From the NCBI RefSeq assembly GCF_018304945.1, contig NZ_JAGQEE010000003.1, positions 496,001-560,000 of the forward strand: a stretch of 64,000 nucleotides of DNA, in the 5' to 3' direction. Source of the DNA: Collimonas humicola. Its GTDB lineage: Bacteria; Pseudomonadota; Gammaproteobacteria; Burkholderiales; Burkholderiaceae_D. Under the pieces are notes generated by a model that saw only the letters and a program-made list of their open reading frames with translations, was not told the DNA's origin and searched no databases. Each line of letters opens with the position of its first letter. Positions within the stretch are counted from its first letter, which is position 1. Positions 1 through 64,000 of this stretch are shown one piece after another. Both the position numbers and the translations under genes were made by a program.

Positions 1-1829
1 CCGCCGGTGATCTTGGTGTACAAGCCGTATTTCTTGGCGACCTGGCCGACCGCGATCAGGCCGTCCGGTGTGACCTCGCCGCCGGCCATGCGCGGCACCA
101 CCGAGTAAGTGCCGTCCTTCTGGATATTGCCCAGGAAGTAGTCGTTGGAATCCTGCAGGCTGGCGTGCTCCTTCTTCAGCACGAAGTCGTTCCAGCACGA
201 TGCCAGGATGCTGGCCGCGACCGGCTTGCAGACATCGCAGCCGAGGCCCTTGCCGTGCTGTTCCAGCAAGGCGGAGAAAGTCTTGATCTGGCCGACCTTC
301 ACCAGATGAAACAGCTCCTGGCGCGAGTAGGGAAAATGCTCGCAGACATGGTTGTTGACAGCCATGCCCTGCTTCTTCATTTCGGCCTTCATGATCTGCG
401 TCACCAGCGGCACGCAGCCGCCGCAGGACGTACCGGCCTTGGTGCAGCTTTTCAGCGCGCCGATGCTGGTGGCGCCGGCGCCGACAGCGGCGCACAGCGC
501 GCCTTTGGAGACATCGTTGCAGGAACAGATCTGCGCCGATTCCGGCAAGGCGTCGACGCCCAGTCCCACCCTCGCCTGGCCGTCGGCCTGCGGCAGGATC
601 AGGAACTCCGGCGACGCCGGCAGCTCGATGCGGTTGAGCATCATCTGCAGCAAGGTGCCGTATTCGCTGGCATCGCCCACCATCACGCCGCCCAGCAGAT
701 ACTTGCCGCATTCGGACACCACGATTTTCTTGTAGATCTGCTTGCGTTCGTCAGTGAATTGATAGGAGCGGCTGCCGGCTTCCTTGCCGTGCGGATCGCC
801 GATGCTGGCGACGTCCACGCCCATCAGCTTGAGCTTGGTGCTCATGTCGGCGCCGGTAAATTCCGGCACGGCAGGGCCGGCGTCCGTGCCGGCGCCGGCG
901 GAGAATTCCGCCGCGATCTGCCTGGCGGCGATGCGCGCCATGTCGTAGCCAGGCGCCACCAGGCCGAATATACGGCCGTTCCACAGCGCGCACTCGCCGA
1001 TCGCGTAAATGTCCGGATCGGAGCTGCGGCAGCTGTTGTCGATGACGATGCCGCCGCGCTCGCCCACTTTCAGGCCGCTGTCGCGCGCCAGCTCGTCGCG
1101 CGGCCGGATGCCGGCCGAGAACACGATCATGTCGGTATCCAGGTGGCTGCCGTCGTCGAAATTCATGCGATGCGTGCCGTTCTTGCCGTCGACGATTTCC
1201 AGCGTGTTCTTTTGCGTATGCGCGGTGACGCCCAGTTCTTCGATTTTCTGGCGCAGGATGCGGCCGCCGCTTTCGTCCACTTGCACCGCCATCAGGCGCG
1301 CGGCGAATTCCACCACGTGAGTCTCCAGCTGCATGTCGCGCAGGGCCTTGGCGCATTCCAGCCCGAGCAGGCCGCCGCCGATCACCACTCCGCTCCTGGA
1401 GCGCTTGCCGCATTCCTGCATCGCTTCCAGGTCTTCGATGGTGCGGTAGACGAAGCAATCCTTGCGCTGGTTGCCGGCCAGGGTCGGCACGAAGGGATAG
1501 GAGCCGGTGGCGATCACCAGCTTGTCGTAAGGCAGCGTTTCGCTGACGCCGTCGAGATTGAAGGCAACGGTCTTGGCGGCGCAGTCGATCATTTGCGCCT
1601 TGGCGTTGAGCTTGAGCCGGATCGCCGTGCGCTCAAAGAAACCCGGTTCCACCAGCGACAAATCCTGCGCCGTTTTGCCGGCAAAGAATTCCGACAGATG
1701 AACGCGGTCGTAGGCCGGACGCGGCTCTTCGCACAATACCGTGACTTCCATGCCGGGCAGATTGCTTTCCGCCAGGCATTCGAGGAATTTGTGGCCAACC
1801 ATGCCGTGGCCGATGACGATGATTTTCAT
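1..1829 (-). CDS. nirB: Nitrite reductase [NAD(P)H] large subunit NirB (3' end outside window)
   Basis: Reduces nitrite to ammonium with NAD(P)H in the cytoplasm. About 609 residues are visible. They start with a dinucleotide-binding fold (MKIIVIGHGMVG) and a second one near residue 150 (GVVIGGGLLGLECA). A BFD-like [2Fe-2S] cysteine cluster follows (CSCNDVSKG ... CTKAGTSCGGCVP, then GLGCDVCKP), and the reading ends as the sulfite/nitrite reductase ferredoxin-like domain begins. The siroheme and 4Fe-4S region lies beyond base 1. The ATG is 25 nt downstream of the nasA stop on the same strand, so the two genes read as one nitrate-assimilation operon. Family assignment is secure; only the C-terminus is missing. 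Confidence 0.95.
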   Translation of the reverse strand, partial: MKIIVIGHGMVGHKFLECLAESNLPGMEVTVLCEEPRPAYDRVHLSEFFAGKTAQDLSLVEPGFFERTAIRLKLNAKAQMIDCAAKTVAFNLDGVSETLPYDKLVIATGSYPFVPTLAGNQRKDCFVYRTIEDLEAMQECGKRSRSGVVIGGGLLGLECAKALRDMQLETHVVEFAARLMAVQVDESGGRILRQKIEELGVTAHTQKNTLEIVDGKNGTHRMNFDDGSHLDTDMIVFSAGIRPRDELARDSGLKVGERGGIVIDNSCRSSDPDIYAIGECALWNGRIFGLVAPGYDMARIAARQIAAEFSAGAGTDAGPAVPEFTGADMSTKLKLMGVDVASIGDPHGKEAGSRSYQFTDERKQIYKKIVVSECGKYLLGGVMVGDASEYGTLLQMMLNRIELPASPEFLILPQADGQARVGLGVDALPESAQICSCNDVSKGALCAAVGAGATSIGALKSCTKAGTSCGGCVPLVTQIMKAEMKKQGMAVNNHVCEHFPYSRQELFHLVKVGQIKTFSALLEQHGKGLGCDVCKPVAASILASCWNDFVLKKEHASLQDSNDYFLGNIQKDGTYSVVPRMAGGEVTPDGLIAVGQVAKKYGLYTKITG

Positions 1830-1854
1830 GTGTTTGTCCCGAATTTGCGTTCCA

Positions 1855-3189
1855 TTACGCGGCGGCGCTGCGGCTGGCCAATGCACTGTCATGCAATTCC
1901 TGTTCCTGTGCTTTGTGGCTTGCGCTGAAGCGCACCGCAATCGCGCACAGGGCGGACAGCGCCACCAGCACGCCCAGCACGCTCAAGGTCTGCTGGGTAT
2001 CGCCCAGTCCCTTCATCAGGAAGCCGGCGGCAACCGCGCCGACATTGCCGCCGGCGCCGATGATGCCGGCCACGCCGCCGAGCGCCTTGCGGTCGATGAA
2101 CGGCACCAGCGCATAAGTGGCGCCGCAAGCCATGTGGGTGAACAGGCCGAAGCTGAGCATGGCGGCCACCGCCAGCAGCGCCGTGCCGGCGTGGGCGAAC
2201 CAGAGCAAGCCCAGGCCCTCGCCCAGCATCAGGACGAACAGCAAGGTAGCGCGGCTGTTGAGGCTCCCACCTGATTTACGGTTGGCCAGCTTGTCCGACA
2301 GCCAGCCGCCCAGCGCCCGCGCAAACAGCGCCAGCAAGCCGAAGCTGGCGGCCGCCATGCCGGCGCTTTTCAGCGACAGGCCGAAATGATCGACGTAATA
2401 GATCGCCGCGATGTTATGGATGAAAATCTCGACGCCGAAGCAGGCGCCGTAAGTGACGAACAGCAGCCACACCCTGTAGTTGGCGCTGGCGGCGCGGAAG
2501 CTGGCCCAGCCGCCCTTCTTGCCTCCCTCCGGCGCGATGCCGCGGGCGCGCATCTCGGCATAATTGCCCTCGGGGCAATCCTGGGTGTAGCGCCAGTAGA
2601 GCGCGGCCATGATCAGCATGAACACGCCCGGCACCAGCAAGGCCAGGCGCCAGCCCATGGCGTTGCTCACGCCCAGCATCAGCATGGCGGCCACCAGCAA
2701 GGGCATCAGGCCCTGGGCCGCACCGCCGCCGCTGTTGCCCCAGCCGGCCGAGGCGGCATTGGCGGTGCCGACCACATTGGGAGCGAACATGACCGAGGTG
2801 TGATACTGGGTGATGACGAAGCTGGCGCCTACCGCCCCTATGCACAGGCGGAAGAACAGGAAGCTTTCGTAGCTCTGCACCATGGCGACGCCGAACACCG
2901 GCAAAGCGCCGATCAGCAGCAAGCCGGTATAGGTCTTGCGCGGGCCGTAGCGGTCGCACAGCGGCCCGACCAGCAGGCGCACCAGTATCGTCACCGCCAC
3001 CGCAGCGATATTGATGTTGGCGATCTGTTCCATGCTCAAGCCGAGCTGTCCCTTGATCAGCGGCATCAGCGGCGCGCAGGCGAACCAGGCGAAGAAACAG
3101 ACGAAGAAGGCCATCCAGGTCAAGTGGAAGGCGCGCATCTGCGGCGTGCGCAGGCTGAAGAGCTGGATGCTGGTCGCTTTGCTGGTCAT
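1855..3189 (-). CDS. nasA: MFS nitrate/nitrite transporter (NNP family)
   Basis: 444-residue, 12-segment major facilitator porter that imports nitrate or nitrite. Two glycine-rich nitrate signature segments typical of the NarK/NasA group are visible (GWGNSGGGAAQG in the middle, and GIIGAGGNVGAVAAGF near the end). The reading frame is open up to 3240, but the ATG at 3189 (MTSKATSIQLF) is preferred because the extra upstream codons lie in the leader terminator. It is first in the operon with nirB, which points to assimilation rather than respiration. Expression is probably set by nitrogen status through the sigma-54-type promoter and the leader hairpins upstream. Confidence 0.92.
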   Translation of the reverse strand: MTSKATSIQLFSLRTPQMRAFHLTWMAFFVCFFAWFACAPLMPLIKGQLGLSMEQIANINIAAVAVTILVRLLVGPLCDRYGPRKTYTGLLLIGALPVFGVAMVQSYESFLFFRLCIGAVGASFVITQYHTSVMFAPNVVGTANAASAGWGNSGGGAAQGLMPLLVAAMLMLGVSNAMGWRLALLVPGVFMLIMAALYWRYTQDCPEGNYAEMRARGIAPEGGKKGGWASFRAASANYRVWLLFVTYGACFGVEIFIHNIAAIYYVDHFGLSLKSAGMAAASFGLLALFARALGGWLSDKLANRKSGGSLNSRATLLFVLMLGEGLGLLWFAHAGTALLAVAAMLSFGLFTHMACGATYALVPFIDRKALGGVAGIIGAGGNVGAVAAGFLMKGLGDTQQTLSVLGVLVALSALCAIAVRFSASHKAQEQELHDSALASRSAAA

Positions 3190-3211
3190 GTCGGTCACCG
3201 TGTTTGTCTTG

Positions 3212-3270
3212 AAAAACAAAAAGGCGTCCTCCCGGCCCAACCGCGATTGCAGTCAAGCCAGGAGGACGCC
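3212..3270 (-). terminator. Leader terminator/attenuator upstream of nasA
   Basis: On the minus strand a long hairpin with outer arms GGCGTCCTCC and GGAGGACGCC, extended inward by GGCTTGACTGC paired with GCGGTTGGGCC around an AATC tetraloop, is followed at once by TTTTTGTTTTT. This is an intrinsic terminator placed about 22 nt before the nasA start codon. A strong terminator inside a leader implies regulated read-through. Nitrate-responsive antitermination by an ANTAR protein (NasR/NasT type) is the known mechanism in comparable nas leaders. Confidence 0.8.
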
Positions 3271-3278
3271 TTTGTCCG

Positions 3279-3300
3279 GCAGATCCATCGTTGGACCTGC
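3279..3300 (-). promoter_or_regulatory. Hexaloop hairpin, candidate ANTAR-protein target in the nas leader
   Basis: Minus-strand hairpin with 8-bp stem GCAGGTCC / GGATCTGC (one G-U pair) closing the six-base loop AACGAT. The loop has A at position 1 and G at position 4, the two bases conserved in RNA hairpins bound by ANTAR antiterminators. It sits just 5' of the terminator. ANTAR targets usually have two such hairpins; I could not find a clean second hexaloop, so the assignment is plausible but incomplete. Confidence 0.6.
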
Positions 3301-3341
3301 GTAAGAATTTTTCGGATCGCCATTGATCCTGCCAAGTGATG

Positions 3342-3357
3342 AGCAAAGCCCGTGCCA
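3342..3357 (-). promoter_or_regulatory. Sigma-54-type promoter for nasA-nirB
   Basis: Minus-strand TGGCACGGGCTTTGCT matches the -24/-12 sigma-54 consensus (TGGCAC-N5-TTGCW) at every conserved base. Transcription would start near 3331, giving a leader of about 140 nt that contains the hexaloop hairpin and the terminator. This fits NtrC-controlled nitrate assimilation. Partial NtrC-like half sites (TGCACCA) are seen around 3450-3465 but no clean dyad. The rest of 3190-3563 holds no gene. Confidence 0.85.
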
Positions 3358-3563
3358 CCCGCCTCCACCTGCGGTTTCCGGGGATTCGCAGGGAAAGCTT
3401 GCCAGACCGGCAAACAAAACACGCTCCGCGAAGGTGCGGCGCGCCTGCAATTGGTGCAGCGCACACTTTTCTAGTGCGACTTGCCTAGAATGAATGGAAA
3501 CACTTCCCCTATACTTGGCGACGCTTTCATCCTGTCCCCATCTCCAAGTGCGAGGTAGCGCCG

Positions 3564-5057
3564 ATGTTCAAGGAATACGCCGATTACGACGCCAGCGGCC
3601 TGGCCGCCCTGGTTGCCAGCCGCGAGGTTGCCGCCGGCGAATTGCTGGAAGCGGCGCTGGCGCGCGCGGCCGCGGTCAATCCGGCCATCAACGCCATCTG
3701 CATCCCGATGGAAGAGATCGGCCGCCAGCGCGCGCAGCAGGAACTGCGCGGACCGTTCGCCGGCGTGCCCTTCCTGATCAAGGATATCGTCCAGGACTAT
3801 GCCGGCGTAGCCGCCACCAGCGGCTGCCGCGCCCTGCGCCGGCATGTGCCGTCACAGCATGCCGCCATCGTCCAGCGCTTCCTCGACGCCGGCCTGGTCA
3901 TCTTCGGCAAGACCGCCACCCCTGAATTCGCGCTGAAGGGCGTCACCGAGCCGCTGCTGTGGGGCGCCACCCGCAATCCCTGGGATCTGCAGCGCACTCC
4001 CGGCGGTTCATCCGGCGGCGCTGCCGCAGCGGTAGCGGCCGGCATCGTGCCGGCGGCCGGGGCGGCGGATGGCGGCGGTTCGATCCGGATCCCGGCATCC
4101 TACTGCGGCCTGTTCGGACTGCGGCCCTCGCGCGGCCGGGTGCCGGCGGGACCGGGCCATGCAGAATTCTGGGACGGCGCCTCCAGCGACCATGTGCTGA
4201 CGCGCAGCGTGCGCGATTCGGCGCGCCTGCTCGATGCGATCGGCGGCGCAGACGTCGGCGCGCCCTTTGCCATCACTGCGCCGGAACGTCCTTATGCCGA
4301 TGAAATAGCACGGCCGCCGGGCAAGCTGCGGATCGGCTATTGCACGCAATCGCCGCTGGGCACGCCGGTGCACCCAGAATGCGCGCAGGCCGTCATGCAA
4401 GCCGCCGGACTGCTGGCCGGCCTGGGACATGAAGTGGAACCGGCCCAGCCGGAGATCGACGGCCACGCGCTGGCGCGTAGTTTCATCACCATGTATTTCG
4501 GCCAGACCGCCGCCGGCATCGCCCATATCAAGCAGCTCACCGGCGCCGGCAACAGCGGCTTCGAACTGGAGTCGCGCATACTGGCGCTGATCGGCCGCAC
4601 CATCAGCGCCGGCGAGTACGTGCGCGAACGCGAGCGCTGGAACGACTACGCGCGGGCGCTGGGGCGCTTCCATCAGCGCTACGATCTGTACCTGACGCCA
4701 ACCACCGCGCAGCCGCCCTGCCGCATCGGCGAACAGGATACGCCGCCTTTGCAGCGCGCTGCGGCCAAGCTGGTGCTGGCCCTTGGCGCCGGCAACCTGC
4801 TGATCAAGAGCGGCATGGTTGAGGATCTGGTCCAGACCAGCCTGCAAGCAGTGCCGTTCACCCAGCTCTCCAACCTGACCGGCACGCCCAGCATGTCGGT
4901 CCCCTTGCATTGGGCCGCCACCGCAGGCTCGGCAGAACCGCTGCCCTATGGCGTGCAGTTTGTCGCCCGCTTCGGCGATGAAGCCACCTTGCTGCGGCTG
5001 GCTGCGCAGCTGGAGCAGGCGCAGCCCTGGCAGCAGCGGCGCCCTCCGATTGCCTAG
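3564..5057 (+). CDS. Amidase signature family hydrolase
   Basis: 497 residues. The amidase signature is complete: the catalytic lysine lies in FLIKDI near residue 75, and the Gly/Ser-rich segment ([14 protein letters not shown]) with [12 protein letters not shown] supplies the two serines of the Ser-cisSer-Lys triad. Members hydrolyse small or cyclic amides; the substrate cannot be read from sequence. No GatB/GatC partner is present, so it is not the Glu-tRNA amidotransferase subunit. The ATG at 3564 has GAGGTAG about 8 nt upstream. The gene is divergent from the nas operon and its stop overlaps the convergent LysE gene by 4 nt. Confidence 0.9.
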
Positions 5058-5698
5058 ATCGCCTGCCAGCCCTCGATTCCGGTGAAGATTGCCGCGCCTA
5101 TCAGCAGCAGGCCGATCAGGCGGCCGGCAATCGCGCCGCCGCGCGGATAGGCGTCGAACCAGCCGCTGGCTTTGCTGGACAGCAGCGCCAGGCCGCCGTA
5201 CACCGCAGCCTGGGTCAGCCAGGTGATGACGCCCAGCACCAGCGCCTGGCTCCAGATCGGACCGGCGCCGATTTTCAGGAACTGCGGAAAGATCGCCAGC
5301 ATGAAGACGTAGGCTTTCGGATTCAGCAAGCTGGTCATCATGGCCTGGAAGAAGGTCATGGCCGGCGCCTTGGCGCCCGGCTGCTGTGCGGTGGAAACGA
5401 TGCGGAAGGCGTTCTCGCTGCGCAGCAGCGACCAGCCGATCCAGGCGATATAGCAGGCGCCGGCCAGCAGCACCAGGTTGAACAGCGCCGGCCACAGTTT
5501 CAGGATGACGGCAATGCCCAGCATCGCCATGACGACGTGACAGACGCCGCCGGCGATGATCCCGGCCACCGCCGCCAGGCCGGAGCGGCGGCCGCCCACC
5601 AGCGCGCTCGCCATCACGAAGGCCATGTCCAGCCCGGGCAGGACGATGACGCCGAATACGATCATGAAATATAGCCAGAGATTGACGGATTGGTTCAT
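5054..5698 (-). CDS. LysE/RhtB family amino-acid exporter
   Basis: 214 residues with about six hydrophobic segments, the usual size for LysE/RhtB exporters that export amino acids or homoserine lactone-like compounds by proton antiport in the inner membrane. The N-terminal segment (VFGVIVLPGLDMAFVMASAL) and the following glycine-rich stretch fit the family pattern (PGP-like motif, here PGL). It stands alone, convergent with the amidase. The actual substrate is unknown. Confidence 0.85.
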   Translation of the reverse strand: MNQSVNLWLYFMIVFGVIVLPGLDMAFVMASALVGGRRSGLAAVAGIIAGGVCHVVMAMLGIAVILKLWPALFNLVLLAGACYIAWIGWSLLRSENAFRIVSTAQQPGAKAPAMTFFQAMMTSLLNPKAYVFMLAIFPQFLKIGAGPIWSQALVLGVITWLTQAAVYGGLALLSSKASGWFDAYPRGGAIAGRLIGLLLIGAAIFTGIEGWQAI

Positions 5699-5794
5699 TT
5701 TGAAAGCTCCAGGCGATCGGCGGCTGAAGCCGCCTGGTCAGATTGAGTGAATTGTCTTTGGGATCGGCTGCACATGACCGGAGTCGAGTCCGCG

Positions 5795-6625
5795 CTATTG
5801 CGGCAGCCAGCGCAAGCGCGAGCGTCTGGCGGGATCAAGGATGACCGTCTCCGGCTCCGCCCTGAGCAAGCCGCCGGCGGCCAATTCCTTGGCGGCACGC
5901 TCGGCCAGCGGACTGAATTTACTTTCCAGCAGCTGATTATCCTGGGCCAGACCCAGCCACACCAGATAGGGCCCGTCAGTCCTGACCGGCAGCTGCGGGA
6001 AATTATTGCCGGCGTCCAGCGTCGCCAGCACGCCGGCCTGGCGCATGCCGGCTTCCCTGTAGCCGGCAAAGCTGGCAGCCGCCTGTTGCGCAAAGCGCTC
6101 CACGCTGCCTGGCTTGAGCGCAAATATCTGCGCAACGACGACGCCGCCCGCTCCTTCCAGCTCCCGGACCGGATCGACTGCCGGCAGAACGGTCACGCCG
6201 CTGTCCGGATCCAGGGGACGCAGCAGCAGCACATTGTCGCTGTCGACGATCAAGTCGTTCAACGTGGTCCTGTGCTCTTTCCACACCGCCCCGTAGTAGA
6301 ACGCGGCATTGGCGACAGCCCTGGCATCCATGTTCTTGAAGCCGCGCAGCCAGGTAAAGGCCTCCACATTCTTGCGTTCGAAAAACTGGCCGAAGGCGAT
6401 CGCTCCCAGCTGCTGGAAAGCTTCCGGAAAATAGCTTTCAAAGTAAGCGGCGAAATCCGCCCGGCGGCCCGGCTTGATCTGATAGCGGCGCAACTCGATG
6501 ACCTGGAAATCGTTGGGATGGCTGATGTTTTTCATGGCGATGGGCTCGGTGTTTGTCGATATTTGCGCCGATGGCGCAACGTTGATTGCCAGACCAAGGA
6601 TTAATCCGACGATAAGTCTTCGCAT
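5795..6625 (-). CDS. NIPSNAP family protein
   Basis: 276 residues, two dimeric alpha/beta-barrel (NIPSNAP-like) repeats. The first begins at about residue 40 (QVIELRRYQIKPG) and the second near residue 165 (ALKPGSVERFAQQ). The first 21 residues look like a signal peptide ending APSAQ. An internal ATG at 6535 (MKNISHPNDF) would give a cytosolic protein instead, and cannot be excluded. NIPSNAP proteins have no firmly established biochemical role. It is divergent from the WYL regulator at 6722, which is therefore its likely regulator. Confidence 0.75.
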   Translation of the reverse strand: MRRLIVGLILGLAINVAPSAQISTNTEPIAMKNISHPNDFQVIELRRYQIKPGRRADFAAYFESYFPEAFQQLGAIAFGQFFERKNVEAFTWLRGFKNMDARAVANAAFYYGAVWKEHRTTLNDLIVDSDNVLLLRPLDPDSGVTVLPAVDPVRELEGAGGVVVAQIFALKPGSVERFAQQAAASFAGYREAGMRQAGVLATLDAGNNFPQLPVRTDGPYLVWLGLAQDNQLLESKFSPLAERAAKELAAGGLLRAEPETVILDPARRSRLRWLPQ

Positions 6626-6721
6626 GCTGTTCCTCCGGCTGGATGGGTTTTTGTGGCTGAAATCGAAGATAAATGAGATTTAGGACAGAATTCGCCCTAT
6701 ATTTAAATTATCCTGTGAAAC

Positions 6722-7672
6722 ATGTACCACCCGACCACACGCGTGCTGGCAGTGCTGGAACTGCTGCAAACCCATGGCCGCATGAGCGGGGCCGAGATGG
6801 CTGCGCGCCTGGAAATCGACGGCCGCACCCTGCGCCGCTATATCGTGACGCTGGAAGAAATGGGGATTCCGATCACTACCGAGCGCGGCCGCCACGGCGG
6901 CTATGCGCTGATGGCCGGCTTCAAGCTGCCGCCCATGATGTTTACCGACGACGAGGCGCTGGCCCTGGCCATAGGCTTGCTGGCGGCGCGCAGCCTGGGG
7001 CTGGCCGAGGCGGCGCCGGCGGTGGCCAGCGCCCAGGCCAAGCTGGAACGGATCATGCCGGCCAACCTGAAACGGCGCGTCAGCGCCGTCGACGAAACGG
7101 TCAGGCTCGATCTGTCGCAAGCGACCTCGCCCGACAATAATGCCGCGCTGATTACCCTCAGCGCCGCCGCGCAAAACCGCCAGCGGGTGCACCTGCATTA
7201 CCGCAGCGCCCAGGGCGACGACAGCGAGCGCGACTTCGACGCTTACGGGCTGGCGTATCGCGGCGGCCGCTGGTATGTGGCGGGCATGTGCCATCTGCGC
7301 AAGGATGTGCGTTCGTTCCGCCTGGACCGGGTGAGGCAGGTGCAACTGCTGGCGCAGCAGTTTACGCGGCCGCCGGCGTTCGACGCCCTGGCTCATCTGT
7401 CATTTTCGGTGGCCACCATCCCGCGCGCCTTTGCCGTCGAGGTGCTGCTCAAGACCGACCTGATATCGGCGCGCGAGCATCTGTTCGACGCTATCGGCAT
7501 TTTTGAACAAACCGAGGAAGGCGTGCTGTTGCATAACCAGTCCGACGATCTCGACTGGTTTGCACGGCAGCTGGCGCGCCTGCCGTTTGCGTTTGAAATC
7601 CGTCAGCCGCCGGCGCTGCGCGACGCCGTCAGGCTCTGCGCGCAGAGATTATTGTCGCTGGTAAAAAAATAA
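6722..7672 (+). CDS. WYL-domain transcriptional regulator (YafY type)
   Basis: 316 residues. An N-terminal winged helix-turn-helix (about residues 5-60: GRMSGAEMAARLEIDGRTLRRYIVTL, interrupted here only by citation) is followed by a WYL ligand-binding domain from about residue 140 (RVHLHYRS ... GLAYRGGRWYVAGMC) and a C-terminal WCX region. WYL proteins sense small ligands and usually control the adjacent gene; here that is the divergent NIPSNAP gene, 96 bp away. A similar but shorter WYL regulator lies at 42111-42818. Confidence 0.85.
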   Translation: MYHPTTRVLAVLELLQTHGRMSGAEMAARLEIDGRTLRRYIVTLEEMGIPITTERGRHGGYALMAGFKLPPMMFTDDEALALAIGLLAARSLGLAEAAPAVASAQAKLERIMPANLKRRVSAVDETVRLDLSQATSPDNNAALITLSAAAQNRQRVHLHYRSAQGDDSERDFDAYGLAYRGGRWYVAGMCHLRKDVRSFRLDRVRQVQLLAQQFTRPPAFDALAHLSFSVATIPRAFAVEVLLKTDLISAREHLFDAIGIFEQTEEGVLLHNQSDDLDWFARQLARLPFAFEIRQPPALRDAVRLCAQRLLSLVKK

Positions 7673-7891
7673 AGCGGGCTTGCGCCGACGCCTGCCAATA
7701 GTGACAGTATTCCTGCGCGGCGCGGCGCAGTAGACTGATCCGTATAGCGATTCGCCGCTTTACGTTTCTCCACAGAACAACAAGGATGAGGAAAAAACAT
7801 CGTTTGAGGCCTTAAAACACCGCTGTTACACGAGTTTGGGGACATCTACGTGATATCCTGAGCGTTCTAAAACACACCGCATTTGTTGTCA

Positions 7892-8338
7892 ATGAATACA
7901 CCTGTTGCTGCTGCTACTCCCAACCCTGTTCAAACCGCCCGCGTCCTGCTCAAGGACCTCCAGGAAAAATACGCAGTATTCCGCGATTACCTGCCGTTAG
8001 CGATCGGCATCGACAAGCAACTCATCGCCCTGTCGCCTGAAATCAACCGCAAGACCTTGCGCATCGCTCTTGGCATGCACACCAACTCGCTGCGCTATCT
8101 CAAGGGCATGGAGAAGGCGACGCACCGCTTCGACCTGGAAGGCAACAGCACGGACGAGGTCACCGAGGTGCATCGCACCCACGCCACCGAAACCCTGCGC
8201 GAGCGTTTCAAGAAAAATGCAGAGCAGCGCAAGCTGCAGCGCGCCGCGGAAGCGGCCCAGCAGGCTGCTGAAAAAGCAGCGGCGCAGCATGCGGAAAAGC
8301 TCAGCCAGCTTACTGCAAAGTTCTCCCGCAACCGCTGA
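7892..8338 (+). CDS. ProQ/FinO-domain RNA-binding protein
   Basis: 148 residues. The ProQ/FinO domain spans about residues 15-110 (LQEKYAVFRDYLPLAIGIDKQL ends; KTLRIALGMHTNSLRYLKGM follows) and is followed by a Lys/Ala/Gln-rich helical tail (QRKLQRAAEAAQQAAEKAA). These proteins are RNA chaperones that bind structured sRNAs and mRNA 3' ends. The ATG at 7892 is preferred to an upstream TTG. The gene is monocistronic, with 165 nt to a convergent transposase-like fragment; no RNA partner is visible nearby. Confidence 0.88.
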   Translation: MNTPVAAATPNPVQTARVLLKDLQEKYAVFRDYLPLAIGIDKQLIALSPEINRKTLRIALGMHTNSLRYLKGMEKATHRFDLEGNSTDEVTEVHRTHATETLRERFKKNAEQRKLQRAAEAAQQAAEKAAAQHAEKLSQLTAKFSRNR

Positions 8339-8503
8339 TGCAGCCGCAGCCGGGCTGGCTTGCACAAGCCGGTCCGGCCGGCGCGACATGGCCAGCAACG
8401 TGCCTGGCCTGGGCACCCCCCTCAAACGATGATAACGGTAACAGGCTGATGCAATGACGCGCGCCATTCCTCTCGTCTTTGCGCTGCCGGGAAGAACGCA
8501 GAA

Positions 8504-8962
8504 TCATTTATGCGTCAGCTGCCAAATCCAGTTGCCGTCCGCATCCTCTTTTTCCTCGCCTGGAATACAACGCCTGGATGAAGCCGCTCCGCTCAGCAAG
8601 GCCTTGTAGGCAATCTTGTTTTGCTTGTTGATGAGCCTTTGCGCCGCACGCCGGGTGTAGCCGTCGCCAAAGGCAACAATGGCGTTCAGCATTTCCCGTA
8701 GTTCCTCATCTTCGCTCACCTGCTTTGCTATCTGGCGCCAGACGTCGGCCTGGTTCCAGCGCATGAAGCGCACATAGGAAGTTTGCCAGCGGCCGAAAGC
8801 AGGCGGCAAGGCCGACCACTTGGCGCGCCTGCCCACTACCCACAGCACCGCCCGCAGGAACAAGCGGTTGTCGCGGCCGCTGGCGCCCGGATCATTATCT
8901 CCTCCTAGCAGCAGGGGCCGCAATTTTTGCCAATGCTCGTCTCGAAGATCCATATCCTGCAT
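8504..8962 (-). CDS. IS5-family transposase N-terminal domain protein (no DDE domain)
   Basis: 152 residues resembling the DUF4096 domain that precedes the DDE domain in IS5-group transposases (LRDEHWQKLRPLL, ALPPAFGRWQTSYVRFMRW, DVWRQIA). The usual catalytic DDE half is absent; in its place is a charged tail ending in a stop. No terminal inverted repeats or target duplication were seen. Either it is a remnant of an insertion sequence or a stand-alone DNA-binding protein derived from one. A second ATG at 8953 is equally possible as start. Confidence 0.6.
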   Translation of the reverse strand: MQDMDLRDEHWQKLRPLLLGGDNDPGASGRDNRLFLRAVLWVVGRRAKWSALPPAFGRWQTSYVRFMRWNQADVWRQIAKQVSEDEELREMLNAIVAFGDGYTRRAAQRLINKQNKIAYKALLSGAASSRRCIPGEEKEDADGNWIWQLTHK

Positions 8963-9115
8963 ATCGCGCTCTGATGGTGGCTATCAAAATTGATTACTCC
9001 ATTCTTGATCATTTCCGAAAAAAAAATGCGTAAGAGATTGCTGAATTGCCCAGGCACAGCCACCCGTCCCGCAGCTGTTTCCGATGTGCGGACAAGTGTT
9101 TGCAGGACTGCCCTG

Positions 9116-9679
9116 CTATTTGATCAGCTTGAGTATTTCGCGGAATTTGGGATGTTCACTGTTGCGCATCCATTCGAACATGAGCATTTCGCTGGTGACT
9201 ATTTCGGCGCCGGCGGCACGCGCGCGCTCGATGGCCGCAGCCTTGTCGCCGGCCTGGCGCGAACCGATGGCGTCGCTCACCAGCTTGACCCGGCGCTGCC
9301 GATGCAGCAGGCCGAGCACTGTCTGCAGGACGCAGACGTGAGCTTCGCAGCCCAGCACTACCAGCTCGTCGCGGCCGTTCTCCGTTGCGGCGATGAATTC
9401 CGGCCGGGCGCAGGCGTCGAAACTGGATTTTTCTATGGTCTGGTCCAGCAGTCCATCAATGGCAGCGACCGTGCCTCCCAGCCGCAAAGGCTGCTGCGCC
9501 GTGCCGATCACCGGTATCGACAGCAAGCGGGCGGCCTGCGCCAGCAGCACGGCACGCCGCAGGACCTGCTGGCCATCGCCGATGACCGGCATCAGTTTTT
9601 CCTGCAGATCGATGATCAGCAGCGTGGAGCGGGAGGCGTCACTGAGATAAGGCATAGGCGGACCGACAGATGGATTCAT
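9116..9679 (-). CDS. Isochorismatase-family cysteine hydrolase (YcaC-like)
   Basis: 187 residues. The family triad is visible: Asp in LLIIDLQEKL, Lys in QTIEKSSFDA and the nucleophilic Cys in VLGCEAHVCVLQT. It is close to the YcaC/nicotinamidase-like hydrolases, whose substrates vary, so no substrate is proposed. It lies 55 nt downstream of pcaF on the same strand and could be co-transcribed with the pca genes. ATG at 9652 (MPYLSDAS) is an alternative start. Confidence 0.85.
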   Translation of the reverse strand: MNPSVGPPMPYLSDASRSTLLIIDLQEKLMPVIGDGQQVLRRAVLLAQAARLLSIPVIGTAQQPLRLGGTVAAIDGLLDQTIEKSSFDACARPEFIAATENGRDELVVLGCEAHVCVLQTVLGLLHRQRRVKLVSDAIGSRQAGDKAAAIERARAAGAEIVTSEMLMFEWMRNSEHPKFREILKLIK

Positions 9680-9734
9680 GCACAACTTGTTTTATACCAT
9701 GCCGCGCGCCATTGCGATCCGGCCCCGCCGCAAT

Positions 9735-10937
9735 TCAGACCCGTTCCAGCACCAGCGCGATTCCCTGGCCGACGCCTATGCACATGGTGCACAGCGCGTA
9801 GCGCCCTCCCGTGCGCTGCAGCTGGCTGGCCGCTGTGGCCGCCAGCCTGGCGCCGGAAGCGCCGAGCGGATGGCCGAGCGCAATCGCGCCGCCGTTCGGA
9901 TTGACGCGCGGATCGTCGTCGCGCAGGCCGAGCTGGCGCAGCACAGCCAGTCCCTGCGCCGCGAACGCTTCATTCAATTCGATCACGTCGAACTGCTCCA
10001 GCTTCAGGCCGGTCAGCGCCAGCACCTTCAGCGTCGCGGGCGCCGGGCCGATGCCCATGATGCGCGGCGCCACGCCGGCAGTCGCCATGGCGACAATCCT
10101 GGCCCTGGGCGTCAGCCCATAGCGCGCGGCATTGGCTTCGTCGGCCAGCAGCAAGGCGCAGGCGCCGTCGTTGAGGCCGGAGGCGTTGCCGGCGGTGACG
10201 CTGCCTTCGGGCCGGACCACCGGTTTCAGCCTGGCCAGCGCTTCCAGGCTGGTGGCGCGCGGGTGCTCGTCCTTGCTGACCACAATCGCTTCGCCTTTTT
10301 TCTGCGGAATCGTCACCGCCGTGATTTCGTTCTCGAAAAAGCCGGCATCCTGGGCGGCGATGGTTTTCATCTGGCTGGCGAGCGCCATGCGGTCCTGGTC
10401 GGCGCGGCTGATATTGAACTCGGCGGCGACGTTTTCCGCCGTCTCCGGCATGGTGTCGACGCCGTATTGCTGCTGCATCAGTGCATTGATGAAGCGCCAG
10501 CCGAGCGTGGTGTCTTCCAGTTTGGCGCCGCGCGCAAACGCCGTATCGGCCTTGCCCATGACGAAGGGCGCGCGGCTCATGCTTTCGACGCCGCCGGCGA
10601 TCAGCAAGCCGGCCTCGCCGCTCTTGATGGCGCGCGCCGCCGTGCCGAGCGCATCCAGGCCCGAGCCGCACAGGCGGTTCAGGGTCGCCCCTGGCACTTC
10701 CTGCGGCAGGCCCGCCAGCAAGGCTGACATGCGCGCCACGTTGCGATTGTCTTCGCCGGCCTGGTTGGCGCAGCCGTAGATGACGTCGGCCACTGCCTGC
10801 CAGTCGACCTGGGGATTGCGCGCCATCAGTGCGCGGATGGGAATGGCGCCGAGATCGTCGGCGCGCACGCTGGACAGCGCACCGCCATAGCGGCCGAAGG
10901 GCGTGCGCTGGGCGTCGCAGATAAAAGCTTGGGACAT
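9735..10937 (-). CDS. pcaF: 3-oxoadipyl-CoA thiolase
   Basis: 400 residues, full-length thiolase. It cleaves 3-oxoadipyl-CoA with CoA to acetyl-CoA and succinyl-CoA, the last step of the beta-ketoadipate pathway. The active-site cysteine lies in NRLCGSGLDAL (about residue 90), the histidine in GHPLGASGA and the second cysteine in CTMCIGVGQG at the C-terminus. The N-terminus MSQAFICDAQRTPFGRYGG is characteristic of PcaF rather than acetoacetyl-CoA thiolases. It is third in the pcaIJF operon. Confidence 0.95.
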   Translation of the reverse strand: MSQAFICDAQRTPFGRYGGALSSVRADDLGAIPIRALMARNPQVDWQAVADVIYGCANQAGEDNRNVARMSALLAGLPQEVPGATLNRLCGSGLDALGTAARAIKSGEAGLLIAGGVESMSRAPFVMGKADTAFARGAKLEDTTLGWRFINALMQQQYGVDTMPETAENVAAEFNISRADQDRMALASQMKTIAAQDAGFFENEITAVTIPQKKGEAIVVSKDEHPRATSLEALARLKPVVRPEGSVTAGNASGLNDGACALLLADEANAARYGLTPRARIVAMATAGVAPRIMGIGPAPATLKVLALTGLKLEQFDVIELNEAFAAQGLAVLRQLGLRDDDPRVNPNGGAIALGHPLGASGARLAATAASQLQRTGGRYALCTMCIGVGQGIALVLERV

Positions 10938-10973
10938 GGATTCTCCTGGATCAGTGGGTTGCGCGCAGGCGCT

Positions 10974-11615
10974 TCAGCAAGCGTTGATGAGCGGCACCGC
11001 AGTCAACTTCTGCAATTGCCCGAATGACAGGCCGTCGACCATCGCCGTTACCCTGGCGCCGTCCGCCGCCAGGTCGATCACCGCCAGGTCGGTATAGATG
11101 CGGCTGACGCAGCCTAAGCCGGTGAGCGGATAGGTGCAGGCCGGCACCAGCTTGCTTTCTCCCGCTTTAGTGAGATGCTCCATCATCACATAGGTTTTCT
11201 TGGCGCCTATGGCCAGGTCCATGGCGCCGCCGACGGCCGGAATCGCATCCGCCGCGCCGGTATGCCAGTTGGCCAGGTCGCCGCCGGCCGATACCTGGAA
11301 CGCACCCAGCACGCAGACATCCAGATGGCCGCCGCGCATCATGGCGAAGCTGTCGGCATGGTGGAAATAACAGCCGCCCGGCAGCAAGGTCACGGCTTGC
11401 TTGCCGGCGTTGATCAGGTCGTAGTCTTCCTCGCCTTCAGCCGGCGCCGGGCCCATGCCGATCACGCCGTTTTCGCTGTGCAAAATGACTTCCCGGCCGC
11501 TCGGCAACTGGTTCGCCACCAGCGTCGGCAAGCCTATGCCAAGGTTGACCACGGCGCCGTCGGGTATGTCTTGCGCCACCCGCGCCGCCATCTGGTCTCT
11601 GCTCCACTTATTCAT
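10974..11615 (-). CDS. pcaJ: 3-oxoadipate CoA-transferase subunit B
   Basis: 213 residues, beta subunit of the heterodimeric enzyme that moves CoA from succinyl-CoA to 3-oxoadipate. The catalytic glutamate lies in the family motif SENGVIGMGP; GGAMDLAIGAKK is also typical. It is separated by 11 nt from pcaI and 36 nt from pcaF, consistent with one operon. Confidence 0.94.
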   Translation of the reverse strand: MNKWSRDQMAARVAQDIPDGAVVNLGIGLPTLVANQLPSGREVILHSENGVIGMGPAPAEGEEDYDLINAGKQAVTLLPGGCYFHHADSFAMMRGGHLDVCVLGAFQVSAGGDLANWHTGAADAIPAVGGAMDLAIGAKKTYVMMEHLTKAGESKLVPACTYPLTGLGCVSRIYTDLAVIDLAADGARVTAMVDGLSFGQLQKLTAVPLINAC

Positions 11616-11626
11616 GATATTCCCTC

Positions 11627-12325
11627 TTATCCTTGCTTGAAGCCGGCGGGGCCGGTGGCGCTGCGCGGCACTTGCACCACGCGCTGTACATACAGCCCCG
11701 GCGTGACGACGCTCTCGGGGTCGAGGCTGCCCAGTTCGACGATTTCGTGCACCGAGGCGATCGTGGTCCGGGCGGCGCTGGCCATGACCGGGCCGAAATT
11801 GCGCGCGGTCTTGCGGTAGGTCAGGTTGCCCCAGCGGTCGCCGCTTTCAGCCTTGATCAGGGCGAAATCGGCGTGGATGGGATGTTCCAGCACATACATC
11901 CGGCCGTTGATTTCACGCGTTTCCTTGCCCTTGCCCAGCTCCGTGCCGTAGCCGGTGGGCGTAAAGAAAGCGCCGATGCCGGCGCCGGCGGCGCGGATGC
12001 GTTCGGCCAGGTTGCCTTGCGGGACCAGCTCCAGTTCCAGCTCGCCGGCGCGGTACAAGCCGTCGAACACCTGCGAATCGGCCTGGCGCGGGAAGGAACA
12101 GATGATCTTGCGCACCCGCCTGGCCTTGAGCAGCGCGGCCAGGCCGGTTTCGCCGTTGCCGGCATTATTGTTGACGATCACCAGGTCGCGCGCGCCTTGC
12201 GCAATCAGGGCGTCTATCAGTTCGGCCGGCTGGCCGGCGCCGCCGAAACCGCCGATCATTACCGTGGCGCCGTCATGGATGTTGGCGAGCGCCAGCTCCA
12301 CCGAGGGGACAATTTTGTTGATCAT
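11627..12325 (-). CDS. pcaI: 3-oxoadipate CoA-transferase subunit A
   Basis: 232 residues, alpha subunit partner of PcaJ. The CoA-binding glycine-rich motif GGFGGAGQP is at about residues 23-31. First gene of pcaI-pcaJ-pcaF, divergent from the IclR regulator with two candidate operators in the intergenic region, so regulation by that protein in response to an aromatic intermediate is likely. Confidence 0.94.
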   Translation of the reverse strand: MINKIVPSVELALANIHDGATVMIGGFGGAGQPAELIDALIAQGARDLVIVNNNAGNGETGLAALLKARRVRKIICSFPRQADSQVFDGLYRAGELELELVPQGNLAERIRAAGAGIGAFFTPTGYGTELGKGKETREINGRMYVLEHPIHADFALIKAESGDRWGNLTYRKTARNFGPVMASAARTTIASVHEIVELGSLDPESVVTPGLYVQRVVQVPRSATGPAGFKQG

Positions 12326-12363
12326 GGCTCTTTACGAACATTTCAGTTGAAAATCACAATAAA

Positions 12364-12397
12364 GTTCTTATAATGAACAAATATTCGTATAAAGAAC
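12364..12397. promoter_or_regulatory. Two tandem dyads, candidate IclR (PcaR-type) operators
   Basis: Two 15-bp imperfect palindromes, GTTC-ttataat-GAAC at 12364-12378 and aTTC-gtataaa-GAAC at 12383-12397, are centred 19 bp apart between pcaI and the divergent iclR-type gene. Size, spacing and location fit binding by IclR-family dimers. The region around them is locally AT-rich and also must hold both promoters. Confidence 0.6.
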
Positions 12398-12488
12398 TTA
12401 TTTCAAAAGAATAGCCAGCTGACAGGCCAATGTCAATCGCTGCCTATCTGTTGTTCCTTGCGCCTGCGCGCCTGCATTGAATGAAAAC

Positions 12489-13289
12489 ATGACCATATCG
12501 ACTCCTCCCGACAACTCCGATCCCAAGCCCGGCGACAGCTATGTGCAGTCGTTCGCGCGCGGCCTCGCGGTGCTGCGCAGCTTCGGCGCCCACGCGCCGG
12601 CGCAGACGCTGACCGAAGTCGCCGCCGCCGCCGAGCTGACCCGCGCCGGCGCGCGCCGCATCCTGCTGACCTTGCTGCACCTGGGCTATGTCGAAATGGA
12701 TGGGCGCCTGTTCCGCCTGACGCCCAGGGTGCTGGAACTCGGCTTCGCCTACCTGTCGTCGCTGCCGGTCTGGACCCAGGCGCAGCCTGTGATGGAAGAG
12801 CTGGTGCAAAGCTTGCGCCAATCCTGCTCCGCCGCGGTGCTGGACGGCGACGAGATCGTCTATGTGCTGCGGGTGCCGGCGCACAAGATCATGTCGATCA
12901 ACCTGGGCGTAGGCAGCCGCCTGCCGGCTTACTCGACTTCGCTGGGACGCGTGCTGCTGGCCGGGCTGCCAGACGAAACCGTCCGGCAACGGCTGGCCAC
13001 CGCCGCACTGCCCGCGCATACCGCGAGCACCGTGACAGATCCGCAGCGCCTGCATGAAATCATCCGGCAAGTGCGGCTGCAGGGCTGGTGCCTGGTCAAC
13101 GAAGAACTGGAGCCGGGGCTGGTATCGCTGGCCGCGCCCATTTTCGACCGCAACGGCCGCGTGGTGGCCGCCATCAACATCAGCGGCCAGGTGAACAATC
13201 CCACGCCGGCGCATCTGCTGGAACACTGCCTGCCGATGCTGCTGGCCGCTGCCGCCAAAATCAACCTGCTGGTGCGGGCGCAAAAATAG
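12489..13289 (+). CDS. IclR-family regulator of the beta-ketoadipate genes (PcaR/PobR type)
   Basis: 266 residues. N-terminal winged helix (about 18-80: SFARGLAVLRSFG, then LTEVAAAAELTRAGARRILL) and the C-terminal IclR effector domain (SINLGVGSRLPAYSTSLGRVLLAG ... RLQGWCLVNEEL). The SYVQSFARGL start and pcaIJF divergence point to the PcaR/CatR subgroup, which responds to beta-ketoadipate or a related acid and typically activates. The ATG at 12489 is preferred over an in-frame TTG at 12477. Convergent with the AraC gene, 17 nt apart. Confidence 0.85.
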   Translation: MTISTPPDNSDPKPGDSYVQSFARGLAVLRSFGAHAPAQTLTEVAAAAELTRAGARRILLTLLHLGYVEMDGRLFRLTPRVLELGFAYLSSLPVWTQAQPVMEELVQSLRQSCSAAVLDGDEIVYVLRVPAHKIMSINLGVGSRLPAYSTSLGRVLLAGLPDETVRQRLATAALPAHTASTVTDPQRLHEIIRQVRLQGWCLVNEELEPGLVSLAAPIFDRNGRVVAAINISGQVNNPTPAHLLEHCLPMLLAAAAKINLLVRAQK

Positions 13290-13306
13290 CCCTGGCGGCT
13301 TCAAGC

Positions 13307-14302
13307 CTAATGCTGCGCGGCCCGGGTCTGCTTGGGCAACTCGCCGAAGCGCTGCTTGTAATACGCCGAGAACCGGCCCAGGTGGGCGAAGCCGAATTCA
13401 AAGGCCGTGTCGGTGATATTCGCCTCCGCTTGCGCCAGCAAACGCCGGCGCGCCGCATCCAGGCGGATGTTGCGCAGCAGGTCCATGGGAGCGACGCCAT
13501 GGTGTTGATGGCACAAGGCGTTCAGCCCGCGCACGCTGACTCCGGCGGCGCGCGCCAGGTCGGCCAGCGTCAGCGGCGCGCACAGACGTTCCTGGATGTA
13601 TTGTTCCAGCGCTTCCAGACGGTTGAACTTGCCGGAGCCGCATACCGCCGCGCCGGAACGTTCTGCCGCAGGATCGAGCATTGCAGCAGCCGGAGCCGCC
13701 GCTTGCTGCGACCAGAGGAACTGCGCGGCGCCGCGTTCGAAATGCGCTATCCATGAGGCCTGATTGCCGCCAGTCTCCGACAGTTCCAGGACCCCGAGCA
13801 GCGATTGCATCAGGAGCTCCCAATGGGCCGCCAGCCGCGGCTGCAGCAACAGCAAGGACGGCATGGCGGCGCCGCTATCGCGGCAGGCGCCGATTTCCGC
13901 GAACAAGGCCAGCGGCACCTTCAATATCAACTGTTCCGAGCCGGCCTGCCACCACAGCCGCACATTCCGCTTTGGCGCGATGATCGCGGTGCGCCCCTGG
14001 GGAATCCGCACTTTTTGCCCGTCTGCCTCGATTTCCGCGATGCCGCTCAGCGTCATGTGGACCAGCACGAAGCCCTCGAACAGCCTCGGCCTGACTACCA
14101 CCTCGGCGCCGTATTTCAGCATGAACACCTGCAGCTGCATGATGGTGGCCTTGCACAGGACGGTATCGACGGCGTCGCCTTTCCAGTACAAATCGTGAAC
14201 GGCCAGCTCGCGGGCGACCTGGGCATGGCAATCGACCTTCTCGCTGGACTGGAATACGCGGCGCCGGTATAAGGGCGCCAGGCTCGCTGACTGGCTATGC
14301 AT
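13307..14302 (-). CDS. AraC/XylS-family activator, probable regulator of the anthranilate dioxygenase
   Basis: 331 residues. An N-terminal AraC-binding-like domain (residues about 40-190) is followed by a C-terminal AraC double helix-turn-helix (from about residue 230: RLEALEQYIQERLCAPLTLADLARAAGVS; the second HTH ends in DTAFEFGFAHLGRFSAYYKQRFG). This architecture is that of AntR/AndR-type activators of anthranilate dioxygenase genes. A 16-bp direct repeat upstream of andAc is a suitable target. The ATG at 14302 is preferred over a GTG at 14335. Divergent from the LysR gene. Confidence 0.82.
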   Translation of the reverse strand: MHSQSASLAPLYRRRVFQSSEKVDCHAQVARELAVHDLYWKGDAVDTVLCKATIMQLQVFMLKYGAEVVVRPRLFEGFVLVHMTLSGIAEIEADGQKVRIPQGRTAIIAPKRNVRLWWQAGSEQLILKVPLALFAEIGACRDSGAAMPSLLLLQPRLAAHWELLMQSLLGVLELSETGGNQASWIAHFERGAAQFLWSQQAAAPAAAMLDPAAERSGAAVCGSGKFNRLEALEQYIQERLCAPLTLADLARAAGVSVRGLNALCHQHHGVAPMDLLRNIRLDAARRRLLAQAEANITDTAFEFGFAHLGRFSAYYKQRFGELPKQTRAAQH

Positions 14303-14515
14303 CGCAACCTCGCATCGATATGCCTGTATTGGCACGCTAAGGGTCCGTCAGGAAATACGTTGGGCATTTGCGCGGCAGTAGCTAGATGCGATGCAAGGCG
14401 CCAGCTACGGCCAGCACAAATGTTCAAGTTATTTTCTAACGGGGCCTTGAGCATAGTAAGCCCAGCCGTGGAAAACGTACAATATCGTTTCTGCATCGAA
14501 GTATGCGCGGGAGGT

Positions 14516-15424
14516 ATGGTGGAACTTCGTCATCTCAGGTATTTCAACGCCGTCGCCAGCGAACTGAATTTCAGCCGCGCGGCCGAGTTGTTGCATATTG
14601 CGCAACCGCCGCTGAGCAGGCAGATCAGGCAGCTGGAGGAGATTCTCGGGGTCGAGCTGCTCAACCGCGATTCGCGCCCGATTGCGCTGACCAAGGCCGG
14701 CAAGTTCTTTTACGAGCAGACGGTGCAAGTGCTGTCGCGCATGGACGAAATCCAGGAAGCTACCCGGCGCATCGCCAGCGGCCGGCAGGACTGGTTCAGC
14801 ATCGGCTTCGTGCCGTCCACCCTGTATGGCGTGCTGCCGGAGCTGATCAAGCGCTTCCGCCAGGAAAACGCCGGCATCGAGGTCGGCTTCTCCGAGCTGA
14901 TCACCATGGAACAGGCCGAGGCGCTGAAGTCGGGACGCATCGATGTCGGCTTCGGCCGCTTGCTGATCGACGATCCCGACATCGTTTGCCAGACCATTAT
15001 CGAAGAACCGCTGGTGGCGGTTTTTCCGGTCGGTCATCCGCTGTTGAAAAAAAACAAGGTCACGCTGGCCCAGCTGGCCGCGGAAGACTTCATCCTGTAT
15101 CCCGCCAAGCCGCGCCCCAGCTACGCCGACCAGGTGTTGAAAATCTTTGCGGACAAAGGCCTGAAGCCGGCCATCGTCAAGGAAGCCAATGAAATGCAAA
15201 CCGCCATCGGCCTGGTGGCGGCCGGCGTCGGCGTGGCGCTGGTGCCGCAATCGGTGCAGGGCTTGCACCGCACCGATGTGGTCTATCGTCCGCTCTCGAA
15301 CAAGGGGGTGTTTTCGCCGGTGATCATGAATTTCCGCGCCAATGACCATTCGCAGGCCTTGCAGAATTTCCGTACGCTGGTGGCAAGCGTCGTGCCGCCG
15401 CTGATTGCGGCCGCGGAGAGCTGA
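14516..15424 (+). CDS. LysR-family regulator, BenM/CatM/CatR type
   Basis: 302 residues. It starts MVELRHLRYFNAVASELNFSRAA, the N-terminus typical of BenM/CatM/CatR, with the winged helix at residues 1-60 and the effector domain from about 90. These regulators use cis,cis-muconate as inducer to activate cat genes. The adjacent catBCA-pcaD operon and the ATAC-N7-GTAT site upstream of catB support that role. The ATG at 14516 is chosen by family N-terminus although the frame is open to 14297. Confidence 0.87.
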   Translation: MVELRHLRYFNAVASELNFSRAAELLHIAQPPLSRQIRQLEEILGVELLNRDSRPIALTKAGKFFYEQTVQVLSRMDEIQEATRRIASGRQDWFSIGFVPSTLYGVLPELIKRFRQENAGIEVGFSELITMEQAEALKSGRIDVGFGRLLIDDPDIVCQTIIEEPLVAVFPVGHPLLKKNKVTLAQLAAEDFILYPAKPRPSYADQVLKIFADKGLKPAIVKEANEMQTAIGLVAAGVGVALVPQSVQGLHRTDVVYRPLSNKGVFSPVIMNFRANDHSQALQNFRTLVASVVPPLIAAAES

Positions 15425-15439
15425 ATCCTGCGTTCACGC

Positions 15440-16216
15440 TCAAGCCAGGAACTGCAACAGCACTTTGTTGAAGTCCGCGCTGGCTTCGATGTTCGACAGA
15501 TGCGAGGCATCCAGCTCCGCATATTGCGCACCGGCGATGGCGTTTTGCATGAAGCGGGCATCGGCGGGGGTTGTCACGGGATCGTGCCGGCCCGCGATCA
15601 GCAAGGCCGGCGCCTTGATCGCGGCAAGCTCGCCGCGCAGGTCGGCATCGGCCAGCGCCAGGCAGCAGGCGGCGTAGCCGGCCGGACTGCAGGCGCGCAA
15701 GGCAGTGACATATCGCCCCACCTGGTCCGGGGCGCGCTCGATGAAAGCGGGCGTAAACCAGCGGCCGGCGGCGCCGTCGGCGACCGCATCCATGCCGCTG
15801 TCCTGCACCAGCTGCGCGCGGGCGCGCCAGCCATCGGCCGTGCCTATGCGGGCAGCGCTGTCGGCCACCACCAGCTTTTGCAAGCGGTCACCGGCATGGA
15901 GCGCCAGCCACAAACCGGTCAGGCCGCCCATCGATATGCCGCAGAAATGGAATTTCTCTATCTTCAGCGCGTCCAGCAGATGCAGCACATCCTGTCCCAG
16001 CGTTTGCAGCGTGCAGGGTGCGGCAGACGCCGGCGAACCGCCATGGCCGCGGGTATCGTAGCGCAGGACGCGGTAGCGCTGCCGCAAGGCCTCCGCCTGG
16101 CCGTCCCACATCGCCATTGTGGTGCCCAGCGAATTCGACAGCACCAGGACTGGCGCATCCGCCGGTCCATCCAGTGAATAGAAAAGCGCTTCTGCATCAA
16201 GCTTCAGTATGGGCAT
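15440..16216 (-). CDS. pcaD: 3-oxoadipate enol-lactonase
   Basis: 258 residues, alpha/beta hydrolase that hydrolyses 3-oxoadipate enol-lactone to 3-oxoadipate. The nucleophile is Ser95 in GISMGG, the acid lies near GRHDPVT and the histidine in LDASHLSNIE. The oxyanion motif SNSLGTT near residue 28 is characteristic of PcaD/CatD. It is the last gene of catB-catC-catA-pcaD, which also explains how the catechol branch joins the pca genes. Confidence 0.94.
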   Translation of the reverse strand: MPILKLDAEALFYSLDGPADAPVLVLSNSLGTTMAMWDGQAEALRQRYRVLRYDTRGHGGSPASAAPCTLQTLGQDVLHLLDALKIEKFHFCGISMGGLTGLWLALHAGDRLQKLVVADSAARIGTADGWRARAQLVQDSGMDAVADGAAGRWFTPAFIERAPDQVGRYVTALRACSPAGYAACCLALADADLRGELAAIKAPALLIAGRHDPVTTPADARFMQNAIAGAQYAELDASHLSNIEASADFNKVLLQFLA

Positions 16217-16303
16217 CGGAAAGCTTCTTTCAAACGGTTCCTGAAAACGAGACTGGCCGCCAGCCTGTAGCGGCCCGTCTCATGGCGCGCTGATTGCGCG
16301 GCT

Positions 16304-17215
16304 TCAAGCGCTGGCGCGCGGCCGTGCAATATCGGCATGCGGCAATGCCTGCCGCTCCGCATGCAAGGTGAAATTGAAATCAATCGAGGCAAACGGCGTG
16401 TCGACCTGATGCGCATCCAGCGCCGCCGGATCGGTGACGCGCACCAGTTTCGGCACCAGTCCTTCGCGCGTGGCGAAGGCGAAGTCGTCCCACAGATAGG
16501 GATCGCCGTCGATGTTGATTTGCGTGGTCAGCTTGCGGTGGCCTGGCGCGGACACGAAGAAATGGATATGCGCCGGCCGCGTGCCGTGGCGTCCCAGTTG
16601 CTTGAGGATCTGGTCGGTGGCGCCGTTCGGCGGCACGCTATAGCCGATCGGCAGCACGCTGCGGAAGCAATAGCGGCCCTGGGCGTCGGTGCGGATGCTG
16701 CGGCGCAGGTTGAAGTCCTGCTGGCTCTTGTCGAAATAGGAGTAATGACCCAGGTGATTCGCATGCCACACCTCCACCAGCGCGCCGGCCAGCGGTTTGC
16801 CGTCGTCCGCCAGCACCTGGCCTTGCATGAACAGCACTTCGCCCGGTTCGCCGTCATGGTCGAGCCTGGCCTCGCCCAGCGTCTCCGGCGCGCCGGCGAC
16901 ATACAAGGGGCCTTCGATGGTGCGCGGGGTGCCGCCGACGATGCCGGCGCGGGCTTCCGCCTCATCCATGCGCAGATCGAGAAAATGCTCGAAACCGAGG
17001 CCGGCGGCGATCAGGCCGTATTCGCTGGAGCGGCCGGCTTCGGTCAGGTAATTGACCGCAGCCCAGAATTCTTCCGGCTGCACGTCCAGATCCTCTATCG
17101 TATAAAACAGGTCCTGCACGATGCGATTCACGATCGCCTTGGTGCGGGGGTTGCCGGCAGCAGTTTCCGTGCCTTGGATTCTTTTCAGTACAGCGTCTAT
17201 GGTGTTCCTGTCCAT
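16304..17215 (-). CDS. catA: Catechol 1,2-dioxygenase
   Basis: 303 residues. Intradiol ring cleavage of catechol to cis,cis-muconate using non-haem Fe(III). The four iron ligands are identifiable as Tyr158 (GHYSYFD), Tyr192 (IGYSVPP), His216 and His218 (RPAHIHFF). The N-terminal helical dimerisation domain (residues 1-100) and EGPLYVAGAP motif are complete. Lies between catC and pcaD on the minus strand. Confidence 0.96.
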   Translation of the reverse strand: MDRNTIDAVLKRIQGTETAAGNPRTKAIVNRIVQDLFYTIEDLDVQPEEFWAAVNYLTEAGRSSEYGLIAAGLGFEHFLDLRMDEAEARAGIVGGTPRTIEGPLYVAGAPETLGEARLDHDGEPGEVLFMQGQVLADDGKPLAGALVEVWHANHLGHYSYFDKSQQDFNLRRSIRTDAQGRYCFRSVLPIGYSVPPNGATDQILKQLGRHGTRPAHIHFFVSAPGHRKLTTQINIDGDPYLWDDFAFATREGLVPKLVRVTDPAALDAHQVDTPFASIDFNFTLHAERQALPHADIARPRASA

Positions 17216-17250
17216 GGGGTCTCCTCGATGGTTTGGCTTAGTCTATTAGA

Positions 17251-17541
17251 TCAGCGGTCGTCCGCGCGGATCGCCGACGGATGGCGGCACAGCGCTTCCA
17301 CTTCTATCTGCATGTATGGGAACAGCGGCAAGGATGTCAGCAGATCATGCAGCTCGGTCGAGCTGTCGACATCGAAGATGCTGATGTTTGCATACTGGCC
17401 GACGACGCGCCACAAATGCCGCCACTTGCCTGAACGCTGCAGTTCCTGCGCCAGCTCGCGTTCGGTTTTCTTCAGCTCGTCGGCTGCCGCCTTCGGCATG
17501 TCCGGCGGCAGCTGCACAGTCATCCTGACTTTGAATAGCAT
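17251..17541 (-). CDS. catC: Muconolactone delta-isomerase
   Basis: 96 residues, exactly the family length. It converts muconolactone to 3-oxoadipate enol-lactone. The N-terminus MLFKVRMTVQLPPDMP and the C-terminal segment LPLFPYMQIEVEAL are diagnostic. The start at 17541 is preferred to the longer frame from 17574 because it aligns with CatC starts and has GGAGG just upstream. The start lies 19 nt past the catB stop. Confidence 0.95.
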   Translation of the reverse strand: MLFKVRMTVQLPPDMPKAAADELKKTERELAQELQRSGKWRHLWRVVGQYANISIFDVDSSTELHDLLTSLPLFPYMQIEVEALCRHPSAIRADDR

Positions 17542-17560
17542 ATCTCCTCCTGTGATCACA

Positions 17561-18718
17561 TCATCGCATTGCAAATACCGCGGCGGCCTTCTTGTCGCGC
17601 CGTAAAAAGCCCAGGCGCTCTTCGTCCAGCGCGATGCCCAGGCCCGGCGCCGTCGGCAACTGCAGGCAGAAATCCTGGTAGACCAGCGGCGCCTGCAGGA
17701 TTTCTTCGGTCAACAGCAGAGGGCCGAACAGCTCGGTTCCCCATGCCAGCTCCGGAAAGCCGGCGAACAGCTGGGCCGACGCCATGGTGCCGATGGCGCC
17801 TTCCAGCATGGTGCCGCCATACAGACCGATATGCGCCGCCGCGGCGATCGCCGCCACCTGCTGAGCGCCGGTGAGGCCGCCCGACTGGGTGATCTTGACC
17901 GCGAAGACGTCGACCGCATGCAGCCGCGCCAGCGCCATCGCGTCCAGCGGGCCGTGCAAAGCCTCGTCCGCCATCAAGGGCATGCTGCACTTTGCCCGCA
18001 GCTGACGCAGGCCTGCGTGATTCCTGGCCGCTATCGGCTGCTCCACCAGGTCGACTCCGGCATCTTGCAGCAGCGCCATGCCCAATAAGGCATCGGTCTC
18101 GCTCCATGCCTGGTTGACATCGACGCGGACGCTGGCGCGCTCGCCGAGCGCGCGCTTGATGGCCGCCACATGGGCGGCATCTTCGCGCACCGGGCGCAGG
18201 CCGATCTTCAGCTTGAAAATATTGTGGCGGCGCAGGTCCAGCATCTTTTCGGCTTCTGCAATATCCCTGGCGGTATCGCCGCTGGCGAGCGTCCATGCCA
18301 CCGGCAGGGAATCGCGGACGCGGCCGCCGAACAGCGCGCTGAGCGGCACGCCCAGCCGCTGCGCCTGGGCATCGCAAAGCGCCGTTTCAAGAGCGCATTT
18401 GGCGAAACGGTTGCCCTGCACGTTTTTCGCCACCAGCGCCATCAGCAAGGCAACCTGGCTGGCGTCGCGGCCTAGCAGCAGGGGCGCGACATAGGTGTCG
18501 ATATTGATCTTGATGCTTTCCGGGCTTTCGCCGCCATAGGCCAGGCCGCCGATAGTGGTTGCCTCGCCCCAGCCGACGATGCCGTCGCTGCTCTCCAGCC
18601 GCAGCAGCACCAGGGTCTGGCAATGCATGGTGGCGACCGACAGGCGGTGCGGCCTGATGGTCGGCACGTCGAGCAGCAGGACTTCGATGTTTTCAATCAC
18701 GGCATCCATCTTCGGCAT
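17561..18718 (-). CDS. catB: Muconate cycloisomerase
   Basis: 385 residues, enolase-superfamily enzyme (muconate lactonizing) converting cis,cis-muconate to muconolactone. Lysine motifs KLKIGLR and AVKITQSGG, and metal-binding acidic motifs VDVNQAW and DEALHGP, occur in the expected order. Start at ATG 18718 (MPKMDAVIENIE); 18709 is also possible. First gene of catBCA-pcaD, with a LysR-type ATAC-N7-GTAT site 69 bp upstream. Divergent from andAc. Confidence 0.95.
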   Translation of the reverse strand: MPKMDAVIENIEVLLLDVPTIRPHRLSVATMHCQTLVLLRLESSDGIVGWGEATTIGGLAYGGESPESIKINIDTYVAPLLLGRDASQVALLMALVAKNVQGNRFAKCALETALCDAQAQRLGVPLSALFGGRVRDSLPVAWTLASGDTARDIAEAEKMLDLRRHNIFKLKIGLRPVREDAAHVAAIKRALGERASVRVDVNQAWSETDALLGMALLQDAGVDLVEQPIAARNHAGLRQLRAKCSMPLMADEALHGPLDAMALARLHAVDVFAVKITQSGGLTGAQQVAAIAAAAHIGLYGGTMLEGAIGTMASAQLFAGFPELAWGTELFGPLLLTEEILQAPLVYQDFCLQLPTAPGLGIALDEERLGFLRRDKKAAAVFAMR

Positions 18719-18786
18719 CTCAAGTTGTTTGCCATATCTTAGGGAGCAGGCGCAGGCGATGTCCAAGACCGTTTTTGGCAGGCGCC

Positions 18787-18801
18787 ATACCTTTCCGGTA
18801 T
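18787..18801. promoter_or_regulatory. ATAC-N7-GTAT site, candidate BenM/CatM-type LysR operator
   Basis: ATAC-ctttccg-GTAT is an exact match to the ATAC-N7-GTAT consensus bound by BenM and CatM. It is 69 bp upstream of catB and 186 bp upstream of andAc. The local LysR regulator (14516-15424) belongs to that subgroup. Confidence 0.7.
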
Positions 18802-18848
18802 ATCGCGCAGAAGCAGGCAATGCCGCAGCGACAGGCAGTTGCCAGACT

Positions 18849-18896
18849 TTGCAAGAAACGGATAGCGGCAATCCGCAATCTTGCAAGCAACGGATA
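18849..18896 (+). promoter_or_regulatory. Tandem 16-bp direct repeat upstream of andAc, candidate AraC-type activator site
   Basis: TTGCAAGAAACGGATA (18849-18864) and TTGCAAGCAACGGATA (18881-18896) differ at one base and are spaced 32 bp start to start, about three helical turns. Direct repeats on one face of the helix just upstream of a promoter are the usual target of AraC/XylS activators. They end 90 bp before the andAc ATG. A possible -10 (TACCAT) lies at about 18918. Confidence 0.65.
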
Positions 18897-18986
18897 TTTT
18901 CCGGCCCGGCACTTGCCTACCATGAAGAGAGAGCATGGAGAGAGACAGGCGCCATTGGCGTCGCGAAAATACGGAAGGAACCTCTG

Positions 18987-20252
18987 ATGAATGACACAAC
19001 TGCACAATCCGGCTACGCCCCGCTGGTACGGTTTCCGCGCAAGGACGGCTCGCGCACCCCTTATAAGGTCTTCAGTTCGCAGGAAGTCTACGACCTGGAA
19101 CAGGAGCGGATTTTCCGCGGCCCGGCCTGGAGCTTCCTCGCGCTGGAAGCGGAGATTCCCAACAACGGCGACTTCAAGAGCACTTTCGTGGGCGACACCC
19201 CGGTGGTGGTCACCCGCACCGAGGACGGCACGCTGGCGGCGTGGGTCAACAAGTGCGCGCACCGCGGCGCCATGGTGTGCCGCACGCCGCGCGGCAACGC
19301 CAGCTCGCACAGCTGCGCCTATCACCAGTGGAGTTTCGACAGCCGCGGCAACCTGCTGGGGGTGCCGTTCCGCCGCGGCCAGAAAGGCATGAGCGGCATG
19401 CCCAAGGATTTCGATCCGAAATGCCATGGCTTGCGCCAGCTGCGCGTGGACAGCTATCGCGGCCTGGTGTTCGCCACCTTCAGTGACACCGTGGAGCCGC
19501 TGGCCGACTATATCGGCGCCGAAATGCGGCCTTGGCTGGACCGCATTTTCCACAAACCCATCGTCTACCTGGGCTGCACCCGCCAGTATTCGAAATCGAA
19601 CTGGAAACTGTACCTGGAAAACGTGAAGGATCCCTATCACGCCAGCCTGCTGCATCTGTTCCACACCACCTTCAATATTTTCCGGGTCGGCATGAAGGCG
19701 CGTTCGCTGGCGGACAAGCGGCATGGCTTGCACAGCATCATCACCGCCACCAAGAATGAAGCCGAAACGTCCGACGCCTACAAGCAGCAGGCGATCCGCT
19801 CTTTCGACGAGGGTTTCACGCTGGAAGACGATTCCGTTCTCGGGCAGATCAGGGAATACGAGGAAATGACCACCAATCATATCCAGCCGATCTTTCCGCA
19901 GCTGGTGGTGCAGCAGATCCACAACACGCTGGTAGCGCGCCAGCTGCTGCCGAAAGGACCGAAAAATTTCGAACTGATCTTCCACTTCTTCGGCTATGCC
20001 GACGATACTCCGGAACTGCGCGCCTTGCGCATCAAGCAGGCCAACCTGGTGGGGCCGGCCGGCTATATTTCGATGGAAGACACCGAGGCCACCGAGCTGG
20101 TGCAGCGCGGCACCGTGCGCGATCCGGACGACTGCTCGGTGATGGAAATGGCGAAAGACAATCCCGAGCAGGAAGACACGCTGATCACCGAAGGCTTGAT
20201 CCGCCGGTTCTGGCTCGGCTATCAGAAACTGATGGGTTTTGCAGAAGCTTAA
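18987..20252 (+). CDS. andAc: Anthranilate 1,2-dioxygenase, oxygenase large subunit
   Basis: 421 residues, ring-hydroxylating oxygenase alpha subunit converting anthranilate to catechol with loss of CO2 and ammonia. The Rieske centre is Cys90-x-His92 and Cys110-x2-His113. Mononuclear iron ligands lie in ENVKDPYHASLLH (His218, His223) with a later aspartate. Sequence character and the catechol genes next door favour the AndAc type over benzoate dioxygenase BenA. Start at ATG 18987 with GGAAGGAA upstream; the open frame extends further but covers the regulatory region. First in a three-gene operon. Confidence 0.88.
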   Translation: MNDTTAQSGYAPLVRFPRKDGSRTPYKVFSSQEVYDLEQERIFRGPAWSFLALEAEIPNNGDFKSTFVGDTPVVVTRTEDGTLAAWVNKCAHRGAMVCRTPRGNASSHSCAYHQWSFDSRGNLLGVPFRRGQKGMSGMPKDFDPKCHGLRQLRVDSYRGLVFATFSDTVEPLADYIGAEMRPWLDRIFHKPIVYLGCTRQYSKSNWKLYLENVKDPYHASLLHLFHTTFNIFRVGMKARSLADKRHGLHSIITATKNEAETSDAYKQQAIRSFDEGFTLEDDSVLGQIREYEEMTTNHIQPIFPQLVVQQIHNTLVARQLLPKGPKNFELIFHFFGYADDTPELRALRIKQANLVGPAGYISMEDTEATELVQRGTVRDPDDCSVMEMAKDNPEQEDTLITEGLIRRFWLGYQKLMGFAEA

Positions 20253-20255
20253 GGG

Positions 20256-20738
20256 ATGACCAATATGACCGATATGACATTGTGGTTCGAGCTGCACCAG
20301 CTGCAGGAAGCGTATGTGCATGCGCTCGACAACGACCGCCTGGAAGAGTGGCCGGAATTCTTCACCGAAGACTGCCTGTACGAAATCATCCCGCGCGAAA
20401 ATGCCGATGCCGGCCTGCCGATCGGCATCATCTACTGCGACAGCAAGCGCATGCTGCGCGATCGCGTCCTGTCTTTGCGCCATGCCAACATCTACGAAGC
20501 GCACAGCTACCGCCACATGACTTCCGGCTTGATGATCAAGGCTATCGATGCCGACACCGCCGAGACCGAATCGAGCTACATAGTGATACAAACCCTGCAA
20601 GACGGGGAATCGACCGTGTACCAGGCCGGCCGCTATATCGACCGCGTGGTCAGAACCGCGGCCGGCTGGCGCTACGCCAAAAAGCGCGTGGTATACGACA
20701 CGCTGCGCGTGGCGACCTTGCTGGCCACCCCGATCTGA
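20256..20738 (+). CDS. andAd: Anthranilate 1,2-dioxygenase, small subunit
   Basis: 160 residues, beta subunit of the ring-hydroxylating oxygenase (SnoaL-like cone fold). It packs with the large subunit in an alpha3beta3 hexamer and has no cofactor. EWPEFFTEDCLYEI, SYRHMTSG and the C-terminal YAKKRVVYDTLRV match the family. The start follows the andAc stop by 3 nt, indicating translational coupling. Confidence 0.9.
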   Translation: MTNMTDMTLWFELHQLQEAYVHALDNDRLEEWPEFFTEDCLYEIIPRENADAGLPIGIIYCDSKRMLRDRVLSLRHANIYEAHSYRHMTSGLMIKAIDADTAETESSYIVIQTLQDGESTVYQAGRYIDRVVRTAAGWRYAKKRVVYDTLRVATLLATPI

Positions 20739-20745
20739 GGCGGCC

Positions 20746-21828
20746 ATGAGCGACTGGCACGATATCGGCACGGCCGACGATTTCAACGAAGGCGAGGCGC
20801 TGGCGGTGATCGCCGGCGGCCAGCCGGTGGCGGTGTTCCGCCTCGGCGAGGATTTGTTTGCGCTACGCGATTTATGCACGCACGGCAACGCGCGGTTGTC
20901 CGACGGCTACATCGAAGATGGCTGCATCGAATGCCCGCTGCACCAGGGCCTGTTCGACATCAGGAGCGGCGCGCCGCGCTGCCTGCCGGTGACCGAAGCG
21001 GTGCGCAGCTTTCCGGTGCGGGTCGTGGCGGGACGGGTGGAAGTTGAAGTGCGCGACACCAAGACACTTCCGCACGAGGCAGCCATTGAGCATAGGGACA
21101 TGGTGGTCGAGACGTTCGAACGGGCAGCCCCGGACGTAGCGATCATCCGGCTGCGCAACAGCAGCGGCGCGCCGCTGGACTATATCGCCGGCCAGTATCT
21201 CGATGTATTGCTGGCCGACGGCCAGCGCCGCAGCTACTCGATGGCGACGCCGGCCGGCGCCGACGTGCTGGAACTGCATGTACGGCATTTGCCCGGAGGC
21301 TTGTTCAGCGACCGTGTATTTGCTGGCCTGCAGGTCGGCGAGCGCTTGCAGATCGAAGGTCCGTGCGGCAGCTTCTTCCTGCGCGACGGCGGCCAGCCTG
21401 TGATCCTGCTGGCCAGCGGCACCGGCTTTGCACCGATCAAGGCCCTGGTGGAAGAAGCGATCCGCAGCGGCAGTACGCGCAGCATGTGCCTGTACTGGGG
21501 CGGCCGCAAACAGCCCGATCTGTATCTGGATGCCTTATGCCGCAACTGGGCCGGAACCCTGCCCTGGTTCCGCTACATACCGGTCTTGTCCGAGCCCGAG
21601 GCCGGCAGCGGCTGGCGCGGCCGCAGCGGCTTCGTCCACCTGGCGGTGATGCAGGACTATCCCGACCTGTCGCGGCACCAGGTATATGCCTGCGGCGCAC
21701 CGGTGGTGGTGGAGGCGGCGCGCCGCGATTTTGCCGCCGGCTGCGGCTTGCCGGCTGCACAGTTTTTTGCCGATGCCTTCCTGTCGAAAGCGGACAGCGT
21801 CGCCGCCGGACACGCCGGCAATCGATAA
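20746..21828 (+). CDS. Rieske ferredoxin-FNR reductase fusion, electron donor of the dioxygenase
   Basis: 360 residues. Residues 1-104 form a Rieske-type [2Fe-2S] ferredoxin (Cys44-x-His46, Cys63-x2-His66). Residues about 115-345 are an FNR-type reductase with the FAD motif RRSYS (161-165), NAD site GTGFAP (225-230) and C-terminal CGAP (316-319). No plant-type ferredoxin cysteines (CxxxxCxxC) are present, unlike AntC/BenC, and no glutathione-reductase-type domain, unlike AndAa. It therefore appears to replace both the ferredoxin and the reductase in one chain. The start is 7 nt past the andAd stop. Confidence 0.85.
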   Translation: MSDWHDIGTADDFNEGEALAVIAGGQPVAVFRLGEDLFALRDLCTHGNARLSDGYIEDGCIECPLHQGLFDIRSGAPRCLPVTEAVRSFPVRVVAGRVEVEVRDTKTLPHEAAIEHRDMVVETFERAAPDVAIIRLRNSSGAPLDYIAGQYLDVLLADGQRRSYSMATPAGADVLELHVRHLPGGLFSDRVFAGLQVGERLQIEGPCGSFFLRDGGQPVILLASGTGFAPIKALVEEAIRSGSTRSMCLYWGGRKQPDLYLDALCRNWAGTLPWFRYIPVLSEPEAGSGWRGRSGFVHLAVMQDYPDLSRHQVYACGAPVVVEAARRDFAAGCGLPAAQFFADAFLSKADSVAAGHAGNR

Positions 21829-21830
21829 AA

Positions 21831-22442
21831 TCAGTAAGCCACGGTAAAGCGCTGGCGCAGATGCTTGGGCTGCTCGATTTCATCCAGCATGGCGATGGCA
21901 TAGTCTTCCATCGAAATATGGCTCTTGCCCTGCCCGTCCGCCATCAGCTGGTTCTGGCCGACGCGGAATCTGCCGGTGCGTTCGCCCGGCGCGAACATGG
22001 CCGGCGGCGACATGAAGGTCCATTCGACCTCGGTTTCCGCCCGCAGGTCGTCCAGGAATTTCTTGCCTGGCACCGCTTCCACCTTGTACTGGGCCGGGAA
22101 GTCGGGGCTGTCCAGCAGGATCACGCCGGGCGCCGTTTCCAGGCTGGCGGCGCCGCCAACCACCAGCAGGCGCTTGACGCCGCCGCTCTTGACTCCTTGC
22201 AGCAGGGTTGCCGCATCCAGCGAACTGAACTTGGCCGAGCTGATTACTACGTCATGGCCGCGGATCAGTTCCGCCAGCTGCGTTGGCTGGGCAGCGTCGC
22301 CCTGGCGCAGCGCGACGCCGGCCGGCGCTTTGCTGGGATCGGCGGAGCGCGCGATGCCGGTCACGCTGTGGCCGCGGCGCAGCGCTTCGGCGGCGATACG
22401 GGAGCCGGCATTGCCGGTAGCGCCGATGATGGCAATCTTCAT
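21831..22442 (-). CDS. NmrA-like NAD(P)-dependent oxidoreductase
   Basis: 203 residues, atypical short-chain dehydrogenase fold with N-terminal dinucleotide motif GATGNAG. Proteins of this size (YwnB/NmrA-like) are often NAD(P)H-binding redox or quinone-responsive proteins; the substrate is unknown. Divergent from the HxlR-type regulator at 22560 and probably its target. Convergent with the Rieske-FNR gene, 2 nt apart. Confidence 0.8.
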   Translation of the reverse strand: MKIAIIGATGNAGSRIAAEALRRGHSVTGIARSADPSKAPAGVALRQGDAAQPTQLAELIRGHDVVISSAKFSSLDAATLLQGVKSGGVKRLLVVGGAASLETAPGVILLDSPDFPAQYKVEAVPGKKFLDDLRAETEVEWTFMSPPAMFAPGERTGRFRVGQNQLMADGQGKSHISMEDYAIAMLDEIEQPKHLRQRFTVAY

Positions 22443-22520
22443 GATGGTTTCCTTTATTGAAGTTATGGCCGTGGCGTGGTGACTGTGCCGCGCGGCCGTG
22501 GTAGTTATTTAAAGTAACCA

Positions 22521-22543
22521 GTATAATTATTTGAAACTTATAC
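22521..22543. promoter_or_regulatory. Inverted repeat between oxidoreductase and HxlR genes
   Basis: GTATAA-N11-TTATAC lies in an AT-rich stretch between the divergent genes, 17 bp before the HxlR start. Position and dyad symmetry suggest an HxlR-family operator controlling both promoters. Confidence 0.4.
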
Positions 22544-22559
22544 GCAAGAAGGCACTTTG

Positions 22560-22997
22560 ATGAACGATAGGAACATGCAGGTAACCGCCCTCGCCTCCGC
22601 GCCGGCGCGCGGCCGCGGCCGGCCGAGCGCACGCGAAGACCTGCCCTGCCCGATCCGCGATGTGCTGGACCGCATCGGCGATGCCTGGAGTGTGCTGGTG
22701 CTCACTACGCTGGAACCGGGCCCGGAGCGCTTTAATCAATTGCGGCGCCAGGTGGAAGGAATTTCGCAGCGGATGCTGACGGTGACTTTGCGTCATCTGG
22801 AGCGCGACGGCCTGGTGTCGCGCACGGTGATTCCGAGCACGCCGCCGCAGGTGGAATATGCGCTGACCGACATGGGGCGCTCGCTTTGCCTGCCGCTCAA
22901 GGTGCTGGCAGACTGGGCCGGCAGCCATCAGCCGGTGATCCGCGGCGCGCGCCGGCAATACGATAACGCCGGCGCCGCCAATTCGGCTAACGGCTGA
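22560..22997 (+). CDS. HxlR-family transcriptional regulator
   Basis: 145 residues. The HxlR winged helix is clear: CPIRDVLDRIGDAWSVLVL, then RFNQLRRQVEGISQRMLTVTLRHLERDGLVSR in parts, and VEYALTDMG. A conserved cysteine precedes PIRD, as in redox- or electrophile-sensing members. The ATG at 22560 has GAAGG upstream; a TTG at 22557 is the alternative. The gene overlaps the 3' end of jqsA by 11 nt (convergent). Confidence 0.88.
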   Translation: MNDRNMQVTALASAPARGRGRPSAREDLPCPIRDVLDRIGDAWSVLVLTTLEPGPERFNQLRRQVEGISQRMLTVTLRHLERDGLVSRTVIPSTPPQVEYALTDMGRSLCLPLKVLADWAGSHQPVIRGARRQYDNAGAANSANG

Positions 22998-24237
22998 TCG
23001 CGGCCGCAGCCATGCGGCGGCTGGAAGACCAGCCGGCCAAGTCCACTTTTTCACGAATCGCCGCACAGGCTTGCAGGATCTGCCTGATTTCCACTTCGGT
23101 CAGGCCTGAGTTGAGCGTCAGCCTGACCAGCGAACGGTTTTTAGGCGTCGCCGGAGCGCAAAACACTGCGCCGAAAATCCCCTCCGCCTCCAGCGCCTTG
23201 CGCAAGACCTGCGTCTTCGGTTCGGTTCCGGCTTCCAGCGCAATAATCTGCTCGCTACCGTCGCTGACGTTGTAACCCAATGCGCTCAAGCCATCGCGCA
23301 CCAGGCGTGCATTGCGATGCAAGGCCAGGCGGCGGTCATCCGCATGGCGGATGAAATCCAGCGCGGCGTCGAACCAGGCCAGTTCATGCCCCAGCATGCA
23401 GGAACTGAAAATCGCCGGACGCGAGGTGGACAAGAAATAGCCTTTGAATTTGCTGGAGCAGGTAATGAATCCAGCGCGCCCGCCAAACGCCTTGGCCAGC
23501 GAGGCCGTGCGAAAGTGGACCCGTTCGGACAAGCCCATCTGCATGACCAGGCCGGCTCCTTCAGGCCCGTGCGTGCCAAGCGAATGCGACTCATCTACCA
23601 CCAGGATGCTGCCGCTGTCTTCGGCGATGGCCAGCACTTCCGCCAACGGACAGACGCTGCCCGAGGTGCTGTAGACGGCGTCGACCACGATCACGCCGGC
23701 GCCGTGCTTGAGCACCTGCCGCCGCAGATGCTCGATATCGTTGTGCAGGAACGGCACCGGCCGCGCCTGCGCGGCATGCACCCCTTCCCAAAGGGATGCG
23801 TGCGCCTGCATGTCCAGGTAGACCGCAACGCCGGGCGCGGCGATGGTTTGCAGCAGGCCGACATTAGCGCTCCAGCCGGACTGCGTGATCAGGCCGTCTT
23901 CGGCTCCCATGAACGCTGCCAGCTTCTTTTCCAGGCGCGGCTGGGCGCTGCCCTCGCGCAGGAATACCGTCGACATCAGCAGGTCCGCTTCGCCGCGCAT
24001 GAGGCAGGCGACCTGTGCCTTGATCAGCTGCGCTTCCGCGGCGATGCATAAATAATCGTTGCTGGATAAGTAAATCGCGTTCGGCCCGGGCGGACTCCAA
24101 TGCAGTATGTGTTCGCCACCCCACAATTTTTCCATGCGATCTATGTAATACTCATCCAGCCGGGTCGATACGAAGGCTGGCAAGCGTTGCTCTGCAGCCA
24201 AAACCGAAGGTTCGTGGTAGCTTTCTGTTAATGGCAT
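22987..24237 (-). CDS. jqsA: Alpha-hydroxyketone autoinducer synthase (JqsA/CqsA/LqsA type)
   Basis: 416 residues, PLP-dependent alpha-oxoamine synthase family. The PLP lysine is Lys249 (TASLAKAFGGRAGF), with DESHS at 215-219 contacting the cofactor. Biotin synthesis (BioF) is an alternative on sequence alone, but the adjacent LqsS-type kinase and LqsR-type regulator, and the absence of other bio genes, favour the quorum-sensing role known from Vibrio CqsA, Legionella LqsA and Janthinobacterium JqsA. Product would be a long-chain alpha-hydroxyketone. Divergent from jqsS across 162 bp in which I found no clear operator. Confidence 0.85.
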   Translation of the reverse strand: MPLTESYHEPSVLAAEQRLPAFVSTRLDEYYIDRMEKLWGGEHILHWSPPGPNAIYLSSNDYLCIAAEAQLIKAQVACLMRGEADLLMSTVFLREGSAQPRLEKKLAAFMGAEDGLITQSGWSANVGLLQTIAAPGVAVYLDMQAHASLWEGVHAAQARPVPFLHNDIEHLRRQVLKHGAGVIVVDAVYSTSGSVCPLAEVLAIAEDSGSILVVDESHSLGTHGPEGAGLVMQMGLSERVHFRTASLAKAFGGRAGFITCSSKFKGYFLSTSRPAIFSSCMLGHELAWFDAALDFIRHADDRRLALHRNARLVRDGLSALGYNVSDGSEQIIALEAGTEPKTQVLRKALEAEGIFGAVFCAPATPKNRSLVRLTLNSGLTEVEIRQILQACAAIREKVDLAGWSSSRRMAAAAISR

Positions 24238-24399
24238 GATTTTCTCCCTATACTTTCAGATGAAATACCAAACAGAGCCGCCATGTCCCTGTCTGGAACG
24301 CGGAATCAGGTTATGCAATTGGACTTAGAACATCGGCAACTTATCGCCGTCTTGCGACAGCGTCATACCAAATCCAATCAGCCACATATCTGATACAAC

Positions 24400-25719
24400 A
24401 TGATTGAAAACATTAGCAGCTGGAAAAGCAAGCGCTGGCGCGCCTGGGAACGTGCTGCAAGCCACTGGTGGCTGAGCATCAACACCCAGTTCAACGATAT
24501 GGCCAATCGCGTGGCGATCCTTGCCTGGGTTGCCGTGATCGGCATGCCGCTGTATTACGTGATCTGGTCTTACTGGTTTCCGCAGCTGTATGAAAACCTC
24601 GGCCTGCGCCTGTTTTGCGTCGCTCTGTGCGCGCCGATTATTTTCATCCGCCATCTGCGCCAGAGAAAATGGCTGGCGGTGTATTTTTTCGTTTGCCTGA
24701 CCTACGGGCTGCCGTTTTTTTTCACCTTCATGTTTCTCATGAATGACGGTTCAGCGGTCTGGGGCCAGTCATTGCTGATCGGGCTGATTCTGCTGTTTCA
24801 CTTCGATACTACGCTCGCTTTCCTTTCCTATCTTGTCGGCACCGTGCTGGCCTATGCCGTTTATTCAATGCTACACGGCAGCATCATGCCGCTCAGCACC
24901 CAGGTGCTGGAGCAGTTGCCGATCCAGGTCTTTGCCATCTTCACGGTCTCGCTGGCCAAGGTCGGCAGAAAGGTGCTGGCCCAGGAAAAGCTGGCCGGCA
25001 TGGCGACCGCCCTGGCGACGGTATCGCACGAGTTGCGCACGCCTTTGCGCAGCATCAACGCCAATGCCCGCGGCCTGAGCCGGCTGCTGCAGGAAAACGC
25101 AGCGCCGCTGGCAGCCAGCGGGGTGCCGATAGAAAAGGCGCTGGCGCGCATCGAGTTTGAAGTGCGGCACATGAACAATGTGATCGACCTGTTCCTGCTG
25201 AGCGCTTCCACCGGCAAGGAGAATCTGGTTCCGAAGGATATCGTGTCGATGGCGGCGGCGGTCGACCTGATGATGCAGCGCTATCCTTTCGTCAATCAGG
25301 AACAGCGCGACCTGGTCGCCATCACGATCCGCTCCGATTTCCGTTTGCTGGGCCAGAGCGAGCTGTGCTCGATGGTCCTGGTCAACCTGCTGCGCAATGC
25401 GCTGACTTCGATCCAGCGCGTCGGCAAGGGGCGCATACGGATCGTGCTGGATGGCGCGCGGGCAAAGCCCAGGCTGCTGTTCATCGATACCGGCAGCGGC
25501 ATCGAAGCCGGCCGCATGTCGCAGATATTCGAACGTTTCTACGCCTATCCGGAGCACAACGGCACCGGCATCGGACTGGCTTTTTGCCGCGACGTGCTCA
25601 ATGCCTGGGGCGCCCGCATACGGGTGATTTCGCGGCCGCTGGCCTACACCGTTTTTGTGCTGGAATTTCCGCCAGTACTGCAACAAAAAGCAGCAGATGT
25701 GCGCTCTCTGTTAAATTAG
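24400..25719 (+). CDS. jqsS: Autoinducer sensor histidine kinase (JqsS/LqsS type)
   Basis: 439 residues. The first 185 residues hold about six membrane segments with short loops and no extracytoplasmic domain, as in CqsS/LqsS. The kinase follows: phospho-acceptor His210 (TVSHELRTPLRS), N box (VNLLRNALTSI), G1 (DTGSGIEAG) and G2 (GTGIGLAF). No receiver domain is fused, unlike Vibrio CqsS, so signalling should pass to the separate JqsR. It would bind the JqsA product in the inner membrane. First of three genes apparently co-transcribed. Confidence 0.85.
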   Translation: MIENISSWKSKRWRAWERAASHWWLSINTQFNDMANRVAILAWVAVIGMPLYYVIWSYWFPQLYENLGLRLFCVALCAPIIFIRHLRQRKWLAVYFFVCLTYGLPFFFTFMFLMNDGSAVWGQSLLIGLILLFHFDTTLAFLSYLVGTVLAYAVYSMLHGSIMPLSTQVLEQLPIQVFAIFTVSLAKVGRKVLAQEKLAGMATALATVSHELRTPLRSINANARGLSRLLQENAAPLAASGVPIEKALARIEFEVRHMNNVIDLFLLSASTGKENLVPKDIVSMAAAVDLMMQRYPFVNQEQRDLVAITIRSDFRLLGQSELCSMVLVNLLRNALTSIQRVGKGRIRIVLDGARAKPRLLFIDTGSGIEAGRMSQIFERFYAYPEHNGTGIGLAFCRDVLNAWGARIRVISRPLAYTVFVLEFPPVLQQKAADVRSLLN

Positions 25720-25772
25720 CAGTCTTATCTAATCAAGCGCATATGCCGTAAATGCGCCTGCAACGCGCCACT

Positions 25773-26786
25773 ATGAATATTTCATTACCTGTTTATCAAC
25801 ACCCAACGCTGACGATCCTGATCGACGACAGCCAGAGCTTCCTGGACAGCCTGGCTTTCCAGTTGCCGCCGCAAATGGCGCGCAAGGTCTTTCACGATAC
25901 CCAGGCCGCCCTCGAATGGCTGCGCGACTCCTATCGCCATGCGCCCGGCAAAAGCCAGTCGATCCGCGTCAACTATGACGAGCAGACCTATTCCTTCGAC
26001 CGCCGCACGGTGGCGGTCGATATCGACCAGATCTACCGCCAGTCGATGAACCGCCGCCGCTTCATGCTGCCGTCGGTACTGGTGATCGATTATGCAATGC
26101 CGCAGATGAACGGCCTGGCGTTCTGCCAGGCGGTGCAGGACCTGCCCTGCAAAAAGATCCTGTTTACCGGCCAGGCCGATGAAAAAATCGCCATCGAGGC
26201 GTTCAACCGGGGCCTGATCGACCGCTTCATCAAGAAAAGCGACCACGACGCCCTCGATCACCTGGAAATGGAAATCCGCGCCCTGCAGAAGGAGTTTTTC
26301 CACGCCCAGTCGCTGACGCTGAAAGACCTGCTGTCGCGTCATTCCTACACCTTCCTGTCGGATCCGGCGTTGGAGGCGCTGGTGGAACAACTTTGCAAGC
26401 GGCACGGCTTTGTCGAGTATTACCTGTTCCCTAACCCGACCGGCATCCTGTTCTTCGACATCCAGGGCAAGGCGACGCTGATGGTGGTGGAAACGGAAGC
26501 CAGCCTGATGTCGCAGCTGGAGGTGGCGCAAGACTATGGCGCGCCGCTGGAACTGCTGACCGGCTTGCGGGAAATGCGGCTGGTCCCCTTCTTTTCCGAC
26601 ACCGGCGGCATGTATACCGACGCGTTGCGCCATGATTGGATATCATATTGCCTGCCGGCACAAATTTGTTTTGGCGCGCAAGACTACTATTGGGCCTTGT
26701 TTGATTTCCCGGCGCACTATCTCCGCGAGTCGCTTTATTCATTCGCGGAATTTTTACGTGATCAATCCGCTGACGTTAAATCCTAA
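25773..26786 (+). CDS. jqsR: LqsR-type response regulator
   Basis: 337 residues. An N-terminal receiver domain has acidic Asp18-Asp19, phospho-acceptor Asp106 (VIDYAMPQMNG), Thr132 and Lys154. About 30-40 extra residues (roughly 55-95) separate the first helix from the phospho-acceptor strand, as also described for LqsR-like proteins. The C-terminal 170 residues lack any recognisable DNA-binding motif. The ATG at 25773 is preferred; the frame extends to 25752. It starts 53 nt past jqsS, and ends 14 nt before the LuxR gene. Confidence 0.82.
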   Translation: MNISLPVYQHPTLTILIDDSQSFLDSLAFQLPPQMARKVFHDTQAALEWLRDSYRHAPGKSQSIRVNYDEQTYSFDRRTVAVDIDQIYRQSMNRRRFMLPSVLVIDYAMPQMNGLAFCQAVQDLPCKKILFTGQADEKIAIEAFNRGLIDRFIKKSDHDALDHLEMEIRALQKEFFHAQSLTLKDLLSRHSYTFLSDPALEALVEQLCKRHGFVEYYLFPNPTGILFFDIQGKATLMVVETEASLMSQLEVAQDYGAPLELLTGLREMRLVPFFSDTGGMYTDALRHDWISYCLPAQICFGAQDYYWALFDFPAHYLRESLYSFAEFLRDQSADVKS

Positions 26787-26800
26787 CCGAAGACAAATCC

Positions 26801-27538
26801 ATGCTGCGAAGCGAAACCGCTCCTCGATTATCCGCCCCCGATCTGCTGCTGATCGCGCAAGCTCCTGACTGGGATCAGCTGCGGACGCGCAGCCAGCGCC
26901 TGCTGGCGCAGGTCGGCATCTGCGACTTCATGCTGAAGATGGATGTCACCGGCGCCAACGGCGCCTCGCAGGTGCAAATGTTCGGCACCCTGCCCGGCGC
27001 CACCCTGCAGCTGTTCACCCAGCCCACCGACGACAAGACCGATCCGGTCCAGCAGCACCTGGCGCACTCCTGCCTGCCGCTCAACTGGCAGGTCGAGCAG
27101 CTGTGCCTGCTGCATGGCGGCCAGATCTATCCGCTCTTGAAAGCCATGGGCATCACCCAAGGCATAAGCCTGGCGCTGCATACCAAGCAGTCGGCCAACC
27201 GCCTCGATTTTTACAGCAACGCGGCGCCGTCGGCAGCGCTGCCGGCTGGCAGCCAGGCCGACACTCTGCTGCTCGGCCTGTATCTGCAGCAAGCCGCGGA
27301 AACGCTATGGCGCAAATCCACGCCGAACCAGGAATCGCTGCTGTCGGCGCGTGAACTGGAATGCCTGCGCTGGAGCGCCGACGGCAAGACCAGCAGCGAG
27401 ATCGGCCTGATCCTGGGCATTTCCCAGCGCACCGTGTATTTCCATATGAAGAACGTCGCAATGAAGCTGGGCGTCTACAGCACCCGCCACGCCATCAGCC
27501 GCGCGGTCATGATGGGCATCATCAAACCCAATAATTGA
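26801..27538 (+). CDS. LuxR-family solo with autoinducer-binding domain
   Basis: 245 residues: an autoinducer-binding domain (about 20-165) and a LuxR helix-turn-helix (about 180-240: LSARELECLRW, GKTSSEIGLILGISQRTVYFH). Taking Asp81-Pro82 as the TraR Asp70-Pro71 pair, Trp96 matches Trp85 and Gly121 lies near Gly113. The positions of TraR Trp57 and Tyr61 are Thr68 and Phe72. Those two residues usually line the AHL pocket, so the ligand may not be an AHL. No luxI is in the window. It is apparently the last gene of jqsS-jqsR-luxR. Confidence 0.85.
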   Translation: MLRSETAPRLSAPDLLLIAQAPDWDQLRTRSQRLLAQVGICDFMLKMDVTGANGASQVQMFGTLPGATLQLFTQPTDDKTDPVQQHLAHSCLPLNWQVEQLCLLHGGQIYPLLKAMGITQGISLALHTKQSANRLDFYSNAAPSAALPAGSQADTLLLGLYLQQAAETLWRKSTPNQESLLSARELECLRWSADGKTSSEIGLILGISQRTVYFHMKNVAMKLGVYSTRHAISRAVMMGIIKPNN

Positions 27539-27635
27539 TTTTCAACCAGCAAGCGCGTACCGGCATTCCGCGTTGATGGCCTGGCCTTGGCGCAGCTGGT
27601 GCCGATCCTGGTGATCGCCGGCTTGCGCTTGCAGC

Positions 27636-28625
27636 TCAGGGCTGCTCGAAGAAATGTTTTTCGGCCAGCGCGCTGAGATTGCCGCCCAGCTGCGCGTAGC
27701 GGAATGGCGCCTGCTCCATCAATGCCTGCGACGGCGCCGTCAGTTCCGGCGCGGTTTCGCGATAGAACACGATCCAGCCCAGGATTCCGCCTTTCGGTAT
27801 TTCTTGTGCGGCGCCGGTTTTCTGCACGAACCAGGCCGGATCGGCAATGCCGTCCAACACCAGTTGCGCCAGCTTTTTCAGGCGGCTGTGGCGGCGCTGG
27901 TACCAGTCGTCATGATTCATGCGCGACAGCTCAGCCATCATGACCAGCGGCGCCAGCGCATAGTTGTGATAAGCCAGCGCGCGGCCTGCGCGATTGAGCT
28001 CTAGCGGCAGGCTGCCGTCGTCGCCGATGTCGTTCAGCGCGCTGTCGTAGATCTTGCTGGCGGCGTCGATATAGCGCGCATCGCCGGTAGCCACGCCGGT
28101 CGCCATCACCGCCAGGCCGACCCAGTAATAGTGATTATTGCGCGGCCGCTTGGCGTCGCCGGCAAACGCCAGCGCGGCGTCCGCCAGCCGCGGCAGCCAG
28201 CTCTCGATATGCAGACGTTGCGCCGGCTCGGCTAGCGGCCGCAATTTGATATACGCAAGCGCCACGCCGGCCAGCGTCCATTTGCGCTCGTACTGCGCCT
28301 GGCTGCTGCCGACCTTGCCCAGCATCGCGTCATCCACCGCCCAGCGGTCCAGCCAGCGCAAGGCGCATGCGGCTGCCGCGGTATCGCCGCTGGCGATGTA
28401 GCGGTCGGCATTGGCGCTGACTGTCGCCAGGTAGTCGCTGAACGGCTTGACTGCGGCTTCGTTGCGGGCTTTCAGCACCGGATCGACGACGGAGTAATGC
28501 GCATCCGAGTAATAGCCGTTGGCCTCGATATCGCGCAGGCCCGCGGGCGCGTCGGCACAGGCGGCGAAGGCGCTGCTGCCGCACAGGCAAAGCGGAAGGA
28601 TAAGCAAGAGTAATCGACGCGGCAT
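27636..28625 (-). CDS. Secreted alginate lyase-like protein (PL5/AlgL family)
   Basis: 329 residues with a signal peptide (about 1-21, ending SSAFA). The PL5 signature NNHYYW is at 163-168, within an alpha/alpha barrel, and supplies the catalytic Asn and His; RAGRALAYHNYALAPLVMMA supplies the Arg/Tyr region in two parts. These enzymes cleave mannuronate linkages in alginate in the periplasm or outside the cell. No other alginate genes are nearby, so a degradative or biofilm-dispersal role is more likely than biosynthetic quality control. Convergent with the LuxR solo gene. Confidence 0.82.
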   Translation of the reverse strand: MPRRLLLLILPLCLCGSSAFAACADAPAGLRDIEANGYYSDAHYSVVDPVLKARNEAAVKPFSDYLATVSANADRYIASGDTAAAACALRWLDRWAVDDAMLGKVGSSQAQYERKWTLAGVALAYIKLRPLAEPAQRLHIESWLPRLADAALAFAGDAKRPRNNHYYWVGLAVMATGVATGDARYIDAASKIYDSALNDIGDDGSLPLELNRAGRALAYHNYALAPLVMMAELSRMNHDDWYQRRHSRLKKLAQLVLDGIADPAWFVQKTGAAQEIPKGGILGWIVFYRETAPELTAPSQALMEQAPFRYAQLGGNLSALAEKHFFEQP

Positions 28626-28806
28626 GCGGCTCCCTCAAAAGGTGTACGGAAACAGGTGGAGAAACGATCTGGCCCGGGCAGTGCCAGGCTACGCAGGAAT
28701 TAAAACATAGGCTTGCCACGCCTACAGCTGCTGAAATTTCTTGTTGCAATTTTAGGACCTGTCTGCAACGTGCTGGGAGTGCGGACGCGCGGCATGCTTT
28801 CAGGCC

Positions 28807-29061
28807 CTAGGGCGTCATGCCGCTGCAGACTGACAGGATCGTCACCAGGTCTTGCTGATAGCGCCTCTCGCCGGTCAGTTGCTGCGTGCTGACGCCGCGC
28901 TCGGCCGCGTGCGCCGCGATGCACGCAGCCTGGCTCGTCTCCGGTTCGGCAATTGCAAGATAAGCGATGACGAGTAACAGCGCGATCGCGATTGCGGCAG
29001 CGCTAACGATCAAGGTGAAGCGGCGTGCGGCTTGCTGAGGATTTTGTGAGATGACAGGCAT
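28807..29061 (-). CDS. Small single-span membrane protein, function unknown
   Basis: 84 residues. One strongly hydrophobic segment (about residues 15-37: FTLIVSAAAIAIALLLVIAY) is followed by a soluble C-terminal region with two cysteines (AACIAAH and SVCSGM). No family recognised. It lies downstream of the MarR gene on the same strand and shares with it a TTAGCTARRCAA motif 24 nt before the start codon, so MarR control is likely. Coding support is the ATG with a GGAGC-like site upstream and the sensible topology. Confidence 0.6.
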   Translation of the reverse strand: MPVISQNPQQAARRFTLIVSAAAIAIALLLVIAYLAIAEPETSQAACIAAHAAERGVSTQQLTGERRYQQDLVTILSVCSGMTP

Positions 29062-29084
29062 GGCGGCTCCTTGCGCAAAAGAAG

Positions 29085-29100
29085 TTAGCTAAACAACTAA
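29085..29100. promoter_or_regulatory. TTAGCTAAACAACTAA motif upstream of the small membrane protein
   Basis: Contains TTAGCTAA with a second TTAG-like half reading CTAA. A near copy (TTAGCTAGGCAA) occurs at 29599-29610 before the marR-type gene. In both cases the motif begins 24 nt upstream of the start codon. Probable operator for the MarR regulator. Confidence 0.5.
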
Positions 29101-29158
29101 ATGATGAAAAATAATGCGCCCCGTACGGCGCATCGTACTCACTGTGCTTACTGCTGTA

Positions 29159-29575
29159 TCAGCCTATGCTTTCGCGAATCCCGCGCAGGGCCGCAATCGA
29201 TCCGTCGAAACGGTCGCCGCCGATCTGCTGGCGCAGTCGCTGCGCCACCTCGGCGCTGACGGCGTTGATCGGCCCGTCCAGCGCCAACCCGGCGGCGGTC
29301 GGGAAAATATTCCATTCGCGGCCGTCCGCCGCCGACGGCCGGCGCTCGATCATCTGCTTGGCCAGCAAGGCATCCAGCAAACGGGTCGCGGTCGGCCTGG
29401 CGATGCCGAAGACATCCGCCACTTCGCTGCTCAGCAGGCCAGGCCGCCGCAGCACGGCGCGCAAGACAAAACCTTGCGGCGCGGTCAGGTCGAACGGCTG
29501 GTAGGCAGCGTTCCACTCGCGCTCGACGATGCGCGCCAGCGCGGTGGTATTGAAATAAAGGCAGTGATCGAACAT
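29159..29575 (-). CDS. MarR-family transcriptional regulator
   Basis: 138 residues with the MarR winged helix in the middle (LLSSEVADVFGIARPTATRLLDALL in part, then ERRPSAADGREWNIFPTAAGLAL). The conserved DGR wing motif is present. Dimeric repressor sensing small molecules, ligand unknown. Likely represses itself and the small membrane protein gene through a shared motif. Divergent from the TetR gene. Confidence 0.85.
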   Translation of the reverse strand: MFDHCLYFNTTALARIVEREWNAAYQPFDLTAPQGFVLRAVLRRPGLLSSEVADVFGIARPTATRLLDALLAKQMIERRPSAADGREWNIFPTAAGLALDGPINAVSAEVAQRLRQQIGGDRFDGSIAALRGIRESIG

Positions 29576-29598
29576 AGCGCCAGTGTAGATAAATATAA

Positions 29599-29610
29599 TT
29601 AGCTAGGCAA
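29599..29610. promoter_or_regulatory. TTAGCTAGGCAA motif upstream of the MarR gene
   Basis: Second copy of the motif seen at 29085, again 24 nt before the start codon. Fits an autoregulatory MarR operator. Confidence 0.45.
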
Positions 29611-29693
29611 TCATTATTTGCCACGCTGTTGCCGGGTTTTTGTCTTTTTACACGCTAAGCGCTTGCTGTTTTGCCATTTCGCCTCTAAATTGA

Positions 29694-29715
29694 TAACAAC
29701 GAACATTCGGTACAA
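29694..29715. promoter_or_regulatory. Degenerate TetR operator before the tetR-type gene
   Basis: TAACAACGA-ACAT-TCGGTACAA has the same 9-4-9 layout as the perfect dyad at 30348, with an intact right half and a degraded left half. It ends 6 nt before the TetR start codon and would give weak autoregulation. Confidence 0.5.
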
Positions 29716-29721
29716 TTCATC

Positions 29722-30291
29722 ATGCCCACCGCAGCCCTTACCCGAGACGAAGTCGTCGAACGCATCCTGGCCGCCTTCCGCCGCTTCGGCTATGAGGGCA
29801 GCAGCCTGTCGCGTCTGTCGGACGCCACTGGCCTGGGGCGCTCCAGCCTGTATCATTATTTTCCGAACGGCAAAGAAGACATGGCCAGCGCGGCGATGGC
29901 CGCGGTCGGCGGCTGGTTTACCCAGTATGTGCTGCCGACGCTGACCAGCAAGCAGCCGCCCGAACAGCGCGCGCTGGAGTTTGCCGGAAAATTGTCAGAG
30001 TTTTATTCCAACGGCATGGCGCCTTGCCTGACCGATGTGTTCACCATCGGCGAAGCCGGATCCTTGTTCCAGCAGCATCTGGGCAGCCGCATGCGCAGCC
30101 TGATGGCCTTGCTGGCGGCGGTGGCGGAAGACGCCGGCATCGATAAAGTCGAAGCCGCGGTGCGCGCCGAAAATGCCGTGATCGCGATCCAGGGCTCGCT
30201 GGTGGTGTCGCGCGCCCTGGGCAGCAACGGGCCGTTCATGCGCATGGTCGAGAACTTCCCGAATATCTTGCTCGGCGCGCCGGTCGCCTAG
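29722..30291 (+). CDS. TetR-family transcriptional regulator
   Basis: 189 residues. The N-terminal HTH (about 8-55: RILAAFRRFGYEGSSLSRLS, then GLGRSSLYHYFPNGKEDM) is followed by a variable ligand domain resembling the LmrA/YxaF-like group. Probably represses itself and the GST gene downstream, since both have a TCGGTACAA half-site at their promoters. Confidence 0.88.
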   Translation: MPTAALTRDEVVERILAAFRRFGYEGSSLSRLSDATGLGRSSLYHYFPNGKEDMASAAMAAVGGWFTQYVLPTLTSKQPPEQRALEFAGKLSEFYSNGMAPCLTDVFTIGEAGSLFQQHLGSRMRSLMALLAAVAEDAGIDKVEAAVRAENAVIAIQGSLVVSRALGSNGPFMRMVENFPNILLGAPVA

Positions 30292-30322
30292 AAATTCTTG
30301 TGCCGATTCAGCTGATTTTTAC

Positions 30323-30369
30323 TTGACAGGATTGTTTCGACTTTGTATTGTACCGATTGTTCGGTACAA
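30323..30369 (+). promoter_or_regulatory. Promoter with overlapping TetR operator upstream of GST
   Basis: TTGACA (30323-30328) and TATTGT (30346-30351), 17 bp apart, form a good sigma-70 promoter. A perfect dyad TTGTACCGA-TTGT-TCGGTACAA (30348-30369) overlaps the -10. Binding there would block RNA polymerase, so the upstream TetR protein should act as repressor of the GST gene. Confidence 0.75.
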
Positions 30370-30444
30370 AATCATCGCATTACAGCTGCGGCGTCCGCGC
30401 CGCATTTTGTCAGCGTCTTATTCAAATCCTCCAGGAGTCTTGCC

Positions 30445-31080
30445 ATGCCAGTCGTCCGCCCAGCCCAGCCGATCCGCCTCTACCGTTCGCCCTTGTCCGG
30501 CCATGCCCACCGGGTAGAACTGTTCTTGTCGCTGCTGGATTTGCCGTTTGAAATGATTGATGTCAACCTGCGCGCCGGCGAGCAAAAGCAAGCTGGATTC
30601 CTGGCAAAAAACCCGTTCGGCCAGGTGCCGGTGATTGAAGACGGCGCAGTCACGCTGGCCGATTCGAACGCCATCCTGGTCTACCTGGCCGGCAAATATG
30701 GCGATGCCGCCTGGCTGCCGCGCGACCCGCTCGGCGCCGCCGGCGTGCAACGCTTCCTGTCGCTGGCGGCCGGGGAGATTTTCAGAGGGCCTGCCAGCGC
30801 CCGCATGGCGGCTTTGTTCGGCGTGCCGCTCGACCGCGATGCCGCGCGCGCCACCGCCTTGCAGCTATTCGCGGTCCTGGAGCCGCACCTGGCCGGGCAG
30901 GATTACCTGACCGGCGGCCATCCGACCATTGCCGATGTTGCGGCCTACAGCTATATCGCAGTTGCTCCGGAAGGCGGGATCGCGCTCGACGCTTATCCGC
31001 AGATCCGCAGCTGGCTGCGCCGCATCGAAGCGCTGCCGGGTTTTGTCGCCATGCGCGCCAGCCTGCCGCTGGCGGCCTGA
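30445..31080 (+). CDS. Glutathione S-transferase family protein
   Basis: 211 residues. Thioredoxin-like N-terminal domain (RLYRSPLSGHAHRVELFLSL in part; NPFGQVPVIEDG; ADSNAILVYLA with the glutathione-contacting Ser) and an all-helical C-terminal domain (GGHPTIADVAAYSY). Likely conjugates or dehalogenates an electrophile; substrate unknown. Start at ATG 30445 with CAGGAG upstream. Probably repressed by the adjacent TetR protein. Confidence 0.88.
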   Translation: MPVVRPAQPIRLYRSPLSGHAHRVELFLSLLDLPFEMIDVNLRAGEQKQAGFLAKNPFGQVPVIEDGAVTLADSNAILVYLAGKYGDAAWLPRDPLGAAGVQRFLSLAAGEIFRGPASARMAALFGVPLDRDAARATALQLFAVLEPHLAGQDYLTGGHPTIADVAAYSYIAVAPEGGIALDAYPQIRSWLRRIEALPGFVAMRASLPLAA

Positions 31081-31159
31081 GCCGGCGCGCCATGCCGTGA
31101 ACGCACCGTGGATGCGCCCTGGGTAATACTGCGCTCAATCATTGACGAGGCAAGCAATC

Positions 31160-32152
31160 ATGAACCATCCGGAAACAGCCAGCGCCGGCGCTGGAAAATC
31201 GGCTTTTCATCGCGGCGAGCGAGCAGTGCAGCAGCGCGCCGGCGTATTGGAAAAAATGGCGGCGCGCAGCCAGGTGATCCGCACCGCGATGCCTGACCAG
31301 CACCGCGAATTCTTCAGCCAGCTGCCGTTCATGATCGTCGGCAGCGTCGACCGCCAGCAACAGCCATGGGCCTCGATCATGACCGGCCCGCCAGGTTTCG
31401 TAGGATCGCCGGATGCCGAGCATCTGCGCGTCCATGCCCATGCGCTGGCGGCCGATCCGCTGCAGCAAAACCTCGCCGCCAACGCCGCCATCGGCTTGCT
31501 GGGCATCGAGCCGCACACGCGCCGCCGCAATCGCATGAACGGCAGGGTCGAGCAGCTGGATGCGGATGGCTGGACCCTGAAAGTCGAGCAGAGCTTCGGC
31601 AATTGTCCCAAATACATCCAGGCACGCCGCCCGAGCACAGTCGATAATGCCAGCGTCGCGGCGCCGCAGGTGCATCGCGCCGACGCGCTGGACGGCGCCA
31701 TGCAACAGCTGATCGGCAGCGCCGACACCTTCTTCATCGCCACCGCTTTCCTGCAAGAGCAATCCGCAGATGGCGAAGCCGGGGAGGGCGGCTACGGCGC
31801 CGACGTTTCGCATCGCGGCGGCAAGCCCGGCTTTGTCCGCATCGACGATGCCAAAACGCTGACCGTGCCGGACTTCGTCGGCAATTTTTTCTTCAACACC
31901 ATCGGCAACCTGGTCGTGCATCCGCGCGCCGGCCTGCTGTTCATCGATTTCGCCAGCGGCGACCTGATCTACCTGGCGGTAACCACCGAGCTGATCTGGG
32001 ACGGCCCTGAAGTCGCATCGTTCGCCGGCGCGCAGCGCTTGCTGCGCTTCCATGTGGAACAGGCGATACGGGTCGAGGCGTCGTTGCCGCTGCGCTGGGG
32101 CGCAGCGGAATTCTCGCCGGCGCTGGAGCCCATGGGCGCCTGGCCGGCGTAA
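31160..32152 (+). CDS. Pyridoxamine 5'-phosphate oxidase-like flavin nucleotide-binding protein
   Basis: 330 residues. The split-barrel FMN-binding fold is seen at about residues 45-190 (FFSQLPFMIVGSVD, QPWASIMTGPPGF) and again at about 225-290 (FFFNTIGNLVVHPRAGLLFIDF). Such long members are annotated as PPOX-class proteins and may be fused to nothing else; there is no ferredoxin domain here. Substrate unknown. ATG 31160 is preferred over 31142 because AGGCAAGC lies just upstream of it. Confidence 0.75.
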   Translation: MNHPETASAGAGKSAFHRGERAVQQRAGVLEKMAARSQVIRTAMPDQHREFFSQLPFMIVGSVDRQQQPWASIMTGPPGFVGSPDAEHLRVHAHALAADPLQQNLAANAAIGLLGIEPHTRRRNRMNGRVEQLDADGWTLKVEQSFGNCPKYIQARRPSTVDNASVAAPQVHRADALDGAMQQLIGSADTFFIATAFLQEQSADGEAGEGGYGADVSHRGGKPGFVRIDDAKTLTVPDFVGNFFFNTIGNLVVHPRAGLLFIDFASGDLIYLAVTTELIWDGPEVASFAGAQRLLRFHVEQAIRVEASLPLRWGAAEFSPALEPMGAWPA

Positions 32153-32183
32153 AAAAACCGGCTGCCCTTTTCAAGGCAGCCGG
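32151..32183 (-). terminator. Terminator for the phosphoesterase gene
   Basis: CCGGCTGCC and GGCAGCCGG form a 9-bp stem around an 8-nt loop, with a run of seven A on the plus strand, so the minus-strand transcript ends in U7. It would terminate the gene at 32239-34383; it also sits immediately after the plus-strand PPOX-type gene. Confidence 0.75.
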
Positions 32184-32238
32184 TGCGATGTCGCCGATCT
32201 ATCGCTGCCCGGATCTGCGGCAGCGACCTTCCTGCAAT

Positions 32239-34383
32239 CTACTCCTGCGGCACTGGCGTCAAGGCGCCGGTCAGGTCGCCCATCGGCTTGCCGCCGTTGG
32301 CCACCAGCGCCTTGTCGCGCGCCGTGATGCCGGGCAGCACCGGCAGCGAATAGCGGTTCGTGATGAAGCGCAGGATCGAAGCAGTATCGTACTGGGTGTG
32401 GTCGACAAAGCCCTTTTTCGCATACGGCGAAACCAGCAAGGTCGGCAGGCGCATGCCCGGACCCCAGCGGTCGCCCTTGGGCGGCGCGACGTGGTCCCAG
32501 AAGCCGCCGTTTTCATCGTAGGTGACGACGATCAGCATGTGCTTCCACTGCGGGCTGGCCTGCAGCTTGGCGATCACGTCGGCGATATGCGCATCGCCGT
32601 CGACGACGTTGGCATAACCAGGGTGCTGGTTCAGGTTACCCTGCGGCTTGTAGAACGCTACCGCCGGCAGTTTGCCCGCCGCCGCATCCTGCAGGAACGA
32701 AGCGTCGAAATCCTTCAGGTGGCTGGCGCGTTCGGCGGCGCCGGCAGCCGTGGCCGGATCGAAACGGCTGTAGTAGTTGAACGGCTGGTGATGCGGCTGG
32801 AACTGCACCTTGCCGCTATAGATCACGCTGCGGCTGGCGTTCGGCGCATCCGCCAGCGCGGCGTTCCAGGCGCCGGCATACCAGGCCCAGTTGATGCCCT
32901 TGGCGCTGAGCTGGTCGCCGATCGTGGTCTGCGATTGCGTCGGCAAGGTGGTCGCCTTGCTTGGATCCGCATAGGCAGCCACAGCCGCAGCATTATTGCC
33001 GCTAGGCTGATACGGCGGCTGCATGGTGTTGACCGCATAGAACATGCCGGAAGCGTCTTTCGGCGTGATGGTGCTGTCTTTCTGGTAGACCGGCGCGCCA
33101 TTCAATACCGAGGTCGGATTGCCGGTGCCCGGCGCCAGGCCGATCAGGTTGCCGCTGGCGTCCAGGTTGACCGCCGAAATGCTGTTCTTGGCCGGCGAAG
33201 TGGCGGCGTCCGCATTCGGATAAGTCGGGGCGCAGGCGCAGATCAGGTATTGGTGGGTCAGGAAAGAACCGCCGAAGGCGCCCATGAAGAAGTTGTCGGC
33301 CAGCGTGTACTGCTTGGCGATGTTCCACAGCTTCATCTTGCTGCCGTCGTAGTAGCCCATGCTGAGGCCGCCGGCGTCCGAGTAGGCGGCGAACTTGTCG
33401 TTCTTGCCGCCATTGATCTGCATCTGGTTATTGTAGAAGCGATGCACCAGGTCGCGCGTGATCACGGCCGAAGACATGTAGATCGGGCTGTTGCTGTCGT
33501 CGATCTGGAACGGCTTGTTCGGCAGGTTGGCCGACTGCGCCTGGGTGATGACCGTGCTCTGGCCGGCCAGGGTCATGCCGCCCCAGGTCGGCGGCAGGAC
33601 GGGCAGGGTGCTGCCGTCGAAGTCTTTCTGCGGCACGTAGGCCGAGGTCGACGTCGGATTGACGCCGGGAATGCCGTTAGCGCCCGGGAACAGGCCGTAC
33701 AGATTGTCAAAGCCGCGGTTTTCGGCGAAGATCACCACCACGTTCTGGATGTTGTTCATGGCCAGCGCGCGCCCCAGCGCCTGGCCCAGATCGACATCGC
33801 CGCCCTGCGCCAGCGTGGCAGCGATGGCGGCATTGATGGTCGCGGCTTCTGCCTTCAAGGCAGCCAGGTCCTGGCCGCCGAGCTTGTTGATGTCGGCCAG
33901 CAGGTTGGCTTCGGCGGTGCCGATTTTTGCCGCCAGCTTCTTGCTGGCATCGGCGAAATCGCCGCCGTTGGCGTCCATGGCCGCAGCCAGTTCGGTGGAA
34001 ATCGCGCTGACGAAGGCGCTGCGTCCCGCAGGCGCGCGGAACACCAGCTTTTGCGCGACGGCCGTGCCTTTGTCGCCCAGGACTTCGTGATGGATGGCGC
34101 TGGTGTCGATGGTCGCCAGCACCGGACCCTGGCCTCGCAAGGAGTAGGAACCGTCGGCGCCGGTCTTGACTACCGGCGATGCCGCATCGCAGGTGGCTTT
34201 CTTGACCTTGTCCTCAAAACATACTTGCGCATTTTCGTAGTAGCTGCCGGTCACCTGGCCGCTGGTCACCGCGCCGGCGTCGCCGCCGACCGAACCGCCG
34301 CCGCCACCGCCGCATGCACTCAATCCCGCCGATAACGTCACTGCGGCCACCGTAACCGGCAGCCAATCCTTCGTCCGCTTCAT
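32239..34383 (-). CDS. Secreted phosphoesterase lipoprotein (AcpA/phospholipase C family), copy 1
   Basis: 714 residues. Lipoprotein signal with lipobox LSAC (Cys24), then a glycine run. A carboxypeptidase-regulatory-like segment comes first (about 40-110). The phosphoesterase domain starts near residue 210 with AENRGFDNLYG, the family metal/nucleophile motif, and ends with TYDENGGFWDHV and LLVSPYAKKGFVDHT. Enzymes of this group hydrolyse phosphomonoesters or phospholipids outside the cytoplasm. The ATG at 34383 has GGGAGGGG upstream. Divergent from a diheme lipoprotein with a PHO box in between; a paralogue is at 45133. Confidence 0.82.
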   Translation of the reverse strand: MKRTKDWLPVTVAAVTLSAGLSACGGGGGGSVGGDAGAVTSGQVTGSYYENAQVCFEDKVKKATCDAASPVVKTGADGSYSLRGQGPVLATIDTSAIHHEVLGDKGTAVAQKLVFRAPAGRSAFVSAISTELAAAMDANGGDFADASKKLAAKIGTAEANLLADINKLGGQDLAALKAEAATINAAIAATLAQGGDVDLGQALGRALAMNNIQNVVVIFAENRGFDNLYGLFPGANGIPGVNPTSTSAYVPQKDFDGSTLPVLPPTWGGMTLAGQSTVITQAQSANLPNKPFQIDDSNSPIYMSSAVITRDLVHRFYNNQMQINGGKNDKFAAYSDAGGLSMGYYDGSKMKLWNIAKQYTLADNFFMGAFGGSFLTHQYLICACAPTYPNADAATSPAKNSISAVNLDASGNLIGLAPGTGNPTSVLNGAPVYQKDSTITPKDASGMFYAVNTMQPPYQPSGNNAAAVAAYADPSKATTLPTQSQTTIGDQLSAKGINWAWYAGAWNAALADAPNASRSVIYSGKVQFQPHHQPFNYYSRFDPATAAGAAERASHLKDFDASFLQDAAAGKLPAVAFYKPQGNLNQHPGYANVVDGDAHIADVIAKLQASPQWKHMLIVVTYDENGGFWDHVAPPKGDRWGPGMRLPTLLVSPYAKKGFVDHTQYDTASILRFITNRYSLPVLPGITARDKALVANGGKPMGDLTGALTPVPQE

Positions 34384-34484
34384 AACCCCTCCCTGGGCGA
34401 TAAAAAGCGCAATCGTATGCCCCGAATATTTCAACTGTGTGAAATGCCGGTCTCAGGCAGGTATTTATTTTTTTGCAAAGGAAT

Positions 34485-34502
34485 ATGTCATCGTTCTGTC
34501 AT
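34485..34502 (+). promoter_or_regulatory. PHO-box-like direct repeat before diheme gene 1
   Basis: ATGTCAT-CGTT-CTGTCAT matches the PhoB box (CTGTCAT-N4-CTGTCAT) with one mismatch in 14 positions. It points toward the diheme gene, whose ATG is 82 nt downstream. A weak -10 (TAGTCT, about 34511) has suitable spacing. Confidence 0.7.
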
Positions 34503-34583
34503 GCAGGGCTGCTAGTCTTGCGCACAAAATAGCAACGCTTGCGGCAGTTCGCTCGCCATTTCGCCTTCCCACTTTCCGTCATC

Positions 34584-35852
34584 ATGAAACCAGCGGTCCT
34601 TGCATTCCTGAGCGGCATAGCCGTGCTCTTCCTGAACGGCTGCGGCCAGCAGCACGCCGACGCCGGCCCGGTAGCGAAGGCCGAGCCGGCGAAGCCGGCC
34701 TACGTCGGCGCCACCTACGCGCCCACGCTGAAGCAGCAGCCGTCGGTAGCGGCGATGACGGCGCTGGGACGCACCATGTTTTCAGATCCCTCGTTGTCGG
34801 CCTCGGGCAAGATGTCCTGCGCCACTTGCCATAGTCCAGAACACGCCTTCGGCCCGCCCAACAACCTGGCGGTCCAGCTCGGCGGCAAGGAGATGAACAC
34901 CCTGGGAACGCGCGCGGCGCCGTCGCTGCGCTATATCCAGAACGTGCCGGCATTTACTGAACACTTCTTCGATGACGACGGTGACGACAGCATCGATGCC
35001 GGCCCGACCGGCGGCCACAACTGGGATGGCCGCGCGCCGTCGACGCACGACCAGGCGCGCATTCCCTTGTTGTCGGCGCATGAGATGGGCAACGCCAGCC
35101 CGGCCGAGGTGGTGGAAAAACTGAAGCGGGCCAGCTATGCGGCGCAGTTCCGCCAGGTTTTCGGCGCGGATATTTTCGATAAGCAGGAACAAGCCTTCAA
35201 ATGGGCGCTGATGGCGCTCGAAGTGTTCCAGGAAAGCCCGGCCGAGTTCTATCCCTACAACAGCAAGTACGACGCCTTCCTGCGCCAGCAAACCCGGCTC
35301 AGCAAGCAGGAGCTGCGCGGCCTGCAGCTGTTCAACAATCCGGCCAAGGGCAATTGCGCCTCTTGCCACATCAGCGCCATCAGCCCCAGCGGCGCCTTCC
35401 CGCAGTTTACCGATTACGGCCTGATCGCCATCGGCGTGCCGCGCAACAAGCATATCCCGGCCAACGCCGACCCGAAATATTACGACATGGGCCTGTGCGG
35501 TCCCGACCGCACCGACCTGAAGGACAGGACCGAATACTGCGGCATGTTCAAGACGCCATCGCTGCGCAATGTGGCGACGCGCAAGGTGTTTTTCCACAAC
35601 GGCGGCTTCACCAGCCTGGAACAGGTCATCAAATTCTACGTGGAGCGCGATACCCAGCCGCAGAAATGGTATCCGAAAGCGAAAGACGGCAGCGTCATGA
35701 AATACGACGACCTGCCGCCGGCCTATCACGGCAATGTCAATGTCGAAGCGCCGTTCGACCGCAAGCCGGGCGACAGGCCAGCGTTGACGGACAGCGAAAT
35801 CAAGGATGTGGTCGCCTTCCTGAAAACCCTGAACGACGGCTATAAGCCGTAA
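34584..35852 (+). CDS. MauG/cytochrome-c-peroxidase-type diheme lipoprotein, copy 1
   Basis: 422 residues. Lipoprotein signal with lipobox LNGC (Cys20). Two c-type haem sites, Cys79-A-T-Cys82-His83 and Cys258-A-S-Cys261-His262. GMFKTPSLRNV is typical of the CCP/MauG family. The segment that in many bacterial peroxidases reads YMHxG is FFHNG here. Members use peroxide or high-valent haem to oxidise small molecules or protein residues; the substrate is unknown. ATG 34584 is preferred because it starts the signal peptide. Shares its promoter region with the divergent phosphoesterase. Confidence 0.85.
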   Translation: MKPAVLAFLSGIAVLFLNGCGQQHADAGPVAKAEPAKPAYVGATYAPTLKQQPSVAAMTALGRTMFSDPSLSASGKMSCATCHSPEHAFGPPNNLAVQLGGKEMNTLGTRAAPSLRYIQNVPAFTEHFFDDDGDDSIDAGPTGGHNWDGRAPSTHDQARIPLLSAHEMGNASPAEVVEKLKRASYAAQFRQVFGADIFDKQEQAFKWALMALEVFQESPAEFYPYNSKYDAFLRQQTRLSKQELRGLQLFNNPAKGNCASCHISAISPSGAFPQFTDYGLIAIGVPRNKHIPANADPKYYDMGLCGPDRTDLKDRTEYCGMFKTPSLRNVATRKVFFHNGGFTSLEQVIKFYVERDTQPQKWYPKAKDGSVMKYDDLPPAYHGNVNVEAPFDRKPGDRPALTDSEIKDVVAFLKTLNDGYKP

Positions 35853-35863
35853 CGCGGTCACAA

Positions 35864-35893
35864 AAAAATCCCATGGCATGCCATGGGATTTTT
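35864..35893. terminator. Bidirectional terminator
   Basis: A 30-bp perfect palindrome with AAAAATCCCATGGC on one arm and GCCATGGGATTTTT on the other. A-run and T-run flanks make it work on both strands, ending the diheme gene on the plus strand and aspD on the minus strand, 22 bp past it. Confidence 0.85.
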
Positions 35894-35914
35894 ATCGCTG
35901 GCCGCTATCTTTAC

Positions 35915-37591
<1,677 letters not shown>

Positions 37592-37605
37592 TTATTGAAT
37601 AGTAT

Positions 37606-37625
37606 GGGTCCGCCGCGGCGGACCC
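37606..37625. repeat. Intercistronic palindrome between aspT and aspD
   Basis: GGGTCCGCCGCGGCGGACCC is a perfect 20-bp palindrome in the 74-nt gap between aspT and aspD. It has no T-run, so it is more likely an mRNA-stabilising or partially attenuating hairpin than a full terminator. Confidence 0.65.
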
Positions 37626-37653
37626 GGGATGAGGCACAAACGGATGAAACGGA

Positions 37654-39339
37654 TCAGACCAGCGCCACCACCAGCGGTCCGAGCAGGGTCAGGAACACGT
37701 TGGCGAGCGCATAGGTGATGGCGAAGGGCACGGTCGGGATGGCGTTTTCGGCCTTGTCGAGCACTTCGCCGAAAGCCGGATTGGCGCTGCGCGAGCCGCT
37801 CAGGGCGCCGGCGAACACCGCCGTATTGTCGTAGCGCAGAATGTAGCGGCCGATCAGCATGGTCAGGATCATCGGCAGGATGGTGACCACCACGCCGACA
37901 CCGAAGATGGTGAAGCCTTGCTGCCGCACCGTCTGCACCGCCTGCAGGCCGGAAGACAGGCCGACCACCACCACGAAGCCGGCCAGGCCGAGGTCCTTCA
38001 GTATCTGCACTGCCGCCACCGGCATGGCGCCGAAGGATTGGTGTTTGGAACGGAACCAGCCGAACAGCAGGCCGGAGAGCAGGGCGCCGCCGCCGCTGCC
38101 CAGGGTCAGCGGAATCGCGCCGACCTTGGCCACCAGCAGGCCGGCCAGCAAGCCCGTCACCAGGCCGGCGCCCAGATAGACGAAATCGGTTTTGGCAGTG
38201 GGCACGATCACGTAGCCGACGATATCGGCCACCCGCTTGACGTCCTGTTCCGCGCCATAGATGGACACCACGTCGCCCACCTGGACGACGGTTTCAGGCA
38301 GGATCGGCAACACCTGTCCCATCCGGCTGATCTGCACCACGTAGATGCCGTGGCGTACATCGCCCGCGGTTTGCTCCCGGATAGCCGCCACGCTCTTGTT
38401 ATGGAATTCCTTGTTGGTCAGCACCACTTCCCGATGCTGCATGGTCAGTTCCATGCCTTCCACCGCGTACACTTCCTTGCCGAGGATACCGGAGGTGCTG
38501 ACCACCGCTTCGCGGCGGCCCACCACCAGCACGATATCCTGTGGCTGCAACAGCAGCTGCGGATTGACTTCGATCACCTGGCCCGCGCGCTTGACCCTTT
38601 CAATCGTGACGGCGGTGGCCGGATCGAGGGTTTCCACTTCCTCGACCGTGATCTTGCCGTGGGTGACTTCATACAGGCGCCCGACCAGCTCCGGCAAGGC
38701 CGCATGCTGCTCCGGCCCCAGCACCTTGACCCCGGCCTGCATGGCGGTCTCGGCCTTGGCCGCATCTTCGCGGATGCTGCGCCCCATCAGCTTGGGCAGG
38801 ATGTTGACGCAGACGATAATGGCGCCGAAGGAGCCGAAGACATAGGTCACGGCATAGCCCACCGCGACATTGCCCTGCAGGCGCGCTACTTCGGCCGCAT
38901 CCAGTCCTAGCTTGGTGATGGCGTCGCCGGCGGTGCCGATGATGGCCGACTGCGTCAGGCCGCCGGCCGCGATGCCCGCCGCCAGTCCCTTGTCGAGGCC
39001 GAACAGCCGGGCCATGACCACCACCGTCGCCAGGCCGGTGATCGCCAGGATCGCCGCCAGGAAAATTTCGCGGACCGACTGCCGGCCCAGAGAGTTGAAG
39101 AATTGCGGGCCGCTTTCATAGCCGACCGCATAAATGAACAGTGCGAACAGGACTGCCTTGACGCCCGGATCGACCTGCACCCCCACCTGGCTGACCAGCA
39201 CCGCCACCAGCAACGATCCGGCGACGCCGCCAAGCTGGAATTTGCCGAACTTGATCTTGCCGACGTAATAACCGACTGCCAGCGACAAAAACAGCGCTAT
39301 CTCAGGGGATCTCTTGAATAGGTCATGCAGCCATTCCAT
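37654..39339 (-). CDS. aspT: Aspartate:alanine antiporter
   Basis: 561 residues, AAE transporter family. Two membrane halves (about 10-165 and about 385-560) flank a cytoplasmic region with two TrkA-C domains (about 200-375). It exchanges external aspartate for internal alanine. The start at 39339 (MEWLHDLF) is chosen because GGAAGGA lies 8 nt upstream; ATGs at 39348 and 39399 are less well placed. Operon with aspD. The regBA genes lie 157 nt upstream in the same orientation. Confidence 0.92.
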   Translation of the reverse strand: MEWLHDLFKRSPEIALFLSLAVGYYVGKIKFGKFQLGGVAGSLLVAVLVSQVGVQVDPGVKAVLFALFIYAVGYESGPQFFNSLGRQSVREIFLAAILAITGLATVVVMARLFGLDKGLAAGIAAGGLTQSAIIGTAGDAITKLGLDAAEVARLQGNVAVGYAVTYVFGSFGAIIVCVNILPKLMGRSIREDAAKAETAMQAGVKVLGPEQHAALPELVGRLYEVTHGKITVEEVETLDPATAVTIERVKRAGQVIEVNPQLLLQPQDIVLVVGRREAVVSTSGILGKEVYAVEGMELTMQHREVVLTNKEFHNKSVAAIREQTAGDVRHGIYVVQISRMGQVLPILPETVVQVGDVVSIYGAEQDVKRVADIVGYVIVPTAKTDFVYLGAGLVTGLLAGLLVAKVGAIPLTLGSGGGALLSGLLFGWFRSKHQSFGAMPVAAVQILKDLGLAGFVVVVGLSSGLQAVQTVRQQGFTIFGVGVVVTILPMILTMLIGRYILRYDNTAVFAGALSGSRSANPAFGEVLDKAENAIPTVPFAITYALANVFLTLLGPLVVALV

Positions 39340-39496
39340 AGCGGACATCCTTCCATGACGAGTTTGGGCAATAAAAATTGTATTTTTATATATTTCCAAA
39401 AGGCATTTTTCATCATAGCAGAATTGCTATTTCCGGAAAAATCGTCTGTCCATCGCCAGCCGCATCGGCAATCCGCCAAGGGCTGGCCTCAGGCTG

Positions 39497-40030
39497 CTAC
39501 TTCGCCGCCGGCTTCTTCGCCAGGCGCCGCTGCAGGGTGCGGCGATGCATGTTGAGGGCGCGCGCGGTCGACGACACATTGCCCTGGTGCTGGGCCAGCA
39601 CGTACTGGATATGCTCCCATTGCAAGCGGTCCACCGATAACGGCACCGGCGCCACGGCTGCCGCCGGCGGCTGGGCGGCGCTGTCGTGCTGCAGCGCCAG
39701 CAGGATGGAATCGAGATTGGCCGGCTTGGCCAGGTAATTGTCGGCGCCCAGCTTGATCGCCTGCACCGTGGTGGCGATGCTGGCATAGGCCGTCAGCACC
39801 AGCAGCCGCGCCTGCGGCAAGGCCTGGCGCAAAGGCGCGATCCACTGCAGGCCGGAATCCTGCGCCAGCTGCAGGTCTATCGTCACCAGTTCGAAGGCCG
39901 TCTGGCCGGCTGCCGCCAGCGCTTGCCGGCCGTCATGGGCGACCGTCACGCTGAAACCGCGCCGGCCCAGCGAACGCGCCAGCGTTTCGGCGAACACCAG
40001 GTTATCGTCGAGTATCAGGAAAGTGCTCAT
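39497..40030 (-). CDS. regA: Redox response regulator RegA/PrrA/ActR
   Basis: 177 residues. Receiver domain with acidic Asp8-Asp9, phospho-acceptor Asp52 and Lys102, then a proline/alanine linker and a Fis-type helix-turn-helix (about 135-172: NVSSTARALNMHRRTLQRRL), which is the signature of RegA. The family controls respiration, nitrogen and carbon metabolism in response to redox state. The start overlaps the regB stop by 4 nt. Confidence 0.93.
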   Translation of the reverse strand: MSTFLILDDNLVFAETLARSLGRRGFSVTVAHDGRQALAAAGQTAFELVTIDLQLAQDSGLQWIAPLRQALPQARLLVLTAYASIATTVQAIKLGADNYLAKPANLDSILLALQHDSAAQPPAAAVAPVPLSVDRLQWEHIQYVLAQHQGNVSSTARALNMHRRTLQRRLAKKPAAK

Positions 40031-41301
40031 GCCAGCGCCAGCGTGAAGTCGGCGACAGTGCCGCGGCCTGCGCCCGCCGGCGGCGAACTCAGCCTGATCC
40101 CGGCGCCGATCTGGCGCGCGCTCTCGAACGCCAGCAGCAGGCCTATGCCCTTGCCGTCGGCGCTGCTGGCGACCGGCTGGTAACCAAGCCGCGGCAGCAG
40201 GTCGGCATCGATGCCGGCGCCGTCATCCTGCACCCGGATCAGCGCGCCGGCAGCGGCCATGGTCAGCGTGACCTGCACCCGGCCGTCACTGGCTGCCGCC
40301 GCGCGCGCGGCATTGTCGAGCAAGGTCAATAGAATCTGGCCCAGCACCTGGATGTCGTTGCTCATGCCATCCTGCTCCGGCAATGACAGGGACAGCTTGA
40401 CCGCCGGATGGCGCAAGCGCCAGGCGTCGATGAATTTCCCCAGCCATTCTTTCAGTCCATGCGGCCCCGACGCCGCCCGCGGATCGGCATCGACGCGCAT
40501 GCGTTCGAGCGCATGCTTGCACACTGCGATCTGCTGTTCGATGAGGGCCAGGTCGGCGCCATACGCCAGCAATGCCGGACTTTGCCGGGACTCATTGCGC
40601 AATTCGCCGGCGATGAGCGCGATGGTAGCCAGCGGCGTGCCCATTTCGTGCGCCGCGCCGGCAGCCTGGGCGCCCAGCGCGACCATGCGCTCGCCTTGCA
40701 GCTGGCGCTCGCGGGCCTGCGCCAGTTGCGCCTCGCGCTGCCGCAGGTTGGCGGAAATGCGCGTCACGAACCAGGTGATGAGCGCCGCCGAGACGGCAAA
40801 ATTGACCCACATCCCGGCCAGGTGATAAGCCATGCCGCGGCTGCTGTCGTGGATATGCAGCGGCTGGTAGACATAGGTCAGCAGGGAATAGCTGGCAAAC
40901 GCGTACAGCGCCAGCACAAACGCCAGCCGCCACGGCAGGATGGCGGCGGCAACCGCCAGCGCCGGCAGGTAAAACGAGACGAAGGGATTGGTGGCGCCGC
41001 CGGAAAAATACAGCAGCAGCGACAAGCTGCTGACATCGATCAGCAGCTGCATGAACAGCTCGGAATCGCCGGCCGGCCGCGCATGGCGCATGCGCCACCA
41101 GCTCAGCAGGTTGAAGATGCCGAGCAGGGCGATCACGCCGAACAGCGATTTCAGGGCGCCGGCCGAGAGGCCGACATCGAGGGTCAAATGCACCGCTGCG
41201 ATCACCAGCAATTGCGCCACGATGGCGATCCAGCGCATCCATATCAGGCGGCTGAGGATCTGGTGCTGCGGCAGGGTGCTGAAAATCGGCGGAAGGTCCA
41301 T
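40027..41301 (-). CDS. regB: Redox sensor histidine kinase RegB/PrrB
   Basis: 424 residues. Six membrane segments with the ubiquinone-binding motif GGATNPF at 101-107. Phospho-acceptor His218 is in AAHEMGTPLAT, the RegB H box. Cys261 (QIAVCKHAL) sits where the redox-active cysteine of RegB lies. N box (LLDNAARAA) and G boxes (DDGAGID, GKGIGLLLA) are complete. Two-gene operon with regA. Confidence 0.93.
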   Translation of the reverse strand: MDLPPIFSTLPQHQILSRLIWMRWIAIVAQLLVIAAVHLTLDVGLSAGALKSLFGVIALLGIFNLLSWWRMRHARPAGDSELFMQLLIDVSSLSLLLYFSGGATNPFVSFYLPALAVAAAILPWRLAFVLALYAFASYSLLTYVYQPLHIHDSSRGMAYHLAGMWVNFAVSAALITWFVTRISANLRQREAQLAQARERQLQGERMVALGAQAAGAAHEMGTPLATIALIAGELRNESRQSPALLAYGADLALIEQQIAVCKHALERMRVDADPRAASGPHGLKEWLGKFIDAWRLRHPAVKLSLSLPEQDGMSNDIQVLGQILLTLLDNAARAAAASDGRVQVTLTMAAAGALIRVQDDGAGIDADLLPRLGYQPVASSADGKGIGLLLAFESARQIGAGIRLSSPPAGAGRGTVADFTLALA

Positions 41302-41387
41302 CGCCGGATTATAGCCTTGCCGGCGCCGGACCTTGCGAATTTGCCATCGGATCGGCTATTGAATTTGTTATTGAATTTACTATCGCC

Positions 41388-42020
41388 TCAGGCCACCATC
41401 AGCTCTTCTTCGAGTTCGGTCTGGCGCCAGGCCTCCAGTTCCTGCATGCGGCTGAACCAGGCTTGCAGGTGGCGGTAGTGCGTCAGCGGCGCGCGGCCGG
41501 GGCCGGCGGCCATCAGCGGCGCGGCGATGGCAAGGTCGGCCAGCGTCAGGCCGTCGCCGCAGACCCACTGGCGCCGCGCCAGGTGGCCGTCCAGCACGGT
41601 GGCGAACGATTCCAGCTCGCGCGCGCCGCGCTCAAGCTCGACCGGATCGGGCCGGCCGGCGCCGATCAGGCCCTTGATGAAGTTTTCCCAATAAAAGATG
41701 CTGATCGCCGGCGCCAGATGCTGGGCCGACCAGAACATCCAGCGGTTGACGTCGGCGCGCGCCTGCAACTCGGCCGGATAGACCGTCTGGCCCGGCGTCT
41801 TGTCGGCCAGGTATTGCATGATGGCGCAGGATTCCCAGAGGATGAAGTCGCCATCCACCAGCACCGGGATTTTTTCGTTGGGATTGAGGCTGAGCAGGTG
41901 CTTGCGCTGCTCGCTGCTGGAGAGGTCCAGCAGCACCAGTTCTACCGGCTGGCGCAGATGATGGGCGGTCATGACGGCGCGGCGGGCGTTCGATGAAATA
42001 GGGTGGTGATAGAGGCGCAT
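41388..42020 (-). CDS. Glutathione S-transferase family protein
   Basis: 210 residues: thioredoxin-like N-terminus (MRLYHHPISSNARRA, LNPNEKIPVLVDG, LWESCAIMQYLA) and helical C-terminal domain (GDGLTLADLAIAAPL). ATG 42020 is favoured by the family N-terminus. Same direction as the WYL regulator gene upstream, 90 nt away, which may control it. Substrate unknown. Confidence 0.87.
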   Translation of the reverse strand: MRLYHHPISSNARRAVMTAHHLRQPVELVLLDLSSSEQRKHLLSLNPNEKIPVLVDGDFILWESCAIMQYLADKTPGQTVYPAELQARADVNRWMFWSAQHLAPAISIFYWENFIKGLIGAGRPDPVELERGARELESFATVLDGHLARRQWVCGDGLTLADLAIAAPLMAAGPGRAPLTHYRHLQAWFSRMQELEAWRQTELEEELMVA

Positions 42021-42110
42021 GATGGAAATCTCCCGGGTTGGTTGAGGCGATGCAGCCATCTTAGTCCCGGGCTGCTGACAGTCTGTGTCAGTAGCGTTCT
42101 GACAAGCAAT

Positions 42111-42818
42111 TTACTGGTCTTCCGCGAACGCATTCTCGCGCCGCCAGGTCTGCAGGAGCACGCTGCGATGCTGCGGGTAGCGCAGCTTGGTGACGCTTAG
42201 CTGATCGATGCGGTCGCAGCGGAAGTGGCGAAAGCCGCTGCGCAGCTCGCACCAGCCGATGACCAGCCGCTTGCCCTCGAAGAAGGCGAGCGCGATCGGC
42301 CAGATCAGGCGCTCGGTGGCGCTGCCGTGTTCATCGCGATAACAGATGCTGATCTTGTGCTGGCGCCGGATCGCTTCGCGGATCGAGCCCAGCGCTATAT
42401 CGTTGGCAGGCTGCTGCGGGTAGCTGGCAGCCCACAGGCCCATGTTCGCCATGCTGTCGCGCAGGTCGGCCGGCGAGGCCGTGGCGATCTTGCTGAGGGC
42501 GTTGGCGGCGGCTTGCGTCAAGCCGGCGTCTCCTTGCCGCTGCACCCAGCGCGCACCCAGCACCAGGGCTTCCAGTTCATCTTCGCTGAACATCAGCGGC
42601 GGCAGGAAAAAGCCGGAGCGCAGCATGTAGCCCAGCCCCGCTTCTCCCTCCAGCGGCGCGCCCAGCTCCATCAAGGTCTGGACGTCGCGGTAGATGGTGC
42701 GCACCGAAACCTTCAGGTCCTCCGCCAGCCGTGCCGCCGTGACTGGCCGCCGGTGGCCGCGCAATGCATCCATCAGCATGAATAAGCGCCCGGTGCGGCT
42801 TGCCGCCTCTGCCAACAT
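42111..42818 (-). CDS. WYL-domain transcriptional regulator (YafY type)
   Basis: 235 residues. N-terminal winged HTH (TAARLAEDLKVSVRTIYRDV at about 26-45), then a WYL domain (ISICYRDEHG ... ALAFFEGKRLVIGWCEL). Shorter than the WYL protein at 6722, lacking the C-terminal extension. Probably regulates the GST gene just downstream. Confidence 0.85.
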   Translation of the reverse strand: MLAEAASRTGRLFMLMDALRGHRRPVTAARLAEDLKVSVRTIYRDVQTLMELGAPLEGEAGLGYMLRSGFFLPPLMFSEDELEALVLGARWVQRQGDAGLTQAAANALSKIATASPADLRDSMANMGLWAASYPQQPANDIALGSIREAIRRQHKISICYRDEHGSATERLIWPIALAFFEGKRLVIGWCELRSGFRHFRCDRIDQLSVTKLRYPQHRSVLLQTWRRENAFAEDQ

Positions 42819-42920
42819 TCTCTCCTTGTGCTGCCCGCCGCGCCGTGCACGGCTCGCAATGCGGCGGCCACCCGGCCGCCGCGTTCTCTTACCAAATAAA
42901 GACTAAAGCTTGCCCGGATC

Positions 42921-44060
42921 TTACCTGGTCAGCGACAGCAAGGTCTGCTGGCCGTTGCGGAAGGTATAGATCGACAGCGTGCCGTTCCTGATGTCGCCCT
43001 TGTCGTCGAAAGCGATCTTGCCGGTGACGCCGGTGTAGCGGATCTTGCTCAGCTTCGGCAGATACTTCTTCGGATCGACCGAATCCGCCTCTTGCATGGC
43101 TTTGGCCATGAGCATCACGGCGTCATAGGTATACGGCGCGTACTGCACGATATCGGCCTGGTATTTCTGCTTGTAGGCAGCCTTGAAGGCGTCCAGCGGC
43201 GCCTGGTTTTCAACGCCGCCGGCGATCGCGCAATACACCTGGTCATCCTGCAGGCCTTCACCTGCCAGGCGCGGCAGGGCGCCGGTGCAGATGGCGTCGC
43301 CGCCCATGAACTTGGCGGTGATGCCGAGCTGGCGCATCTGCCGCAGCATGGTGCCGGCGCTGGCGTCGATGCCGCCGAAGAAAATCAGGTCAGGCTGCTT
43401 GGCCTTGACGGCGGTCAGGATGGCGCTGAAATCGGTAGCGCGGTCATTGGTGTACTGGGTGGCGACGATATCGACGCCGTTAGCCTTGGCGTCCTTCAGG
43501 AACTCGGTAGCCAGGCCCTGGCCGTAGGCGGTGCGGTCGTCGATCACGGCGACCTTTTTGGCATGCAGCGTCTTGGCCGCATAGCGTCCCATCGCGGCGC
43601 CAAGCTGGGCGTCGTTGGCCACCACGCGGAAGGTCGTGTTGAAGCCTTGCTCGGTATATTTGGCGCTGGTGGCAGACGGTGAAATCTGCGGAATGCCGGC
43701 ATCGAAATAAATCTTGGAAGCCGGAATCGAGGTGCCCGACTGCAGGTGGCCGACCACGCCCGCGACCTTGGCGTCCACCAGTTTCTGGGCGACGCTGGTG
43801 GCCTGTTTCGGATCGCTGCCGTCGTCCTCGGCCTGCAGCACGAACTTGATCTGCCTGCCGCCGATGACCAGGTGCTTGGCGTTGAGATCGTCGATCGCCA
43901 TGCGCGCGCCGTTTTCATTGTCCTTGCCGACATGCGCCACCGGGCCGGTGATCGGGCCGACGTGGGCAATCTTGACGACCTGTTCCTGTGCCTGCACGGT
44001 GCCCGCCAACGTCAAGGCAATAGCGGCGGACAGCAACGTGGTTTTGGCATTGATCTGCAT
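42921..44060 (-). CDS. Periplasmic branched-chain amino-acid-type binding protein (LivK-like)
   Basis: 379 residues with a signal peptide (ending AGTVQA). Type I periplasmic binding fold; IAHVGPITGPVAHVGKDNEN in part, AVIDDRTAYGQG and FFGGIDASAGTM are typical of Leu/Ile/Val binding proteins. No permease or ATPase genes lie next to it, so it works with a transporter encoded elsewhere. Specificity for amino acids versus aromatic acids or amides cannot be told. Confidence 0.88.
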   Translation of the reverse strand: MQINAKTTLLSAAIALTLAGTVQAQEQVVKIAHVGPITGPVAHVGKDNENGARMAIDDLNAKHLVIGGRQIKFVLQAEDDGSDPKQATSVAQKLVDAKVAGVVGHLQSGTSIPASKIYFDAGIPQISPSATSAKYTEQGFNTTFRVVANDAQLGAAMGRYAAKTLHAKKVAVIDDRTAYGQGLATEFLKDAKANGVDIVATQYTNDRATDFSAILTAVKAKQPDLIFFGGIDASAGTMLRQMRQLGITAKFMGGDAICTGALPRLAGEGLQDDQVYCAIAGGVENQAPLDAFKAAYKQKYQADIVQYAPYTYDAVMLMAKAMQEADSVDPKKYLPKLSKIRYTGVTGKIAFDDKGDIRNGTLSIYTFRNGQQTLLSLTR

Positions 44061-44198
44061 TTTATCTCCCGATTTTTAAGTGGCTGAAATACCGCATTAT
44101 CGCCGCCGGCAGCGATCTGCCATCGCCTCCATGTCGGCGCGGGCGGCTTCAGCGATTTATGCGACCCTTGGATTCTACCTAAAAGCGGCGCCTGGCCC

Positions 44199-44360
44199 TA
44201 GTGTCCTGGGTCAGAGGCTCGTTGAATAAGAAAAGTGATGAAATCAGCGCCAGGCTAGGCGCAAAACGGAGCAAGGGTGGGTCCCCTTGCGAGTATTTGC
44301 AACGACGCATGGCGCCGATTTCATCGCTTTTCTTCAACGAATTTCTGACCCAGGACACTA
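44199..44360. mobile_element. MITE-like palindromic element (162 bp)
   Basis: Bounded by perfect 17-bp inverted repeats TAGTGTCCTGGGTCAGA / TCTGACCCAGGACACTA, extended by imperfect inner repeats (CGTTGAA..AAGAAAAG.GATGAAATC.GCGCCA on both arms). The centre contains a GCAAGGG/CCCTTGC hairpin. It has no coding capacity. The outer TA at each end may be a target duplication as in Tc1/IS630-type elements. The rest of 44061-44441 shows no gene. Confidence 0.7.
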
Positions 44361-44441
44361 AGACCTGGCGCGACAGATCGGCGCTCATGACGGCGACCAC
44401 CGAGCCCAGCCGCCCGGCCGGGTGCGTTGCGGAACGTGCGT

Positions 44442-44909
44442 TCATGGATTTTTCGGCGCCGCCTCGATGCCGTTCCAGGAAGCCCCGCTGCATTTGCCGG
44501 TCTGCGTCAGCAGCCAGCCTTGCAGCTGGCGGCCGATCACCAGCGGGCTGCTGTTGAAGCATTCGCCCTTGGGCGGCGTCGACATCTGCCGCACCGAGAC
44601 GAACAAGGGTCCGCGCGGCTCGATAATGGGCGCGCTGTTGCGCACCTTGCCGCTTTCCAGCTCGGCGTAGCAATCGTAGCGGCGGCCGGAACTGTCGGCG
44701 GTGACGACGCCGACCAGCCCGCGGTTCATCGGATAGACGTTTTCGACAAAAATATTGCCGCCTTGCGGGTGCCTGGCCAGGCAGGCATTGGCGGCTTGCA
44801 TCACATCCTTGTCGGCCAGCATGTCGGACATCGACATCGGCATATCGTCTGCCAGCGCCTTGTCGGCAACCAGGGCGAACAATAGCAAAGATATCAAAGA
44901 CATCTTCAT
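44442..44909 (-). CDS. Small secreted protein, function unknown
   Basis: 155 residues with a signal peptide (MKMSLISLLLFALVADKALA). The mature part has four cysteines (NACLARH, YDCYAE, GECFNSS, GKCSGAS) that could form two disulfides. No family recognised. ATG 44909 has GGGGGAGG upstream. Monocistronic, next to the MITE-like element. Confidence 0.7.
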   Translation of the reverse strand: MKMSLISLLLFALVADKALADDMPMSMSDMLADKDVMQAANACLARHPQGGNIFVENVYPMNRGLVGVVTADSSGRRYDCYAELESGKVRNSAPIIEPRGPLFVSVRQMSTPPKGECFNSSPLVIGRQLQGWLLTQTGKCSGASWNGIEAAPKNP

Positions 44910-45012
44910 AAGACCTCCCCCTCTATTTCTTTGGCGCAACACAATAATGAATTCGGCGCAATGGACGACTCACTCTAAACGGTTTGTTGTTTTTCGCAAA
45001 CCCTAACGTGTT

Positions 45013-45030
45013 CTGACATCAGGCAGTCAT
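45013..45030 (+). promoter_or_regulatory. PHO-box-like direct repeat before phosphoesterase copy 2
   Basis: CTGACAT-CAGG-CAGTCAT fits CTGTCAT-N4-CTGTCAT with one mismatch in each half. It lies 102 nt upstream of the ATG; GACAAT at about 45041 is a possible -10. A similar box lies before the first diheme gene at 34485. Confidence 0.5.
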
Positions 45031-45132
45031 ATATGCCCGCGACAATGGAAAGCTAACCAGGTGCATGCTGTGCGCGCCCGCCGCGCCTGCTTTCCGGCCT
45101 GACTATTCAACCATCCATCACAGGATAAATCC

Positions 45133-47541
45133 ATGAAACCTCATTCCCTGGCGCTGGCATGCGCAACGCTGGTTTATCTATCCGGCTGCAGCGGCGGCGG
45201 CAACAGCATCACGTCCGGCGGCGCCACGGTGAGCGGCGTTGCCGCCAGCGGCAAGGCGCTGGCGGGCGTGACTGTCACCATCACCGACAGCAGCGGCCAG
45301 AATGTGCAGACCGCGCTCACCGACGGCAGCGGCAAGTTCACGCTGCCCTTGAAAGGCACGGCTCCTTTCGTCCTCACCGCACCGTTCAACGATGCCGACG
45401 GCAGCGCCGCCACCTTGTCCTCGGTGATCAATCCCGGCGCCGGCAATGCGGTACAAGCCAACCTGACGCCGCTGACCTCGCTGGTGACCCAGCGCGTGCT
45501 GGGCATGGTCCCTAACGGCAGCCCGACCGCGGCGCAGATCAGCGCGGCGAAAATCAGCTCGGCCAGCATTGCGCAGGCGGTCAGCGACGTCACTCTGCCG
45601 CTGCAGCCCTTGTTTACCGCGCTGGGCGTGCCTGCCAGCGAAACCGCCGACCCTATCGGCAGCACCGCCTACCAGGCTATCGCCGGCGATCCGCTCGACA
45701 ACCTGTTCGAGCTGGCCCGCTTTAACGTGCACAGCGGCCAGATCGCGGTAGGCGCCGACGCCAGCCGCGCGGTGCTGACCATCCCGCCCAGCGGCAGCAT
45801 CGGCGGCTCCCTGCCGGCAACCGCGATCCAGTCGGTGCAGGCGCTGAACAACGGTCCGACCACCACGCCGATCCAGAACGTGATCGTGATCGTCGGCGAA
45901 AACCAGACCTTCGACGCCGTGTTCGGCGCCTACCAGCCGCCCAGCGGCCAGACCGTCAAGAACCTGCTGTCGCAAGGCATCATCAACGCCGACGGCACGC
46001 CGGGCCCGAACTTCAGCCTGGCCATGCAGAACCAGGGCGCGGCCCAGACCGCTTATGCGATCAGCCCGACGCGCGCCGGCGCCTACGCCACGCTGCCGCA
46101 ACCGACCGCGATCGGCGAATTGAAGCCGCCGACTTTCCAGGACCCGGGCGGCGTGCCGGATACGCGCTTCCCGGCCAACCTGCCCAGCGGCCCGTTCCAG
46201 CTGACCAAGTACGTGCCTTACGGCACCGCCGCCAGCGCCCAGACCGGCGATCCGGTGCATCGTTTCTTCCAGATGTGGCAGCAGACCGGCGGCGACAATT
46301 CCAAACTTGATCTGTTTACCTGGGTAGCGGCGACCGTCGGCCAGGGCGGCGACACCAAGGGCATCACGCCTAGCAATCCAGGGCAGGGCGGCGAGCTGAT
46401 GGGCTTCCTCAACATGGCCAGCGGCGATGCGCCTTACTTCAAATCGCTGGCGCAGCAATACGCGCTGAGCGACAACTATCACCAGGGCATCATGGGCGGC
46501 ACCGGCGCCAATTTCTTCACCATCGCCACCGGCGACCTGCCTTACTTCAATAACGGCGGCGCGGTCGGCACGCCGCCGGCGAACCAGATCGAGAATCCGA
46601 ATCCGCTGGCGCAGACGCCGAACTTCTATTCGCAGGACGGTTACCAGGGCGGCTCCTACGTCAACTGTTCGGACGCCAGCCAGCCTGGCGTCGGCGCGAT
46701 CCTGAATTTCCTCAACGGCAAAAAGGTCAAGAGCAATTGCGACAGCGGCAAATACTACCTGGTCAATAACTACAATCCGGGCTACGACATGAACGGCAAC
46801 GTCCAGCCTATCGGCCCCAACAACTACAACTATCCGCCGCAAACCGTGCCGACCATCGCCGAAGGCCTGGCCAAGAAAAACGTCGCCTGGAAGTGGTATA
46901 CCGGCGGTCGTGAAATTGCCGACGTGACGGCCGACGCCGCTGCCCTCGGCTTCCCGGTAGCAGTCGCGCAGGGAGCGCAGTACAACGCCATCGGCGACCC
47001 GCTGGTAGCCTCCAGCAACGTCATGAACAGCAGCCTGAAATCCAGCCTGGCCGGCCTCACCAGCTTCTACAGCGACATCGCCAAAGGCACCCTGCCGGCG
47101 GTCTCGTTCGTGGTGCCGAAAAACCTCGACAGCGGCCACCCGGGCTATTCCGCGCCGGCCCGCTACGAAGCCTTCCTGCAAGACCTGATCGCCAAGGTCA
47201 AGGCCAATCCGACCCTGTGGGCGCATACCGCGATCCTGGTCACCACCGACGAAGGCGGCGGCCATTTCGACAGCGGCTACATCCAGAACGTCGACTTCTT
47301 CGGCGACGGCCCGCGCATCCCGTTCCTGCTGGTCTCGCCCTACGCCCGCACCGGCTTCGTCGACCACACCTACTACGATCACGCATCAGTGCTGAAATTC
47401 ATCGAACGCAACTGGCGCCTGCCGCCGCTGTCGCCGCGCAGCCGCGACAACCTGCCCAACCCGGTCAGCGTCGCCGCCGACCAGTACCGCCCGGTCAACA
47501 CCACCGCCGTCGGCGACCTGATGGCCATGTTCAACTTCTAA
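45133..47541 (+). CDS. Secreted phosphoesterase lipoprotein (AcpA/phospholipase C family), copy 2
   Basis: 802 residues. Lipobox LSGC (Cys19). A carboxypeptidase-regulatory-like domain (about 32-105: TVSGVAASGKALAGVTVTI in part) precedes the phosphoesterase domain, which starts near residue 248 (VGENQTFDAVFGAY) and ends with TTDEGGGHFDSGY and LLVSPYARTGFVDHTYYDH. Same architecture as copy 1 but only distantly similar. Followed by a diheme gene on the same strand, with a PHO-box-like site upstream. Confidence 0.8.
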   Translation: MKPHSLALACATLVYLSGCSGGGNSITSGGATVSGVAASGKALAGVTVTITDSSGQNVQTALTDGSGKFTLPLKGTAPFVLTAPFNDADGSAATLSSVINPGAGNAVQANLTPLTSLVTQRVLGMVPNGSPTAAQISAAKISSASIAQAVSDVTLPLQPLFTALGVPASETADPIGSTAYQAIAGDPLDNLFELARFNVHSGQIAVGADASRAVLTIPPSGSIGGSLPATAIQSVQALNNGPTTTPIQNVIVIVGENQTFDAVFGAYQPPSGQTVKNLLSQGIINADGTPGPNFSLAMQNQGAAQTAYAISPTRAGAYATLPQPTAIGELKPPTFQDPGGVPDTRFPANLPSGPFQLTKYVPYGTAASAQTGDPVHRFFQMWQQTGGDNSKLDLFTWVAATVGQGGDTKGITPSNPGQGGELMGFLNMASGDAPYFKSLAQQYALSDNYHQGIMGGTGANFFTIATGDLPYFNNGGAVGTPPANQIENPNPLAQTPNFYSQDGYQGGSYVNCSDASQPGVGAILNFLNGKKVKSNCDSGKYYLVNNYNPGYDMNGNVQPIGPNNYNYPPQTVPTIAEGLAKKNVAWKWYTGGREIADVTADAAALGFPVAVAQGAQYNAIGDPLVASSNVMNSSLKSSLAGLTSFYSDIAKGTLPAVSFVVPKNLDSGHPGYSAPARYEAFLQDLIAKVKANPTLWAHTAILVTTDEGGGHFDSGYIQNVDFFGDGPRIPFLLVSPYARTGFVDHTYYDHASVLKFIERNWRLPPLSPRSRDNLPNPVSVAADQYRPVNTTAVGDLMAMFNF

Positions 47542-47552
47542 GCCCCCTCTAA

Positions 47553-47604
47553 TTGGGGTCAGAGTCGAATATATCCACAGCGACATATTCGACTCTGACC
47601 CCAA
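47553..47604. repeat. GGGGTCAGAGT-type palindromic repeat
   Basis: Perfect 20-bp inverted arms TTGGGGTCAGAGTCGAATAT (47553-47572) and its complement (47585-47604) around a 12-nt loop. The core GGGGTCAGAGT recurs in the palindrome at 51021-51086. Lies between phosphoesterase 2 and diheme gene 2 and may also attenuate or terminate transcription. Confidence 0.75.
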
Positions 47605-47674
47605 ATAAAAATGGCAGCAAATATCTCGGAATGGATTGAATGTCTTGAGCAGCAAATATAGCGGGCTGGGTTTT

Positions 47675-48997
47675 ATGGGGCGGGGCGGGATTGATGTCTT
47701 GCTGGCGTCGGCTGCGCTGGCGCTGTTGCTGGGCGGTTGCCATGATGCTGATGTGCCGGTGCATGCTGCCGGTGCGGCGGCTTCTGCGCCGGCGGCTGCG
47801 GCGGCGCCGGTTGTATCCAAATCAGGCTTGAAAATGTGGGTGCGCTATCCCGAGCCGGCGGCTGCCTTGAGCGCGGCGGCGCAGCTGGGCAAGCGGCTGT
47901 TTTTCGATGCCTCCTTGTCGGCTTCCGGCAAGATGTCTTGCGCGACCTGCCATAGTCCCGACCATGCTTACGGACCGCCGAACGGCCTGGCGGTGCAGCT
48001 GGGCGGCGCCGACATGCAGCGGCAGGGCACACGTGCCGTGCCGTCCTTGCGCTACCTGGGTTTCACGCCCAGGTTCACCCGTCACTACTATGTGCCGGGA
48101 CCGGACGATACCGAGGATGAAGGGCCGACCGGCGGCTTCACGCATGACGGCGCGGTCGATACGCTGCACGAGCAGGCGTTGATCCCCTTGCTCAATGTGA
48201 ACGAGATGGCGAATCCAAGTCCCGCCGCGGTGGTCGCCAGATTGCAGCAGGCCGCTTACGTGGCGCAGTTCCGGCAGTTGTATGGCGCCGATATCTTCGA
48301 CCATCCGGCGGCAGCGCTGGAAAAGGCGACGCTGGCGCTGGAGGCATTCCAGACCGAAGACCCGAGCTTTCACCCCTACACCAGCAAGTTCGACGCGGCG
48401 ATGGCGGGCAACGCCGATTTCACGCCAGCCGAACTGCGCGGCTACGGCTTGTTCAATAATCCGAACAAAGGCAACTGCGCCAAGTGCCATGTCGACACGC
48501 CGGGACCGGGAGGACGGCCGGCGCAGTTCACCGATTTCGGCTTCCAGGCGCTGGGCGTGCCGCGCAATCCGGAGATCGCCGCCAACCGCGACCCGCACTA
48601 TGCCGACCTCGGCATTTGCGGTCCCGACCGCAAGGACATGATGAAGGAAACGGAGTTCTGCGGCATGTTCAAGTCGCCTACCCTGCGCAACGTGGCGACG
48701 CGCGGCGCGTTCTTTCATAACGGCCGCTTCCACACGCTGGAAGACATGCTGCATTTCTATGTAGAGCGCGATACCGATCCCGGCAAGTGGTATCCCAAGG
48801 TCAAGGGCAAGATAGTCAAGTACGACGACCTGCCGCCGCGCTACCGCGGCAATATCGACAGCCTGGATGCGCCGCTGAACCGCAAGGCAGGCCAGGCGCC
48901 AGCGCTCGACGATGCAGAAATCGGCGACTTGATCGCCTTCCTGAAAACCTTGAACGACGGCTATTCGGCCAGGCCGGGCGCGGCCCGCATCGAATAG
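47675..48997 (+). CDS. MauG/cytochrome-c-peroxidase-type diheme lipoprotein, copy 2
   Basis: 440 residues from ATG 47675; an in-frame TTG at 47636 is possible. Lipobox LLGGC (Cys22). Haem sites MSCATCHSPDHA and GNCAKCHVDTPG. GMFKSPTLRNV is conserved and the usual YMHxG is FFHNG, as in copy 1. Long stretches are close to copy 1 (LFFDASLSASGKMSCATCHS versus MFSDPSLSASGKMSCATCHS), so the two are clear paralogues. Follows phosphoesterase copy 2 across a palindromic repeat. Confidence 0.84.
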   Translation: MGRGGIDVLLASAALALLLGGCHDADVPVHAAGAAASAPAAAAAPVVSKSGLKMWVRYPEPAAALSAAAQLGKRLFFDASLSASGKMSCATCHSPDHAYGPPNGLAVQLGGADMQRQGTRAVPSLRYLGFTPRFTRHYYVPGPDDTEDEGPTGGFTHDGAVDTLHEQALIPLLNVNEMANPSPAAVVARLQQAAYVAQFRQLYGADIFDHPAAALEKATLALEAFQTEDPSFHPYTSKFDAAMAGNADFTPAELRGYGLFNNPNKGNCAKCHVDTPGPGGRPAQFTDFGFQALGVPRNPEIAANRDPHYADLGICGPDRKDMMKETEFCGMFKSPTLRNVATRGAFFHNGRFHTLEDMLHFYVERDTDPGKWYPKVKGKIVKYDDLPPRYRGNIDSLDAPLNRKAGQAPALDDAEIGDLIAFLKTLNDGYSARPGAARIE

Positions 48998-49003
48998 GAA
49001 TCG

Positions 49004-49510
49004 TCAGGGCGGCGCCAGCGGATAAGGCGTCTTGCCAGCGCCTGGCGCGCGCAGGTTGACGATCACGCGTTCGACATCCGGCGCGGCGCGGACAAAGGCT
49101 TCCAGCGCCGCGGCCGTGATGGCCGGATCGGCGCTGCAGCCTTCGACCCAGACGAAACGGCGCTGGAAAGTCAGCCACAGGCTGCTGCGGGCAAAGGCCG
49201 GATCGGCGGCGAAGTGCGCCTGCACCGCCTGCGCGATAGGGGCATCGTAAAGATAGGAGTTCGGCTTGCTGCACTGGCCGGCCAGCCAGCAGCTGGTGCC
49301 GCGTTCGGTGCGCCAATGGGACTCCCTGCGCGCCTCTTGCTCGCTCACCAGCGGCCCCAGCGGCGGCGGGCAATCGGGTACGGCGTTGCGCACCTGGATA
49401 AAGGGATCGTTGAACCAGTTCTTCAGGGTCTCGCCGCGCGCCGATGGCATCGCAGCGGACAACATCATCAAAGCCGGCAGCAGACGGCGGAAGCACAGTG
49501 CTTGCAGCAT
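49004..49510 (-). CDS. Secreted BON-domain-like protein
   Basis: 168 residues with a signal peptide (ending PSARG). The C-terminal half (about 85-160: PIAQAVQAHFAADPAF, RRFVWVEGCS, ALEAFVRAAPDVERVIVNL) resembles a BON domain, found in periplasmic proteins that associate with membranes. Four cysteines are in the middle part. Function unknown. ATG 49510 is preferred over 49546. Convergent with diheme gene 2, 6 nt apart. Confidence 0.6.
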   Translation of the reverse strand: MLQALCFRRLLPALMMLSAAMPSARGETLKNWFNDPFIQVRNAVPDCPPPLGPLVSEQEARRESHWRTERGTSCWLAGQCSKPNSYLYDAPIAQAVQAHFAADPAFARSSLWLTFQRRFVWVEGCSADPAITAAALEAFVRAAPDVERVIVNLRAPGAGKTPYPLAPP

Positions 49511-49582
49511 ACCGCTCCTCCTGAAGAATCGGCGATTGCAACGCATGCGGCCGGAGTGCAGGACGCCTCCGGCCGTTTCACA

Positions 49583-50932
<1,350 letters not shown>

Positions 50933-51020
50933 CTACCCCCGGCTAATATCCACGGAGTAGCAACCGTTTTAGCAACCCTCAAACCGTTCTTAGCTCGCCA
51001 AGACAAGTACTACGCAGCCC

Positions 51021-51086
51021 GTCAATCGGGGTCAGAGTAATTTTCGGCGATAAAGCCGCCGAAAAAAAACTCTGACCCCGATTGAC
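51021..51086. repeat. GGGGTCAGAGT-type palindromic repeat
   Basis: Arms GTCAATCGGGGTCAGAGT and its complement enclose an inner hairpin (TTTTCGGCG / CGCCGAAAA-like). Same core as the element at 47553. It ends 8 nt before the fadH stop and could double as its terminator. Confidence 0.75.
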
Positions 51087-51094
51087 TGCTTTGC

Positions 51095-53176
<2,082 letters not shown>

Positions 53177-53332
53177 CTAGTGGTTTTGTAGATTTTTCAA
53201 CGGGCCACGGCAAACGCCAACAGTTTGCCACAGGGCTGGAATCTACCTGAAAAGGCGCGGCAGATTGCCGGGACAGCCCTGTTTTAGCGCCGATTAGAGG
53301 CAAAAACCTATTTAGATACCATCCTCGATTAC

Positions 53333-54598
53333 TCAGCGCCGGCCGAATAAAGTTGTCAGATCGATCGCCTCGGCCATGGCGCGGTAGCCGGCATCGCCCG
53401 GGTGCAGGTGGTCGCCGCAATCGTAGGCCGGCAAGAAGCGCCCCGGATGCGCCGGATCTCTCAAGGCGGCGTCGAAATCGATGACAGCGTCGAACTCGCC
53501 GCTGCCGCGTATCCACCGGTTCACCGCTTGCCGGGTCTTTTCCTTGCTTTCGGAATAATAGCTTTTCAGCTCGGTGTCCTGCAATGCGCCCTCGAACGGC
53601 GTCAGGGTAGCGCCGACGATGCGTATGCGATGCAGGCGCGCCCGCGCTATCAGCTGCCGGTAGCCGTCGATCAGGCGTTCCGCCGCCAAGGCCGGGTCCT
53701 GCGGCGTGAAGCTGCTGCCGGGCCAGCCGATGTCGTTGATGCCCATCAGCAGGATCACGGTGTCGAGGCCAGGCTGGTTCAGCACATCGCGCTCGAAGCG
53801 GGCGAGCGCGTTGACGCCCATCTTGTCGCTCAGCACCCTGGCCCCGGATATGCCAGCGTTGATCACCGCAATATCTTGCCCGGCCAGGCGCTGCGCCAGC
53901 AGGTCGGGCCAGCGCTGATTGCGGTTCGGAGTGGAACCGCCGCCATCGGTGATCGAGTCGCCGAAGGCCGCCACCACACGCGTTGCGGGCCTCGCCTCGA
54001 CCAGGATCGTGCTGAGTAACAAGCGTGCCTCCAGGGTCTGGGCGGTATCGATCAGGGGCGCCGCCGTCAGGTTGCCTTGGCCGATGTAGGCGGTCTGCTT
54101 GCCGTCCCAGTGGAAGGTGGTGAGCGGCGTGATTTGCGGCAGGAAGATGCTGACCGCGACCTGGGCCAGCGGCGCCAGTTCGAGATCGACAGGATCGCTG
54201 ACCGCCGGCGCGCCCGGCGCAATCGTCACCGTTTCGCGACCGCCGAAAGTGAGGCTGCGGTCCGAACCGGCCACGATGCCGGAGCCGTCGCCGGCCAGCG
54301 CGATATGCGCCGCGCCCAAGGTCAGCGGGGCGGTCCCGAATTCATTCGACAGCACTACCCTGGCGCGCTGGCCGCCCAGGCTGATGCGGGCGACCTGGCG
54401 TACGGTCTGGTTCGACAAGCTTGCCGGGATATTGGTCGACAAAGCGAAACCGGCCTCCCAGATCGGCTGAGGACTGGCGCTCCAGCTGGCGACCCAGCGA
54501 GGCTGCGCGGGAGCGTTGCCGGCTGCCAGCGGTGCGCCGGCCGGCATTGCCAAGACCGACAAAAGGGCAAGCGCAGCGGCGATTTTTGCATGATGCAT
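53333..54598 (-). CDS. Secreted SGNH/GDSL hydrolase
   Basis: 421 residues with a signal peptide (ending APLAA). The N-terminal 180 residues are beta-rich; the SGNH domain follows with block I AFGDSITDGGG, block II NAGISG, block III GINDIG and the catalytic Asp/His in DCGDHLHPGDAGY. Probably a secreted esterase or carbohydrate esterase; substrate unknown. ATG 54598 chosen for the signal peptide and a nearby AGGAGC site. Confidence 0.87.
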   Translation of the reverse strand: MHHAKIAAALALLSVLAMPAGAPLAAGNAPAQPRWVASWSASPQPIWEAGFALSTNIPASLSNQTVRQVARISLGGQRARVVLSNEFGTAPLTLGAAHIALAGDGSGIVAGSDRSLTFGGRETVTIAPGAPAVSDPVDLELAPLAQVAVSIFLPQITPLTTFHWDGKQTAYIGQGNLTAAPLIDTAQTLEARLLLSTILVEARPATRVVAAFGDSITDGGGSTPNRNQRWPDLLAQRLAGQDIAVINAGISGARVLSDKMGVNALARFERDVLNQPGLDTVILLMGINDIGWPGSSFTPQDPALAAERLIDGYRQLIARARLHRIRIVGATLTPFEGALQDTELKSYYSESKEKTRQAVNRWIRGSGEFDAVIDFDAALRDPAHPGRFLPAYDCGDHLHPGDAGYRAMAEAIDLTTLFGRR

Positions 54599-54723
54599 GA
54601 AAAGCTCCTTTGGTTTATCGGGATTCGATAACACTAAGATAGGCTCTTCATGCGGCACAGGATAGATGATCTATTTGCATGACCCCTATGCCAATCAGGA
54701 ATGGGGGGTCATGCAAGCCATGC

Positions 54724-55824
54724 CTAGCGCGACGGGCAGATCTGCGGTGCGTTATACACGTTGTTCATGCCCAGCAGGGTCAGATAGGTCTGGCCCAGCG
54801 CAATGTTGCGGAACGCTTCGTCATTCAGATAGGCATTCATCGCACTCGAAGTCCTGAGTTCATCGGCATAGTTATAAGCCGGCTGCTTATTCTTGTAGGC
54901 CACATAGTCGCTGCCGGTAATGATGCGGCTGGAGTTGCGGTTGATGAAATTGACGTAGCCCTGGCGATACCTGCTGAAGTAATTTTCTTCCAGCACGCCC
55001 CAGGAAATATCGAGATAGAGCTTAGGAAAGCGATCCAGCATGCCTTGCAGCAGGAGAATATGGTTCAAGGGATCCATCGCCTTCTGCTGGCTCGACATGC
55101 CAAGGTGCAGCCAGATGATTTTGTTGTCTGGGTATTTCGACAGCACATACTCGATCAGCGCCCGATACTTGGTCGGTTCGCCTTCATCGTTGCCCAGATC
55201 GGAATGCAAGGCCAGCGGCATGTCGCGTTCGCGCAGGATCCGCATGAAATCGGACCATTGATCGATCTGCGCCTCGGTCACCGGTACATGGCCGTTGGGG
55301 AACAAGGCTTGCTTGACCACGTTGGATTCCCCCATCAGCTTGAACAGCCCGGGATATTCCTTGTCGTACAGCGCCATCAAGGCAGGAATCTCGGCCGGCT
55401 TTGCCAGATCAGGGAAAGTCATGGCGAGCACCAGCAGGCGGTCCGGCGACTTGAACTCGGCGAAATTGGCGGCATTGACGAAGTCGTTCTTGATAGTGGG
55501 ATTGGCTGGCAAGTCCCGGCAATCCTGGTAGGAGTCGCAGCCCGGACGCGCATCCCAAGGCAAGCGCTGGCCTATGCCCATCGCGCCGCCGATCACTACG
55601 CCGTTGTCGCCCATCATTTTCAACATGTCATGATAGGAGACCGATTCGCCGCCGAACGGGCGGAAGTGGATATGCGTGTCGGCCACAGTCAGATGCGGCT
55701 GGGCAGCACGGTTGAAACAGGCCGGATTGGGGCGCGTGTAGTCGTCCAATGTCAGGCCGTTGGCGGCGCCGCTGGCGAAAGCCGCCAGCATGGCGGCACA
55801 CAAGGCAAATCGGGATAAACGCAT
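54724..55824 (-). CDS. Secreted amidohydrolase-family protein
   Basis: 366 residues with a signal peptide (ending AANG). TIM-barrel amidohydrolase-2 family: metal motif DTHIHFRPFGG near residue 49, HSDLG and WLHLGMSS in the middle, and TGSDYVA near the C-terminus. Substrate unknown; members include decarboxylases and lactonases, but secretion suggests an extracytoplasmic hydrolase. Divergent from the LysR gene at 56034. Confidence 0.78.
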   Translation of the reverse strand: MRLSRFALCAAMLAAFASGAANGLTLDDYTRPNPACFNRAAQPHLTVADTHIHFRPFGGESVSYHDMLKMMGDNGVVIGGAMGIGQRLPWDARPGCDSYQDCRDLPANPTIKNDFVNAANFAEFKSPDRLLVLAMTFPDLAKPAEIPALMALYDKEYPGLFKLMGESNVVKQALFPNGHVPVTEAQIDQWSDFMRILRERDMPLALHSDLGNDEGEPTKYRALIEYVLSKYPDNKIIWLHLGMSSQQKAMDPLNHILLLQGMLDRFPKLYLDISWGVLEENYFSRYRQGYVNFINRNSSRIITGSDYVAYKNKQPAYNYADELRTSSAMNAYLNDEAFRNIALGQTYLTLLGMNNVYNAPQICPSR

Positions 55825-56033
55825 GATGGATTCCTCGGTTGGTGAAAGAAAGTTGTCCCTGCCCGCCTCGCAGTACGCAATGCACGCAAGAGCCGGCCAA
55901 GGAGCGGGACAACTGTATGTCCAATCTTTCCTGCTTACGCCATCCCATTGTCAGGAATACGTCAAGATTCACGCTTCCCATATCGACACAGGAAAAGCGA
56001 TAATCGGCGGTCGCCACTGCAGATGAGAATGAT

Positions 56034-56951
56034 ATGGATCAGATCAAAGCCTGCCGCAGCTTCGTCCGCGCGGTCGAACTGGGCAGCCTGTCGGCGGTGG
56101 CGCGCGAACAGCACAGCACGCAGCCGACCGTCAGCAAAACCATCGCCGCGCTGGAGAAGCAGCTCGGGGTGCGCCTGCTGGAACGCAGCACCACCGGCCT
56201 TGCCGCCACCGAGCAAGGCAAACGGTTTTACGAGCGCGCCAAGCACGTGCTGGAAGAGTTCAATGAGGCGGTCAGCGACGCCCGCGGCCTGACCGAAAAA
56301 CCGGCCGGCCTGCTGCGCGTGAATGCTCCGCTCGGCCTCGGCCAGTTGCGGCTCAATGCGCTGGTGCTGGAATTCCTGGAGCTATATCCGGAGATCGAGG
56401 TCGAGCTGATCTTGAATGACCGCTTTGTCGATCTGGTGGAAGACGGCGTCGACGTGGCGCTGAGGCTGGCCGGCGCGCTGCCGCCCAACATGATCGCGCG
56501 CAAGATCGCCAGTGCGCAACGCTATCTGGTGGCGGCGCCGGCCTACCTGGCGCGCCATCCTGAAATCCGCCGTCCCGAGGATCTGGCCAGCCACCGCTAC
56601 ATCGGCTTTGCGCGGCCCGCCAACGGCGAAGTGAGCCAGCTCAGCGGCCCCGGCGGCACGGTCGAGATCGCCACCCGCAGCGCCTACCTGGTCAACAGTT
56701 CGCTGGCGATACGCGAGAGTTTCCTGATGGGCGCCGGTATCGGCATATGTCCGTCCTGGCTGGTGCACGACCTGCTGGAGTCGGGCCGGCTGCAGCGCAT
56801 TCTTCCGGCCTGGAGCGCAACCGGGCAGGAAGCCTCGCTGCTGTATCCCTCGCGCCGCTACCAATCCTTGCGCGCCACGGTGTTCATGCAATTCATGGCA
56901 GAGCGGATTCCCAGGCTGCCGGGATTTTCCGCTCCGCTGTTTGGCCGTTAG
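56034..56951 (+). CDS. LysR-family transcriptional regulator
   Basis: 305 residues. Winged helix 1-60 (MDQIKACRSFVRAVELGSLS, QPTVSKTIAALEKQLGVRLLER) and a substrate-binding-like effector domain from about 90. It resembles the large CrgA/DhcR-like group. Divergent from the secreted amidohydrolase gene, its likely target; the effector is unknown. Confidence 0.88.
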   Translation: MDQIKACRSFVRAVELGSLSAVAREQHSTQPTVSKTIAALEKQLGVRLLERSTTGLAATEQGKRFYERAKHVLEEFNEAVSDARGLTEKPAGLLRVNAPLGLGQLRLNALVLEFLELYPEIEVELILNDRFVDLVEDGVDVALRLAGALPPNMIARKIASAQRYLVAAPAYLARHPEIRRPEDLASHRYIGFARPANGEVSQLSGPGGTVEIATRSAYLVNSSLAIRESFLMGAGIGICPSWLVHDLLESGRLQRILPAWSATGQEASLLYPSRRYQSLRATVFMQFMAERIPRLPGFSAPLFGR

Positions 56952-56955
56952 ATTT

Positions 56956-57426
56956 CTATCTTTTTGCGCTGGCGACGACCGCGCGCTTGGCCTGGATGAA
57001 TACCGGGCCCCACAAGGGATGGCCTTGTTCGCCCGGCGCCAGGTCGAAAGCCGGGTCCAGCTTGAGGGCCTTTTCAAATTGCTGCTTGCACAGCTTCCTG
57101 CGGGAGGTGACGCAATAGCTGAAGGCCATGTATTTCAGGGCTTCGGTCTGGAACGACGGCTCCGCCGACCAGATATCCTGGCCGTTGGCGAGACGCTTGA
57201 TGGCGGCGCTGTAACTGCCCTTGTTGTACAGGGCGATGCCATCGCTCAAGGCTGCCGGCGGCGCCGGCGGCTGGGGAACGGCGGCAACCGCTGCCGGCGT
57301 TGAAGCAGCAGGCTTCTGGCTGGCCGTTGCCGGCGTTTTCGCGGTATCGATGGTATCGCAGGCGCTGAGCATGAAGGCCGCAGCCATCATGGCGGCGCCG
57401 CCGATACGGTAAAAAGAGGTGGTCAT
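56956..57426 (-). CDS. tssQ: TssQ-like T6SS-associated lipoprotein
   Basis: 156 residues. Lipobox LSAC (Cys23), Pro/Ala-rich linker (about 30-60), then a TPR-like region (DGIALYNKGSYSAAIKRL, KYMAFSYCVTSRRKLCKQQFEKALKLDP in part). Its position directly after ppkA (27 nt) and this layout match TssQ-type lipoproteins of T6SS accessory clusters. Last of tagH-pppA-ppkA-tssQ. Confidence 0.72.
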   Translation of the reverse strand: MTTSFYRIGGAAMMAAAFMLSACDTIDTAKTPATASQKPAASTPAAVAAVPQPPAPPAALSDGIALYNKGSYSAAIKRLANGQDIWSAEPSFQTEALKYMAFSYCVTSRRKLCKQQFEKALKLDPAFDLAPGEQGHPLWGPVFIQAKRAVVASAKR

Positions 57427-57453
57427 GGGGTCTGCCTGGCTGGAAAGCATTGA

Positions 57454-59139
57454 TTAGGGCGAAAAATTGTAGTCGATACTACGCGATTTTTTCTGGTTGA
57501 CGTCAATTTCAAAGACCTTATCGGGGAAACTCGGATTCGCCACCTTGATCTGATGCTTGCCTTCCGCCAGGACCAGCTTTTTCAATGGCGGACTGGCGCC
57601 CTTCAGGTTGCCGTCCACAATCACGTTGCCCCACGGCCTGATGGCCAGGGTGACTACGCCGGTAGCATCGACCGCCTTTACCTCGGCCGGCTTGGGCTCG
57701 GCGGCCTTGTTGGCTTCCGCGCTTTTCACTTCGGCCGCTTTGGCGGAAGCTTCGGCGGCGCCTTTTCCTTGCAGCTCCGCCAGCCTGCCGCGCGCCACCG
57801 CGGCATGCTTGCTGTCCGGGTATTTCTGCAGGAAGGCGGTGATCTGCTGCGGCGTGACGTTTTTCAGTTCCTTGAGGGTTTCCCAGCCGATGGTTTCTTC
57901 GTCCAGGATCTGCTCGCCGGCCACGGCAGCATTCGGCGCCGGCTTTGCCACCGCCGCCGCGCGCGACGCCGCCAGCGGCGCTTCCGGCTGCTGCAACGGC
58001 GCCGGCTTGAGCCACAGGTAGGCGCCGGCCACCACCACGCAGACTGCGCCGGCAATCCAAAGAGCTGGTGCCCGCAACGGCCGTTCCATGACGTTGGCCG
58101 CGGCAAGCGCTTGTGCGCTGCTCTCGTGCTTGCCGCCGGCAGCGGCCGCCGGCTTGCGCCTGCCGCTGCTGGAAGACCGCGGGGGCACGGCGTCATTGTC
58201 GGGCATCGGCATCGGCACCGAAAGCTCCAGGTCGAGCAGCTGGCGGAATTCTTCTATCGATTGCGGACGGTCTTCCGGCCTGACCGCCAGCCCTTTGTCG
58301 ATCGCCGCCAGGAAGGCCTGGCTGAAATCGCTGTGGCCGCCGTTCTGCAGCTGTTCGATAGGGTCCTTGATCATGCGCGCCACGGACGTCGGCGGCGCGG
58401 TTTTCTTGATGGCGAAGTAGATCACCGCCGACAGCGAATAGATATCGGTCCACGGCCCCTGCTTCATCATGGCGTCGTCTGCGTACTGCTCGATCGGCGC
58501 ATAGCCCGGCTTCAGGATCACCGTCAGCGAATGCGTCATGTCGCCGATGATCTGGCGCGCCGCGCCGAAGTCCAGCAGCACCGCCTCGCCGCTCTTCTGG
58601 ATCATGATGTTGTCGGGCGAGATATCGCGGTGCAGGATCTGCACCCGGTACATGGCGGCCAGCGCTTCCAGCATCGGCTTGAGCATGCTTTTCAGCCAGG
58701 CTTCGGTGACCTGCGCCGGCGAATTCTGCACCACGCTCTTGAGCGTGCGGCCTTCGTAGTAACGCATCGCCATATAGGCGGTATTGTTCTGTTCCCAGAA
58801 GCGGTACACCTTGATCAGGGCCGGATGGTCGAACTGCGCCAGCAGGCGCGCTTCCTTGATGAAGCTCTTGAGGCCGATGGTGAATGTCTCGCGGTGGCGC
58901 TGCGAGCGCACCACTACCTTCTTGTCCGGTCCGCGCCCGGCAAAGGCGCCCGGCATGTATTCCTTGATGGCAACCATGCGGCGCAGCGAGCGGTCGAACG
59001 CAAAATAGACAATGCCGAAGCCGCCTTCGCCGATCACGCCGATGATTTCAAAATCGGCCAGGCGCGTCCCTTTCGGCAGGCAGTTCTCGACGGCCATGGC
59101 AGAGGGTTCTTGCGGGTCAACCGATTTGGCGTTTTGCAT
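57454..59139 (-). CDS. ppkA: T6SS-associated Ser/Thr protein kinase PpkA
   Basis: 561 residues. N-terminal kinase domain: Gly loop GEGGFG (38-42 region), Lys59, HRD-equivalent HRDISPDN (170-177), DFG at 190-192. One transmembrane segment at about 358-377 places the C-terminal part in the periplasm, which ends in a PEGA-like domain (about 490-560). PpkA phosphorylates the FHA protein to activate type VI secretion. An internal ATG at residue 15 is an alternative start. Confidence 0.87.
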   Translation of the reverse strand: MQNAKSVDPQEPSAMAVENCLPKGTRLADFEIIGVIGEGGFGIVYFAFDRSLRRMVAIKEYMPGAFAGRGPDKKVVVRSQRHRETFTIGLKSFIKEARLLAQFDHPALIKVYRFWEQNNTAYMAMRYYEGRTLKSVVQNSPAQVTEAWLKSMLKPMLEALAAMYRVQILHRDISPDNIMIQKSGEAVLLDFGAARQIIGDMTHSLTVILKPGYAPIEQYADDAMMKQGPWTDIYSLSAVIYFAIKKTAPPTSVARMIKDPIEQLQNGGHSDFSQAFLAAIDKGLAVRPEDRPQSIEEFRQLLDLELSVPMPMPDNDAVPPRSSSSGRRKPAAAAGGKHESSAQALAAANVMERPLRAPALWIAGAVCVVVAGAYLWLKPAPLQQPEAPLAASRAAAVAKPAPNAAVAGEQILDEETIGWETLKELKNVTPQQITAFLQKYPDSKHAAVARGRLAELQGKGAAEASAKAAEVKSAEANKAAEPKPAEVKAVDATGVVTLAIRPWGNVIVDGNLKGASPPLKKLVLAEGKHQIKVANPSFPDKVFEIDVNQKKSRSIDYNFSP

Positions 59140-59192
59140 ATTCAGTTGGATTCGACGTTAGCAATATTATTGGGATAGTTATCAACACGTCT

Positions 59193-60005
59193 TCAATGAT
59201 TAAGGATTTTGGCGGCTGGCGGCTCGGCTACGTATATCGTAAACGCGGTGCAGTTATCCAGCGGCACATTGCAGGTCTGGCCATTCTTTTCCACCACCGC
59301 GTGCATGATGTTGAGCCAGTCCTGGGCCGAACCGGCTTGCGCGGCCGCCTGCGCCATTTCGGCTTCGCTGATCCATTCCCAGAAACCGTCGGTGCACAGC
59401 AGGAAGGCATCGCCGTCCTGTATCGGCACCGGATCTTGGATCACTTGCGCCGGCGCGCTGCCCTCGACGCCGGCCGCGGCGCACAGGATGCTGCGGCGCG
59501 GATGACGCCGCAGCTGCTCGGGCGAACAATGGCCGGCATCGACGAATTGCTGGATCAGGCTGTGATCCTTGGTGAAGTGCAAGAGCTGGCCGCGGCGGAA
59601 CTGATAGATGCGGGTATCGCCCATATGGCCCCACAGGGCGCAGCGGTTTTTCTGGTCGATCAGCAGCGTCGCCACGGTCGCGCTCATGTCTTTCAGGCGC
59701 GGGATCTGCCCCTGGCGCCGATTCAGCTGGGCCACCGCATAATCGAGATAGGATTGCAGCGCGCGCGGACCGAAGGAGGCTTCTTCGACAAACATTTCCA
59801 TGATCGAATGCACCACCACGTTGGAGGCAATCTCGCCGCCGTATTCGCCGCCGACGCCATCCGAGACGATGATGCAGGTCAGGTCGTCCTGCTGCGCGCT
59901 GCCCCAGGAATCCTGGTTGACTTGCCGGCCGCCGGCATGGCTAAGCTGCGCCAGGCTCAGCAGCATCGGCGCTGCCGTGTTGCCGAGCAGGGACTGCTCA
60001 GGCAT
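59193..60005 (-). CDS. pppA: T6SS-associated PP2C phosphatase PppA
   Basis: 270 residues, PPM/PP2C fold. Metal-binding motifs VNQDSWG, VSDGVGGEYGG, GHMGDTRIY and LLCTDGFWEW are all present. Antagonises PpkA by dephosphorylating the FHA protein. Overlaps the tagH stop by 8 nt and precedes ppkA. Confidence 0.88.
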   Translation of the reverse strand: MPEQSLLGNTAAPMLLSLAQLSHAGGRQVNQDSWGSAQQDDLTCIIVSDGVGGEYGGEIASNVVVHSIMEMFVEEASFGPRALQSYLDYAVAQLNRRQGQIPRLKDMSATVATLLIDQKNRCALWGHMGDTRIYQFRRGQLLHFTKDHSLIQQFVDAGHCSPEQLRRHPRRSILCAAAGVEGSAPAQVIQDPVPIQDGDAFLLCTDGFWEWISEAEMAQAAAQAGSAQDWLNIMHAVVEKNGQTCNVPLDNCTAFTIYVAEPPAAKILNH

Positions 60006-61200
60006 GCGGGGAAGCCTTCTTCAGCTTCTCGATCTTTCTCTCGTAAGCTTGCAAGAAGGCTTTGCCGAACAGGGTCTGGAAATCATCCTGCGACGCTTCG
60101 CCGATGATGCGCTGATAGCGCAGCACATAGGCATCCCACAGCTTGGCCTTGCGGGTAGCCGGCAGCAGCGTATCCAGCATGCCGCCTTTTTGCGAATGCC
60201 TCTCCATCACTTCCGGATTGAAGCGCTGCATGGTTTCGTTCATGGTGGCGCGCATGCCGGACACGACGGCAACCTGATGCCCGTGCAGATCTTCGTAGGC
60301 ATCCTGCATGGCTTCGGTGGCGCCCATGAAGCCCGGCATTTTCTTGCGCAGCATCTGGATCAGCACGGTCTGGCTGTCCGGGAAGAACTTCAGCGGATTA
60401 TTGTTGCGGACCACCACCTTGGTGACATCCGCATGCGCTTCGCGCTTCACCAGCGCGCGCGCGGCGTTCAAGTCAATCGCGCCTTGCACGGCGATCGCCA
60501 GCAGCTTGCCCACTGTTTCCATGAATTCCGGCGTCAGGCTCGGCGCCAGCGCCCCTGGCGTCAGGCCGGCGCCCTTCATGAAGGCTTGCATCAGCGCTTC
60601 GCTGGCGGCATTCGGTTCGACGGCAGGAGAGTTGTCGTCGGCGTGGTTCAGCGGCGCCGCTGCCGGGCTGGCGGGCACAGGAGCGGCCTGGCTTGCCGGG
60701 CGCGCCATCGTCGCAGCAGCGGGGGCGGAGGTCGGCAACGCGGCATTGGCGGTAGCGGCCAGCTCCAGGTTCAGTTGCGCCAGCGCCGCCAGGCGCGTCT
60801 CGGATACGCTAAGCAGCGGCTTGCTGGCATTGACTCGGCGCACCGGATTGGTCGAGGTCATGTCTGGGTTGTCCTTCATTAAATTGAGCTGCGCTTCAGC
60901 GCGCAACAGATACAGTCCAATCTGGATTTCATCGCCTATCTGCAGATCGACCTCGCACTCGACATCAATCTCATGGCCATTCAGCAGGATCGGATTGGCG
61001 CGGCTGAGATTGGTGATGGTCTGTCGGATGCCGTCGCTCTTGATTTCGGCCTGGGTGCGCGACACCAGGTTGCGCGGATCGGCCAGCACGAAATAATTTT
61101 CTTCGCTGCGGCCGAGGGTTTTCGGCTCACGGCCGAAGACGGCCGACATGGGCTGCTCGGGCGCCATGTTGTTGTAAGAAATAACACTAATTTTGATCAT
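59998..61200 (-). CDS. tagH: T6SS FHA-domain protein TagH/Fha
   Basis: 400 residues. FHA domain at about 1-110 (GREPKTLGRSEENYFVLAD, VSRTQAEI, NPILLNG), then an Ala/Pro-rich linker and the TagH C-terminal domain (about 200-390: FMETVGKLLAIAVQGAIDL, NNPLKFFPD). It is the phosphothreonine-dependent scaffold of the T6SS posttranslational pathway. Start at ATG 61200 by FHA alignment; the frame runs to 61293. First gene of the operon. Core tss genes are not in the window. Confidence 0.87.
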   Translation of the reverse strand: MIKISVISYNNMAPEQPMSAVFGREPKTLGRSEENYFVLADPRNLVSRTQAEIKSDGIRQTITNLSRANPILLNGHEIDVECEVDLQIGDEIQIGLYLLRAEAQLNLMKDNPDMTSTNPVRRVNASKPLLSVSETRLAALAQLNLELAATANAALPTSAPAAATMARPASQAAPVPASPAAAPLNHADDNSPAVEPNAASEALMQAFMKGAGLTPGALAPSLTPEFMETVGKLLAIAVQGAIDLNAARALVKREAHADVTKVVVRNNNPLKFFPDSQTVLIQMLRKKMPGFMGATEAMQDAYEDLHGHQVAVVSGMRATMNETMQRFNPEVMERHSQKGGMLDTLLPATRKAKLWDAYVLRYQRIIGEASQDDFQTLFGKAFLQAYERKIEKLKKASPHA

Positions 61201-61581
61201 CGATGTGGTCCAAGCCTGGTTTTGCAGACACAGCGCAAACACCTGCGACCATGCGCAAATCGTGTGTACCTGTGACTGTTTGCCTGGCAGCAATTTCCAT
61301 GCCCAAGCAAGGCTATCGAAAACTGGTCTGATAGGCCCGTAAAACCTGGTAATTGGACGGTTTCAGACCTGCAAAACTGCCCTCTCTTGTCATCCGTGGT
61401 GACATTTTGTGTCAGCTGGCGACGAGGCAAGCATTTGATGTCAATTTATCTACAGGCAGAAAATTCGATATGCGTTTCACCGCTGTCCAGGCCGAGGCAG
61501 GACGGATAAGGAAGAACAAGCAATGATTGAATCGTTAAAGCCAAGGCGGCCAAGGCGGCGCGCAGGCCGCCTCGTGCATCC
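61201..61581. other. Non-coding interval upstream of tagH
   Basis: 381 bp between the alaC stop and the tagH start. It must hold the tagH promoter. I saw no convincing gene, terminator or repeat here. Confidence 0.4.
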
Positions 61582-62781
61582 CTACGCCGCCGGCGCGCGC
61601 AGCATGCTCTTGATGCCGCGCACCGCCTGGCGGATGCGGGCTTCGTTTTCAATCAAGGCAAACCGCACGTACTCGTCGCCGTATTCGCCGAAACCGATGC
61701 CGGGCGAGACGCACACCTTGGCTTTTTCCAGCAGCTGCTTGGAAAATTCCAGCGAGCCGAGATGCCGGTAAGCCTCGGGTATGCGGGCCCAGATGTACAT
61801 CGAAGCCTTGGGAATGTCGACCATCCAGCCGGCTTCATGCAGGCCCTTGACCAGCACGTCGCGCCGGCTCTGGTATTTGGCGCAGATATCCTTGACGCAC
61901 TGCTGGTCGCCTTCCAGCGCCGCGATCGCCGCCACCTGCACAGGCGTGAAACTGCCGTAGTCGTGATAGCTCTTGATGCGCGCCAGCGCCGCCACCAGTT
62001 CCTTGTTGCCGACCATGAAGCCGATGCGCCAGCCCGCCATGTTGTAGCTCTTCGACAGCGTAAAGAATTCCACCGCGACATCGCGCGCGCCCGGCACCTG
62101 CATGATGGAAGGCGCCTGCCAGCCGTCGAACACGATATCGGCATAGGCAAGGTCATGCACCACCAGGATGTTGTGTTCCTTGGCCAGCTTGACCACGCGC
62201 TCGAAGAATTCCAGCTCGACGCATTGCGCGGTCGGATTCGACGGGAAGCCGAGCACCATCATTTTCGGCTTGGGATAGCTTTCCCGTATCGCCCGCTCCA
62301 GCTCGGCGAAGAAATCCACTCCAGGACTCATGCGCACCGAACGGATATCGGCGCCGGCAATCACCGCGCCATAGATGTGGATGGGATAGCTTGGATTCGG
62401 CACCAGCACGGTATCGCCGCGGTCCAGCGTCGCCAGCATCAGATGCGCCAGCCCTTCCTTGGAACCGATGGTGACGATCGCTTCGCTATCGGCATCGAAT
62501 TCGACGTCGTAGCGCTTCTTGTACCAATGGCTGATAGCCCGCCGCAGCCGGGGAATGCCCTTGGAGGCGGAATAGCCGTGGGTATCGGGCCGCTGCGACA
62601 CCTCGATCAGTTTTTCCACGATATGCGGCGGCGTCGCGCCATCGGGATTACCCATCGACATATCGACAATATCCTCGCCACGCCGCCGCGCCGCCATCTT
62701 CAGTTCGGCGGTGATATTGAAAACGTAGGGAGGCAAGCGATCGATGCGCGAAAATCTGCGCGGAGTTGGGGATGCAGACAT
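61582..62781 (-). CDS. alaC: Alanine-synthesising aminotransferase AlaC
   Basis: 399 residues, PLP class I aminotransferase converting pyruvate and glutamate to alanine. Schiff-base Lys244 ([12 protein letters not shown]), [17 protein letters not shown] and GFPSNPTAQ are characteristic of AlaC. Monocistronic; its neighbours in many betaproteobacteria are homoserine dehydrogenase and threonine synthase, but none is in this window. Confidence 0.9.
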
Positions 62782-63101
62782 ATTTTTCTCTCACGTAAGC
62801 GCCCGGAACCGTCCGAGCGACGTTGGAACGAGGATCCCGTTGTGCGGGTGTTCCAGCGATGATTCTAGTGAACAAAGGAAAAGCGCGCAACGAAGAAAAT
62901 CACACGTGAACAAATTCAAAGAAGCCGGCCAATACGCTCTCCGATAAAAAGACAAGACTGGTGCTGCATAGGCTACATCGCTCCATAGCGATAACGGGAC
63001 ACCGCGACTGTGAATGTCAACAATGCATTTAAGGCAATTTAAATAGCGTCTGCTGTACCATAAATTCCTTCCATTGTTTTGGCTGTCGCGGGAGCGAATA
63101 C
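62782..63101. other. Non-coding interval between alaC and the DUF6402-type gene
   Basis: 320 bp between divergent genes. Presumably holds both promoters; AT-rich segment near 63031-63065. No motif recognised. Confidence 0.4.
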
Positions 63102-64000
63102 ATGCATGAATCAGCAGAAAAATTACCTTATTTCAAACCAGATCCATTGTGGTGGACATGGGAAAAACAAGAGGGAAGCAAGGGCTGCTACAAAGTGGAT
63201 CAGGAAGAAATTTTCCTGGCGACCGACATGCGGCCGCCGCCCCTGCGCGATCAACCGCCGCCGGATCCTGTTGCACCGGTGGCAGCCGCGCCCAAGCCAT
63301 TCAGCATTGAAAAAATCGGCTATCTGGGAGCAGCACTAGTCAAGCTGGCCGATTTTGTTGATTGGATGGAGGAACCGGCTCTTGTAAAAAAACCGCCCCC
63401 GCCGCCGGAGCCCGACGAAAAGACCTTGCCCGCGCCGGCCGTCAAGCGCATCAAGCCTTTCGATATCCAGGAAATTCCCTCCGCCATGGAAAAACTGGGC
63501 TGGAAAATTTCCGCGAAACTCATGCGCAAATGGTTTGCCGGCCAGCTGAATTACCCCAACAATGACGAGGGTGACGAAAAACAAATCAATCAACTCGGCC
63601 AGCCATTTCCACCATCCATGATCGATACCAGCACGATCACAATGGACTGGATCTTGTCGTTCCCGCGCGCACGAAGGAAATTCGAGGAGTTGCAGGGTAA
63701 CGCTGTGATTCAAAGTACTGCGGCGCGTGATGAATTGAAAAAAATATGTCTCCGTCACCTCGCTTCCGGTTGCAAATACACACTCAATGCCTGGGAAGAA
63801 GTCGATCACGACATACAGCAGTTGCACCGGCAATACCAATTTCAACTCCACCAGGGCAGCGACTACGCGGCGGATAGCGCCGTCCTGCTACCACGCACGA
63901 ATACCGCAGAAATAGGTGTGCCTGACGACCTGCTGGGAGCACTCGGCAGCTTTATGTTTTATGCCGCGCTGGGTTATGCACAATTCGAATGGCTGTCACC
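63102..64000 (+). CDS. DUF6402-type protein (3' end outside window)
   Basis: About 299 residues visible from the ATG at 63102 (MHESAEKLPYFKPDP) and still open at the window end. A Pro-rich N-terminal region (about 43-110) is followed by IPSAMEKLGWKISAKLMRKW, FAGQLNY and PFPPSMIDTSTITMDWIL, which resemble DUF6402 proteins often found near T6SS effector loci. No catalytic motif identified. The GC content appears lower than in neighbouring genes, hinting at transfer. GGGAGCG lies just upstream of the start. Confidence 0.65.
   Translation, partial: MHESAEKLPYFKPDPLWWTWEKQEGSKGCYKVDQEEIFLATDMRPPPLRDQPPPDPVAPVAAAPKPFSIEKIGYLGAALVKLADFVDWMEEPALVKKPPPPPEPDEKTLPAPAVKRIKPFDIQEIPSAMEKLGWKISAKLMRKWFAGQLNYPNNDEGDEKQINQLGQPFPPSMIDTSTITMDWILSFPRARRKFEELQGNAVIQSTAARDELKKICLRHLASGCKYTLNAWEEVDHDIQQLHRQYQFQLHQGSDYAADSAVLLPRTNTAEIGVPDDLLGALGSFMFYAALGYAQFEWLS

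Follow-up and report, generated by a model that had tools for sequence, protein, structure and literature searches.

The open reading frame at 26801..27538 (+ strand) encodes a LuxR-type regulator of 245 amino acids and probably comes third in a jqsS–jqsR–luxR transcription unit. As judged from its sequence and surroundings the regulator may be the DNA-binding partner of the response regulator JqsR, with a ligand pocket that is either devoted to something other than an acyl-homoserine lactone (AHL) or closed. We give this reading a probability of about 0.45. The protein belongs to a clade of LuxR solos with a distinct pocket, here attached to an alpha-hydroxyketone system.

The LuxR-type protein

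The window (the whole stretch of DNA analysed, 64,000 nucleotides) comes from a genome of 5.62 Mb (G000, genus g1). The protein comprises an N-terminal autoinducer-binding-like domain (approximately residues 12–172) and a C-terminal GerE HTH domain (approximately residues 178–242). Both exceed their Pfam cut-offs, GerE with E = 5.8e-17 and Autoind_bind with E = 2.4e-6 and 27.6 bits, just over the cut-off of 23; together with the two-domain fold these place the protein in the LuxR family. In a structure search the nearest folds to the model were those of the AHL receptors QscR and LasR, and the RhlR–PqsE complexes 8dq0 and 7r3j were also among the matches. Purifying selection acts on both domains, with dN/dS of 0.07 in the DNA-binding domain and 0.21 in the ligand-binding domain.

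No gene for a LuxI-type synthase adjoins luxR. The genome contains a single Autoind_synth match (at E up to 0.01), which lies on contig C11 beside a LuxR of its own, and the description of the protein as a LuxR solo in the earlier note is thus borne out. This LuxR and a second one of the same genome, both canonical, retain W, Y, D, P and W at the motif positions, and serve as an internal control for the pocket analysis.

The ligand-binding pocket

The pocket stretch runs from Leu64 to Gly121 (26990..27163, + strand), as delimited by alignment to LasR and within the clade. HMMER aligns LPGATLQLF...DP...W...G of LuxR with YPAAWREHY...DP...W...G of LasR without gaps over residues 54–130. In this register residues 56, 60 and 64 of LasR (Tyr, Trp and Tyr) correspond to Leu64, Thr68 and Phe72, and residues 73, 74, 88 and 113 (Asp, Pro, Trp and Gly) to Asp81, Pro82, Trp96 and Gly121, the LasR numbers being counted from the HMMER alignment. 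A profile–profile alignment (hhalign) gives the same register. Both methods confirm the six residues T68-F72-D81-P82-W96-G121 that had been read by spacing alone; the WYDPWG motif of AHL receptors thus begins here with Thr and Phe in place of Trp and Tyr. The pocket is read against the roles of TraR Tyr53, Trp57 and Asp70.

The changes extend beyond the six motif positions, to Leu64 and to the strand formed by residues 134–138. The latter carries the clade signature R134-L-D136-F-Y138 (27200..27214, + strand; alignments A1 and A2). In the HMMER and hhalign alignments the L-D-F of the clade is superimposed on the canonical L-S-F, so that D136 corresponds to LasR 129 (Ser) and R134 to LasR 127 (Ala); MAFFT places the strand one residue off, and the HMMER and hhalign register was adopted. 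LasR 127 and 129 are presumably ligand-facing, and an engineered LasR A127W is present in the PDB (title of 6mwz). R134, D136, F137 and Y138 are invariant in all 16 rows of A1; R134, D136 and Y138 are found in 15/15 clade rows of A2, one of which has Ile at 137. Neither Arg nor Asp occurs at these columns in any of the 21 non-clade rows of A2, in either register. LuxR thus differs from QscR, LasR and SdiA in having Leu, Thr and Phe in place of their Tyr, Trp and Tyr, in the Arg134 and Asp136 of the pocket strand, and in its lack of a luxI partner.

Conservation of the pocket and comparison with PluR and PauR

The pocket was compared across 28 clade rows, corresponding to 25 distinct sequences, some of which represent one species under two names. 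Position 64 is Leu in 26 and Met in two, and position 72 is Phe in 26 and Leu in two, with Tyr in none. Asp81, Trp96 and Gly121 are each present in all 28, and Pro82 in 25. Position 68 is variable (V 8, I 7, T 4, M 4, L 3, W 1, F 1), and Thr there is limited to four of the 13 Collimonas orthologues. On these alignments the shared Leu/Met64, Phe/Leu72, Asp81, Trp96 and R-x-D-F/I-Y (134–138) set the clade apart from both the AHL receptors and PluR. The 15 clade rows in a FastTree phylogeny of 36 sequences are monophyletic with support of 0.994; a sister relationship of the LuxR of G051 to that of Collimonas is unsupported (0.018).

Five rows were left out of the 42-row pocket alignment (G042, Tahibacter, PBB2, Rhizobacter and the RhlR-like protein of the genome itself); three of these (L039, L040 and L043) were redone. 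The proteins of G042, G049 and G056 pass the 1e-30 threshold but have canonical W-Y pockets, and were excluded from the clade. Collimonas sp. OK242 has a second LuxR copy (L031, 3781–4548, + strand), which is 67% identical, is located away from jqs and has Trp at position 68.

The earlier note had taken the Thr at the first motif position to recall PluR and PauR. According to the excerpts of PMC4414361 their motifs are TYDQCS and TYDQYI, i.e. TYDQ(C/Y)(S/I), where LuxR has T-F-D-P-W-G. The resemblance is thin because Thr (in the Collimonas lineage only) and Asp are held in common, but not Tyr or Gln; the Tyr missing from LuxR is present in PluR and PauR, and the Pro, Trp and Gly that LuxR retains are absent from them. 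The same excerpts report that pyrone sensing by PluR is unchanged in T62W and T62A and impaired in Y66A, D75A and Q76P (PMC4414361). Thr68 was rejected as a PluR-like determinant, given that the site is variable and that T62W is without effect in PluR. With the Tyr needed by both proteins replaced by Phe, and Thr68 present in only 4/13 Collimonas, the analogy is weak.

A threonine at this position can matter, since PauR T62A abolishes (dialkyl)resorcinol sensing in the excerpted results (PMC4414361), and this loss of sensing speaks for the Thr argument.

The jqs gene cluster

The local gene order is jqsA on the − strand, followed by jqsS, jqsR and luxR on the + strand. jqsA (22987..24237), divergent from jqsS, encodes an alpha-hydroxyketone autoinducer synthase. 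It scores 565.7 bits with NCBIfam NF005526, for which the cut-off is 428, and the PDB entries that it matches best carry the label CAI-1 autoinducer synthase (E approximately 1e-107), in agreement with the earlier note's placing of such a synthase next door. jqsS (24400..25719) encodes a histidine kinase with HisKA and HATPase_c domains. In Pseudoduganella ginsengisoli, as in the named Collimonas loci, its orthologue adjoins jqsR. jqsR (25752..26786) encodes an LqsR-type response regulator with a receiver domain (Pfam). Its true start may be at 25773, because several orthologues align only from residue 6–8 onwards. An alpha-hydroxyketone synthase, a histidine kinase and an LqsR-type regulator are therefore present in one cluster. 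The start codon of luxR lies 14 bp after the stop codon of jqsR on the same strand, and the three + strand genes would form a single transcription unit with luxR as its third gene.

JqsR matches PDB 6sy9 (E = 5.3e-49), which is labelled only 'Response regulator' and which we take to be Legionella LqsR. The phospho-acceptor Asp is present in all rows shown of the JqsR alignment. The receiver is the only domain found in Pfam, and all the NCBIfam matches fall within it; excerpts of PMC3376566 describe the C-terminal part of LqsR as having no homology to known output domains. An AlphaFold model of JqsR built from nine rows had a pLDDT of 51, too low for the output domain to be assessed.

Gene order of jqsR and luxR in other genomes

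The survey took in 392 genomes of the family, a sample of a larger group. JqsR was matched (E up to 1e-20) in 138 of them, and the regions downstream of 90 of the listed jqsR loci (13 Collimonas and 77 others) were examined. A six-frame scan with a profile of the LuxR DNA-binding domain detected a GerE-type HTH behind jqsR in 16 of the 90, comprising 13/13 Collimonas loci together with G418, G051 and G409. It is the luxR of the clade in 15 of these, and another type of regulator in G409. In 74 of the 77 non-Collimonas loci there is no GerE-type HTH in any frame over the 1.5–2.7 kb downstream of jqsR (two being shortened by contig ends), so that a neighbour of this kind is not a general requirement of JqsR. 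At 2/77 non-Collimonas loci against 13/13 in Collimonas, the clade LuxR is not a regular component of alpha-hydroxyketone systems. The first ORF picked was at least 800 aa long in 46 of a subset of 60 jqsR loci, mostly on the opposite strand, and one of these ORFs, in L152, resembles by eye an FtsX-type permease.

A search of 74 genomes of the genus of G418 added two further linked genomes, G454 and G463 (outside the 77), the position in G454 agreeing with that in the P. ginsengisoli record; its six other matches were unlinked and already counted. The total is 17 of 26 clade copies directly behind jqsR, in 17 genomes found. The remaining nine do not adjoin jqsR, and for one of them (G070) the whole genome gave no match to JqsR. 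Outside Collimonas the jqsR–luxR order is found in three Pseudoduganella-group genomes (G418, G454 and G463), where LuxR is 35–36% identical, and in an Oxalobacteraceae MAG (G051). In a tree of JqsR the linked clusters group together with support of 0.82, but the unlinked G281 falls inside the group. The two genomes of genus g1 without a JqsR match, G001 (1.7 Mb) and G004 (86% complete), are also without luxR and JqsA.

The MAG G051 is 97% complete and has the jqsR–luxR pair, whereas its genome yielded no match at the level of JqsA or JqsS; the pair may be a relic or a re-used half of the system. It is located on the reverse complement of L219 at approximately 4199–6840, and a transposase-like gene precedes it.

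In G409 a receiver-plus-GerE response regulator that is unrelated to the clade LuxR (L203, 392–1177, + strand) is situated 30 nt behind jqsR on the same strand. A different DNA-binding regulator here occupies the place of luxR, so that genes for DNA-binding proteins have apparently come to lie behind jqsR more than once. Although a single case, G409 is in keeping with JqsR acting together with a DNA-binding neighbour.

G220 and G444 (in which L188 and L194 hold the end of jqsR) have both jqsS and jqsR, with no JqsA-level synthase found in either genome, and are possible receivers of foreign alpha-hydroxyketones.

Proposed role of LuxR

On this distribution the firmer link of luxR is with jqsR, rather than with the product of JqsA. 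JqsA would make an alpha-hydroxyketone that is received by JqsS, whereupon the phosphorylation of JqsR would change. As JqsR is without a recognised DNA-binding domain, gene control would pass through the co-made LuxR, on which JqsR could act either by direct contact or by way of the amount of LuxR. The more specific form of this scheme, in which LuxR is a dedicated DNA-binding arm of JqsR and its activity is set by contact with phospho-JqsR rather than by an AHL, we put forward only tentatively. Relative to TraR, Tyr53 has become Leu, Tyr61 has become Phe, and Trp57 has given way to a residue that varies and is mostly aliphatic, while an Arg and an Asp are fixed on the pocket strand. A pocket rebuilt in this manner would not be expected to read AHLs in the usual way, and would either hold another molecule or be closed. 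Since Asp81, Trp96 and Gly121 are retained, a small-molecule ligand is still conceivable.

Such a ligand might be unrelated to the cluster. LuxR could sense some other small molecule, of fungal, plant or endogenous origin, its place behind jqsR being mere regulatory convenience. The purifying selection on the ligand-binding domain and the fixed polar residues are consistent with this, as is the presence of some clade members alone, away from jqs. We think it unlikely, given that the jqsR–luxR order recurs in divergent lineages and persists in G051 without jqsA and jqsS. Rather less probable is a LuxR that is free of ligand, with side chains of the protein itself (Arg134 and Asp81 or Asp136) occupying the pocket, and active whenever it is made; the fixed Arg and Asp of the pocket strand and the variability of position 68 are what would be expected of it.

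The earlier note had proposed a non-AHL signal, possibly the JqsA product itself. LuxR would then bind the alpha-hydroxyketone within the cell as a second, cytoplasmic receptor of the Jqs system. An alpha-hydroxyketone synthase in the conserved neighbourhood of Collimonas and P. ginsengisoli would agree with this, as would a pocket that has lost the aromatic contacts of AHL receptors and retained Asp81. A JqsA-level match is however absent in eight of the ten non-Collimonas genomes with the LuxR clade that were tested, including G051 with its jqsR–luxR pair; it is present in G418 and G272, and P. ginsengisoli also has JqsA. The other eight contain only relatives that are 24–29% identical, presumably BioF/Kbl-type enzymes. 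Because they are found in genomes without a JqsA-level match, the clade pocket and the jqsR–luxR pair are independent of JqsA. In addition the invariant Arg134, at the position of LasR Ala127, would be expected to accommodate a long alkyl tail badly. We consider this ligand decidedly improbable and weakly supported, weakened as it is by the JqsA-free genomes; it could still apply to Collimonas itself. Of the original proposal, a non-AHL input is plausible, inasmuch as the pocket departs from those of AHL receptors, but the analogy with PluR and PauR and the JqsA product as ligand are not supported.

That LuxR is still an AHL receptor, of relaxed specificity for the product of the genome's own LuxI or for foreign AHLs, is very unlikely: Asp-Pro-Trp-Gly is retained, the nearest folds are QscR and LasR and there is a luxI elsewhere in the genome, but three aromatic residues are replaced by Leu, Thr and Phe, Arg and Asp are on the pocket strand, and the two canonical LuxR proteins, with W, Y, D, P and W all in place, look to have filled the AHL role.

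Relation to known systems

To our knowledge, no DNA-binding output has been recognised in LqsR-type response regulators. A luxR directly behind jqsR in several lineages, in one of them without a detectable synthase or kinase, is a concrete and easily tested candidate for the means by which such regulators act on genes. If LuxR and JqsR do act together, two families of quorum-sensing systems that are usually treated apart would be joined. RhlR and PqsE offer a parallel, as a LuxR-type protein that, by analogy, may depend on a partner protein. They differ from the present case in that the partner here would be the response regulator JqsR, which we take not to be a homologue of PqsE, and whose interaction with LuxR is only predicted.

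As in the Janthinobacterium HH01 cluster outlined in excerpts of PMC3566124 and PMC5080296, jqsA adjoins jqsS, which is followed by jqsR. In the passages available from PMC3566124, PMC5080296 and PMC12618000 the Jqs system consists of three genes, whereas here a fourth, luxR, follows jqsR. Such a LuxR in the jqs cluster is not mentioned in the excerpts of PMC5080296, PMC3566124, PMC13419125, PMC4690342, PMC11288634, PMC4414361, PMC10134790, PMC5289986, PMC3376566 and PMC12618000. The quorum-sensing regulon of Collimonas is the subject of a 2022 paper in FEMS Microbiol Ecol, as cited in the excerpt of PMC11288634.

The jqsA–jqsS intergenic region and flanking genes

Excerpts of PMC5080296 give the JAI-1 motif as TTGA-N6/7-TCAA. 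It is absent from the 64-kb window at both spacings, for which 0.50 and 0.44 occurrences are expected. The lux-box-like pattern CTG-N10-CAG is found 29 times in the window against 22.9 expected, a number reached in 14 of 100 shuffles, and so gives no signal. A promoter and terminator scan of 24200–27750 returned two and five sites compared with 1.3 and 3.0 in shuffles, and was not used as evidence.

The region between jqsA and jqsS contains a dyad, CCAAACAG-N13-CTGTCTGG (24268..24296, no strand assigned), 30 nt from the start codon of jqsA, which is possibly an operator or a leader hairpin. It is present in 13/13 Collimonas, with a spacer of 13 or 16 and a right half of CTGTCTGG, CTGCCTGG or CCGTCTGG, and was not found in two Pseudoduganella-type clusters. 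Elsewhere in the genome of the window no site fits the spacer-13 pattern with 0–1 mismatch and six fit it with two mismatches, the reversed control pattern giving one.

Genes for an aromatic-ring dioxygenase apparently lie near jqsA, at approximately 18960–21828. A ring-hydroxylating beta subunit and a Rieske/FAD reductase are identified by Pfam, and an alpha subunit by reading of the sequence. In the Collimonas silvisoli locus (L026) a gene for the dioxygenase beta subunit is likewise found near jqsA.
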